Of a stretch of 37,557 nt of DNA, positions 1-37,557 are shown one piece after another. The translations under genes were made by a program, and so were the position numbers. Under the pieces are notes generated by a model. That model made no database searches, was not told the origin of the DNA, and was given only the letters and a program-made list of their open reading frames with translations. This stretch comes from Bacteriovoracia bacterium (GTDB lineage Bacteria; Bdellovibrionota; Bacteriovoracia; Bacteriovoracales; Bacteriovoracaceae): contig JAUIBX010000009.1 in NCBI GenBank assembly GCA_030427595.1, positions 1 to 37,557 on the forward strand, read 5' to 3'. How positions within the stretch are numbered: the first letter of the stretch is position 1; each line of letters starts with the position of its first letter.

Positions 1-1
1 A

Positions 2-1591
2 GAAAGCTTGGCCCTCTACAGCTATGCTGAAGAACTTATAAAGTGGCAAAAAAGCCTAGCGAATCTCTACGAAGATATGGCGAAGTATTCGCGCCAAAAT
101 AATGGTGAGGTTTCTGCACGCCAGCTCCAAGACTTGCGCTCCCTAGTTAAAGAATATCACCTCAAGCATTTGCCTCGCTTTGAAAGAATACTTAATAAGG
201 AACCCTACTTTTTAGGAAATAGAGATATTTTAAAAATTGTTTCTCACCCAACTCAAATTATAAGCGTCAGTCGTTTTAAACCTCTCATTGAAGGTCGAAC
301 GGAAAGAAGTCGCGGTTCTGGAACCCGCATTCGCAATATAAAGGCAAAGAAATACCTTATAAATCCCAATGATGAAGAGGGAGCGAAACTTTGGCTTCAT
401 TTTAAGAATCAGTTTGCGGCCAAGGTCATGTTGCTTGAGGCCTATATCCTAGGTCTGGCACCTTTTATCGATACTCAGGCCTTTCGTTTGGTACTTTTAA
501 GAGATTTAGAAAATGATCTCACCAGTGAAACCTTAGAGGATCAATGGTTTAAAAGTATAGAGGACCTTTTTCAAAGGGATCATCTGATTCGTGCCCTAAA
601 AGTTTTTGAAGAGGGAGTTGCTCTAGAAGAAAATAAGGACCTCTTTGAGACCTTACCGACTGAACTTATTTCAAAGAGCCAGTCTTATAAAGAACTTAAG
701 AAACGCCAAGAAGACTTCACTTTCTTTAGGGATATGGCGATTAATATGAGCTTTATGGCCAAGCGTCGCTGGGACACTTATCGCGATATTGGCGTGGGTA
801 CCCTCTTTGAGGGATCAAAAGTCTTTGGTAATTTTGTTGGTCTCTTTCAATCACGACGAGGTTACCTTTATAGCTGGAACCAAGAGGAAGAAGAGAACGT
901 GGCGTCACAAATGAAGCCCCTTGATGTTGTGATGGAAAAGACGCCTTTTCGCCTAACGGATAAATTTATTCCTGGTCATTTTGGCCACGCAGCCATTTGG
1001 ACGGGAACAGAAGAAGAGCTCAAAGAACTGGGTGTATGGCAGGAGTTGCCAAGACTCTATGATAGAGCGGTTAAAGAATTTAATTATGGTGGTCCGTCTT
1101 TTCAAGAGAGTATTCGACAAAAGGCCCGCATTATTGAGGCCCTAAGACCTGGTGTAGAATTTAATACCTTGAGGAAGTTCTTAGATATTGATGACCTCGC
1201 CGTCTTAAGAATGAGAGATTGTGAAGAAGATGAAAGACCAAAGAGTCTCTTTGCTTCTGATATAAAGTGCCTAAATGCAAAACTTAAAAAAGAATATCTG
1301 ATCAAGGCGTTTGAGCAGATTGGTAAAGACTATGACTTTGCGTTTAATGTTAATACAGAGCAAACTATTGTTTGTTCGGAACTGATTTATCGCACTTATC
1401 TTGATATAGACTTTGAAACCAGCTTAACTGTTGGTCAATACAATATCTCTCCTGACCAAGTGGCCAAAAAAGCGGATGACCCTGAAGATCCATTTTCACC
1501 AGTACTCTTCTATCATCAAGGAAAGCTAATCGATCAAGAGGGGGAGTCTTTAAGGTCTTTTATGAAAGGCCTAATGTTCCCTGAAAACTAG
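2..1591 (+). CDS. Protein with C-terminal permuted NlpC/P60-like (YiiX/YebB-type) domain, 5'-truncated
   Basis: The reading frame is open to the left edge, so the true start lies outside; a TTG at 8 is the first possible start but has no visible Shine-Dalgarno site. About 300 residues of charged, helical sequence that I do not recognise come first. The C-terminal part carries the pattern of permuted papain-like hydrolases of the YiiX/YebB group: a segment DVVMEKTPF, then GHFGHAAIW with the probable catalytic His (His327 counted from the TTG), and later IVCSELIYRTY with the probable nucleophile Cys456. Family members hydrolyse amide or ester bonds in cell-wall or lipid substrates; the substrate here is unknown. 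No signal peptide can be judged because the N-terminus is missing. A weak hairpin (stem 1604-1609 with 1620-1625) follows the stop. I am fairly sure of the fold, less of an active enzyme. Confidence 0.7.
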   Translation, partial: ESLALYSYAEELIKWQKSLANLYEDMAKYSRQNNGEVSARQLQDLRSLVKEYHLKHLPRFERILNKEPYFLGNRDILKIVSHPTQIISVSRFKPLIEGRTERSRGSGTRIRNIKAKKYLINPNDEEGAKLWLHFKNQFAAKVMLLEAYILGLAPFIDTQAFRLVLLRDLENDLTSETLEDQWFKSIEDLFQRDHLIRALKVFEEGVALEENKDLFETLPTELISKSQSYKELKKRQEDFTFFRDMAINMSFMAKRRWDTYRDIGVGTLFEGSKVFGNFVGLFQSRRGYLYSWNQEEEENVASQMKPLDVVMEKTPFRLTDKFIPGHFGHAAIWTGTEEELKELGVWQELPRLYDRAVKEFNYGGPSFQESIRQKARIIEALRPGVEFNTLRKFLDIDDLAVLRMRDCEEDERPKSLFASDIKCLNAKLKKEYLIKAFEQIGKDYDFAFNVNTEQTIVCSELIYRTYLDIDFETSLTVGQYNISPDQVAKKADDPEDPFSPVLFYHQGKLIDQEGESLRSFMKGLMFPEN

Positions 1592-1695
1592 AATTAAGCC
1601 CACTTTGCCAAGGAAATCGGGCAAAATTTCGACTTTTCTTGTAAATAGTATTTATTTTTTAAAATTAAATTAAGCCTTTGAAATAACATAGCTTT

Positions 1696-1724
1696 TTAAG
1701 ATTCTGTTTGTATTTCTTTATAAT
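1696..1724 (+). promoter_or_regulatory. Candidate sigma-70-type promoter
   Basis: A perfect TATAAT lies at 1719-1724, about 50 bases before the start at 1774. The -35 position 17 bases upstream (1696-1701, TTAAGA) is a weak match. Supported mainly by the -10 box. Confidence 0.3.
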
Positions 1725-1773
1725 ATCGCTCAGTCAGCTAAGGTGTGAGGGTCAGCCCATGTAGGAGAGACCT

Positions 1774-2670
1774 ATGCTTAAGAAAGAGACCAAAAGACTA
1801 TTTCAAAGTTACCTAACAAAAGAGAAGCTGAGCACCCCTTTGTTCTTCGGTGACAATAATGTTCTTAGCTTTCATTGGTCAAACGACAAACTGGCCAGTG
1901 ATTACGTCAAAACTCTGCATGAAGGTAAAGGAAAACAACATAGAGTTGAAGGACTGAGAGAAGAGCTAGAAGAACTCAAGAATATTCCCCTGTGGCTTAT
2001 GAGTAGAAGAGGGCAGGTCAAATCTGATCTTCATAACCTCTATCAATGCTACTTAGATCCTCGCGTAAAAACTCATTGGTTTCACTTAGAAGAAATTTTA
2101 GTTTCAACCAATCATGAAGCAGGACCCTTCTCTTCTTTAAAGGCGATGAGATGGTTTGATAAAGATATTTACGCTAAATTCATTTACCTTAAGATGCTTG
2201 AGTCTTGGGTTCCTCAAAGAAGTTTTCGTTTAAGTCTCAATATTCCTATTGAAATCCGTGCAGGTGGATCACCTTTTCAGTCTATCGCTGCCAAGGTCCA
2301 TCAAGTTTCTGCTCACGGTATCGTCCTTCATACCAGTAGTTGTAGTCAGCTAAAGGAATGGGATAGTGTCGAGGAGTTCCTCTTCCTCAAAAAAGAAGTG
2401 GAATTGGTGCAAGAAAGAGGAATTGAGAGCTGCCTTAAGGCGAAAGAGTGGTACTCACACCTTGAAAACTTTACGATCAATGGCGATGAATTTCGCATGA
2501 TTCTTCATAAGGGTCTTGAAGGCCGAGGAGAAAAGGATAACTTTCTCTTTATTCCTCTTCAGTCTTTGAGAATGTTGTCTATAAAGGCGCAGGATCAAAG
2601 CATTAAGAATTTCAATAGTCTGTTTGAGGAAGCTCAGCAGACCATCCACAAATATATTGAAGCTTCTTAA
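1774..2670 (+). CDS. Uncharacterised protein, possible divergent PilZ-like domain
   Basis: The ATG is preceded by AGGAGAG at 1763-1769, a good ribosome-binding site. The product is 298 residues, soluble, without signal peptide or membrane segment. Around residues 149-185 there is QRSFRLSLNIPIEI followed by AAKVHQVSAHGIVLHT. The spacing and the VSxxGI pattern resemble the RxxxR and (D/N)xSxxG motifs of PilZ c-di-GMP-binding domains, but the acidic residue of the second motif is replaced by Gln. If it is a PilZ relative it may not bind c-di-GMP. The rest is charged helical sequence I do not recognise. The gene ends three bases before the convergent dppF stop, with no clear terminator between them. 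Confidence 0.6.
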   Translation: MLKKETKRLFQSYLTKEKLSTPLFFGDNNVLSFHWSNDKLASDYVKTLHEGKGKQHRVEGLREELEELKNIPLWLMSRRGQVKSDLHNLYQCYLDPRVKTHWFHLEEILVSTNHEAGPFSSLKAMRWFDKDIYAKFIYLKMLESWVPQRSFRLSLNIPIEIRAGGSPFQSIAAKVHQVSAHGIVLHTSSCSQLKEWDSVEEFLFLKKEVELVQERGIESCLKAKEWYSHLENFTINGDEFRMILHKGLEGRGEKDNFLFIPLQSLRMLSIKAQDQSIKNFNSLFEEAQQTIHKYIEAS

Positions 2671-2673
2671 AAT

Positions 2674-3618
2674 TTAAGAACCTAAGTTAAAACAAGAAAC
2701 CATGCGAGAGGATCTTTCTTGGAGATCTGGTGACTCACTTTTACAGCGCTCTGTCGCTTGAGGACACCTTTCATGAAAAGCACATCCTTGTGGAGGATTA
2801 AGAGGAGAGGGGGGCTCTCCTGCTAAAGGATTATGCTCTTTTTCTGGTTCGAAAATATTTGGGGAAGCCTCAAGAAGTGCTCTTGTATAGGGGTGTTGAG
2901 GATTTTCAAAAATCTGTTCTCTCCTACCATACTCCACAACTTTACCAAGGTACATAACAAGGACTGTGTCAGCGATGTGTTTAACCACATTGAGATCGTG
3001 GCTAATAAAGAGATAAGTCAAATCCAGTTGATCTTGAAGCTCAACAAGAAGGTTTAAGACTTGAGCTTGGATACTGACATCAAGAGCAGAGATGGGTTCA
3101 TCACAAATGAGGATTTTAGGGTTAAGGATTAAAGCGCGGGCAATGCCGAGGCGTTGGCGTTGACCACCAGAAAACATATGGGGATAGCGATTGGCCATCT
3201 CAGGGCGTAGACCAACTTTTTCCATGAGCTGGCAGGCCCTTTCATAGGCTTCTTTTTGGGAGACTTTTTGATTGATAAGAAGAGGTTCAGCAATAATTTT
3301 CCAGGCCGTCTTTCTGGGGTTAAGAGAATTGTAGGGGTCTTGGAAAATCATTTGAATAGTCTGGTAAAGACTCTTCCCTTTGAGTGCTTTTGAATCCACA
3401 CCCTCAAAAAAGACCTGACCAGAAGTTTCCTCTTCTAGACCCATGAGGGTTTTGGCCAGGGTGGATTTACCACAACCACTCTCTCCCACAATGGCCAGTG
3501 TCTGTTTCTTTTTAACTTCAAAGCTCACACCATCGAGGGCCTTTACCATCGCCTTACTATTGAGGAGCCCTTTTAGGGCATAATGTTTTTTGAGTTCTTG
3601 TACTTTTAAGAGGCTCAT
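2674..3618 (-). CDS. dppF: Dipeptide ABC transporter ATP-binding protein DppF
   Basis: One of two ATPases that drive peptide import at the inner membrane. Visible in order: Walker [10 protein letters not shown] (residues 45-53), Q-loop IFQDPYNSLNP, signature FSGGQRQR (149-156), Walker B ILICDEP (169-175), switch His in FISHD, and the C-terminal oligopeptide/dipeptide (oligo_HPY) extension with the cysteine cluster CAFHERCPQATERC. The start chosen is the ATG at 3618, which overlaps the dppD stop in an ATGA and has AGGAGG at about 3622-3628; an upstream in-frame ATG at 3645 would add nine residues inside dppD and has no such site. At 314 residues it matches the family. Last gene of the dppABCDF cluster. 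Substrate specificity cannot be read from an ATPase; the dpp assignment rests on dppA and gene order. Confidence 0.93.
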   Translation of the reverse strand: MSLLKVQELKKHYALKGLLNSKAMVKALDGVSFEVKKKQTLAIVGESGCGKSTLAKTLMGLEEETSGQVFFEGVDSKALKGKSLYQTIQMIFQDPYNSLNPRKTAWKIIAEPLLINQKVSQKEAYERACQLMEKVGLRPEMANRYPHMFSGGQRQRLGIARALILNPKILICDEPISALDVSIQAQVLNLLVELQDQLDLTYLFISHDLNVVKHIADTVLVMYLGKVVEYGRREQIFENPQHPYTRALLEASPNIFEPEKEHNPLAGEPPSPLNPPQGCAFHERCPQATERCKSESPDLQERSSRMVSCFNLGS

Positions 3619-4601
3619 AGGACCTCCTCTTGCGGATGGTGACAACGAAGAAGGTGAGTCGATGCTTCATCCCTGAGCTCAGTCAGGATAGGCTGATGCT
3701 GACATTTCTCACTGGCAAAATCACAGCGAGGATGAAACTGACAACCAAGGGGGCGAGCGTTGAGGGCCGGCACAATACCTGGAATAGAAGTTAGGGGTGC
3801 TCGAAAAGCTGTCTCCTTGGCACCGGGAAGGGAGCGCAACAGGCCTCTAGTATAAGGGTGCTGTGGTCTTTCAATGAGCTCTCTTGTTGGTGCCGATTCA
3901 ACGATTTCTCCTGCATACATCACTTGAATATTGTCTGAGACTTTGGCCACAACTCCAAGGTCATGCGTCACAAAGATCATCGCCATATTATAGGCGTCTT
4001 GTAGTTCTTTAAGGAGGCGAAGGATTTGGTCTTGAATGGTGACATCAAGAGCAGTGGTTGGCTCATCGGCAATGAGAAGTTTTGGTTTGCAGGCAATGGC
4101 CATCGCAATCATCACTCTTTGGCTCATGCCACCGGAAAGCTCATGGGCATAGGAACTCAAGCGACTCTCTGGTGCTGGTATACCTACTTGTTTAAGAAGT
4201 TCAAGGCAGCGCACCTCTCTATCAACTTTTGTGAGTTGAGGCTCATGAATTTTAAGAGTTTCTTCAAGTTGGTAGCCCACGGTGAAGCTGGGGTTGAGAG
4301 CACTCATCGGATCTTGGAAAATCATCGCCATTTCCTTACCGCGAATCTTTTGCCACTGCTTTTCTCTTAGTTTTAAAAGGTCGAGGCCCTCAAAGGTGAC
4401 CTCACTTGCATGAACCTGCCCATTGTCAGAAAGAAGACCCATGATCGCGAGGTTGGTGATAGACTTGCCACAACCACTTTCACCTACAACTCCAAGAGTC
4501 TGACCTCTTTCAAGATCAAAGGAAATGCCACGAACTGCTTCAAGAATCCCCTGGCGGCTTTGAAAGTGAATGGAGAGATCACGAACTTTGAGGAGGCTCA
4601 T
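3615..4601 (-). CDS. dppD: Dipeptide ABC transporter ATP-binding protein DppD
   Basis: Partner ATPase of DppF in the importer. Walker A GESGCGKS (residues 40-47), Q-loop [11 protein letters not shown], signature LSGGMSQR (155-162), Walker B LLIADEP (175-181) and switch His213 are all present, so it should be a competent ATPase. The C-terminus has the oligo_HPY extension, with CQFHPRC typical of DppD/OppD. Length, 328 residues, is normal. Its start overlaps the dppC stop by four bases (ATGA), and its stop overlaps the dppF start in the same way, a sign of translational coupling and matched expression of the two ATPases and the permease. Confidence 0.93.
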
Positions 4602-5491
4602 TTCTTTAACCTTGGATCAAGGGTATCTCTTAGGCCATCACCTAGGAGGTTAAAGCCAAGAACAACAAAGAGAATGCAAAGACCCGGTAAGGTGACAAGC
4701 CATGGGTCACTAGAAATAAACGCGCGGGCATCGGCCAGCATGATACCCCATTCAGGGGTGGGGGCCTGGGCTCCGAGACCTAGGAAACCTAAGGCGGCTA
4801 CATTGAGGATGCCATCACTGAAGCCGAGAGAAATTTGAACAATGAGGGGCGCCATGCAGTTGGGGAGAATTTCACTAAACATGATCCTAAAAGAAGAAGC
4901 CCCAAAGGTTTTTGAGGCCATCACATATTGTTTCTTTCGTTCTTCCATCGCCGAAGCACGCACAATTCTAATAAAGCTTGGGCAGGCAACGATGGCCACA
5001 GCAACAATTGCATTAAAGAGTCCAGGGCCCATGACGGAGACCACAACGATGGCCAAAAGGATAGAAGGAAAGGCCATGAGGATGTCGACAAATCTCATGA
5101 TGAGCCAGTCGACTTTTCCACCAAAGTAGCCTGCCATTAGACCAAGAAGTGTGCCCACACTTGCTGAGAGGAAGACCACGAGAAAGCCGACGCCCATTGA
5201 GATCCTTGCCCCATAAATAAGACGGCTTAAAAGGTCTCTACCCACATCATCTGTACCGAAGAAGAAACTGGCATTGCCTCCCTCATAAAAAGATGGTGGT
5301 AAGCGCAGAGCATTCTCTTGCAATTCTGAAGGGGAGTGGGGAGAAAGGAGTGGGGCAAAGACTGCAAGAAAAACAAAGAAGAGAATAAAGGCCAAACCAA
5401 TAAGAGCCCCCTTATTGGCACTAAAGCCCACCCAAAAATCTCGTAAGGGATGCTCATAATCTGATTTGTTTTCTTCTATATTACTTTGCAT
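4598..5491 (-). CDS. dppC: Dipeptide ABC transporter permease DppC
   Basis: Inner-membrane permease subunit. The N-terminus (LRDFWVGFSANKGALIGLAF) is the usual OppC/DppC N-terminal segment leading into the first membrane helix. A periplasmic loop contains the typical FFGTDDVGRDLLSRLIYGAR, followed by about five further hydrophobic helices. The EAA-type coupling loop reads YVMASKTFGASSFRIMFSEILPN. I chose the ATG at 5491 (297 residues) with GGAG three bases upstream, a short spacing; a TTG at 5500 in the same frame would add three residues and cannot be excluded. The 54-base gap to dppB holds a tandem heptamer array, so dppC is the only gene of the set whose translation is not directly coupled to the gene before it. 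Confidence 0.92.
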   Translation of the reverse strand: MQSNIEENKSDYEHPLRDFWVGFSANKGALIGLAFILFFVFLAVFAPLLSPHSPSELQENALRLPPSFYEGGNASFFFGTDDVGRDLLSRLIYGARISMGVGFLVVFLSASVGTLLGLMAGYFGGKVDWLIMRFVDILMAFPSILLAIVVVSVMGPGLFNAIVAVAIVACPSFIRIVRASAMEERKKQYVMASKTFGASSFRIMFSEILPNCMAPLIVQISLGFSDGILNVAALGFLGLGAQAPTPEWGIMLADARAFISSDPWLVTLPGLCILFVVLGFNLLGDGLRDTLDPRLKK

Positions 5492-5506
5492 AAACTCCAA
5501 TTTAAA

Positions 5507-5537
5507 ACCTGTAACCTGCCACCTGTAACCCGTAACC
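5507..5537. repeat. Tandem heptamer array between dppB and dppC
   Basis: Four consecutive seven-base units plus a three-base start of a fifth on the plus strand: ACCTGTA at 5507, ACCTGCC at 5514, ACCTGTA at 5521, ACCCGTA at 5528, then ACC. The seven-base period is strict. The array lies in the 54-base gap of the dpp operon. Related arrays are at 10197-10231 and 14742-14805. Confidence 0.75.
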
Positions 5538-5545
5538 TTCTTTTA

Positions 5546-6562
5546 TCATCTCATCTTCGGATTAATAACCGCATACACAAAATCAACAGCTAAGTTGATG
5601 AGAACAACCATGGTTGCAATAAAGAGGACGCCTCCTTGGATGACGGGATAGTCTCTTGCATTGATACTCGCCACCAGCCACTTACCAATGCCTGGCCATG
5701 AAAAAATTGTTTCAGTCAAAATGGCACCCGTAATAATAGAGCCAAACATCAAACCTAAAACAGTAATGATGGGAATGAGGGCATTTCTTAGGCCATGAAT
5801 TAAAACAATCTTCTTGTAGGGAAGGCCTTTTGCCTTCGCCGTCCTTATATAATCCTCACCCATGACTTCAAGCATGCTTGAGCGAGTCATGCGTGCTAGC
5901 ACTGCTAGGGGAATGGTCCCCATAGCGATAGAGGGTAAGATCAAATGGGAGATGGCACTGATAAAAGGGGCAAGGCCTTCTTCTGCCAGCACTTCTGGAC
6001 TTAAAGTATCAACAAGGTAAAAGCCGGTGATAGTGGGAACATCATAGAGAACATCAATTCTGCCACTTACAGGTGTCAGACCTAAACCAACGCTAAAGAT
6101 AATAATAAGAATAAGACCCCACCAAAAAATGGGCATGGAATAGCCCACTAGGCTTCCTCCCATTAGAAAGTAATCAAAGAAGCTATTTCTTTTAAGGGCG
6201 GCCAGGATGCCCAAAGGAATACCAATAAGGGCAGCAAAGAAAAGGGCACATAGTCCTAGTTCGAGTGTGGCAGGGAAGCGACCAAAGAATTCTTCTGTGA
6301 CCTTTCTCTTTGAGACAAGAGAGCGTCCCAAGTCCCCACGAAAGGAGTTAATTAAAAAGCTTTGGTACTGACTTAAGATAGGTTTATCTAGACCAAGTTC
6401 TCTTTTCATTTCTTGATAAACTTTTGGGTCTGCTCCTCTTTCTCCGAGCATGAGCATGACGGGATCACCGGGAACTAAGCGAATGACAAAAAAGGCTAAA
6501 AGACTGACACCCAACAATGTGGGAACGAGGTCGATCAGTCTTTTGAGTAGAAAATTGAGCAT
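5546..6562 (-). CDS. dppB: Dipeptide ABC transporter permease DppB
   Basis: Inner-membrane permease subunit, 338 residues, the normal length. It begins with the family-typical MLNFLLKRLIDLVPTLLGVS first helix and the RLVPGDPV motif, followed by a periplasmic region and five more membrane helices. The coupling loop YIRTAKAKGLPYKKIVLIHG and the end VDFVYAVINPKMR are characteristic of DppB/OppB. The start ATG is one base after the dppA stop (TAA T ATG), indicating coupling to the binding-protein gene. Substrate assignment to dipeptides follows dppA; oligopeptides or nickel are alternatives in this permease family but less likely given the binding protein. Confidence 0.93.
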   Translation of the reverse strand: MLNFLLKRLIDLVPTLLGVSLLAFFVIRLVPGDPVMLMLGERGADPKVYQEMKRELGLDKPILSQYQSFLINSFRGDLGRSLVSKRKVTEEFFGRFPATLELGLCALFFAALIGIPLGILAALKRNSFFDYFLMGGSLVGYSMPIFWWGLILIIIFSVGLGLTPVSGRIDVLYDVPTITGFYLVDTLSPEVLAEEGLAPFISAISHLILPSIAMGTIPLAVLARMTRSSMLEVMGEDYIRTAKAKGLPYKKIVLIHGLRNALIPIITVLGLMFGSIITGAILTETIFSWPGIGKWLVASINARDYPVIQGGVLFIATMVVLINLAVDFVYAVINPKMR

Positions 6563-6563
6563 A

Positions 6564-8183
6564 TTATTTGAGTTCTATTCTCTTAAAAATGTCCCCACCA
6601 AGAGGATCAATAATGTAGCCTTTGACATTCTTAGACATGGCCCTAAAAACCTTTGAGTGGGCGAGGGTTACCCATGGGGCTTGCTCTTTAAAGATTTCTT
6701 GAGCACGACGGTAAAGAGGGGCACGCTTTTCTTTATCTGTGACTAGTTTCGCCTTACTAATGAGTTTTTCAAATTCATCGTGACACCAGCGCGCGACATT
6801 GGAGCCTGCTTCCACGCCACCACAACCGAGAAGGACATTGAGGAAGTTATCTGGATCACCGTTATCACCGGTCCAGCCTAGTTGAATGAGTTGATGCTCT
6901 CCTTGGCGTGCCTTCTTGAGATAGGTTGGCCAATCATAGCTAATAAGCTTTGCTTTGATACCAACCTTGGCCAGATCAGCTTGCATCATTTCACCCATTT
7001 TTTTCCCATTAGGATTGTAGGGTCTTGTTACCGGTAGGGTCCAAATTTCTGTTTCAAAGCCTTGAGAGAGACCAGCTTCTTTAAGGAGAGCTTTCGCCTT
7101 TTCAAGGTTGTGTTCATAATCTGAGACCTTGTCATTATATGACCAAATTGTTGGAGGAAGTGGGTTCTTCGCTTTAATGGCCTGACCAAGATAAATGGCT
7201 TCAATATAAGAGTCTCTATTGAGGGCAAGGTTGATCGCTTTACGAACGCGGACATCATCAAAGGGCTTTCTTTGAGTGTTCATGGCAAGGTAGCCCACGT
7301 TGAGACCGGAGCCACTCAGAAGTTTGAGGTTATCTTCTTTTTCAATCGCCGCAATATCGGCTGGGCTCGGTTCAATGATGAGGTGGCATTCACCTGCCTT
7401 GAGTTTTTGAAAACGAACGGATGGATCTGGGGTGATGGCAAAAATAAGGTTGTCGACCTTAGGGGCTTCTCCCCAGTATTTCTTATTTCTTTTGTAGCGA
7501 ATCAAGCTATCTTTGACATACTTCTTAAACATAAAAGGACCAGTACCTACTGGGTAATGATCAATCTTTTCCTTTTCACCTTTTGCAGCTAAGAAGTCAG
7601 CATACTCTTTAGAGAGAATGGACATGAAACTCATGGCCAAGTTGGCAAGAAAAGGCGCTTCAGGTCTGTTGAGAATGATACTGACTTGGTAGTTATTATC
7701 CTTAACGACATTTTTAATAATTGAGCCCATTTCCATACCGTTGAAGTACTCATAAGAGCCCCCTCCCACTTTATGGTAGGGGTGATCCTTTTGGCGCATG
7801 CGATTGATAGAAAAGAGGACATCATCGGCATTAAAGGGGCGACTTGGTTTGAAGTCTCCAAAGGAATGAAAACTAACATTCTTTCTCAAAATAAAAGTGT
7901 AGGTGAGGCGGTCATCGCTCACTGAAAAACTTTGGGCAAGGGCCGGCACAACTTCTGTTGTTCCATATTTAAAATCCACAAGTTTTTCATAGATGGTATG
8001 AGCAGCGGCATTATTTGAAGTGCCGTCAGTTGTGATTTGAGGATTAAAAGCTGTCGGTGAACCTTCAGAACAGTAGACGAAATTCTTGGAATCACTCTTC
8101 TTACCGAGGCAGCCAGAAATCAAAGAACTAAGAAGGAGAATACCCACCAATACTGTGGAGCGTGAACGAGGAGTATGACGCAT
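6564..8183 (-). CDS. dppA: Dipeptide-binding lipoprotein DppA
   Basis: Periplasmic substrate-binding protein (SBP family 5). It has a lipoprotein signal: basic start, hydrophobic stretch to residue 24 and lipobox ISGC with Cys25 as the lipidated residue. That differs from the freely soluble E. coli DppA. Strong DppA-type sequence follows: VYCSEGSPTAFNPQ near the mature N-terminus, FKYGTTEVVPALAQSF, GTGPFMFKKY, and WTGDNGDPDNF at 437-447, where the E. coli protein holds the aspartate that binds the peptide amino group. The C-terminal VKGYIIDPLGG also matches. The ATG is preceded by AGGG and six A residues. It heads the canonical dppABCDF order and lies 63 bases after the MFS gene, so it could be read from sfsA or from a promoter in that gap. 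Dipeptide (or heme) uptake suits a peptide-feeding organism. Confidence 0.93.
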   Translation of the reverse strand: MRHTPRSRSTVLVGILLLSSLISGCLGKKSDSKNFVYCSEGSPTAFNPQITTDGTSNNAAAHTIYEKLVDFKYGTTEVVPALAQSFSVSDDRLTYTFILRKNVSFHSFGDFKPSRPFNADDVLFSINRMRQKDHPYHKVGGGSYEYFNGMEMGSIIKNVVKDNNYQVSIILNRPEAPFLANLAMSFMSILSKEYADFLAAKGEKEKIDHYPVGTGPFMFKKYVKDSLIRYKRNKKYWGEAPKVDNLIFAITPDPSVRFQKLKAGECHLIIEPSPADIAAIEKEDNLKLLSGSGLNVGYLAMNTQRKPFDDVRVRKAINLALNRDSYIEAIYLGQAIKAKNPLPPTIWSYNDKVSDYEHNLEKAKALLKEAGLSQGFETEIWTLPVTRPYNPNGKKMGEMMQADLAKVGIKAKLISYDWPTYLKKARQGEHQLIQLGWTGDNGDPDNFLNVLLGCGGVEAGSNVARWCHDEFEKLISKAKLVTDKEKRAPLYRRAQEIFKEQAPWVTLAHSKVFRAMSKNVKGYIIDPLGGDIFKRIELK

Positions 8184-8246
8184 TTTTTTCCCTAGGTTGT
8201 TGTGTTGCGAACCTTATTTTTGCTTAAAGTGGTCGTGATTGACAAT

Positions 8247-9458
8247 TTAAGGGGTGTTATTTGTGGCGCGTTGCTTGCTTTGCGGCAAGTAGGAAACCCA
8301 GGTGAGGGAAATGCCCAGAAGACAAAGGCTCGCACCGGTGAGATAGAGGGCCAAGTCCATGGCCTTAATAACCCCTAATAGTTCAGCCAGATGACCAAAG
8401 CCCAGGTGCATGGCCACGAGGTGAATACCAATGCCAGAAAGAACAAAGGCCGTGACCTTTTGAAAGTTTTCGGGAAAGGTGCTCGCCAGCCAATCCATGT
8501 AGGAGGGGAAGAAGACCGACATGCTAAGACCAGTGAGGGAAAAGAAGAGGAATTGACCTTGCTTTCCTAGCCAACAAAAAATTCCTGTCAGAAGAAGGGA
8601 GCCCACAAGTAAGAAGGGACCTTTTACAGGTAGGTCAACGAGACCCAAAAAGAGGCGTCCTGCCATGAGGAGGATAAAGAATCCTGAAAGGTAGAGGCCG
8701 GCCCTCGCATTTGTGAGCGAGTGACCCTCTTCTAAGAAGAGAACCAAACGTGAAGAGATGACAATTTCGGAGGCGACATAAGTTCCTACTGTCATCCCCA
8801 TTAAAATAAGAAGCAGAAGAGGAACGGGGGCGGATTGGTTTTTAACAGGGACCTTGGCAAAGGTTTCTTCTCCTCTTGGCATGAGAAAGAAAAGCAGAGG
8901 GCCTAGGCAGGCCAGGCCGTAGAAAAAACCTTCCCAACCAAAACCAATAAATTGAACTCCTGTGAAGAGAAGGGGAGCAAGGAAGCTAGCAACTCCATAG
9001 GTGGCGTGGAGGCCACCATAGGCCCGTCTACGATGCGTAACGGGAGCACCAGCTTCAATCATAAGATTCATATTCATGCCGGTTATTCCCATTCCTACCC
9101 CTTGGATAATTGCCGCGATAAAGAGGGTAATGGGACTTTGAAGAGTGCCACTTAGGCCTATGAGAAAGGAAGCGAGAGAAAGAATCAACCAACTTAAACG
9201 CATGCCCTTCATAAGGTCGAGAATGCGTAACCAGCGTGAGGAAAAGACAGTCATAAAAAAGCTGATAAGGGAGGTTAGGGCAAAGAGAAGAGAGCCCTGA
9301 CGATTTGTAAGGGCGAGTTCGGCCATGATTTTGGGATAGGCCGGACCTCTGCCATTATCGAGGGTACCAAAGAAGAAGAGACCGACAAAAGCCGCGATTA
9401 ATAAGGGCGTGTTAAAGCCATCTGGCCCCGGAAGTCTCCAGCCAACAACTCTTCTCAC
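8247..9458 (-). CDS. Major facilitator superfamily transporter
   Basis: A 403-residue integral membrane protein with about twelve hydrophobic helices in two halves separated by a basic loop (around FLMPRGEETFAKVPVKN), the standard MFS layout. Small-residue helices such as GVGMGITGMNMNLMIEAGAP and FPSYMDWLASTFPENFQKVTAFV resemble the fucose-permease/sugar-cation group (FucP/YfkF type), but I cannot name the substrate. The start is a GTG that overlaps the sfsA stop by four bases (GTGA), so the two genes are translationally coupled. It precedes dppA by 63 bases on the same strand. Confidence 0.8.
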   Translation of the reverse strand: MRRVVGWRLPGPDGFNTPLLIAAFVGLFFFGTLDNGRGPAYPKIMAELALTNRQGSLLFALTSLISFFMTVFSSRWLRILDLMKGMRLSWLILSLASFLIGLSGTLQSPITLFIAAIIQGVGMGITGMNMNLMIEAGAPVTHRRRAYGGLHATYGVASFLAPLLFTGVQFIGFGWEGFFYGLACLGPLLFFLMPRGEETFAKVPVKNQSAPVPLLLLILMGMTVGTYVASEIVISSRLVLFLEEGHSLTNARAGLYLSGFFILLMAGRLFLGLVDLPVKGPFLLVGSLLLTGIFCWLGKQGQFLFFSLTGLSMSVFFPSYMDWLASTFPENFQKVTAFVLSGIGIHLVAMHLGFGHLAELLGVIKAMDLALYLTGASLCLLGISLTWVSYLPQSKQRATNNTP

Positions 9459-10153
9459 AATTTAACCGGTAGTTTTTTAGAAAGTTTTATTTCGTTTGGA
9501 GTAACCTTGCATTGATAAGCAAGAATCTCGACACCTTTATCATGTGCTTGGCGCAGAAGCTCACCGTACTTGGGATCAATGTCATCCGCAGGACCAAATG
9601 AATTGACGTCTTCTCTATTCACGACATAGAGCATAGCTGCACGTATCCCTTGGTCGACCAGGCCCATAAGTTCCTCAAGGTGTTTTTGGCCGCGAGTTGA
9701 GACTGCATCAGGAAAGATGCCTTTTTTCTTGTCACCAAGTAAGGTGACATTTTTCACTTCCACATAGCAGGGGTCTTCACCCTCATTTGAAAGAAGGATA
9801 TCGATGCGACTCTTGCTGATTTTAGCTTCAGGTTTAATGGTGGAGTAACCTTTAAGTTCTTTCACAATTCCGCTTTCAATTCCTTCAACAGCGATCTTGT
9901 TGGGGAGTGAGGTGTTGACACAAATCCACGTCGCTCCATTGCTGGTCATCTCCAGTGAATATTTGAGTTTACGTTTGGGATTGTCGTGATAGGAGAGGAG
10001 AACCGACCAACCAGGTTCCCAGCAGGTCTTCATGCTACCAGTATTAGCAGTGTGGGCCGTAATGACTTCGCCATTTTCTAATTCAACATCAGCGAGGAAG
10101 CGTTTGTAGCGTTTGAGGATTTTTCCTTTAATAAGAGGCTCAGAAAATTTCAC
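9455..10153 (-). CDS. sfsA: Sugar fermentation stimulation protein homologue SfsA
   Basis: The start chosen is GTG at 10153, because the protein then begins VKFSEPLIKGKILKRYKRF, which lines up with the E. coli SfsA start MEFSPPL...RYKRF. An AAGGAG lies six bases upstream at 10160-10165. ATGs further upstream would run through the heptamer array and add sequence absent from the family. The product is 232 residues, the usual length. It has the C-terminal PDDEXK-nuclease-like core seen in SfsA: RIDILLSNEG, then CYVEVKNVTLL, FPDAVSTRGQKHLEEL and VEILAYQ. E. coli SfsA was linked to maltose-gene regulation and DNA binding, and its biochemical role remains uncertain. It is divergent from pyrE and coupled to the MFS gene. 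Confidence 0.92.
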   Translation of the reverse strand: MKFSEPLIKGKILKRYKRFLADVELENGEVITAHTANTGSMKTCWEPGWSVLLSYHDNPKRKLKYSLEMTSNGATWICVNTSLPNKIAVEGIESGIVKELKGYSTIKPEAKISKSRIDILLSNEGEDPCYVEVKNVTLLGDKKKGIFPDAVSTRGQKHLEELMGLVDQGIRAAMLYVVNREDVNSFGPADDIDPKYGELLRQAHDKGVEILAYQCKVTPNEIKLSKKLPVKL

Positions 10154-10159
10154 AGACTT

Positions 10160-10165
10160 CTCCTT
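10160..10165 (-). promoter_or_regulatory. Shine-Dalgarno site that fixes the sfsA start
   Basis: CTCCTT on the plus strand (AAGGAG in the gene's sense) lies six bases before the GTG at 10153 and decides this start over the upstream ATG at 10192. Confidence 0.7.
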
Positions 10166-10196
10166 CTTCTCCTTTAAGGTGAGCTGTGGCATTCTA

Positions 10197-10231
10197 GACC
10201 GGTGACCGGCTACCGGCCACCAGTTACCGGA
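10197..10231. repeat. Tandem heptamer array between sfsA and pyrE
   Basis: Five seven-base units with strict period start at 10197, 10204, 10211, 10218 and 10225. Four have the core ACCGG at unit positions 2-6; the unit at 10218 has ACCAG. The first and last unit bases vary. The last unit (TACCGGA) runs into GAT, and this GGAGAT is the only ribosome-binding site for pyrE at 10239. Confidence 0.75.
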
Positions 10232-10238
10232 GATTTCT

Positions 10239-10874
10239 ATGAAAGAATCCATCGCCAAAGCTCTACTTGATATCGGTGCCGTTGAAGTGCGGCCTCAGGA
10301 CCCTTTTCACTATGCGAGCGGACTTAGAGGTCCCATCTATTGTGACAACCGTAACCTTTTGTCTCACCCAAAAGAAAGGGCCCTTGTGCGGGATGCCTTC
10401 ATTGAATTAATTGAGGACAAAAATATTGATTTTGATCAGTTGGCCGGGCTAGCGACTGCCGGCATTCCCCATGCCAGTTTCATCGCTGACAAAATGGAGA
10501 GACCTATGGTCTATGTGCGCTCCAAACCAAAGGGCCATGGGAAGAGGAACCAAATTGAAGGTCATGCTGTAAACGGTCAAAAGCTTCTTCTCGTTGAAGA
10601 TTTGGTGAACCAGGGCGCAAGTCTTGAGGAGGCCCTCTTGGGTGTTGAAGATGCTGAGCTTAAGGCCATTGGCTGCCTTGCGATTGTCACCTATCAAAGT
10701 GAGGCCTCACAAAAGGTGTTAGAGAAGTGGTCCCTTCCTCTTTATAACCTGACTGATTTTGATACCCTTTGTGCTGTCGCTGCACAGCAGGGAAGAGTTG
10801 AGGAGTCGCAACTCTCAGTACTTAGAGAGTGGCGTCAAGACCCCAAAGCTTGGTCAGAAAAGTACGGTCAATAA
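10239..10874 (+). CDS. pyrE: Orotate phosphoribosyltransferase
   Basis: Joins orotate to PRPP to give OMP in pyrimidine synthesis, in the cytoplasm. Seen: FHYASGLRGPIYCDNRNLL near the start, LATAGIPHAS (71-80), the catalytic-loop motif YVRSKPKGHGKRNQIEG (92-108) with the lysines and His expected in OPRT, and the PRPP-binding strand-loop KLLLVEDLVNQGAS (115-128). Length, 211 residues, is typical. The oddity is the PRPP loop, which reads NQG where most family members have TTG or STG; a few lineages do vary here. The SD (GGAG at 10229-10232) comes partly from the heptamer array. The gene is divergent from sfsA. A different type I phosphoribosyltransferase is possible but less likely given the orotate-type loop. 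Confidence 0.88.
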   Translation: MKESIAKALLDIGAVEVRPQDPFHYASGLRGPIYCDNRNLLSHPKERALVRDAFIELIEDKNIDFDQLAGLATAGIPHASFIADKMERPMVYVRSKPKGHGKRNQIEGHAVNGQKLLLVEDLVNQGASLEEALLGVEDAELKAIGCLAIVTYQSEASQKVLEKWSLPLYNLTDFDTLCAVAAQQGRVEESQLSVLREWRQDPKAWSEKYGQ

Positions 10875-10944
10875 AGGCCAGCTCTGTCCAAAATCTTCCT
10901 CCCATTGCCTAGCACTTGATCGCCTTTCTTTAACGCTGTTGCCT

Positions 10945-10973
10945 TTGTTTTTGGTATCAAGTTCGCTTATATT
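10945..10973 (+). promoter_or_regulatory. Candidate promoter for gltA
   Basis: TTGTTT at 10945-10950 and TATATT at 10968-10973 are 17 bases apart, about 60 bases upstream of the gltA start. The -10 box matches at five of six positions, the -35 at three. Confidence 0.4.
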
Positions 10974-11032
10974 GTCTTGGTATTATTCGAATATTGCCCT
11001 TTGTCATAAGGGAGAAAGCAAGTGGAGGATGA

Positions 11033-12322
11033 ATGTCTCAAGAGATAGCGAAGTTGGAGATCGAAGGAAAAATTATTGAAATCCCAGTGATCACGGGAAG
11101 TGAAGGGGAGAAGGCCCTCGACATTAAAAAGCTCCGTGCCGAAACCGGTTATATCACTCTTGATAATGGCTTTGTGAATACAGGTTCATGTACTTCAGCA
11201 ATTACTTTCCTTAATGGTGAAAAAGGAATTCTTCGCTACCGTGGATATCCCATCGAGCAAATCGCAGAGAAGTCGAACTTCCTTGAAGTGGCTTACCTCC
11301 TTAACTTTGGAAAGCTTCCTAACTCAAAAGAGTTTGATTTCTGGCAAGAGAAGGTGACTTCATTTGCTACCCTTCCTGAAGGAATAACTAATATTATCGA
11401 TCAATTTCCAAAAGACTCCCATCCAATGGGAGTTGTGGCCTCAGTTGTTTCCTCTCTTGCGGCTTTCTATCCTGAGTTTCTCGATGCCCCCCTAGATAGT
11501 GTGCAAAGAGAAAGAGCAACTGCTCAGCTTATGGCCCAGGTTAAAATTATTGCGGCTTACTTCTATAGAAGAACAATCGGTAAAGCGCCCCATCGTTCTC
11601 ACCCAAGTCTTGGCTTTTCAAAGGACTTCCTCAATATGATGTTCTATGAAGAAGGCAAAGAAATTGATGATGATGTGGCCCACGCTCTAGATGTTCTTTT
11701 CATGCTTCATGCTGATCACGAACAAAACTGCTCGGCCTCAACCGTACGTGTGATTGGCTCTTCTCAGGCCAATGTCTTTGCTGCAATTTCTGGTGGTATT
11801 GATGCACTTTGGGGTCAACTCCATGGTGGTGCTAATCAGCGCGTACTTGAGATGCTCGAAGAAATCCAAAATGCTGGAGGTGATTATAAGAAGTTCATTG
11901 AGAAAGCTAAGGACAAAAACGACAGCTTCCGTCTTATGGGATTTGGTCACCGTGTTTATAAGAACTTTGATCCACGTGCCCTCATTATTAAAAAGCAGTG
12001 TGACATTGTTCTTGAAAAACTCAATATTCAAGATCCTCTTCTTGATATCGCTCGTGGCCTTGAAGAAGAAGCGCGTAAGGACGACTACTTTGTTTCTCGT
12101 AACCTTTACCCGAATGTGGACTTCTATTCAGGGATTATTTACAAGGCCCTGGGAATTCCAACTGATATGTTCACCGTTATGTTTGTTCTCGGTCGTCTTC
12201 CTGGCTGGTTAGCTCAGTGGAAAGAGATGAAAGAAGATGTAGCTTTTAAAATTGCTCGTCCTCGTCAGATCTACATTGGTGAAAGAGAGCGTGATTACGT
12301 TCCCATGAAAGAGCGCAAATAA
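11033..12322 (+). CDS. gltA: Type II citrate synthase
   Basis: Condenses acetyl-CoA and oxaloacetate to citrate, the entry step of the TCA cycle. The 429-residue length and sequence fit the hexameric Gram-negative type. The catalytic residues are all present and almost co-linear with the E. coli enzyme: LHADHEQN (His226, His229), LHGGAN with His264, GFGHRVY with His306, and NVDFYSG with Asp363. The N-terminal region TGYITLDNGFVNTGSCTSAITF and the C-terminal ARPRQIYIGERERDYVPM are also typical. GGAGG at 11024-11028 precedes the ATG by four bases. It has its own leader and candidate promoter after pyrE and a hairpin terminator after the stop, so it is probably monocistronic. Confidence 0.97.
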   Translation: MSQEIAKLEIEGKIIEIPVITGSEGEKALDIKKLRAETGYITLDNGFVNTGSCTSAITFLNGEKGILRYRGYPIEQIAEKSNFLEVAYLLNFGKLPNSKEFDFWQEKVTSFATLPEGITNIIDQFPKDSHPMGVVASVVSSLAAFYPEFLDAPLDSVQRERATAQLMAQVKIIAAYFYRRTIGKAPHRSHPSLGFSKDFLNMMFYEEGKEIDDDVAHALDVLFMLHADHEQNCSASTVRVIGSSQANVFAAISGGIDALWGQLHGGANQRVLEMLEEIQNAGGDYKKFIEKAKDKNDSFRLMGFGHRVYKNFDPRALIIKKQCDIVLEKLNIQDPLLDIARGLEEEARKDDYFVSRNLYPNVDFYSGIIYKALGIPTDMFTVMFVLGRLPGWLAQWKEMKEDVAFKIARPRQIYIGERERDYVPMKERK

Positions 12323-12334
12323 AAATCAATGACA

Positions 12335-12356
12335 AAGGCCTCCTAACGGAGGCCTT
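12335..12356 (+). terminator. Hairpin after gltA
   Basis: A perfect nine-base stem (12335-12343 with 12348-12356, arm AAGGCCTCC) and TAAC loop begin about a dozen bases after the gltA stop. The following T-tract is poor (CTTGTT), so termination may be partial and allow read-through into the next gene 20 bases on. Confidence 0.65.
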
Positions 12357-12376
12357 CTTGTTCCAGGAAACCTTAA

Positions 12377-13444
12377 GTGGTTACTTACCAAAATATAAAA
12401 AGACACCTTCTCATCCAAGGCCTACAAGATCGTAAGGTCGCTCATCTTCTTGAAGGGATAAAAGAACTTTATACGGCCCGCCGGGAAGGTCTTCCTTCTA
12501 AGGAGTGGAGTGCCGAAGAGGTCTCTGCCTACGCCTCCTTTTATCTACCAACGAATATGGCGAAATTTTCTTTTGTGATGGATCAACTACCTAAGGAAAT
12601 CAGAGAAGAGCTTTCTCATTGTCAGATCATTGACTTTGGCACAGGACCGGGAACATATCTTGTCGCCTATCTCGATTACTTCGGTGGTAGTGACTGTGGT
12701 CATCTCTACGGTATCGATATTAGTGAGAGTATGATTCAACAGGCTTCACAACTCTTGGGAGGTCTCTTCCCTGACCTTAAAACTAAAATGCACTTTGAGG
12801 GGGAGGTGGGTAATTACTCTCATGCTCTTGGGCGTTTTCTTATTTTTGGTAACTCCCTCAATGAAATGAATAGTGATGAGGTTTTTAAAATTATAAAGAA
12901 GGTGGACCCTACTCATCTCCTTTTTTTAGAGCCTGGTGTTCCCACCGTTTTTGATGAAATGATGAAGGTACGAGACCTTTTAAAAGGGGAGGGCTACTCT
13001 TGTCATTATCCATGCCCCTCGATGGATCCCTGTCCTATCTTGGCCACTAGTGAGGAGTTGGGGGAGGATGATTGGTGTCATCAAGTTTGGCGTGGTACCC
13101 ATGAGCCGGAAGTGGAACATCTCGGTCAGTTGGCGCGTATTGATCGTAAGGCCATGGCGTTTATAGGTCACTTCTATACTAAGGGAAGCTCTGTTCAACC
13201 TCAGGAGTCTACTCGTTTTATTCGCTTTCTCAATGAAACTAAGCACTCCTTTGACTGGCAAGTTTGTCGCAAATGTGAAGAGGGTTTAGAAAAAGCGGAA
13301 CTTGAAATTCCTAAGAAGATTTTTTCTAAGAAAGAGGCCAAGGAAATGAAGAAGCTTTCTGTGGGCACTAACTTCAACTACGAAGAAGATAAGATTCTTG
13401 GCAATGGAAAAATCCGAGTGAAAAGTCTTAGTATAAATCCCTAA
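12377..13444 (+). CDS. Rsm22/METTL17-like methyltransferase-fold protein with iron-sulfur cysteines
   Basis: The family (mitochondrial small-subunit Rsm22/METTL17 and bacterial relatives) has a Rossmann methyltransferase fold and acts in assembly of the small ribosomal subunit; mitochondrial members bind a 4Fe-4S cluster. Visible: helical N-terminus ending in AYASFYLPTNMAKF, SAM-site-like IIDFGTGPGTY (84-94), GIDISESM, and FLEPGVPTVF. Then comes a cysteine group, Cys209, Cys213, Cys219 and Cys234, spaced as in Rsm22 cluster-binding sites, followed by RIDRKAMAFIGHFY. The start is a GTG with AGGA about eight bases upstream and no strong competitor. It sits 20 bases after the gltA hairpin. Whether it methylates anything is unknown; the mitochondrial homologue may act without catalysis. 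Confidence 0.75.
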   Translation: MVTYQNIKRHLLIQGLQDRKVAHLLEGIKELYTARREGLPSKEWSAEEVSAYASFYLPTNMAKFSFVMDQLPKEIREELSHCQIIDFGTGPGTYLVAYLDYFGGSDCGHLYGIDISESMIQQASQLLGGLFPDLKTKMHFEGEVGNYSHALGRFLIFGNSLNEMNSDEVFKIIKKVDPTHLLFLEPGVPTVFDEMMKVRDLLKGEGYSCHYPCPSMDPCPILATSEELGEDDWCHQVWRGTHEPEVEHLGQLARIDRKAMAFIGHFYTKGSSVQPQESTRFIRFLNETKHSFDWQVCRKCEEGLEKAELEIPKKIFSKKEAKEMKKLSVGTNFNYEEDKILGNGKIRVKSLSINP

Positions 13445-13470
13445 CCAATCACCATCCATTCCTCTATAAT
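13442..13470 (+). promoter_or_regulatory. Candidate promoter for the desaturase gene
   Basis: A perfect TATAAT at 13465-13470 lies 31 bases before the start at 13502; the -35 region 17 bases upstream (TAACCA) is weak. Confidence 0.4.
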
Positions 13471-13501
13471 TTACTCCTAAGTGCATTAACAAGGACGTTT
13501 C

Positions 13502-14365
13502 ATGCAGTTTTTTAAATATAAAGAGGATCGCATTCCCTTTGCGATCATCGGCAGCTTCTTTGTCATTGATCTTATCTACTATTTCTTAGTCGACGACTTA
13601 AAACTTCTTTTGGCCTGGATGATTCTCGCCATCATTGTCAAAGGCATCACGGCAGCTTGGAACCATAATCACCAACATCACAATACTTTTAAGCAGCCTT
13701 GGCTCAACCGCTTGGTTGAAATTATTTTTGGCATGCATACGGGAATCTGTGGTTATGCTTGGGTTCTTCATCACAATGTTGGTCATCACGTAAACTACCT
13801 CGATCAAAGTAAGGATGAATCAGCGTGGCTCAATTCCAAAGGGGAGCGTATGATGCGGTTACGTTACTCCTTAGAGATTTTTATAACGAGTTATTACCGT
13901 TGCTTCATTGTGGGGCTAAAGCATCCTAAAATCCTTCGTAAGTTTTTGGCCATGACCTCCCTTACTGCTGGGATCATGATCGCCTTAACCCTTTACCGGC
14001 CTATCCCTGCTTTGATTGTGTTATGGATTCCTTCGATTCTTTCTCTTCTTATCACTGCGGACTCGACCTATTGGCATCACAGTGGACTTCCTACTGGTAA
14101 CCATTTTGAGGCCAGTCGCAACACTATTGATTCGATCTGTTTTAATATTTTGACGGGAAATTTTGGTTATCATACGGCCCACCATTATCGTGGAGGACTT
14201 CACTGGACTAAGCTTCCTGCTCTTCATGAAGAAATTAAAGATAAAATTCCAGCTCATTGCTATTTAAAGCCCACCCCTTTCTTTGCCACACTTGATTTCA
14301 TTATTAAAAAGTTAGGACTTGTAGGTGAAGATATTCAACTTCAAACCCAAAAAGGATCACTATGA
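13502..14365 (+). CDS. Fatty-acid desaturase family membrane protein
   Basis: A 287-residue di-iron membrane enzyme of the fatty-acid desaturase superfamily. The three histidine clusters that bind iron are visible: HNHQHH (about 54-59), HHNVGHH (about 89-95) and GYHTAHH (about 220-226), with an additional His pair in STYWHHSG. Hydrophobic segments lie at about 13-45, 70-85 and 150-186, giving the usual inner-membrane layout with the His boxes on the cytoplasmic side. Membrane lipid desaturation is the likely role, but hydroxylases and carotenoid oxygenases share these motifs. AAGGA at 13491-13495 supports the ATG. The stop overlaps the next gene in an ATGA, so the two are coupled. Confidence 0.85.
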   Translation: MQFFKYKEDRIPFAIIGSFFVIDLIYYFLVDDLKLLLAWMILAIIVKGITAAWNHNHQHHNTFKQPWLNRLVEIIFGMHTGICGYAWVLHHNVGHHVNYLDQSKDESAWLNSKGERMMRLRYSLEIFITSYYRCFIVGLKHPKILRKFLAMTSLTAGIMIALTLYRPIPALIVLWIPSILSLLITADSTYWHHSGLPTGNHFEASRNTIDSICFNILTGNFGYHTAHHYRGGLHWTKLPALHEEIKDKIPAHCYLKPTPFFATLDFIIKKLGLVGEDIQLQTQKGSL

Positions 14366-14736
14366 AAAAGCTCATTTTACTTCTTTCACTTATCTCCTTT
14401 GGTACTAAGGCCAAAATCTATGATGCCTTCATGTGTTACACCATGGTGGACACTGTGGTGCTCTTTGGTATTTTGAAGCCTCAAGGAACTTTGCGAATTA
14501 ATTATCAACGTCTTGAAGAGAACCCTACCACTATCGACTTGAAGATTTCTCGCTATCAACGTTCAGACAACTCGATACAGGCAATCGGCGTTCATAACGG
14601 CAAGCAGGTGATTAGCGTGAATTCAAAGGGTGGTGTCGGTAAAGCCGATATTAATTTGATGTCTTTTGCGGGAACTGAAGATGTTGAATTTAAGAATGAA
14701 GATGTGCTCTGTTACTTTGGAAAATTTGAAGAATAG
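14362..14736 (+). CDS. Small secreted protein of unknown function
   Basis: 124 residues beginning with a clear signal peptide (MKKLILLLSLISFGTKAKA-like, cleavage near residue 17-19). The mature part is short, beta-rich in appearance, and has two cysteines (FMCYT near the start and VLCYF near the end) that could form a disulfide in the periplasm. I do not recognise the family. The start overlaps the desaturase stop by four bases (ATGA), so the two proteins are likely made together and may act on the same membrane process, but that is inference only. Confidence 0.7.
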   Translation: MKKLILLLSLISFGTKAKIYDAFMCYTMVDTVVLFGILKPQGTLRINYQRLEENPTTIDLKISRYQRSDNSIQAIGVHNGKQVISVNSKGGVGKADINLMSFAGTEDVEFKNEDVLCYFGKFEE

Positions 14737-14741
14737 TTTTT

Positions 14742-14805
14742 GCAGGTTGCAGGTTGCGAGTAGTATTCCTGTTTCCCGCAACCTGATCCCTGATACCTGT
14801 TATGA
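14742..14805. repeat. Inverted pair of heptamer arrays between the secreted-protein gene and rpmE
   Basis: Left arm: seven-base units at 14742, 14749 and 14756 (GCAGGTT, GCAGGTT, GCGAGTA). Right arm: units at 14778, 14785, 14792 and 14799 in the opposite sense (GCAACCT, GATCCCT, GATACCT, GTTATGA). CAGGTTGCG at 14750-14758 is the exact complement of CGCAACCTG at 14777-14785, giving a nine-base stem with an 18-base loop. The array fills the convergent gap and reaches the rpmE stop codon, so it may act as a transcription-end structure for both genes. Confidence 0.7.
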
Positions 14806-15024
14806 TTTTTTATTACGGCTAGCGTAGCGAGAACCAAACTTCTTACGGAATTTCTCAATACGGCCTTCAGTATCGAGTACTTTTTGCTTACCAGTATAGA
14901 AGGGGTGGCAAGAAGCACAGATATCAATTTTTTCTAGTTTTGATGTTGAACGTGTTTCGTAGGTTGCTCCACAAACACAAGCGATAGTAACTTCGTTGTA
15001 CTCAGGGTGAATACCAGCTTTCAT
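14800..15024 (-). CDS. rpmE: Ribosomal protein L31 (zinc-binding form)
   Basis: 74 residues matching L31: [22 protein letters not shown], then [24 protein letters not shown]. Cys16, Cys18, Cys36 and Cys39 form the zinc site, so this is the C+ version that stores zinc, not the zinc-free paralogue. L31 sits on the large subunit and bridges to the small subunit. AAGG precedes the ATG by about eight bases. A seven-base inverted repeat at 15043-15063 lies just upstream and is a candidate control site. The stop codon lies inside the last unit of a heptamer array. Confidence 0.96.
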
Positions 15025-15042
15025 AATTAGGACCTTTTGTTG

Positions 15043-15063
15043 GTCATTGCTTAATACAATGAC
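15043..15063. promoter_or_regulatory. Inverted repeat upstream of rpmE
   Basis: GTCATTG (15043-15049) and CAATGAC (15057-15063) are perfect inverted repeats with a seven-base AT-rich spacer, 19 to 39 bases before the rpmE start. The 7-7-7 form suits a dimeric repressor or a short leader hairpin. A TTGACA in the gene's sense lies further upstream at 15114-15119. Confidence 0.5.
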
Positions 15064-15135
15064 AGGTTATTAGCTTGTTATAAGGGGGAGATATTGGCCT
15101 AAGGCGCTTCTCTTGTCAACGCAGGGGGAAGAAAG

Positions 15136-15423
15136 TCAATGGGCCGAACAGCTGCCACAGCCACCATCGTCTAGGCGCTGGGTGCGGTCCACAAAGTCCC
15201 AGTGATGGTAACGGTAATTTATGCTGTCGATTGCCTCTGGTAGCGAGAAGTACTCCAGTTGAAAGACCTCTTCTTCGTCTTGGTTGAGGACGGTGACTAA
15301 GTAGAGCAGTTTTGGATCGTCACCTTGAGGCTCGGCCCCGAGATGAATAAATGCCAGTAAATCCGATGACTTATAGCCTGAGAAGGTCCAATTATCGGCA
15401 TTAATTTGTTTCGCATCTTCCAT
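15136..15423 (-). CDS. Small uncharacterised protein with Cys-rich tail
   Basis: 95 residues, acidic, no signal peptide or membrane segment. The C-terminus ends RLDDGGCGSCSAH; the CxxC plus terminal His could bind a metal or be a redox site. I do not recognise the family. The ATG is preceded by TAGG and four bases. It lies upstream of rpmE on the same strand with a 111-base gap that contains the rpmE control region, and it diverges from rpmG. The context of two ribosomal-protein genes, one a zinc protein, makes a metal-related role conceivable but unproven. Confidence 0.6.
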   Translation of the reverse strand: MEDAKQINADNWTFSGYKSSDLLAFIHLGAEPQGDDPKLLYLVTVLNQDEEEVFQLEYFSLPEAIDSINYRYHHWDFVDRTQRLDDGGCGSCSAH

Positions 15424-15511
15424 TTTACCTACATATCAACAAAGCCTTGTCATCGCAATGAGTTGGGTGTAATCTCCTCGAGCTATTGTGAAATAAAAGT
15501 GGAGGCGCCTC

Positions 15512-15688
15512 ATGGCCAAAGGACCAAGAGTTATCATTACATTAGAATGTACCGAAGCAAGAAAGTTGGGTAAAACTCCTTCTCGCTACACAACGACTAA
15601 AAATAAGAAAAATACACCAGATCGTATGGAAAAGAAGAAATACAATCCCTTTCTTCGTAAGCACACGGTTCATAAAGAAATTAAGTAA
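15512..15688 (+). CDS. rpmG: Ribosomal protein L33
   Basis: 58 residues, too short for most ORF filters. [18 protein letters not shown] is followed by the diagnostic [33 protein letters not shown]. Only one of the four zinc cysteines of the C+ form remains (Cys13, in LECTEA), so this is a zinc-free L33 with a relic of the zinc site. GGAGG at 15501-15505 sits six bases before the ATG. A weak promoter (TTGTCA 15447-15452, TAATCT 15470-15475, 17 apart) is possible. A strong terminator follows, so the gene is probably transcribed alone. In many bacteria rpmG follows rpmB; here rpmB is 9 kb away. Confidence 0.96.
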
Positions 15689-15715
15689 TCTTCCTTAAAG
15701 GTTCTTAAGTTCAGT

Positions 15716-15742
15716 AGGCTTCCGAAAAGGAAGCCTTTTTTT
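15716..15742 (+). terminator. Intrinsic terminator after rpmG
   Basis: Eight-base perfect stem (15716-15723 with 15729-15736, arm AGGCTTCC), GAAAA loop and a run of seven T residues: a textbook rho-independent terminator 28 bases after the rpmG stop. Confidence 0.92.
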
Positions 15743-15776
15743 GTTTGATTTCTATGCGTTAGCCCTCTTAAAACCT

Positions 15777-15803
15777 TAAGTTTTTCCTAGATTTTACCGA
15801 AAA
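15777..15803 (+). promoter_or_regulatory. Candidate sigma-28 (FliA-type) promoter
   Basis: TAAGTTTT (15777-15784) and ACCGAAAA (15796-15803) with an 11-base spacer resemble the FliA consensus TAAAGTTT-N11-GCCGATAA at six of eight positions each. It lies 36 bases before the HD-GYP gene start. Confidence 0.3.
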
Positions 15804-15838
15804 GATAATAAGATCCCGTAGGGGGAGAAGGAGTCTTT

Positions 15839-17296
15839 TTGGCCTTAAAAATCCTATTAGTCGATAAAGATGAGGACTGGTTGTTTTCCGCGAAGGAATA
15901 CTTCGAAGCTCAGCTCTATCACACCACATTGGTGAGTAACGGAAAGGATGCTCAGGTCGCTCTCTACAATCAAAAGTACTTTGCCGTGGTCATGAATGTT
16001 AAGGTCGAAAGACACCCCGGCATTCAGGTTCTGAAGTTTATCAAATCAAATTATCCCACCCAGAAAGTTATCATGATCACTGAAGTCAATGAACAAGACG
16101 ATGAAGAAGATCAGATGACTCCAGAAAAACTTAAAAAGATGGGGGCGACTGAGGCCATTGCCAAACCTTTTGAGTTTGAAGATCTCAAGGGCCTTCTTGA
16201 AGGGCACCAGTCTGTTGGTGATATGGTCTCTTCTGTTCCCAGACGAAAAGAACTAGGGCCAGAAGAAGAAGTCGATATGGGGGACGATAAGTTCACCGGT
16301 GTAAAAATCGATGAGTTCTACACTTCGCAGGCCGTACTTTTTGATATTTATATTAAGCTCAAAAGTAATCGCTATATAAAAATCCTTCATGCCGGAGATA
16401 CATTTTCTAAAGAAAGGCTTGATAAGTATAAGAATGAAAAGAATGTTGAGTTCCTCTACTTTGAAAAGAAGGACCTCTTTAAGTATGTGAAGTTTAATAA
16501 CTACTTTGCCAAAAAGGTAATCGGCAATGAGAAAGTTGGCGGAGCAAAGAAAGTTAAAATGCTTCAAAATGTCGCTGAAAAGTTTTTAGAGCAGACCTTT
16601 CAAGAGGGGATGAAACCTCAAATTATCGATCAAGGTAAGGAGATCGCTGAAAATGTTTATGAGCTTGTAAAGGAAAGTGGTGACCTCTTTCAAGTTTTTA
16701 AAGACTATGCAGATTTTGATCCCAATGCCTACACCCATGCCTATTTAGTCACGTTATTCTCTACTTCCATCATTAAGCAATTCGAGTGGCAATCAAAGAC
16801 CACCATTGAATGTACCGCCTTGGCCTGTATGTTTCATGACATAGGTAAAATGAAGATGGACCCTACTGTAGCACAAATGAAACTTGAGGAAATGAACGAC
16901 GAGCAGCTATTAGAGTATAAGCGGCACCCAGAGTATGGGCTTGAGCTTATTGATGGCAATCCACTTATCAATAATTCTGTAAAACAGATTATTCTTCAGC
17001 ATCATGAGCACTTTGATGGGACAGGCTTTCCCTTTAATAAAAAAGGCTCAAAGATATTGATGTTAAGTAATATCGTATGTCTTGCGGATAATTTTGTTCA
17101 TATTATCCAAGATGAAGACCTCAAACCAGTAGAGGCCCTTAAAGTCTTACTTTCGAGAAGAGATCAATTGACGTGGTACAACTCGCAGATTGTTGAATGC
17201 CTGATTAAGGTCTTTGTGGACCCTCAAAAAATCATGAAGGACAATAATGTATTGCCTTCAAACTCTCGCATGGTTCCTAATAAAAAAGTTTCTTAA
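15839..17296 (+). CDS. Receiver-like/HD-GYP domain protein, probable c-di-GMP phosphodiesterase
   Basis: A 485-residue cytoplasmic protein. Residues 1-120 form a receiver fold (ILLVDKDED, later ITEVNE and AIAKPFEFEDL with the conserved Lys109). The phosphoacceptor position is Asn53 (VVMNVKVE) instead of Asp, so normal phosphorylation is unlikely. A middle region (about 150-290) is unassigned, perhaps an N-terminal HD-GYP accessory domain. The HD-GYP domain follows: His300, MFHDIGK with His333/Asp334, RHPEYGLELI, then HHEHFDGTGFP (388-398). The metal ligands are intact and the GYP triad reads GFP. HD-GYP enzymes cleave c-di-GMP. The start is TTG with GGAG in GAAGGAGTC upstream. The 3' end overlaps the convergent DUF4340 gene by 20 bases. 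Confidence 0.85.
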   Translation: MALKILLVDKDEDWLFSAKEYFEAQLYHTTLVSNGKDAQVALYNQKYFAVVMNVKVERHPGIQVLKFIKSNYPTQKVIMITEVNEQDDEEDQMTPEKLKKMGATEAIAKPFEFEDLKGLLEGHQSVGDMVSSVPRRKELGPEEEVDMGDDKFTGVKIDEFYTSQAVLFDIYIKLKSNRYIKILHAGDTFSKERLDKYKNEKNVEFLYFEKKDLFKYVKFNNYFAKKVIGNEKVGGAKKVKMLQNVAEKFLEQTFQEGMKPQIIDQGKEIAENVYELVKESGDLFQVFKDYADFDPNAYTHAYLVTLFSTSIIKQFEWQSKTTIECTALACMFHDIGKMKMDPTVAQMKLEEMNDEQLLEYKRHPEYGLELIDGNPLINNSVKQIILQHHEHFDGTGFPFNKKGSKILMLSNIVCLADNFVHIIQDEDLKPVEALKVLLSRRDQLTWYNSQIVECLIKVFVDPQKIMKDNNVLPSNSRMVPNKKVS

Positions 17297-18317
17297 CTGG
17301 AAAGGAGCGCAGTCTTCTTTCTGAACGTTGAAAGGCTCCCAAGACCTTTTTGTTAAGGACGTAGGGGAACTCTCTATTAGAGGGCTGAATAATAAAGTTT
17401 TGCCACTTCTCTAATTTGACACCAGGAAGATTTCTCACCAGACCAGAGATTTTGTAGGTGTATTTATTCTTATTATTATCGGTAACTACAATAAGAAAGC
17501 TTGGCTTTTCAAGGTACTGTTCAACCGCTTTGGCAAGCTCTTCACTAACTCGGTCTAGGATAAGAGGACTTCTTAAATCTGCTAGACCTCCAAGGTACTC
17601 TTTGACCGCTTCCGTTTTAAGCATGAGATTCTTTTGGCCGACCCAATTGAGGCCATTCTTCTCTGCAAGAAAGTTGAGGTTATTACGAGATTCTTGGCCA
17701 CGATAAATTTTAATACTGGTGACTGAAGAAAGGTCGAATGTGAAAATACGGGTATCGACAAAGCTTGCTAGGTCGAGAGTGTTCAAAGTAGTTGAAATAT
17801 TATCAATATGATAAATCGCATCTTGATCACTTAGACTGACGTAGGTGGAGTTGTCTAGGGGATTTATAAGGCCAAACTTAAGGGTAGAGGCCTTATCATT
17901 ACTATTAATAAGAGTAACCTCTAAGCTGGCCGTATCAAGAGAATAGTTGGCGATATTGATTGGGTCATTGGCATGAACACTACGAATTTGAACGTTGTTA
18001 AGGTCTTTTAAGATGGTCTTCACTAGGGAAGAGTTCGCCGGTAGCTTTCTTGGAGAAATCATCATCCATGGTGTGTCAGGGTTACTAGATGACTTCTCAA
18101 AGTGAAAGGTCCCTAAGTTATTTTTTAGGATGAGCTCTCGCACTCCAAGAATTTGACTAGGCTGAAACAGTGAACGGTAGCGGCTCATCTCTGGGCTGAT
18201 GTCGATGGGGGCTTGGAAGAAATCACTATAGAAGCCAGTGATAAAGAGCACGGCCGCGAAGAAGAGGATCATCCAGGTTGAAAGTGTTGATTTTTTTACC
18301 TCTAGGCGAATCAGCAT
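17277..18317 (-). CDS. Membrane-anchored DUF4340-like protein
   Basis: I chose the ATG at 18317, with GAGGT at 18326-18330; a TTG at 18362 would add 15 residues without a good site. The 346-residue product has a short basic N-terminus, one membrane helix (about 14-33) and a large extracytoplasmic part. That part has repeated beta-strand segments such as TPWMMISPRKLPANSSLVKTI, STYVSLSDQDAIYHIDN and VDTRIFTFDLSSVTSIKI. This pattern (residue pairs like W.I..P and R.I..F....V..I) is what I know from DUF4340 proteins, often found near gliding-type ABC genes; no such genes are in view. Function is unknown. Its 3' end overlaps the HD-GYP gene. Confidence 0.7.
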   Translation of the reverse strand: MLIRLEVKKSTLSTWMILFFAAVLFITGFYSDFFQAPIDISPEMSRYRSLFQPSQILGVRELILKNNLGTFHFEKSSSNPDTPWMMISPRKLPANSSLVKTILKDLNNVQIRSVHANDPINIANYSLDTASLEVTLINSNDKASTLKFGLINPLDNSTYVSLSDQDAIYHIDNISTTLNTLDLASFVDTRIFTFDLSSVTSIKIYRGQESRNNLNFLAEKNGLNWVGQKNLMLKTEAVKEYLGGLADLRSPLILDRVSEELAKAVEQYLEKPSFLIVVTDNNKNKYTYKISGLVRNLPGVKLEKWQNFIIQPSNREFPYVLNKKVLGAFQRSERRLRSFPVKKLFY

Positions 18318-18412
18318 AGAGTCATACCTCTTTGAGCTTGATGAAAGTGAGACCACTATCAATTTTTGCTTTCAGTCATAATGAGTTTAGCTTGATTAAA
18401 CGCACTTGCCTA

Positions 18413-18438
18413 GAGATGATAGCGCTTCAAATCATCTC
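18413..18438. promoter_or_regulatory. Dyad symmetry upstream of exbB
   Basis: GAGATGAT (18413-18420) and ATCATCTC (18431-18438) are perfect inverted repeats separated by ten bases, in the divergent gap between the DUF4340 gene and exbB. A possible -35 (TTGATT at 18392-18397) would place a -10 (GATGAT, 18415-18420) inside the left arm, as for a repressor site. Confidence 0.45.
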
Positions 18439-18477
18439 ATATTAAGTGGGATAGCAGTTTTGCCTGGAGAATAGATA

Positions 18478-19077
18478 ATGCAGATTGTCCAAATTATTCG
18501 TGAGGGCGGTTTTATCATGGCACCTTTATTGGTGTGCTCCCTCATAATCTGGGTCGTCTTCTTTGAGAGGCTCTACTTTCTTCACCAATTTAAGACTCAA
18601 TACAAACTCCTTGTTGAAAAAGCTCAGGGTCTCATTAAAGATAAGAAGATTCATGAGGCGCGGGGACTTTGTCACAATGTTCATCCTCTTATTAGTGCGC
18701 CCTACCTTGTGGTCTTTGATGCTGCTGATCTTTCTCTCGATGAGTGGGAAGCTCGCATGGGCCGTCGTTTAAAAGAAACTCAACTTGGACTTAAGAGGTA
18801 CTTGTGGCTTCTCGGGACTATTGGAAGTTCTGCTCCCTTTATCGGTCTCTTTGGGACAGTTATCGGTATTATTAAGTCTTTTGAAAGTATCGCTGCTTCA
18901 GGTAAGGCCGGTTTTGCTGTTGTAGCGGCAGGCCTGGGTGAGGCGTTGATTGCAACTGCGGCGGGGATCATTGTTGCTGTCATAGCGGTGATTTTTTACA
19001 ACTATTTTCAAACTAGACTAGGCGCCCTCAATATAGAGTTTAAAAATAAACTTGAGGACCTTAAGGAGCTTGTTTAA
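18478..19077 (+). CDS. exbB: MotA/TolQ/ExbB-family proton channel protein
   Basis: 199 residues with the family layout: a first membrane helix at about 14-34 after MQIVQIIREGGFIMAPL, a cytoplasmic stretch, then two long helices. The conserved region LGTIGSSAPFIGLFGTVIGII and GLGEALIATAAGIIVAVIAVIFYNYF (about 112-175) is diagnostic. With ExbD it forms the inner-membrane motor that converts the proton gradient into work on a periplasmic partner. GGAG at 18466-18469 supports the ATG. exbD follows without any gap. No TonB, TolA or receptor gene is in view, so ExbB and TolQ cannot be told apart with certainty. A dyad site lies 40 bases upstream. Confidence 0.88.
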   Translation: MQIVQIIREGGFIMAPLLVCSLIIWVVFFERLYFLHQFKTQYKLLVEKAQGLIKDKKIHEARGLCHNVHPLISAPYLVVFDAADLSLDEWEARMGRRLKETQLGLKRYLWLLGTIGSSAPFIGLFGTVIGIIKSFESIAASGKAGFAVVAAGLGEALIATAAGIIVAVIAVIFYNYFQTRLGALNIEFKNKLEDLKELV

Positions 19078-19497
19078 GTGGCCATCAACTTAGGAGATGA
19101 TGACGAGCAAATCATGGCGGAAATCAATATGACGCCTTTGATTGATATCATGCTTGTCCTCCTTATTCTCTTTATGGTGACCTCAAGTGTCTCACTTGAA
19201 AGTGGACTTGATGTAGAACTGCCTCAAGTGGCAGGTAGTACAGAGTCTAAAGAGGGGAGTGCCGTCATTATTTCACTCAATGATCAGGGGGAGCTTTCTG
19301 TTCAAGGAAAGAGAGTTGACTTTCCCAACCTGGGAGAGGCCATAAAAGAGGCCATGGTTACTGAAAAGTCTGGCCTCGTTATTCTTGAAGGGGACCGCAA
19401 GTCCAAGCTTGGTAATGCAGTCCAAATTATGGACATCGCCAAGGCCGCTGGGGCAACTAAGTTTGCGATTGCTGCTGAAGCTGGCGCCTCCAACTAG
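19078..19497 (+). CDS. exbD: ExbD/TolR-family protein
   Basis: 139 residues. The GTG start directly follows the exbB stop TAA. A short acidic cytoplasmic N-terminus leads to INMTPLIDIMLVLLILFMV, with the essential membrane aspartate (Asp23) that carries protons, then a periplasmic domain ending near KFAIAAEAG. It is the stator-like partner of the upstream ExbB in a TonB- or Tol-type energy-coupling complex. The last four bases overlap the end of the convergent PilZ-like gene. Confidence 0.9.
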   Translation: MAINLGDDDEQIMAEINMTPLIDIMLVLLILFMVTSSVSLESGLDVELPQVAGSTESKEGSAVIISLNDQGELSVQGKRVDFPNLGEAIKEAMVTEKSGLVILEGDRKSKLGNAVQIMDIAKAAGATKFAIAAEAGASN

Positions 19498-20354
19498 AGG
19501 TCAAGACCGTCTAGACCATCAAAGTCATCATCACCACCATCATCTTCTTTAACAGCTTTTGGAGCGGGAGCCTCAGGTACATCAGGCTCAATGGATCTGA
19601 TGAATTGGCGAAGAAGAGTTCTTTCTCCATCTTTAAGAAAGGAGAATTGGGCGACAATACGGTAGCTCACTTTCTTTTCAGAAATGATGCGGCTTCTAAT
19701 ATTGAAGGGGCGACAGTAAACAATATTGGCATTGACGACAAAGCGTTTGGGAATTTGAAACTCAATGACAATGGACTGGCCTTCAAGGAACTTTTTAGAA
19801 CCAAAGAAATAGAGGCTATCCATACTCACTTCACTGAGGATCGTTACTCCGCGATGAATCTTACTTTCAGGGATATTGTCACTAGAGCGTTGGATAACTT
19901 TAATGGGACCACCGGGAGCCGGTGCTCCTTGATCGCCTTCAGTTGCTTCTTCAGGCGCACCATCCATGGCAGCTGCCATAGCGGCCTCAAGGTCTTCTTC
20001 TCCGTCTTCACCACCTTCGCCTTCAGCAGAAGCATCGGCTTCTTCAGGAGCATCCCCGCCCATAGCTGCGGCCATTGCGGCTTCGAGGTCCTCACCGTCA
20101 CCACCTTCTTCTGATCCTGCCTCAGTAGCTCCACCGCCTCCCTGAAGGAGTTGGAGGTTAGGGCGTTGATCAATGGGACCACGGTATTGATATTCGTCTT
20201 TGATCTGTTGAATTTCTTCTGGAGTAAGCTCAGTTTGCTCAGGGTTGTTTTGAAGCCTTCTTCTGACAACAGCTTCAACTTCATCACGTAATGACCAAAT
20301 TTTAAGACCAATTCTTTTAATGAGAACGGGATCATGAGAGTTGTTGTGAATCAA
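19494..20354 (-). CDS. PilZ-like domain protein with acidic repeat linker
   Basis: 286 residues. The start is TTG with a strong GGAGGT at 20360-20365, five bases away. Residues 1-70 are helical and charged. Residues about 72-150 are a low-complexity Gly/Ala/Glu/Asp linker with two imperfect copies of EDLEAAMAAAM followed by GDAPEEA or DGAPEEA. The C-terminal part (about 160-255) resembles PilZ in the order GVTILSEVSMDSLYFFG, GQSIVIEFQIP and FSFLKDGERTLLRQFIRSI, but the RxxxR motif is not evident, so c-di-GMP binding is uncertain. An acidic tail (DDGGDDDFDGLDGLDL) ends the protein. A cytoplasmic effector or scaffold is a reasonable guess. It is convergent with exbD, overlapping it by four bases. 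Confidence 0.7.
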   Translation of the reverse strand: MIHNNSHDPVLIKRIGLKIWSLRDEVEAVVRRRLQNNPEQTELTPEEIQQIKDEYQYRGPIDQRPNLQLLQGGGGATEAGSEEGGDGEDLEAAMAAAMGGDAPEEADASAEGEGGEDGEEDLEAAMAAAMDGAPEEATEGDQGAPAPGGPIKVIQRSSDNIPESKIHRGVTILSEVSMDSLYFFGSKKFLEGQSIVIEFQIPKRFVVNANIVYCRPFNIRSRIISEKKVSYRIVAQFSFLKDGERTLLRQFIRSIEPDVPEAPAPKAVKEDDGGDDDFDGLDGLDL

Positions 20355-20389
20355 TTTGGACCTCCACCAGAGAATTACGTACTCCTCTT

Positions 20390-20398
20390 AATATACCA
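20390..20398 (-). promoter_or_regulatory. Candidate extended -10 promoter for the PilZ-like gene
   Basis: On the minus strand TGG immediately precedes TATATT (plus-strand AATATA at 20390-20395), an extended -10 form 36 bases upstream of the TTG start. No good -35 is seen. Confidence 0.3.
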
Positions 20399-20399
20399 A

Positions 20400-20480
20400 G
20401 GTGCGTTACAGGGGGCATTATGGGTATTCTATGCCGCTGGGCAGGAATTACCTCTATAGGTGAGCACCGCAGCATGTAAC
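20400..20480 (+). other. Possible structured leader RNA upstream of the subtilase gene
   Basis: Complementary segments: GGTGC 20400-20404 with GCACC 20464-20468; GTTAC 20405-20409 with GTAAC 20476-20480; GGCAT 20414-20418 with ATGCC 20431-20435; ACCT 20450-20453 with AGGT 20458-20461. The first two pairings cross, as in a pseudoknot. A further hairpin (CAGCCA 20526-20531 with TGGCTG 20550-20555) ends just before the subtilase ribosome-binding site. No riboswitch class I know matches, and short pairings can arise by chance. Confidence 0.25.
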
Positions 20481-20575
20481 TACCCTAAAGTATATGGTGA
20501 AAATGAGTTTCCCAAGTAAATAAGTCAGCCAAAGACAGGGGTTGGGCCCTGGCTGTGGTTACCAAGGAGGGTTTA

Positions 20576-22279
20576 ATGACAAAGATATCAAACCTCACGG
20601 CCCTTGCGGCCCTTAGTGTTTTGAGTACTGGAGCAGTGGCAAGCCTCCATCCTCATGTGCCAGGAGAAGTTCTGGTGAAATTCAAAGATGATTCACAAAA
20701 ATCATCATTCTTACGCCTTAAGAGTGTAGGGGTAACTTCAACAGAGAAGATTTCCTTGAGTTATGGAAACCTTTACGTTGCCAAATTTAATACCAACCAA
20801 AAAAGTGTTCAGTCGATTATCGACGAGTTGAAAGCGGACGCCAATATTGAGTATGCTGAACCTAACTTTATCTACTCGATTGTAGAGCCGCAAAAAAGCC
20901 TAGACTTTAACAACCTTGTTAAGCCCTCAAGCTACAACTCAAATAATTACACCCCAAATGATCCTCGTTATGGCCAACTTTGGGGTCTTGCCAATACTGG
21001 TAGCAATGAACCCGGTGGGCGCTCACCTGGAAGAAGTGGAGCTGACGTTGCCGCAGAATCTGCATGGGGACTTACTCTTGGTTCTAAGCAAATTAAAATT
21101 GCCGTCATTGATACGGGTATTGATTACAACCACCCTGATTTGGTGGATAACATGTGGGTTAACGAAGCTGAAAAGAATGGCCGCCCAGGTGTAGATGATG
21201 ATGGAAACGGTTATGTTGACGACATTCATGGTTATGACTTTGCCAATGATGATGGTGATCCAATGGATGGCCACAGCCACGGTACTCACTGTGCAGGGAC
21301 AATTGGTGCTGTTCACAACAATGGTATTGGTGTTGCTGGGGTAATGGCCGATGTCTCTCTTGTGGGGATTAAGTTCCTCACAGATAGTGGTTCTGGTGCT
21401 ACGGCCAATGCCATTAAAGCAATCGATTACGCCACCAAGATTGGTGTCGACATCATGAGTAACTCTTGGGGAGGCGGTGGCCGCTCTCAAGCTCTTGAAG
21501 ATGCCATTAAGCGTGCAAGTGCCGCGGGCATCCTCTTTACTGCAGCAGCTGGTAACTCTGGTACTAATAATGATTCAAGACCTCACTATCCTTCAAACTA
21601 TGATGTTGAAAACGTGATCTCTGTTGCGGCCCATACCGCTCAGGATGATCTCGCGAGCTTCTCTTGTTATGGTAAGAGAACTGTTCACATTGCAGCTCCA
21701 GGACACAATATTCTTTCGACCATTAAAAATGGTGGTTATGCTGTTTACTCTGGGACATCTATGGCAACTCCTCATGTTTCAGGTGCACTTGGACTTCTTC
21801 TCGCTCATGAAGGTCGTCTTGGTGTAGCAGAAGCCCGTGAGCGTCTTATGGCCACATCAGTTCCTGTAAACGCTTATCGTCGTAAAATCATTAAGGGTGG
21901 ACGTCTTCACACTTACAATCTTCTTACTGATACACGTCCAGCTCGTAATGAGCCCAATCCCAATAATTGGAAGACAATGAGATTAACAACTCCTTGGGAA
22001 ACTCAGCATCCTTATGGTGTAAACCTTACTGAGGAAAAAACTTTTTCTGTCCCCAATGCAAAGTACATTCGTTTGGTGATTAAGAAGCATGAGCTTGAGG
22101 ACCGTTACGACTTCATTCAAGTTGCAACTCCTGGGCGTACTGTTGTTGAAAAGGTTTCAGGTGCAGGCACGGATTATGTGACTGATTATGTAGAAGGGGA
22201 CACGCTTGTGGCGACTTTTACTTCTGATCGCTCTATCACCAAGTGGGGCTTTCTGATTGAAGAAATTCAATACCAATAG
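20576..22279 (+). CDS. Secreted subtilisin-like serine protease (S8)
   Basis: Start ATG at 20576 with AAGGAGG five bases upstream; the GTG at 20555 lacks a site. The 567-residue product has a signal peptide (to about Ala22), then an I9-type propeptide (GEVLVKFKDD to EYAEPNFIY, about 30-105) that chaperones folding and is removed. The S8 catalytic domain follows: Asp179 in VIDTGIDYNHPDL, a Ca-binding-like DDDGNGYVDD, His235 in GHSHGTHCAG, oxyanion Asn327 in AAAGNSG, and Ser395 in GTSMATPHVSGA. About 110 C-terminal residues form a beta-rich domain resembling CUB or P-type exosite domains. All catalytic residues are intact, so it should be active outside the inner membrane. Such proteases are abundant in predatory bacteria. 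A terminator follows. Confidence 0.95.
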   Translation: MTKISNLTALAALSVLSTGAVASLHPHVPGEVLVKFKDDSQKSSFLRLKSVGVTSTEKISLSYGNLYVAKFNTNQKSVQSIIDELKADANIEYAEPNFIYSIVEPQKSLDFNNLVKPSSYNSNNYTPNDPRYGQLWGLANTGSNEPGGRSPGRSGADVAAESAWGLTLGSKQIKIAVIDTGIDYNHPDLVDNMWVNEAEKNGRPGVDDDGNGYVDDIHGYDFANDDGDPMDGHSHGTHCAGTIGAVHNNGIGVAGVMADVSLVGIKFLTDSGSGATANAIKAIDYATKIGVDIMSNSWGGGGRSQALEDAIKRASAAGILFTAAAGNSGTNNDSRPHYPSNYDVENVISVAAHTAQDDLASFSCYGKRTVHIAAPGHNILSTIKNGGYAVYSGTSMATPHVSGALGLLLAHEGRLGVAEARERLMATSVPVNAYRRKIIKGGRLHTYNLLTDTRPARNEPNPNNWKTMRLTTPWETQHPYGVNLTEEKTFSVPNAKYIRLVIKKHELEDRYDFIQVATPGRTVVEKVSGAGTDYVTDYVEGDTLVATFTSDRSITKWGFLIEEIQYQ

Positions 22280-22289
22280 ATTCTTTAAG

Positions 22290-22321
22290 CCCGTCTCCTT
22301 TAGGTAGGAGGCGGGTTTTTT
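22290..22321 (+). terminator. Intrinsic terminator after the subtilase gene
   Basis: Nine-base stem with one G-T pair (22290-22298 with 22307-22315), eight-base loop and six T residues. The T run overlaps the stop codon of the convergent kinase gene. Confidence 0.88.
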
Positions 22322-24506
22322 AAGCTGCAGATTTTTGACGGTTCCCAAGAAAGGTTTCTAGTTCCTCGACAAGCTCACCACAGAGAACTCTGATTTCATC
22401 GATTGTTTGTTGAGCCTCTTTAGTTTCAGCTGATTTACCCATACGTTCCAGCTTAATAGATAGAGTAAGACCCTTCTTGCAAAAGAGAGAAGCAAAACTT
22501 CCTTTTAGGGAGTGAGCCCGTAGTTCTATCGTTGCCATATCATTGGCCTGAAGGGCTTCATTGAGTACGTTGATGTCCTCTCCATAACGCTCAGAGAATT
22601 GTTGAATGATGGTCTCAATGACAAAGAGGTCATCTGAATAGTTATCCAGTAACTCGTAGGCATCGAAGGTGGAGTATTGCTCTGTAGGCTCTATACGGTG
22701 AACAGGTTGTTCTTCATAGTCTTCTGGCATAACTCTTTCATCATACTCAAGGAGAGCGTCCTTAACTTCAAAAATCTGTTTTGAGTAACGATCAAGAATA
22801 GAAAGGAGGATGTTGTTATTAATTGGCTTCGCCATAAAGTCATCCATGCCTGCCTCAAAACATTTATCTCGATCCTCTTGCAAAACATTTGCTGTTACTG
22901 CGACTATTTTTGGTCTTCTCTCTGCATAGTGTTCAATGATAATTTTCGAAGCAGTTATACCGTCCATCTCCGGCATCTGGAGATCCATAAAGATGAGGTC
23001 GTAATGCTTTTCTTTAGCAAGTTCAACAGCTTCAACCCCATTGACTGCGGTATCTGGGTCGTGGCCATTCTTATTGAGTAGGCTGACAAGAAGACGTCTG
23101 TTTACAGGGTTATCTTCAACGACGAGGACTTTGAGGCGGACAGTTTTGGCGGAGTAAACATCCTGACCAAGGTCGGCCAACTTATTATCGTGTGCCTTAA
23201 CGTGGACCGGCATCACGGTAATAGAAAATTTAAAAATAGAGCCCTGACCAACCTGACTTTCTAGGGTGATACGTCCACCTAGTATTTCTACGAGGTTCTT
23301 GCAGATCACAAGACCAAGACCTGTACCACCATACTTTCTTGAAGTGGTGTCATCAATTTGAGTAAAGGGTTTAAAGAGTTTCTCTCTCTTCGTTTCTGGA
23401 ATACCAATACCGGTATCTTCAATGGAGAAACAGAGAATGTCTTTTCGAGGACCTCTTTCAACTAAAATTTTAACAAAACCTTGGTCTGTAAACTTGATAG
23501 CGTTAGCAACAAGGTTAATAAGAACCTGACGTAGGCGGTTTTCATCCGTCAAAATACCAATGGGGACATCAGAGTCAATACTATAAGAGAGGTCAATATT
23601 TTTTTCACTCGCCATATGTTCAAAGAGCTGAATAGCTTGGTCGAGAGTTTTAATAAGAGAAAAGGGCTTCTTTTGAATTTCTAATTCATTAGTTTCAATT
23701 TTAGAGTAATCGATAACATCAGAGAGAATGATATTAAGGTTTTCAGCTGAGTCTTTAATAATTTGCAGCAGCTCTGTTTGATCTTTATTAAGACGGGAGT
23801 CGAGTAGAAGGTTGGTCATCCCCAAGATACCGTTTAGAGGGGTACGGATTTCGTGAGAAATATTGGCCCAGAAGATATCCTTGGTTTTATTCGCTCTTAG
23901 TGCCTTTTGCTCACTTCTTTTGAGCCTTTCCTGATTTTCAAGACTCGACTTTTCATAGTGCCAAGTGAGGTAGGTCACAAAGACAAAGAGACAGATGAGG
24001 CCAATGCCATTGTGAAGACTTTTTCCATAAGCATCAAGAGGGCTTGGGGGAAAAGTAAATCCACGAGTATGAAGATGAAGAAAACCGATAATAAAAACCA
24101 ACCCAACAAGAGAATAAATAAGACCTTTTCTTGGACCTACAAAGTAGAGACTCATTATGGGAAGGGCCGCAAACCACAGGGCAGGTGTTGTATTGAGGCC
24201 ACCACGCATGTAGGTAATCACGGGAAGCACAAGAAGTGCCCCTGTGGGAAAGAGATAAGCGATGGCCGTAAACTTGCCAACTTTCTTAATGAACCATGGA
24301 ATAGTGGTCAAAAGGATAGTAACGATTAAAACTGACTTGGGGTATTCATCAGTAAGGAAGTAGCGGTTGAGACCACTCAGAAGCATAAGAGTTGAAGCTA
24401 AAAAGCATGAGTTAATAAGAACACGTGCCTTAATCATCTCACCAGGGGTGAGTCCCATATGCTTAGGAATAAAATAGTCCGCGACTTTATCAAAGAGCTT
24501 CTTCAT
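22320..24506 (-). CDS. Hybrid sensor histidine kinase with receiver and Hpt domains
   Basis: About 728 residues from the ATG at 24506 (a GTG one codon upstream is possible; no strong SD for either). Order: about six membrane helices (residues 29-185) with no large periplasmic loop; HisKA with ISHEIRTPLNGILGM and phospho-His219; HATPase with N-box INLVANAIKF, DTGIGI (365-370) and GGTGLGL (394-400); receiver with VEDN, Asp509 in FMDLQMPEMDG and Lys561; C-terminal Hpt with RAHSLKGSF and His666. Every phosphorelay residue is intact, so phosphate can pass His-Asp-His to a separate regulator not in this window. The multi-helix sensor without an exposed domain suggests sensing within the membrane. 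It is convergent with the subtilase gene across a shared terminator. Confidence 0.93.
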   Translation of the reverse strand: MKKLFDKVADYFIPKHMGLTPGEMIKARVLINSCFLASTLMLLSGLNRYFLTDEYPKSVLIVTILLTTIPWFIKKVGKFTAIAYLFPTGALLVLPVITYMRGGLNTTPALWFAALPIMSLYFVGPRKGLIYSLVGLVFIIGFLHLHTRGFTFPPSPLDAYGKSLHNGIGLICLFVFVTYLTWHYEKSSLENQERLKRSEQKALRANKTKDIFWANISHEIRTPLNGILGMTNLLLDSRLNKDQTELLQIIKDSAENLNIILSDVIDYSKIETNELEIQKKPFSLIKTLDQAIQLFEHMASEKNIDLSYSIDSDVPIGILTDENRLRQVLINLVANAIKFTDQGFVKILVERGPRKDILCFSIEDTGIGIPETKREKLFKPFTQIDDTTSRKYGGTGLGLVICKNLVEILGGRITLESQVGQGSIFKFSITVMPVHVKAHDNKLADLGQDVYSAKTVRLKVLVVEDNPVNRRLLVSLLNKNGHDPDTAVNGVEAVELAKEKHYDLIFMDLQMPEMDGITASKIIIEHYAERRPKIVAVTANVLQEDRDKCFEAGMDDFMAKPINNNILLSILDRYSKQIFEVKDALLEYDERVMPEDYEEQPVHRIEPTEQYSTFDAYELLDNYSDDLFVIETIIQQFSERYGEDINVLNEALQANDMATIELRAHSLKGSFASLFCKKGLTLSIKLERMGKSAETKEAQQTIDEIRVLCGELVEELETFLGNRQKSAA

Positions 24507-24576
24507 CACTCTTCTTATCGGAATTTAGAGGGACTGATTGAGAAATAAGAAGGGTTTTCGCAATCTTTTGGCATAA

Positions 24577-24604
24577 AAAAACCACTCAGTTACGAGTGGT
24601 TTTT
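24577..24604 (-). terminator. Bidirectional-type terminator after rpmB
   Basis: ACCACTC 24581-24587 pairs with GAGTGGT 24594-24600 (loop six bases), flanked by an A run on the left and a T run on the right. In the rpmB direction the stem is followed by about six T residues, 36 bases after its stop. Confidence 0.9.
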
Positions 24605-24635
24605 GACTTTTTTACTTAAGTATTTCTTTTAAATA

Positions 24636-24872
24636 TTAAGCTTCAAATAGGTGACGGTACTTTCTTAGAAACTTAGAAAGAGAACCAACTTTATCGAGGG
24701 TTCTAATCGCCTTAGTAGAGAGTCTTAGTTTAATTGTTTGACCAGTTTCTGGGTCATATACTCTCTTCGTTTGAAGGTTAGGCTTTTGAGTCATTTTAGT
24801 TTTATTGTTCGCGTGAGAAACTTTGTTTCCTACGAGTCTTCTTTTGCCAGTTAAATCACATGAGCGGGACAT
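24636..24872 (-). CDS. rpmB: Ribosomal protein L28
   Basis: 78 residues with the L28 signature: MSRSCDLTGKRRLVGNKVSHANNKTKM, QKPNLQTKRVYDPETGQTIKLRLSTKAIRTLDKVG. A component of the 50S subunit. AAGGA precedes the ATG by about eight bases. It has its own promoter and terminator. rpmG, its usual neighbour, is 9 kb away. Confidence 0.96.
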   Translation of the reverse strand: MSRSCDLTGKRRLVGNKVSHANNKTKMTQKPNLQTKRVYDPETGQTIKLRLSTKAIRTLDKVGSLSKFLRKYRHLFEA

Positions 24873-24917
24873 AGCTTGATCCTTATTTCTCTAAAATTCC
24901 AAAACTTATGAAGGCGT

Positions 24918-24946
24918 AATATAAAACGCACGGGATTAAAGTGCAA
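24918..24946 (-). promoter_or_regulatory. Promoter candidate for rpmB
   Basis: In the gene's sense, TTGCAC (24941-24946) and TATATT (24918-24923) are exactly 17 bases apart, about 45 bases upstream of the rpmB start. Confidence 0.5.
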
Positions 24947-24978
24947 GTAGGGAGTGCTCCCACTCTAAAAAAAGTGCC

Positions 24979-25497
24979 TTATTTGGCAAGCGTCTCAAGG
25001 CCTATGGTTACCCAGATAACCAAAACCAAGCGATTTCCATAGCTTACACGAGTCGTTCTATGATCCCAGCCATATTTTCCTGTGGGAAAGAGCCAAAATT
25101 GACCCCAAGGTAGAGTGGACAGACACTTGATGTCTTGTGGGTACTGCTTTGTGCGCAGCAAAAGATCTCCACCCTGAATTGTTTCAGGTTCACGATTGAG
25201 GCTCAGGGATAAGGCGAAGTCTCTCGAGCCGTCATCATGCCAAATCCCCTCTTCTTCTAGATCTTGGGGTCCTTGGCGGAGGGCAAGCATCATTTCATGG
25301 CTGAACTGTCCCTGAGAAGACAGTTCTAAAACGAGGGATTTCAATAAGCTATGAAGCCAGTGACCATCATTTAGGGCAGCTAAACACTCTTGATAGAGTT
25401 CTTCCCAAGCGCAATTTGATACCAATTTTTGCCAGCTTGAGGGCAATTCTAAATTTCTTTTGTCAAAACCGCATAGGCCTAGCTCTTCGAGGGTCAT
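24979..25497 (-). CDS. 2-oxoglutarate/Fe(II)-dependent oxygenase-like protein
   Basis: 172 residues, no signal peptide. The double-stranded beta-helix motif set is visible: GIWHDDGSRDFALSLSLN gives the HxD iron ligands His87 and Asp89; IQGGDLLLR follows; FPTGKYGWDHRTTRV supplies the distal ligand His146; NRLVLVIWV gives Arg156, which binds 2-oxoglutarate. Spacing matches prolyl-4-hydroxylase-like enzymes. The substrate is unknown. It lies upstream of rpmB on the same strand (106-base gap containing the rpmB promoter), so modification of a ribosomal protein is a conceivable role, by analogy with known ribosomal oxygenases. The ATG has no clear SD. Confidence 0.75.
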   Translation of the reverse strand: MTLEELGLCGFDKRNLELPSSWQKLVSNCAWEELYQECLAALNDGHWLHSLLKSLVLELSSQGQFSHEMMLALRQGPQDLEEEGIWHDDGSRDFALSLSLNREPETIQGGDLLLRTKQYPQDIKCLSTLPWGQFWLFPTGKYGWDHRTTRVSYGNRLVLVIWVTIGLETLAK

Positions 25498-25555
25498 CTC
25501 GAATTTATAATGGATAAAAGTAAGAAGTTCTACAGTGAATGTAGAGGGTGAAGAA

Positions 25556-26428
25556 ATGAAAATAGCGAAACCTAATAGAAAGTGCCTGTTTATCGTTGCT
25601 CTCCTTAGTGCTCCTTTTTGGGGTGAGCTTTACAAAGGAGTTAAGCAAGAAGGTCTTAAGTTAGAGGCCTCTCTTTTTTCTTCGCAAGAAAATGAGGAAG
25701 AGAGAGTAAAAAGCTTACGAGAGAAATTAATTGCTGATGCCATCGATCGCAACCGTGATCTTTGTCAGAAGCAAACATTACTCCTTAAGGAAATCCAAGG
25801 AGATATCTACAAGAAAAAATATTCTGAAGAAGAAGTTAAGGGCCAATCTCTAAAGGTCCTCGCTTTTTCTCATCAAATGACAGATGAGCTTTCTCTCTAC
25901 AATTTAAAAAATAAGGATAAGCTGCTCCTAGATGGTCATATTGATCCGAAATTTCTTTTAAAACTAGAAAAGGTTCAAAGTCCATGTGTGCATAGACCCC
26001 AATTACTAGAGAGAATCGTTTCTGTCCTGAGTAAGAATATCGACCGCAAGCAAGATAGTAAGAATTGGATGGTCTACCGAACCACAGAGTTTTCAATGAA
26101 GGTCGTAAAAAGTCTCGATTCTTTTGAAGCGCTTCAGGCGAGCTTAAATCTTTTAGAGGCCTTGGGGCGTAACGGCCATTTAAAGCGTCAGGATGTGCAA
26201 AAGGTTCAACAATTCAAAAGAAAGGTAGGCCAACTCAATAATGAGTTTCAAAGAGATATCTCTCAATACCAAGGGGGAGAAAATGGTCTCAAAAGGACGC
26301 TTCGTCATTGGGAGAATAAGAAAGTTCTCACTCGTCTTGAGCTAAGAAATTATCTTTCAGATATTTCACGTCGTTACCCTGCTCAAGAGAAAAGGTTTGG
26401 TGAAATAACTTTACCTGAAATTATTTAA
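25556..26428 (+). CDS. Uncharacterised membrane-anchored or secreted helical protein (paralogue 1)
   Basis: 290 residues from the ATG at 25556 (GAGGGTG upstream; a GTG at 25535 is possible). A basic N-terminus and one short hydrophobic stretch (about 11-22) suggest a signal anchor or signal peptide. The rest is charged and helical. Cys70 and Cys144 could form a disulfide in the periplasm. The segment from Cys144 to FEALQASLNLLEALGRNGHLKRQDV aligns by eye with the next gene's Cys182 to YEALFLGAGLLRNMNSHGILSQSEA, with nearly equal spacing, so the two look like tandem paralogues. I do not recognise the family and assign no function. Confidence 0.65.
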   Translation: MKIAKPNRKCLFIVALLSAPFWGELYKGVKQEGLKLEASLFSSQENEEERVKSLREKLIADAIDRNRDLCQKQTLLLKEIQGDIYKKKYSEEEVKGQSLKVLAFSHQMTDELSLYNLKNKDKLLLDGHIDPKFLLKLEKVQSPCVHRPQLLERIVSVLSKNIDRKQDSKNWMVYRTTEFSMKVVKSLDSFEALQASLNLLEALGRNGHLKRQDVQKVQQFKRKVGQLNNEFQRDISQYQGGENGLKRTLRHWENKKVLTRLELRNYLSDISRRYPAQEKRFGEITLPEII

Positions 26429-26445
26429 GGGCCTAAAATGAACTT

Positions 26446-27399
26446 ATGCGTTTGCGCCAAATCCTTTTATTAGCCTCTGCTATACTCTTTGTTATTTCAG
26501 CAGGGTTGTATTTCTTTGCCCCTGATTTGAAAGAAGACTTAATGGAGGCCAAGCGCACTAAGGTCATCTACAAAAAGCTTAAGACTCTTGAAGGTCGGGA
26601 AGAGGCCATCAGAGAAAATCGCAGAAATATCCCACCCAAAAAGTTATTCAACTACGATTCCAAGAAGACTATGGGTAGTGAACCTAAGGTTGTAATTGTT
26701 AAGGCCCTTAAAGCGGTCAGGACACGCTTGGTGAAAGATTGTGATGACGTTCTTGAGCGTCTTAATGAGTATCCTGATCTGATCGATTATCAAAGCTCCC
26801 TCTATCAAAATAGAGGAAAAGTGGAAGACTTCCTAAATCATTCTCTGGGTAATGCCTTTGATATTATTCGATTATTGAAACCAAGTCTTGGCACCTTAAA
26901 AGAGCAGATCATGCAAATGGATCGAGGTAGCCTTAAACTACAAGAATTTGAAAAAATCTCAAATGAGTATGATTCTCTCATTGCTTCTTGCGGTGTTAAT
27001 GATGGCCTTGGCCCCTTGGTTTTAACTCTAACTGAGGTCATAAAGGAGATAAATCCTGCCTATACCCCATTTCTGGTTAAGGCCTCCACAAATATGGCGA
27101 CGGCCTACTTCGAAATAGAAACCTATGAAGCCCTTTTCCTAGGAGCTGGTCTTTTAAGGAATATGAACTCACATGGTATTCTCTCTCAAAGTGAAGCCTA
27201 TGACCTTGAAGTCTTGTCGGGGCGATTACGTAATACCTATGACAATTTTAAGTTTGAATGGAAGAAGGCCAAGACCATTGAAGAAAAGCAAGATGTGTTA
27301 GTCTACTTTAATGAAGAAGCGATTGTCCTGGCAGAACTCTTTAAAGAATTTACCTATAAAATTCAAACTGGCTACAGCGCTTATTCCATACAAAGGTAA
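26446..27399 (+). CDS. Uncharacterised membrane-anchored helical protein (paralogue 2)
   Basis: 317 residues. A clear hydrophobic N-terminal helix (about 5-25, QILLLASAILFVISAGLYFF) suggests an uncleaved inner-membrane anchor with the rest in the periplasm. The remainder is helical, with exactly two cysteines, Cys99 and Cys182, that correspond to the pair in the preceding protein. It starts 17 bases after that gene, without an obvious SD, so it is probably cotranscribed and may depend on the upstream gene for translation. No family recognised. Its 3' end overlaps the convergent radical SAM gene by 19 bases. Confidence 0.65.
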   Translation: MRLRQILLLASAILFVISAGLYFFAPDLKEDLMEAKRTKVIYKKLKTLEGREEAIRENRRNIPPKKLFNYDSKKTMGSEPKVVIVKALKAVRTRLVKDCDDVLERLNEYPDLIDYQSSLYQNRGKVEDFLNHSLGNAFDIIRLLKPSLGTLKEQIMQMDRGSLKLQEFEKISNEYDSLIASCGVNDGLGPLVLTLTEVIKEINPAYTPFLVKASTNMATAYFEIETYEALFLGAGLLRNMNSHGILSQSEAYDLEVLSGRLRNTYDNFKFEWKKAKTIEEKQDVLVYFNEEAIVLAELFKEFTYKIQTGYSAYSIQR

Positions 27400-28391
27400 A
27401 CTTGCTCTTTTGTAAGTCCCACCTGAAAAGCCAAATCTTTGATTTTTCCCAATATCCATAAACGAAATGGACGAGGATAGCGAACCTTACCATCAAAGCT
27501 AGAGCTAAACTCAGCCGCTAGAAGCTCTGATTGAGGGTAGTTCTTTTTCACTTGATGAAAGACCTGTGACGTGAAACGCACGACTCCCATTGAGACATAT
27601 TCAATTTTGGGGAGGTCAAGTTCACTCTTAAGAGTTTGAAAAAGCTCACTGTAAGTCTTTATAAAGTTATCCTCATGGATAATGGGATCAAGGTGAATGG
27701 CAACTGGGTGACCAGCCTCTTGTAGGGATCTTATAACCTTAACGCGATGTGACAGGGCCGGGGTTTTCAGGTCTGTTGCTCTAATCCGTTTTTCAGGAGA
27801 GAGAGAAAAACTTGTAATAATATTAGGGAGAGGTTTTTGCTCTAACAAACCTTTGATATTGGCCGACTTTGTTCTGAGCTCTAACATTGCCCTTGGCTCT
27901 TTTGAAAAGAGATCAAAGTAAAAAGGGATTTCTCCAGAGAGGTGACTGAGGGCCAGAGAGTCGCTGAATTCCCCCGCGTGAAACCAAATACGCTTACTTG
28001 GGTCTTTGTTGAGAGACTCTTTCCAAGTCCTCTCAATCTCCTCACCGATTTCTTGGTGATTGAGAAAGAGAACAATATCGGGAGAGTTAAAGTAGCCTTG
28101 AAGGTAGCAGTACTCACATTCATAAATGCAGTTATAGGCATGAATGAAGTAGTAGTGGGGTTCTCCTGCTAGGCCATAGGCATCCGGCGCTTCTTTTAGG
28201 AGAGTACCTTTCTTCTTGCCAAGGAAGAGCTGGAGATTATCTCTTTTTTGCAGATAAGGCTTTTTGACCCGGCCAAAGACATCTTCAATAGCATCAATCT
28301 CTGTAATTGGAACTTGTGAGAAACGCTCGCGAATATTTTGAAACTGTGGGTAAGAAGTCGAATCTTTTTCGACAAAGATGCGGCTAAACAT
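27381..28391 (-). CDS. Spore photoproduct lyase-like radical SAM protein
   Basis: 336 residues from the ATG at 28391, five bases after GAGGG; an adjacent ATG at 28394 is possible. The radical SAM cluster motif is CxxxCxxC: Cys88, Cys92 and Cys95 in YNCIYECEYCYLQGY, the spacing and context seen in spore photoproduct lyase (SplB). Other SplB-like segments are IWFHAGEFSDSLAL, MLELRTKSANIKGLL, SFSLSPEKR, VAIHLDPIIH and FRLWILGKIK. SplB repairs spore photoproduct in DNA, but homologues occur in non-sporulating bacteria, where the substrate is less clear. The gene overlaps the upstream nucleosidase-like gene by eight bases, so the two are coupled. Confidence 0.82.
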   Translation of the reverse strand: MFSRIFVEKDSTSYPQFQNIRERFSQVPITEIDAIEDVFGRVKKPYLQKRDNLQLFLGKKKGTLLKEAPDAYGLAGEPHYYFIHAYNCIYECEYCYLQGYFNSPDIVLFLNHQEIGEEIERTWKESLNKDPSKRIWFHAGEFSDSLALSHLSGEIPFYFDLFSKEPRAMLELRTKSANIKGLLEQKPLPNIITSFSLSPEKRIRATDLKTPALSHRVKVIRSLQEAGHPVAIHLDPIIHEDNFIKTYSELFQTLKSELDLPKIEYVSMGVVRFTSQVFHQVKKNYPQSELLAAEFSSSFDGKVRYPRPFRLWILGKIKDLAFQVGLTKEQVYLCME

Positions 28392-29526
28392 CATTGCCCT
28401 CTTTAATGATCTCTTCTCCGCGCATGAGGGTTCTAAACTTATTAAAGTCAAAGTTCTCTAGAGCGGTAATGATTTTGTTTATCTGAGTTTCTTTTTCAAG
28501 AGCGGTGCTTAAATGAAGAACCTCGCTTTCATGACCCTGATCAAAGCGCACAGAGACACCGGCCTGTTGCATATCAGCTGTCACCTCATTGAGGGCCTCT
28601 TTTAACTTCCCTTCTAGTGGATTGAGAAGATTGGTTAAACTTTCGAGAAATAACTTTGTTTTATCTTTTGGTCTTAAATCCTTTTCAATCAACTCATTAA
28701 AGTGGGTCTCCTCAAGAATATTTTCCTTACTCTTTCCCTTAAGGTTTAAAGCTTTGAGAAGTTGCCTTAGCCGTCTTTCTTGAGAGACCGTAATGTGGAG
28801 GTGGCTTAACTCTGGCCATAACTCATCATTTGTATCAGAACCTTTAAGTGAGGTTTGTTTTTGAAGAAAGGCACGCAAGAGCAGGTCACTCCAACGGTCG
28901 GTCTCTTCTTTCACCCGAGCACAAATATCTCCATCGGCGAAGTCACTCACAACTTTTAAACTTGAAAAGGCGCACTTGAGTTGAGCGCACACAAATCCTG
29001 TCGCCCAAAGCTCCCGGTCAACGAGGGGGGCAAAGTGACTAAAGTGTTCCGCTTGTTTGGCATCAAGAATCCGAGCATTAGTCGAAACGATATCTGCAAT
29101 AGGGAAGTTATCCTCCTCTTCTATTGAGGGGGTGCAAGTGAAACTCTTAAACTCCATTTCAGAAACCTCGAGTCCCTTTTGACCGTAGCAAGTAGCGATA
29201 CGAAGAATTTGCTCTTTTTCTAGTTTAAGTGGGTGGGCCTCAAGTCCAGCGCAGACGCCAAGGTTGATGACTTGAAGGTCACGGTCTGGGAAGCGTTCCC
29301 TAAGTAGGACAATGGCCGCAGTTAACTTTACAAGGACCTGGTCGCGTCCTTCTCCCGTGATGAGGAGGCTCATCATCTCATTTTGAGGGCCAGTGAGTTG
29401 GTATAGGTCGCCTTCACTATTGAGGGGCTTTGACTGGAATTCATGAAGAAATGCCTTGGCCTCGCCTCGGTGAGCGAAACTTAAAAGAGTATGGTGCTTA
29501 CTTTGGTTGGCCTCTGTCATAGACAT
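28384..29526 (-). CDS. Nucleoside phosphorylase/MTAN-like protein with C-terminal helical extension
   Basis: 380 residues; ATG with AGAGGA seven bases upstream. The first about 220 residues resemble the MTA/SAH nucleosidase (MTAN) and futalosine hydrolase family: SFAHRGEAKAFL with Glu22 where MTAN has its N-terminal catalytic Glu, VINLGVCAGL (87-96), VDRELWATGFVC with Glu172 at the nucleoside-binding position, and KVVSDFADGD with Asp195 at the catalytic Asp. The match is distant but the key acids are present. The C-terminal 160 residues are helical, highly charged and unassigned. MTAN-type enzymes cleave adenine from methylthioadenosine, S-adenosylhomocysteine or 5'-deoxyadenosine. The last is a radical SAM by-product, which gives the overlap with the SplB-like gene a functional sense. 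Confidence 0.65.
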   Translation of the reverse strand: MSMTEANQSKHHTLLSFAHRGEAKAFLHEFQSKPLNSEGDLYQLTGPQNEMMSLLITGEGRDQVLVKLTAAIVLLRERFPDRDLQVINLGVCAGLEAHPLKLEKEQILRIATCYGQKGLEVSEMEFKSFTCTPSIEEEDNFPIADIVSTNARILDAKQAEHFSHFAPLVDRELWATGFVCAQLKCAFSSLKVVSDFADGDICARVKEETDRWSDLLLRAFLQKQTSLKGSDTNDELWPELSHLHITVSQERRLRQLLKALNLKGKSKENILEETHFNELIEKDLRPKDKTKLFLESLTNLLNPLEGKLKEALNEVTADMQQAGVSVRFDQGHESEVLHLSTALEKETQINKIITALENFDFNKFRTLMRGEEIIKEGNDV

Positions 29527-29583
29527 TGGGCGGTCCTCTCTAGCAGTCTAAGTTAAGAGTCGAGACCTTGGCCTCACTCCGTC

Positions 29584-29612
29584 TTGATTGAGTGCGTAAA
29601 TCACCTTATAGT
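29584..29612 (+). promoter_or_regulatory. Promoter candidate for the aldo/keto reductase gene
   Basis: TTGATT (29584-29589) and TATAGT (29607-29612), 17 bases apart, four and five matches of six to the sigma-70 consensus, 50 bases before the start. Confidence 0.55.
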
Positions 29613-29661
29613 AGCGCCCTAGGTTTCCGTCAACTTTGGCCTTGCCATACTAGGGATATTT

Positions 29662-30609
29662 ATGACACATTTGCTAAATGAGTGGAGTTCGTTACCTTTT
29701 GCCTTTGGGGGAGCTGCTGTTAGTGGGGAAGGTGGAGGTTACGGTTTCGGTAAAGTTTCTGATCCTCAAGGTTTATTAGATCGAGCTCTCGATCTGGGGA
29801 TCACTCTCTATGACACTGCTCCGATTTATGGTTTTGGCCAAAGTGAAGTTGAGTTTTCCCAGTTTTTTAAAAGGCATAAGGCAAAGAGAGAAAAGTTGCG
29901 AGTTGTATCCAAGTCTGGTGTGCACTGGCATAGCAGCAAGAGGGTCGATATGACTAATGATCCCAAGGTGACAAGCAAGATGCTTGAAGAGTCTCTTAAA
30001 CGCCTCAAGACAGAATACATCGATCTCTATATGATTCACTGGCCTGATGCCAATGTGGATATTCGTTATCCTCTAGAAGTTCTGGCCAAGGCCAAAGAGC
30101 AAGGGAAGATTTTAGAGGTTGGCCTTTGTAATACCCATATTGATGACCTCAAAGCCGCAGGGGAAGTTGTTCCAGTTAAAGTAGTTCAGTCACAGCACAA
30201 TATCTATGATCAACCACCACAGGACGTGATTGATTATATTTTAGAGAAGAACCTTTCTTTCATGGCATGGGGTCCCTTTGATAAAGGTATTCTTACTGGA
30301 CGAGTGACCAAAAAAAGGGAACAGGCCAAGGACTATGATGAAGAAGACTGTCGTAAGAGTGCCCCTTGGTGGAATCAAAAGGATATTATTTCTAAGTGTG
30401 AAAAGCTTGGTTTCTATTGTGAGTTTGCAAAAGAAAAGGAACTTGAGCTTCCTGAGCTCGCCCTTTCCTATGTCTTAAGTCCAAACTGGTCACACGTCGC
30501 GCTCTTAGGGGCAAAGACAATTGCTGACCTAGAAAAAGCTGTGCATTCAAGGTTGGTAACTCTAAGTTCTGATGAAAGAGAAGAGATTCAAAAGCAGTGC
30601 CGACCGTAA
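29662..30609 (+). CDS. Aldo/keto reductase
   Basis: 315 residues, cytoplasmic NAD(P)H-dependent oxidoreductase of TIM-barrel fold. The catalytic tetrad is visible: Asp51 and Tyr56 in TLYDTAPIYGFGQSE, Lys84 in VVSKSG, His126 in DLYMIHWPD. Later family segments include EVGLCNTHIDDL, VVQSQHNIYD, FMAWGPFDKGILTG and ALSYVLSPNWSHVALLGAK, the cofactor-binding end. It belongs to the broad YghZ/general-stress group of AKRs; the substrate cannot be read. AGGGA at 29652-29656 fits the ATG. The glycosyltransferase gene overlaps its 3' end by 13 bases, so the two are cotranscribed. Confidence 0.92.
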   Translation: MTHLLNEWSSLPFAFGGAAVSGEGGGYGFGKVSDPQGLLDRALDLGITLYDTAPIYGFGQSEVEFSQFFKRHKAKREKLRVVSKSGVHWHSSKRVDMTNDPKVTSKMLEESLKRLKTEYIDLYMIHWPDANVDIRYPLEVLAKAKEQGKILEVGLCNTHIDDLKAAGEVVPVKVVQSQHNIYDQPPQDVIDYILEKNLSFMAWGPFDKGILTGRVTKKREQAKDYDEEDCRKSAPWWNQKDIISKCEKLGFYCEFAKEKELELPELALSYVLSPNWSHVALLGAKTIADLEKAVHSRLVTLSSDEREEIQKQCRP

Positions 30610-31430
30610 GTGTTCTTATCCCAACATATAATAGGGCTCATACCATCGGCCGAGCAGTTGAGTCTGTCCTTGGCCAAACTCATCGTGAGCTTGAGTGTAT
30701 TGTTATTGATGATGCTTCTTCTGATGAAACCATCGAGCTTCTTAAAAAATATGATGATCCCCGTGTGAAAATTATCCAGCATCGTGAAAACCGTGGCGTC
30801 TCTCAAGCGCGCAATACAGGCTTTCGCCAGTCGCATGGTAAATGGATCGCCCTTCTTGATAGTGATGACGAGTGGTTGCCTCATCGGTTGGAGTCTCAAC
30901 TTAAGCTTGCTAAGGAAAGACCAGGGCTTCCCCTCATTCACGGTGAAGAATTATGGGTAAGAAGAGGCAAGAGGGTTAACCCCAAGAAGATTCATCAAAA
31001 GAGTGGGGGAAGAATCTTTAAGCGCTGCCTGCACCTCTGTCTTATTTCTCCTTCAGCAACTCTTATGAAGAGAAGCCTCTATGAAGAGATGAAAGGCTTT
31101 AGAGAAGACTATCCGGTATGTGAGGATTATGAGCTGTGGCTTAGAGTCACGGCCCGTTATGAAGTGGGTTTTGTAGAGGAGCCCATTATTACCAAGTATG
31201 GTGGTCATGACGATCAGCTTTCGGCCAAGTATAAGGCCATGGATTTTTGGCGTGTAAAGGCCATGGATGAAATCTTTCGCAATGAAAGTTTTCCCCTTGA
31301 TGCTTCACAGAAAAGAGAGCTTAAAGAAGTTCTTATTAAAAAGTGCACTATTCTCAAAGATGGTTACCTTAAGCACGGTAATTTAGAAAATTTGCCCTTT
31401 ATTGAAGAACTACTGGAGCGCTATCAATAG
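30597..31430 (+). CDS. Family 2 glycosyltransferase
   Basis: 277 residues, GT-A fold, cytoplasmic with no membrane helices. The start is a GTG inside the end of the aldo/keto reductase gene. Seen: VSVLIPTYNRAHTIGRAVESVLGQT at the N-terminus (nucleotide-sugar site), CIVIDDASSDET, NRGVSQARNTGF, and the DxD-type metal site LLDSDDEWLP (about 86-95). The acceptor-side motif FREDYPVCEDYELWLRV (about 168-184) contains the ED catalytic-base region of the family. It transfers a sugar to an unknown acceptor, perhaps in cell-surface polysaccharide. No other surface-glycan genes are in view. The 3' end overlaps the convergent saccharopine dehydrogenase gene by 32 bases. Confidence 0.92.
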   Translation: MPTVSVLIPTYNRAHTIGRAVESVLGQTHRELECIVIDDASSDETIELLKKYDDPRVKIIQHRENRGVSQARNTGFRQSHGKWIALLDSDDEWLPHRLESQLKLAKERPGLPLIHGEELWVRRGKRVNPKKIHQKSGGRIFKRCLHLCLISPSATLMKRSLYEEMKGFREDYPVCEDYELWLRVTARYEVGFVEEPIITKYGGHDDQLSAKYKAMDFWRVKAMDEIFRNESFPLDASQKRELKEVLIKKCTILKDGYLKHGNLENLPFIEELLERYQ

Positions 31431-32571
31431 GCCCTTGATGAATGGTCCCTTCAAAATCTTCTCTTGGAAAAGGTGCCTCTGGAACTAAGGGTTCCGTATG
31501 ATATTTATAGACTGCTTTATAGAAGCGATTAAGAGCGCGCTCCCAAGGCCCGTGAATAATTTTGCCTTCCATATAGTTGACCAAGTGGGGAAAGAGCTGA
31601 GACGAGAAGTCTTCACTCGATTCACGCGGCAAGAGTGAAGGCAGGTGATCAATGGCAGTGACGGCATAGCCCCCCAATTCATTGTACTCCGCTGGGCAAT
31701 CCATCGTGGTGGCGCTGCCATAGATGGGGAGAGGATTACAGGGGCCAGTTGGATCACAGCTGACATCAGAAATGGCCACGAGCCTTTGGCTGCCATCAAA
31801 CATTTCCTGAGTTAGCCAAGGTTTGGACTTTACTGTCATCAAAGCGCAATTCACTAAGAGGTCATAATCTAAAATCTCTTTAATGTGAGACTTACCCTTG
31901 GTTTCTTTTGATCCCCATAGTGTGGCCTCGATTCCCACTTTATTAAAAAAGTCTCTTGCTCCACGGCCACAGCGACCACGAGCCCCAATGATCAGAACCT
32001 TGGGGCGCTCTTCTCTGACATCGGAGAGACGGGTCTTCAATTCTTCTACCAGGTCACCCGAACTTCGATAGGAAGTGAGGGGTCCCCTTTCATTCATATT
32101 GAGGCCAAGCTTTTGGGCGATCCACAGGTCAAGACCTAAGGCCGCACCTGTGAAGCCTGCCCATACGCCAAAAGCAGCCACACGTTTACCTGCACCATCA
32201 GTGAGGTATTCAAGATCGTAGAGTTTTCCTCCCGCAAAGTGGAGGCGGCCAAGGAAGTCGGCTGCACCATCTTGGTCTTTATAAGCGTGAGAAAAATGAA
32301 TATGACGGTGAGGCAGGGGAAAACTATCGGTTTCCAATTCTTTGAGGCCAAAAATAGTGGCCTCTAATGGGGCATCGCTACGCCAGCTGTGTTCCGGAAC
32401 AATCTCGCAGCCCGCTTCTTTATATTCATGGATGGGGATAACTCTCAGGGGGCTTTCTTCCACGACCACACGATGACCGCGATCGAGGAGTTCTTTCGCT
32501 TGGGCCGGAGTAAGGGCAACCCTTTGTTCAAAGGGTTTGGTTTCGCTTCTGAGCCAGAGAGTTCTTTTCAT
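31399..32571 (-). CDS. lys1: Saccharopine dehydrogenase (NAD+, L-lysine-forming), eukaryote-like LYS1 type
   Basis: Interconverts saccharopine and lysine plus 2-oxoglutarate with NAD. The sequence follows yeast Lys1 closely by memory: TLWLRSETKPFEQRVALTP at the start, IFGLKELETDSFPLPHRHIHF SHAYKDQ with the catalytic pair Lys77 and His95, LYDLEYLTD and RVAAFGVWAGFTGAALG. The NAD-binding VLIIGARGRCGRGA, NCALM, ISDVSCDPTGPCNPLPIY and AIDHLPSLLPRESSEDFS follow. Length, 390 residues, is typical. The ATG at 32571 has no SD of its own but overlaps the stop of a six-residue leader ORF that has a perfect one, so translation is likely coupled. An in-frame stop lies just upstream, excluding a longer protein. 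Whether it serves lysine synthesis or breakdown is not clear; no other pathway gene is in view. Confidence 0.9.
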   Translation of the reverse strand: MKRTLWLRSETKPFEQRVALTPAQAKELLDRGHRVVVEESPLRVIPIHEYKEAGCEIVPEHSWRSDAPLEATIFGLKELETDSFPLPHRHIHFSHAYKDQDGAADFLGRLHFAGGKLYDLEYLTDGAGKRVAAFGVWAGFTGAALGLDLWIAQKLGLNMNERGPLTSYRSSGDLVEELKTRLSDVREERPKVLIIGARGRCGRGARDFFNKVGIEATLWGSKETKGKSHIKEILDYDLLVNCALMTVKSKPWLTQEMFDGSQRLVAISDVSCDPTGPCNPLPIYGSATTMDCPAEYNELGGYAVTAIDHLPSLLPRESSEDFSSQLFPHLVNYMEGKIIHGPWERALNRFYKAVYKYHTEPLVPEAPFPREDFEGTIHQGPIDSAPVVLQ

Positions 32572-32588
32572 AGAATGTATTTAGCCAT
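32568..32588 (-). CDS. Leader mini-ORF MAKYIL coupled to lys1
   Basis: Seven codons including the stop. AGGAGG at 32596-32601 lies seven bases before its ATG, the best ribosome-binding site in the area. Its TGA overlaps the lys1 ATG in an ATGA. Coupled re-initiation would let ribosomes that finish the leader start lys1. It has one Lys codon. Confidence 0.55.
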   Translation of the reverse strand: MAKYIL

Positions 32589-32595
32589 TTTGACG

Positions 32596-32601
32596 CCTCC
32601 T
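32596..32601 (-). promoter_or_regulatory. Strong Shine-Dalgarno of the lys1 leader ORF
   Basis: AGGAGG in the gene's sense, seven bases before the mini-ORF ATG but 24 bases before the lys1 ATG, too far to serve lys1 directly. Confidence 0.65.
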
Positions 32602-32654
32602 GTAAAGGCAAGCAGGAACATTTCCATGGTCAAAAAATAAGTAAATACAGATAG

Positions 32655-33737
32655 TTAGGGGAATGGGAAGTGGATTTGTAAATTGTGAAGGGAGGTGACC
32701 CAGACCTCGTCTTGGGGATTCCTGTAGGGATTTTTGAAGGTGTAGGAAAAGTGAAACCAGCTGGTTTTGAATTGGGGCATGAAGGTGAGGAATTGATTAG
32801 AAACTTTGAAGGTCAAAGAAAAGGGGATTTCTCTCTTTGCCAAATTGAAGTGGGCTCCCCCATAGAGGCCTCGATGAAGGGCGTACCACTTACGGTAATG
32901 AACCCCTACAAAAGGTCGTATTAAAATATTTTTGCTTTCGCCCTTCCAAGTGAATTGGGTGTGAAGCAGAGGTGAGGTGCCATAGAGGCTTTTTTCCTCA
33001 GAGTCACTCTTGATCTGAACTTCTCTTGCCCCCAACTCGAAAGATCCTGTCTTTGAACGACGGTGATAAATGAGGTCGGCAGCGTAGAAATTGTGGTCGC
33101 GGTTGAGGTCATCGAGGTTAAAGAATTCACCATCACTAGCAAGTTCCGTTGAGCTTAGGCTTACCGCCGTATCGGCTCGGGTCAGCTGGTAAAAGGCCAT
33201 CTCCCAGAATTGATCTTGGTGTGCTCTTTGGGCTTTAGGGCGATAAATGGTCGCCAGACCTTTTTTGATCTGCTTTCGCACATAGGTTTGAGCAACAGGG
33301 TTGGTGGCACTTGCTCGATTATTAATGGAGAGCTGGATACCTGCATGAAATTGATAGAAGAGAGAGTTATAGAAGTGGTGACCTTTTATTTTGAGGTCAG
33401 GAAGAGGAATTCCAGCCGACACAAGAGCATCAATGGTTTTTTCGGTATTCACATTCTTACTAAGAAGAGACAAGGTTTCTAGTTGCTTTTGTGCTGGGCT
33501 TGCGGAAGTTGACTCAGAGGTATTGGAAAGGTCATTGATAAGGGTACGGATCCCACTGGAGAGAACCAAATCAATAGAGAGGAACTCTGAGTAGGGTCTT
33601 TCTCTTAATTGACGATCAATAGTGATGCGATCGTGTAGAAGAGTAAAGCGCTGAATCTCACCTCGTGCCGTTTGGGCATGAGTAAGGAGAGGTGAGCAAG
33701 ACCATAGGGAAAGGAAAATGAAGAGTGTTTTTAACAT
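32655..33737 (-). CDS. Exported protein, possibly outer-membrane associated, function unknown
   Basis: 360 residues with a signal peptide (MLKTLFIFLSLWSCSPLLTHA, cleavage before Gln22). The N-terminal half is helical and charged. The C-terminal half alternates polar and aromatic residues in strand-like stretches (GSFELGAREVQIKS, NILIRPFVGVHYRKWY, LYGGAHFNLAK, FSLTFKVSNQFLTFMPQFKTSWFHFSYTFKNPY), ending in aromatic residues like an outer-membrane barrel or a beta-sandwich. I do not recognise the family. It diverges from the deacetylase-like gene with only 40 bases between starts, and lies 83 bases upstream of lys1 on the same strand. Confidence 0.65.
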   Translation of the reverse strand: MLKTLFIFLSLWSCSPLLTHAQTARGEIQRFTLLHDRITIDRQLRERPYSEFLSIDLVLSSGIRTLINDLSNTSESTSASPAQKQLETLSLLSKNVNTEKTIDALVSAGIPLPDLKIKGHHFYNSLFYQFHAGIQLSINNRASATNPVAQTYVRKQIKKGLATIYRPKAQRAHQDQFWEMAFYQLTRADTAVSLSSTELASDGEFFNLDDLNRDHNFYAADLIYHRRSKTGSFELGAREVQIKSDSEEKSLYGTSPLLHTQFTWKGESKNILIRPFVGVHYRKWYALHRGLYGGAHFNLAKREIPFSLTFKVSNQFLTFMPQFKTSWFHFSYTFKNPYRNPQDEVWVTSLHNLQIHFPFP

Positions 33738-33742
33738 GCCTC

Positions 33743-33756
33743 TTTAGTATACTAAA
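33743..33756. promoter_or_regulatory. Perfect palindrome between divergent genes
   Basis: TTTAGTATACTAAA is a 14-base perfect palindrome in the 40-base divergent gap. It contains a TATACT on each strand, so it could hold overlapping -10 boxes for both directions or be a small operator. Confidence 0.45.
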
Positions 33757-33777
33757 AAAAGCGAAACTGGAGGCATA

Positions 33778-34722
33778 ATGATTCTCTATCATCCTCGTTT
33801 AGGTACAGAGCTAGGCGAATTTGGAATTGATTTACCGTTACGGGATGACCGTTCTCATCAAGTATTTGAGTTAATCCAAAAATCCTTTCCTGATCTTTCA
33901 GAGTTTCCCTTTGAAGAGCTTAAAGAAGTGGGCGAAGAAGACCTGGCGCGAGTTCATAGCGAAAGTTTTCTTGAGCGCTGGCATGATGAGGATGCCTTTC
34001 TCTTTGAGATGGAAAGAACTTATGACTGCAGCTTAACTATGGAAGCCCATCATAGGCCTCTAAAAGAATTGCGCCAAAGCATTATGGATCAAGTAGCGGC
34101 CACTTACACGGCCTTGACCCTTTCTCTTGAAAAAGGCATTTGTTCCTATCTTGGTGGGGGAATGCACCACGCGCGTCGCGAGTTTGGTTCTGGCTTTTGT
34201 CCAGTCAATGATATTGTCATTGCCCTAAGAAAAGCCCAGGCTGAAGGCCTGATAAAGAAGGCCGTCGTTATTGATGTGGATGCCCATCAAGGAGATGGCA
34301 CCGCAGAGATTACTAAAGGAGATGACTCCATCACCACCTTTAGCCTTCATATGAAAAAAGGTTGGCCAATTGACTGTGATGAACTCCCCAATGTCTTATC
34401 AGATTTTGACTTTGGCATTTCTCGTGGTGAAGAAGATCGCTACTTAAGCATTTTGACTGATGGGCTTAAGGAGCTAGAAACGATGTCTTTTGATGCCGCC
34501 ATTATTGTGGCCGGAGCTGATCCTTATGAACATGATGAGCTTCTTTCGGCATCTGCCCTAAAGCTTTCTAAAGAACAAATGCTTGCGAGAGATATGACTC
34601 TTTATAAGTGGTGCCAAGAGAGAAATCTTCCACAAACTTGGTTGATGGCCGGTGGCTATGGAGAAGAAGTTCCTGCCATCTACGCTCAGTTCTTATTGAA
34701 GGTGCTCCACCTCATGGGGTAA
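33778..34722 (+). CDS. Histone deacetylase-like amidohydrolase
   Basis: 314 residues, cytoplasmic zinc-dependent deacetylase of the arginase/deacetylase fold. Seen: HPRLGTELGEFGI at the start, GGGMHHARREFGSGFCPVNDI (126-146) with the catalytic His130-His131 pair, VVIDVDAHQGDGT with zinc ligands Asp168 and His170, and GADPYEHDEL with the third ligand Asp248. MAGGYGEE near the C-terminus supplies the usual transition-state Tyr. All key residues are intact. Bacterial members (AcuC, acetylpolyamine amidohydrolase) remove acetyl groups from proteins or polyamines; I cannot choose between them. GGAGG at 33769-33773 precedes the ATG by four bases. The 3' end overlaps the convergent HAD gene by 30 bases. 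Confidence 0.9.
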   Translation: MILYHPRLGTELGEFGIDLPLRDDRSHQVFELIQKSFPDLSEFPFEELKEVGEEDLARVHSESFLERWHDEDAFLFEMERTYDCSLTMEAHHRPLKELRQSIMDQVAATYTALTLSLEKGICSYLGGGMHHARREFGSGFCPVNDIVIALRKAQAEGLIKKAVVIDVDAHQGDGTAEITKGDDSITTFSLHMKKGWPIDCDELPNVLSDFDFGISRGEEDRYLSILTDGLKELETMSFDAAIIVAGADPYEHDELLSASALKLSKEQMLARDMTLYKWCQERNLPQTWLMAGGYGEEVPAIYAQFLLKVLHLMG

Positions 34723-36066
34723 GATTCTCTTCGTTGGTCTAAAGTAGGTACGAGGAGAGTAGCGCAACAGATCTGGAACTTTAGTCATATAGAGACAAGC
34801 ATACTTTTCTACTTGATCGGCCATGCGCGACTCTTCCTGTCCAGCACGCATAAGTTCTCCCCAATAAGGGTTGAAGTGGCTTCTGTATTCAGAAATCAGA
34901 TCAGAAATTTGTGAGTTAAGCTTTTCAATTTGCGCAAAAATCTTATTCAATTCTTCTCGGTCAACCTTTTCGCCCTTTTCAAAACGGGCCACCTCAATCT
35001 CATTAAGCTTAAGTTCTAAGTCTTCTTTTTGCTCCATGAGGTTATCAATGGTTTTTTGAGTTTTGGCAGACTTTGAGATGGACTCGATCTCTTCTTTGAG
35101 AGGATCAAGGACAAGGGCCGTTCGCCAGTTAAAGGTCTTCTTAATGGAAACGACATCACCGTAGATATGGTCACCTAAGTAGAGAATTTCCTCTCCATCA
35201 AGGCCAAGGTCTCCTTGAAGCTTTCCGGCGAAACCTCCCTGATAGATGCCATTTTCAATAGGACCAAAGTGATTGCTCATTAGACCTGATTCGGGATCAA
35301 TCTTGAGATAGGCGTGAGGATTCGTGAAATAACTGGGCTTTCTTGCCAAGGTGATAGTGATATCAAAGAGCTCTTTCCAATCCTTATGGTTTTTTAAGAA
35401 GGGGTTAAGAGCATAGTCTAATAGGGTACGAGTGTATTGGTAGTCAGAGTTGGTAATAACAACAAGCTTCTTACCGTAATCCTTATAGCGCTCAAGAAGC
35501 TTCGCCACTTCAGGGTCCTTAATAATAAAATCATCGAGATTGGCGGCCACTTGGCTTTTGAGAGTGCCATCAGCGTGAACATAATCGATAGCAAACTTAA
35601 TATCTTCGGCAATAGTGCTAAACTCTGGTAGATCCATGCCCTCTTTTTTGAGTTGAACCAGTTGGCAAAAGAGAACACCATTTGAAATAGAGAAACTGGT
35701 ATCGAGAGATTGAAATTGCTCAAGTGTTAGATCAATCACACGGTTGGCGTAAATTCGTTGCATCTCTTTAAAGTCGAGAGGCTCGAGACCATGGTAGGCT
35801 TCCTTTACTTTACCAAAGCGGCTGGCCTTAAGAAGGTGGCCCCTTTTTCTATCAATGATGAGCCCCTGAATGGAGCGATCGAAATCAAACTCCAGCTCTG
35901 TGATTTTTTTAGGATAGCCCTTAAGCTCGACAAGTTTCTTTAGGGTCTCTTTATGAGTGAGCTTTTCAAAGGCCTCTGAATTGTAGCGGACGATGGTATA
36001 GTCCATGTCAAAGCCAATCATTTTTATTTTTTTCATATTAATTGTTCTATTAATAAAGACACCCAT
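34693..36066 (-). CDS. HAD-superfamily 5'-nucleotidase (HAD-IG type)
   Basis: Start ATG at 36066 with AAGGAG at 36073-36078; an upstream ATG at 36108 has no such site. 457 residues, homologous to the cytosolic purine 5'-nucleotidase (NT5C2) group. HAD motif I is IGFDMDYTIVRYN with Asp20 and Asp22, motif II VVITNSDYQYT, motif III/IV YLGDHIYGDVVSIKK with the Mg-binding Asp. Between them are DRKRGHLLKASRFG and the cap region. A coiled-coil stretch (about 330-395, rich in Glu/Lys/Leu) and the C-terminal FNPYWGELMRAG and YSPRTYFRPTKRILPHE are family features. It dephosphorylates nucleoside monophosphates, probably IMP or GMP. Inverted repeats lie upstream at 36099-36132. Confidence 0.9.
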   Translation of the reverse strand: MGVFINRTINMKKIKMIGFDMDYTIVRYNSEAFEKLTHKETLKKLVELKGYPKKITELEFDFDRSIQGLIIDRKRGHLLKASRFGKVKEAYHGLEPLDFKEMQRIYANRVIDLTLEQFQSLDTSFSISNGVLFCQLVQLKKEGMDLPEFSTIAEDIKFAIDYVHADGTLKSQVAANLDDFIIKDPEVAKLLERYKDYGKKLVVITNSDYQYTRTLLDYALNPFLKNHKDWKELFDITITLARKPSYFTNPHAYLKIDPESGLMSNHFGPIENGIYQGGFAGKLQGDLGLDGEEILYLGDHIYGDVVSIKKTFNWRTALVLDPLKEEIESISKSAKTQKTIDNLMEQKEDLELKLNEIEVARFEKGEKVDREELNKIFAQIEKLNSQISDLISEYRSHFNPYWGELMRAGQEESRMADQVEKYACLYMTKVPDLLRYSPRTYFRPTKRILPHEVEHLQ

Positions 36067-36098
36067 GGCGTACTCCTTTTGCCCAAGCTTATAAGCAC

Positions 36099-36132
36099 TT
36101 GATAACAAATGAATGGGTTATCGCGTTATCAA
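36099..36132. promoter_or_regulatory. Inverted repeat upstream of the 5'-nucleotidase gene
   Basis: TTGATAAC (36099-36106) and GTTATCAA (36125-36132) are perfect inverted repeats 18 bases apart, with an extra GTTATC at 36117-36122. Candidate repressor site about 30 bases upstream of the gene start. Confidence 0.35.
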
Positions 36133-36182
36133 ATTGATCCTTAAATCAAACTTGCTGAAAAATTTCCAAAGAAATGACCTGT

Positions 36183-36199
36183 TTTGCGCTTGGCGCAAA
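36183..36199. promoter_or_regulatory. Inverted repeat abutting the promoter of the LolA-like gene
   Basis: TTTGCGC (36183-36189), three-base centre, GCGCAAA (36193-36199). Directly after it comes TTGATG (36200-36205) and, 15 bases on, TATAAA (36221-36226), a possible promoter with short spacing for the gene at 36254. Confidence 0.45.
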
Positions 36200-36253
36200 T
36201 TGATGAAACGTTCTTTCCCCTATAAAGTGGGGCACGAATTTTTGAGGAGATAA

Positions 36254-37033
36254 ATGATGAGAGAAATTGTCTTACTACTATGTTTTCTATGGGTTGGATT
36301 ATCCTTCGGTGCTACACCACAAGAGAAAGGTCTTGAGATCGCTAAGAAAATGCAAGCGGCCAACAATGGTTTTCAAGGTGAAGAGTCCACTATGGAAATG
36401 GTTCTCATTGATGCCTACGGGGCAAAGACCACACGCCTAATGAAAGGTCTCGTGATGGAGGTTGAAGGTGACGGCGACAAGTCAATTTCTATCTTCTTAA
36501 ACCCAAAAGATGTGAAGGGCACAAAGATGCTCACGCATACCCACAAAGAGGGCGATGATGACCAGTGGCTCTATCTTCCCACTGTTCGTCGTGTGAAGCG
36601 TATTACCTCTTCTAATAAATCTTCTTCTTTTATGGGAAGTGAATTCTCTTATGAAGATCTCGGTTCTCAAGAAATTGAAAAGTACAATTACAAATGGCTA
36701 AAAGACATTAAAGTTGATGGCATGAAGGGCTGGCTGTTAGAGCGTGTGCCTAAGACCAAGTCAGGCTACTCAAAAATGGTCATGAAGGTTGTTGAAAAAT
36801 ATATGAACCCCGTTCAGGTTGAGTACTACGACCGTAAGGCCGAGCTTCTAAAGGTAGCAGAGTTTTCAAACTTCAAAGAATTCAAGGTGGGAAATAAGAA
36901 AATGTGGCGTTCAAATAAGATCCACATGAAGAATGTCCAGACTAAAAAAGAGTCAATCTTTGAATGGAAGGACAGAAAGCTTGCAGTTAAGCACAAGTCA
37001 CGTGACTTCAATAAGTCCTCTCTTAAAAGATAA
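36254..37033 (+). CDS. LolA-like outer-membrane lipoprotein-sorting protein homologue
   Basis: 259 residues. GGAG four bases before the ATG fixes the start. The signal peptide is to about Ala20 (LSFGATPQ). The mature sequence matches the LolA-like group that accompanies RND (MMPL-type) exporters: KGLEIAKKMQAANNGFQGEESTMEMVLID, GDKSISIFLNPKDVKGTKMLTHTHKEGDDDQWLYLP, VRRVKRITSSNKSSSFMGSEFSYEDL, and WLLERVPK and WRSNKIHMKN. A periplasmic lipid or lipoprotein carrier is the likely role. The next gene, 38 bases on, begins an outer-membrane-type protein, the usual companion. An RND exporter would be expected beyond the right edge or elsewhere. Confidence 0.85.
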   Translation: MMREIVLLLCFLWVGLSFGATPQEKGLEIAKKMQAANNGFQGEESTMEMVLIDAYGAKTTRLMKGLVMEVEGDGDKSISIFLNPKDVKGTKMLTHTHKEGDDDQWLYLPTVRRVKRITSSNKSSSFMGSEFSYEDLGSQEIEKYNYKWLKDIKVDGMKGWLLERVPKTKSGYSKMVMKVVEKYMNPVQVEYYDRKAELLKVAEFSNFKEFKVGNKKMWRSNKIHMKNVQTKKESIFEWKDRKLAVKHKSRDFNKSSLKR

Positions 37034-37071
37034 TTTTTCATCTTTATTTCAACTTTAAAATTAGGTAAGTG

Positions 37072-37557
37072 ATGCAAAAAATTCTCCCCCTTCTCTTTGT
37101 GCTTCTTTCTCCCTGTATGATTCAAGCCGAGGATGAAGGTCAATGGGATAATAAGGGCGAGGTTGCATTTCAATGGCGCCGTTTTGATGACGACAATATT
37201 GTGCGCACTGAAGATACGGGCATGCTCGTTTTTTCACGAGTTGAATCTGTTTACACTGATGAAAATTCTCGCCATGTCTTTCGTGGCTTTGCGAGGGTAG
37301 ACCAGAAAGATAGTGACCGTGACTTTATGGCCTTAGAAGACGTCTACTTTTCACGTTATCTCGATAAAGAACAAACTTGGCTTGCTCTTGCTGGCTATAA
37401 GCTCTTTAACTGGACCGCAACCGAGGCCTTTCACCCAGCAGATGTTATCAACTCAAGAAACTTTGACTCGGACCTCGAGTATTTTGAAAAACTAGGCGAG
37501 CCCACTGTTGAACTCACAAAATTCTTTGATTGGGGGACTGTGAGTTTCTTTATTTGG
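37072..37557 (+). CDS. Putative outer-membrane barrel protein, 3'-truncated
   Basis: The frame is open for 162 codons to the right edge. The ATG has TTAGGTAAG upstream. The signal peptide runs MQKILPLLFVLLSPCMIQA, cleavage about residue 19-20. The mature part has strand-like alternation (GEVAFQWRRFDDDN, NSRHVFRGFARVD, FMALEDVYFSRYLDKEQTWLALAGYKLFNW) followed by NWTATEAFHPADVINSRNF. That last segment resembles the barrel entry of DUF1302-like or related porins, where the pattern is GxxxFNWGxxDxFxPxDVxNPRD. It is probably cotranscribed with the LolA-like gene. The C-terminus is not in the window. Confidence 0.7.
   Translation, partial: MQKILPLLFVLLSPCMIQAEDEGQWDNKGEVAFQWRRFDDDNIVRTEDTGMLVFSRVESVYTDENSRHVFRGFARVDQKDSDRDFMALEDVYFSRYLDKEQTWLALAGYKLFNWTATEAFHPADVINSRNFDSDLEYFEKLGEPTVELTKFFDWGTVSFFIW

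Follow-up and report, generated by a model that had tools for sequence, protein, structure and literature searches.

A pair of overlapping genes on the reverse strand

The window analysed here, a stretch of 37,557 nucleotides from a Bacteriovoracia bacterium, carries two overlapping open reading frames (ORFs) on the reverse strand. The first to be read, P0002 (28384..29526, 380 aa), encodes an MTAN-fold nucleosidase domain followed by a C-terminal extension, and the second, P0001 (27381..28391, 336 aa), was assigned by Pfam, fold and alignment to the radical SAM enzymes that resemble spore photoproduct lyase (SPL). As the initial annotation had described, the nucleosidase-like gene leads and the two ORFs share eight bases, ATGTTTAG (28384..28391, reverse strand), an overlap that recurs in most loci of the highest of the three score tiers (i to iii) used below. 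P0001 could also start at an ATG one codon earlier, with an 11-base overlap, or at the TTG chosen by the ORF tool, with an overlap of 68 bases; the eight-base start is preferred because of its conservation, since it is found again, with ATG, GTG or TTG, in most relatives. This overlap suggests that P0002 and P0001 may be translationally coupled. Promoter and terminator scans of the window gave no more than chance level. Control by LexA through the Bdellovibrio box (TTAC-N3-GTAA) was rejected since the window contains no such site, and so was a phage origin, since phage records held no match to P0002.

P0001 scores above the gathering cut-off of the Pfam SPL family (PF20903; 7.5e-22, 78.1 bits, cut-off 27) and below the SPL equivalog cut-offs (TIGR04070, 90 of 400 bits; TIGR03886, 81 of 438 bits). 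The best match of its AlphaFold model (mean pLDDT 87, 24-row alignment) is the spore photoproduct lyase 4fhf, with a TM of 0.83 by query against 0.45 for the next non-SPL structure, and the SPL chains 4fhg and relatives align with it. The cluster-binding motif CxxxCxxC (C88/C92/C95; 28107..28130, reverse strand) is invariant in 135/135 family members. In the alignment to SPL chains, the position of the SPL hydrogen donor, Cys140, is occupied by E141 (27969..27971, reverse strand); this column reads Glu in 75/75 members of tier i and 44/44 of tier ii, Gln in 16/16 of tier iii, and S or A in the solved SPL mutants. The SPL-like members aligned here lack the donor cysteine, and it is therefore improbable that they are true spore photoproduct lyases; P0001, as far as its alignment tells, is SPL-like and not a true member of that class. 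Its C-terminus ends in Cys-Met-Glu (C334-M335-E336; 27384..27392, reverse strand), a candidate replacement for the radical or hydrogen-donor residue: C334 is kept in 134 of the 135 members over the three tiers and the whole Cys-Met-Glu in nearly all 135, although that C334 might serve as the substitute donor is a guess. The proposal of a repair or modification enzyme holds in that P0001 is an SPL-like radical SAM protein, but the SPL hydrogen donor is missing, and repair is therefore just one possibility.

At the sequence level, the N-terminal part of P0002 matches known nucleosidases weakly (PRK05634, 2e-6, 27.7 of 129 bits, below cut-off), and no PF01048 match was reported at E up to 1. Its AlphaFold model (mean pLDDT 91.5, 36-row alignment) matched MTAN structures in Foldseek (2h8g, E 2.9e-13; target TM up to 0.85, with CT263), and nearly all of the best 50 PDB matches are MTAN or futalosine hydrolase structures; the nucleoside-phosphorylase fold proposed for this domain was thus recovered as an MTAN fold. 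The domain comprises residues 11–226 (28849..29496, reverse strand), which align to MTAN PDB chains, and conserves E22, D170-R171-E172 and S194-D195, the latter two motifs aligning to VEMEA and SD.A of MTAN. E22, E172 and D195 are likely the equivalents of MTAN E12, E174 and D197, and are jointly kept in 60/65 relatives. The C-terminal extension, a candidate docking domain for the radical SAM enzyme, covers about 150 residues (roughly 230–377; residues about 238–372 lie at 28411..28815, reverse strand), modelled by AlphaFold as a helical bundle followed by a strand-strand-helix arrangement, with P303 invariant and E333 nearly invariant.

Linkage of the pair and persistence of the extension

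A scan of GTDB genomes for P0001 yielded 45 loci, mainly in Bacteriovoracales and also in Calditrichota and Spirochaetota, and in nearly all of those with enough upstream sequence a P0002 homologue lies directly upstream, mostly with the eight-base overlap. SPL-like radical SAM genes at E 1e-20 or better are found in 157/291 Bdellovibrionota and 129/247 Spirochaetota genomes. The radical SAM profile sorted the 157 Bdellovibrionota genomes into the three score tiers, and a P0002 profile was run over the same 291 genomes. In 78 of the 79 tier-i genomes the partner is found upstream on the same strand at a distance of no more than 60 bases; in the exception, G289, it is 829 bases away. On this count chance adjacency was rejected, and the recurrent linkage that the neighbourhood survey looked for is present, in Calditrichota as well. 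Outside the pair, a divergent aldo/keto reductase gene (29662..30609, forward strand), conserved within Bacteriovoracaceae, and beside it a family 2 glycosyltransferase gene (30597..31430, forward strand) are also conserved upstream, and the linkage is therefore partly background synteny. The pair occurs without these neighbours in seven loci whose upstream sequence is complete (L016, L018, L020, L022, L028, L038 and L044), and in Calditrichota and other Bdellovibrionota it is kept where both are missing. Family-wide synteny was rejected as the full explanation because the pair outlives the block and is fused in Fusobacterium.

The fusion, in Fusobacterium vincentii (NZ_CP084075.1), is a single ORF of 623 aa with the order nucleosidase, shortened extension, radical SAM enzyme. 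Residues 5–167 match the nucleosidase-domain profile (4e-12) and residues 299–622 the radical SAM profile (4e-68), while about 80 residues between them can be aligned colinearly to the helices of the extension, with a weak profile match (E 0.13). Both the final Cys-Met-Glu and the Glu in place of Cys140 are missing from the fusion protein. The fusion comes from one record, and the plasmid collection contained no second.

The extension also occurs alone beside the radical SAM gene in Spirochaetota. In four loci of this phylum (L039, L042, L043 and L117) the nucleosidase domain is absent, and the gene upstream of the radical SAM gene encodes only 131–143 aa, whose match is confined to the extension (E about 1e-25 to 1e-29). 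Three of the extension-only genomes were searched and none held a detached full-length P0002 homologue; they contain the extension and, in two of them, weak matches to other nucleosidases. A degenerate nucleosidase domain is found in three further loci (L038, L040 and L119), which neighbour the extension-only loci on the radical SAM tree. With 123 members of this tree labelled by partner type (L115 and L121 being "nuc" by default, though their partners are cut or extension-like), the labels change 7 times, compared with a minimum of 3 and an average of 50 in shuffles, and the extension-only group falls inside the nucleosidase group. The pattern suggests that the nucleosidase domain decayed and was lost in Spirochaetota while the extension and the radical SAM enzyme were retained.

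A different kind of partner accompanies the second tier. An upstream overlapping ORF of 206–311 aa is present in 15 of the 16 Bdellovibrionota loci fetched, and 8/15 of these partners individually match the full P0002 partner profile at E<0.1. A relationship to the extension of the window is seen in their C-terminal parts (hhalign probability 86, P 5e-6), the A2 versus A3 profile comparison of partner C-terminal domains gave P 2.5e-5, and their N-termini show no similarity to the nucleosidase (P 0.63). The N-terminus of one, at L071, is a clear ParB N-terminal domain in Pfam (9e-11); for the other partners a ParB identity was not confirmed by Pfam. Partners of this second type were also found in 11 Spirochaetota loci, the weakest of which (L150, L144 and L129) are marginal. 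A Leptospira-like group of the radical SAM enzyme is without a partner. The N-terminal region of the tier-iii enzymes was considered as a possible fused docking domain, but it resembles the central part of the tier-ii partner only weakly (probability 34, P 4e-4).

In these comparisons the extension is the constant part and the nucleosidase a swappable module. The suggestion that the extension is a docking region has gained ground because it stands alone beside the radical SAM gene, is re-used on unrelated N-termini and occurs in a natural fusion, and its putative docking on the radical SAM enzyme is well supported by these comparisons. The idea of a fixed pair needs qualification: the linkage is recurrent, but the nucleosidase is not constant and is lost or decayed where the extension and the radical SAM enzyme stay. 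In relatives without a linked extension and radical SAM gene, stand-alone nucleosidases related to the P0002 domain also lie beside the aldo/keto reductase at the same locus (L156–L160), and the domain can therefore act alone. Its decay or absence in some lineages and its solitary occurrence in others mark it as an accessory module, one that the chemistry does not strictly require.

Proposed by-product removal and competing explanations

Family searches of the host genome found SahH, MtnP and an AMP nucleosidase-like protein. Beyond these they gave no PF01048 member or MTAN-type hydrolase; a PNP split over two contigs was named by eye. A housekeeping role as SAH nucleosidase was rejected on the presence of SahH. 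With SAH covered by SahH and MTA by MtnP, disposal of 5'-deoxyadenosine is an obvious task left for the domain. Its looser relatives adjoin apt and metK (L166) or mtnP, mtnA and a class II aldolase/mtnB-like gene (L165), settings that belong to the salvage of SAM by-products, and mtnP, mtnA and the class II aldolase form a gene set for salvage of MTA and 5'-deoxyadenosine (PMC6079011). It has also been described that 5'-deoxyadenosine inhibits radical SAM enzymes and that a nucleosidase removes it (PMC6079011, PMC8102628). We favour the P0002 domain as a putative adenine-releasing nucleosidase for SAM-derived nucleosides, among which 5'-deoxyadenosine would make most sense as the target when a radical enzyme is the neighbour.

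The reading that we prefer, at a probability slightly below one half (about 0.48), is that the coupled genes would yield a two-protein complex in which the extension of P0002 binds the SPL-like radical SAM enzyme. The MTAN-fold module would then cleave the 5'-deoxyadenosine released by its partner into adenine and 5-deoxyribose, which would relieve product inhibition and make SAM cleavage irreversible. The chemistry of the radical enzyme would differ from that of spore photoproduct lyase because Cys140 is replaced by Glu, and its substrate might be DNA or another nucleic acid. The data themselves show the folds, the catalytic residues, the conserved linkage, the natural fusion and an extension that can be separated from the nucleosidase; the physical association and both substrates are inferred here, and scavenging by the nucleosidase is plausible. 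A description of the whole clade as SPL-like enzymes that use a C-terminal cysteine for the lost hydrogen donor, with a docking domain that carries a ParB module, an MTAN module or none, is put forward tentatively.

Several observations run against scavenging. The nucleosidase domain is dispensable, being degenerate or absent in some lineages, the stand-alone homologues at the same locus have a job of their own, and the MtnP of the host could cleave 5'-deoxyadenosine. A true SPL, moreover, regenerates SAM and hence leaves little free 5'-deoxyadenosine.

The nucleosidase could instead process a product, if the radical SAM enzyme joined a 5'-deoxyadenosyl group to the substrate and its docked partner then stripped adenine from the adduct. 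The described radical SAM/nucleosidase partnerships known to us (MqnE-MqnB in menaquinone and HpnH-HpnG in hopanoid synthesis) process products in this way, and replacement of the hydrogen-donor cysteine would suit addition chemistry. The stand-alone relative at L156, moreover, has HpnG as its best-scoring model and matches models of futalosine hydrolase as well, none of them above cut-off. This explanation is nevertheless unlikely: there are clades with the same radical SAM core residues and no adjoining nucleosidase, and removal of adenine is therefore not generally needed, while the fold of P0001 matches SPL far above MqnE. The host genome, additionally, has no match to the MqnA/MqnD family (PF02621), which was matched in control genomes, and no HpnH (TIGR03470) above cut-off, its best score being 62.6 of 225 bits with all 14 control genomes also below; on these grounds roles in the futalosine or hopanoid pathways were rejected.

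Catalytic residues kept in 60/65 domains go beyond the needs of a pure sensor. Binding of an adenine nucleoside by the N-terminal domain, with gating or targeting of the radical SAM enzyme as its role and hydrolysis secondary or lost, is on this account improbable. Such a sensor or regulator, of which the ParB-type version would bind CTP or DNA, is in keeping with an N-terminal module that varies (MTAN-like, ParB in L071, degenerate or absent) while the extension persists, and nucleotides or nucleosides are ligands of domains with either fold, ParB or MTAN. We regard as quite unlikely a housekeeping nucleosidase for general disposal of SAM by-products, linked to P0001 only through slow rearrangement in this order; the conserved aldo/keto reductase and glycosyltransferase neighbours and the stand-alone nucleosidases at the locus speak for it, and against it stand the seven loci where the pair persists without those neighbours, the Fusobacterium fusion and the extension that remains alone with the radical SAM enzyme.

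Significance and comparison with known systems

In vitro, radical SAM enzymes are commonly limited by 5'-deoxyadenosine, and cells are thought to use general nucleosidases against it. A dedicated docked nucleosidase, in one case part of the radical enzyme's own polypeptide, would offer a simple way for nature to deal with this inhibition, and if the plug-in partner reading is true, the radical enzyme of the window lineage has a built-in destroyer of its inhibitory by-product. The P0001/P0002 pair could be used to measure how far removal of the by-product is limiting for radical SAM enzymes; it also marks widespread SPL-like enzymes in non-spore-formers, and provides a partner that could be pulled down in a search for their substrate.

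The pair is real and recurs across genomes. The literature covered, with few subscription papers, contained no description of SPL with a nucleosidase or of SPL with ParB. The initial annotation knew of no pair of this kind, which seems right for the SPL-family version and too broad in general, as MqnE-MqnB and HpnH-HpnG are known radical SAM/nucleosidase partnerships. Like P0001/P0002, they combine a radical SAM enzyme with an MTAN-fold nucleosidase or phosphorylase; unlike it, they belong to other radical SAM families, with MqnA/D absent here and HpnH below cut-off.

SplB-like genes with ImuB-C or DUF4130 partners occur in SOS-type operons, for which DNA repair has been proposed (PMC3765255), and in alpha- and beta-Proteobacteria LexA is the predicted regulator of splB (PMC3323433). 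These systems also provide an SPL-like radical SAM enzyme with its own dedicated neighbour, whereas here Pfam gave no match to either of those partner domains and the extension of P0002 is mainly helical, in contrast to the mainly beta ImuB-C. The ParB-type SPL partner has its C-terminal domain in common with P0002, whose N-terminus is MTAN-like and not ParB. With MTAN itself (Pfs; TIGR01704, PF01048) P0002 shares the fold and catalytic residues, and differs in falling below the curated score, carrying a C-terminal extension and adjoining a radical SAM gene. P0001 and SplB (PF20903, TIGR04070) are alike in fold (TM about 0.8 to 4fhf), the CxxxCxxC motif, the Tyr residues around the cluster and a Pfam family score over the cut-off; P0001 is set apart by the change of Cys140 to Glu, the extra conserved C-terminal Cys-Met-Glu, a score of 90 bits against an equivalog cut-off of 400, and a partner protein of its own.

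Genes flanking the pair in the window

The 3' end of the SPL-like radical SAM (rSAM) gene overlaps that of a convergent gene on the forward strand (26446–27399) by 19 bases (27381–27399), and a 78-aa ORF resembling ribosomal protein bL28 (24636–24872) was putatively recognized by eye. On the other side, the MTAN-fold nucleosidase gene adjoins a divergent block encoding an aldo/keto reductase and a family 2 glycosyltransferase (29662–31430). This block is conserved beside the nucleosidase across Bacteriovoracaceae and is also kept at loci without the rSAM. One Spirochaetota genome (L134) has a related glycosyltransferase, with 40% identity, close to an SPL-like rSAM on its upstream side.

Neighbors of the extension-rSAM pair in Spirochaetota

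Where the nucleosidase extension occurs alone beside the rSAM (L039 and L043, about 3400–7600; L042, upstream part), the neighbors were named by eye: a putative metallo-beta-lactamase/cyclic-nucleotide-binding protein of ~715 aa precedes the pair in all three loci, and a putative UbiX-like flavoprotein follows it in L039 and L043.

Fused and possibly fused forms

The 623-aa nucleosidase-extension-rSAM ORF of Fusobacterium vincentii (L183, NZ_CP084075.1, 2110–3981) carries no annotation in the plasmid collection; its record is labelled a plasmid but, at 2.1 Mb, could represent a chromosome. SPL-like rSAMs of the third profile-score tier (L087–L090, L171–L182) possess a conserved N-terminal helical region of ~110 residues with the pattern FTxQExRxxxExxxDxxxW, which is possibly a fused partner domain; the middle of the second-tier partner is weakly similar to it.
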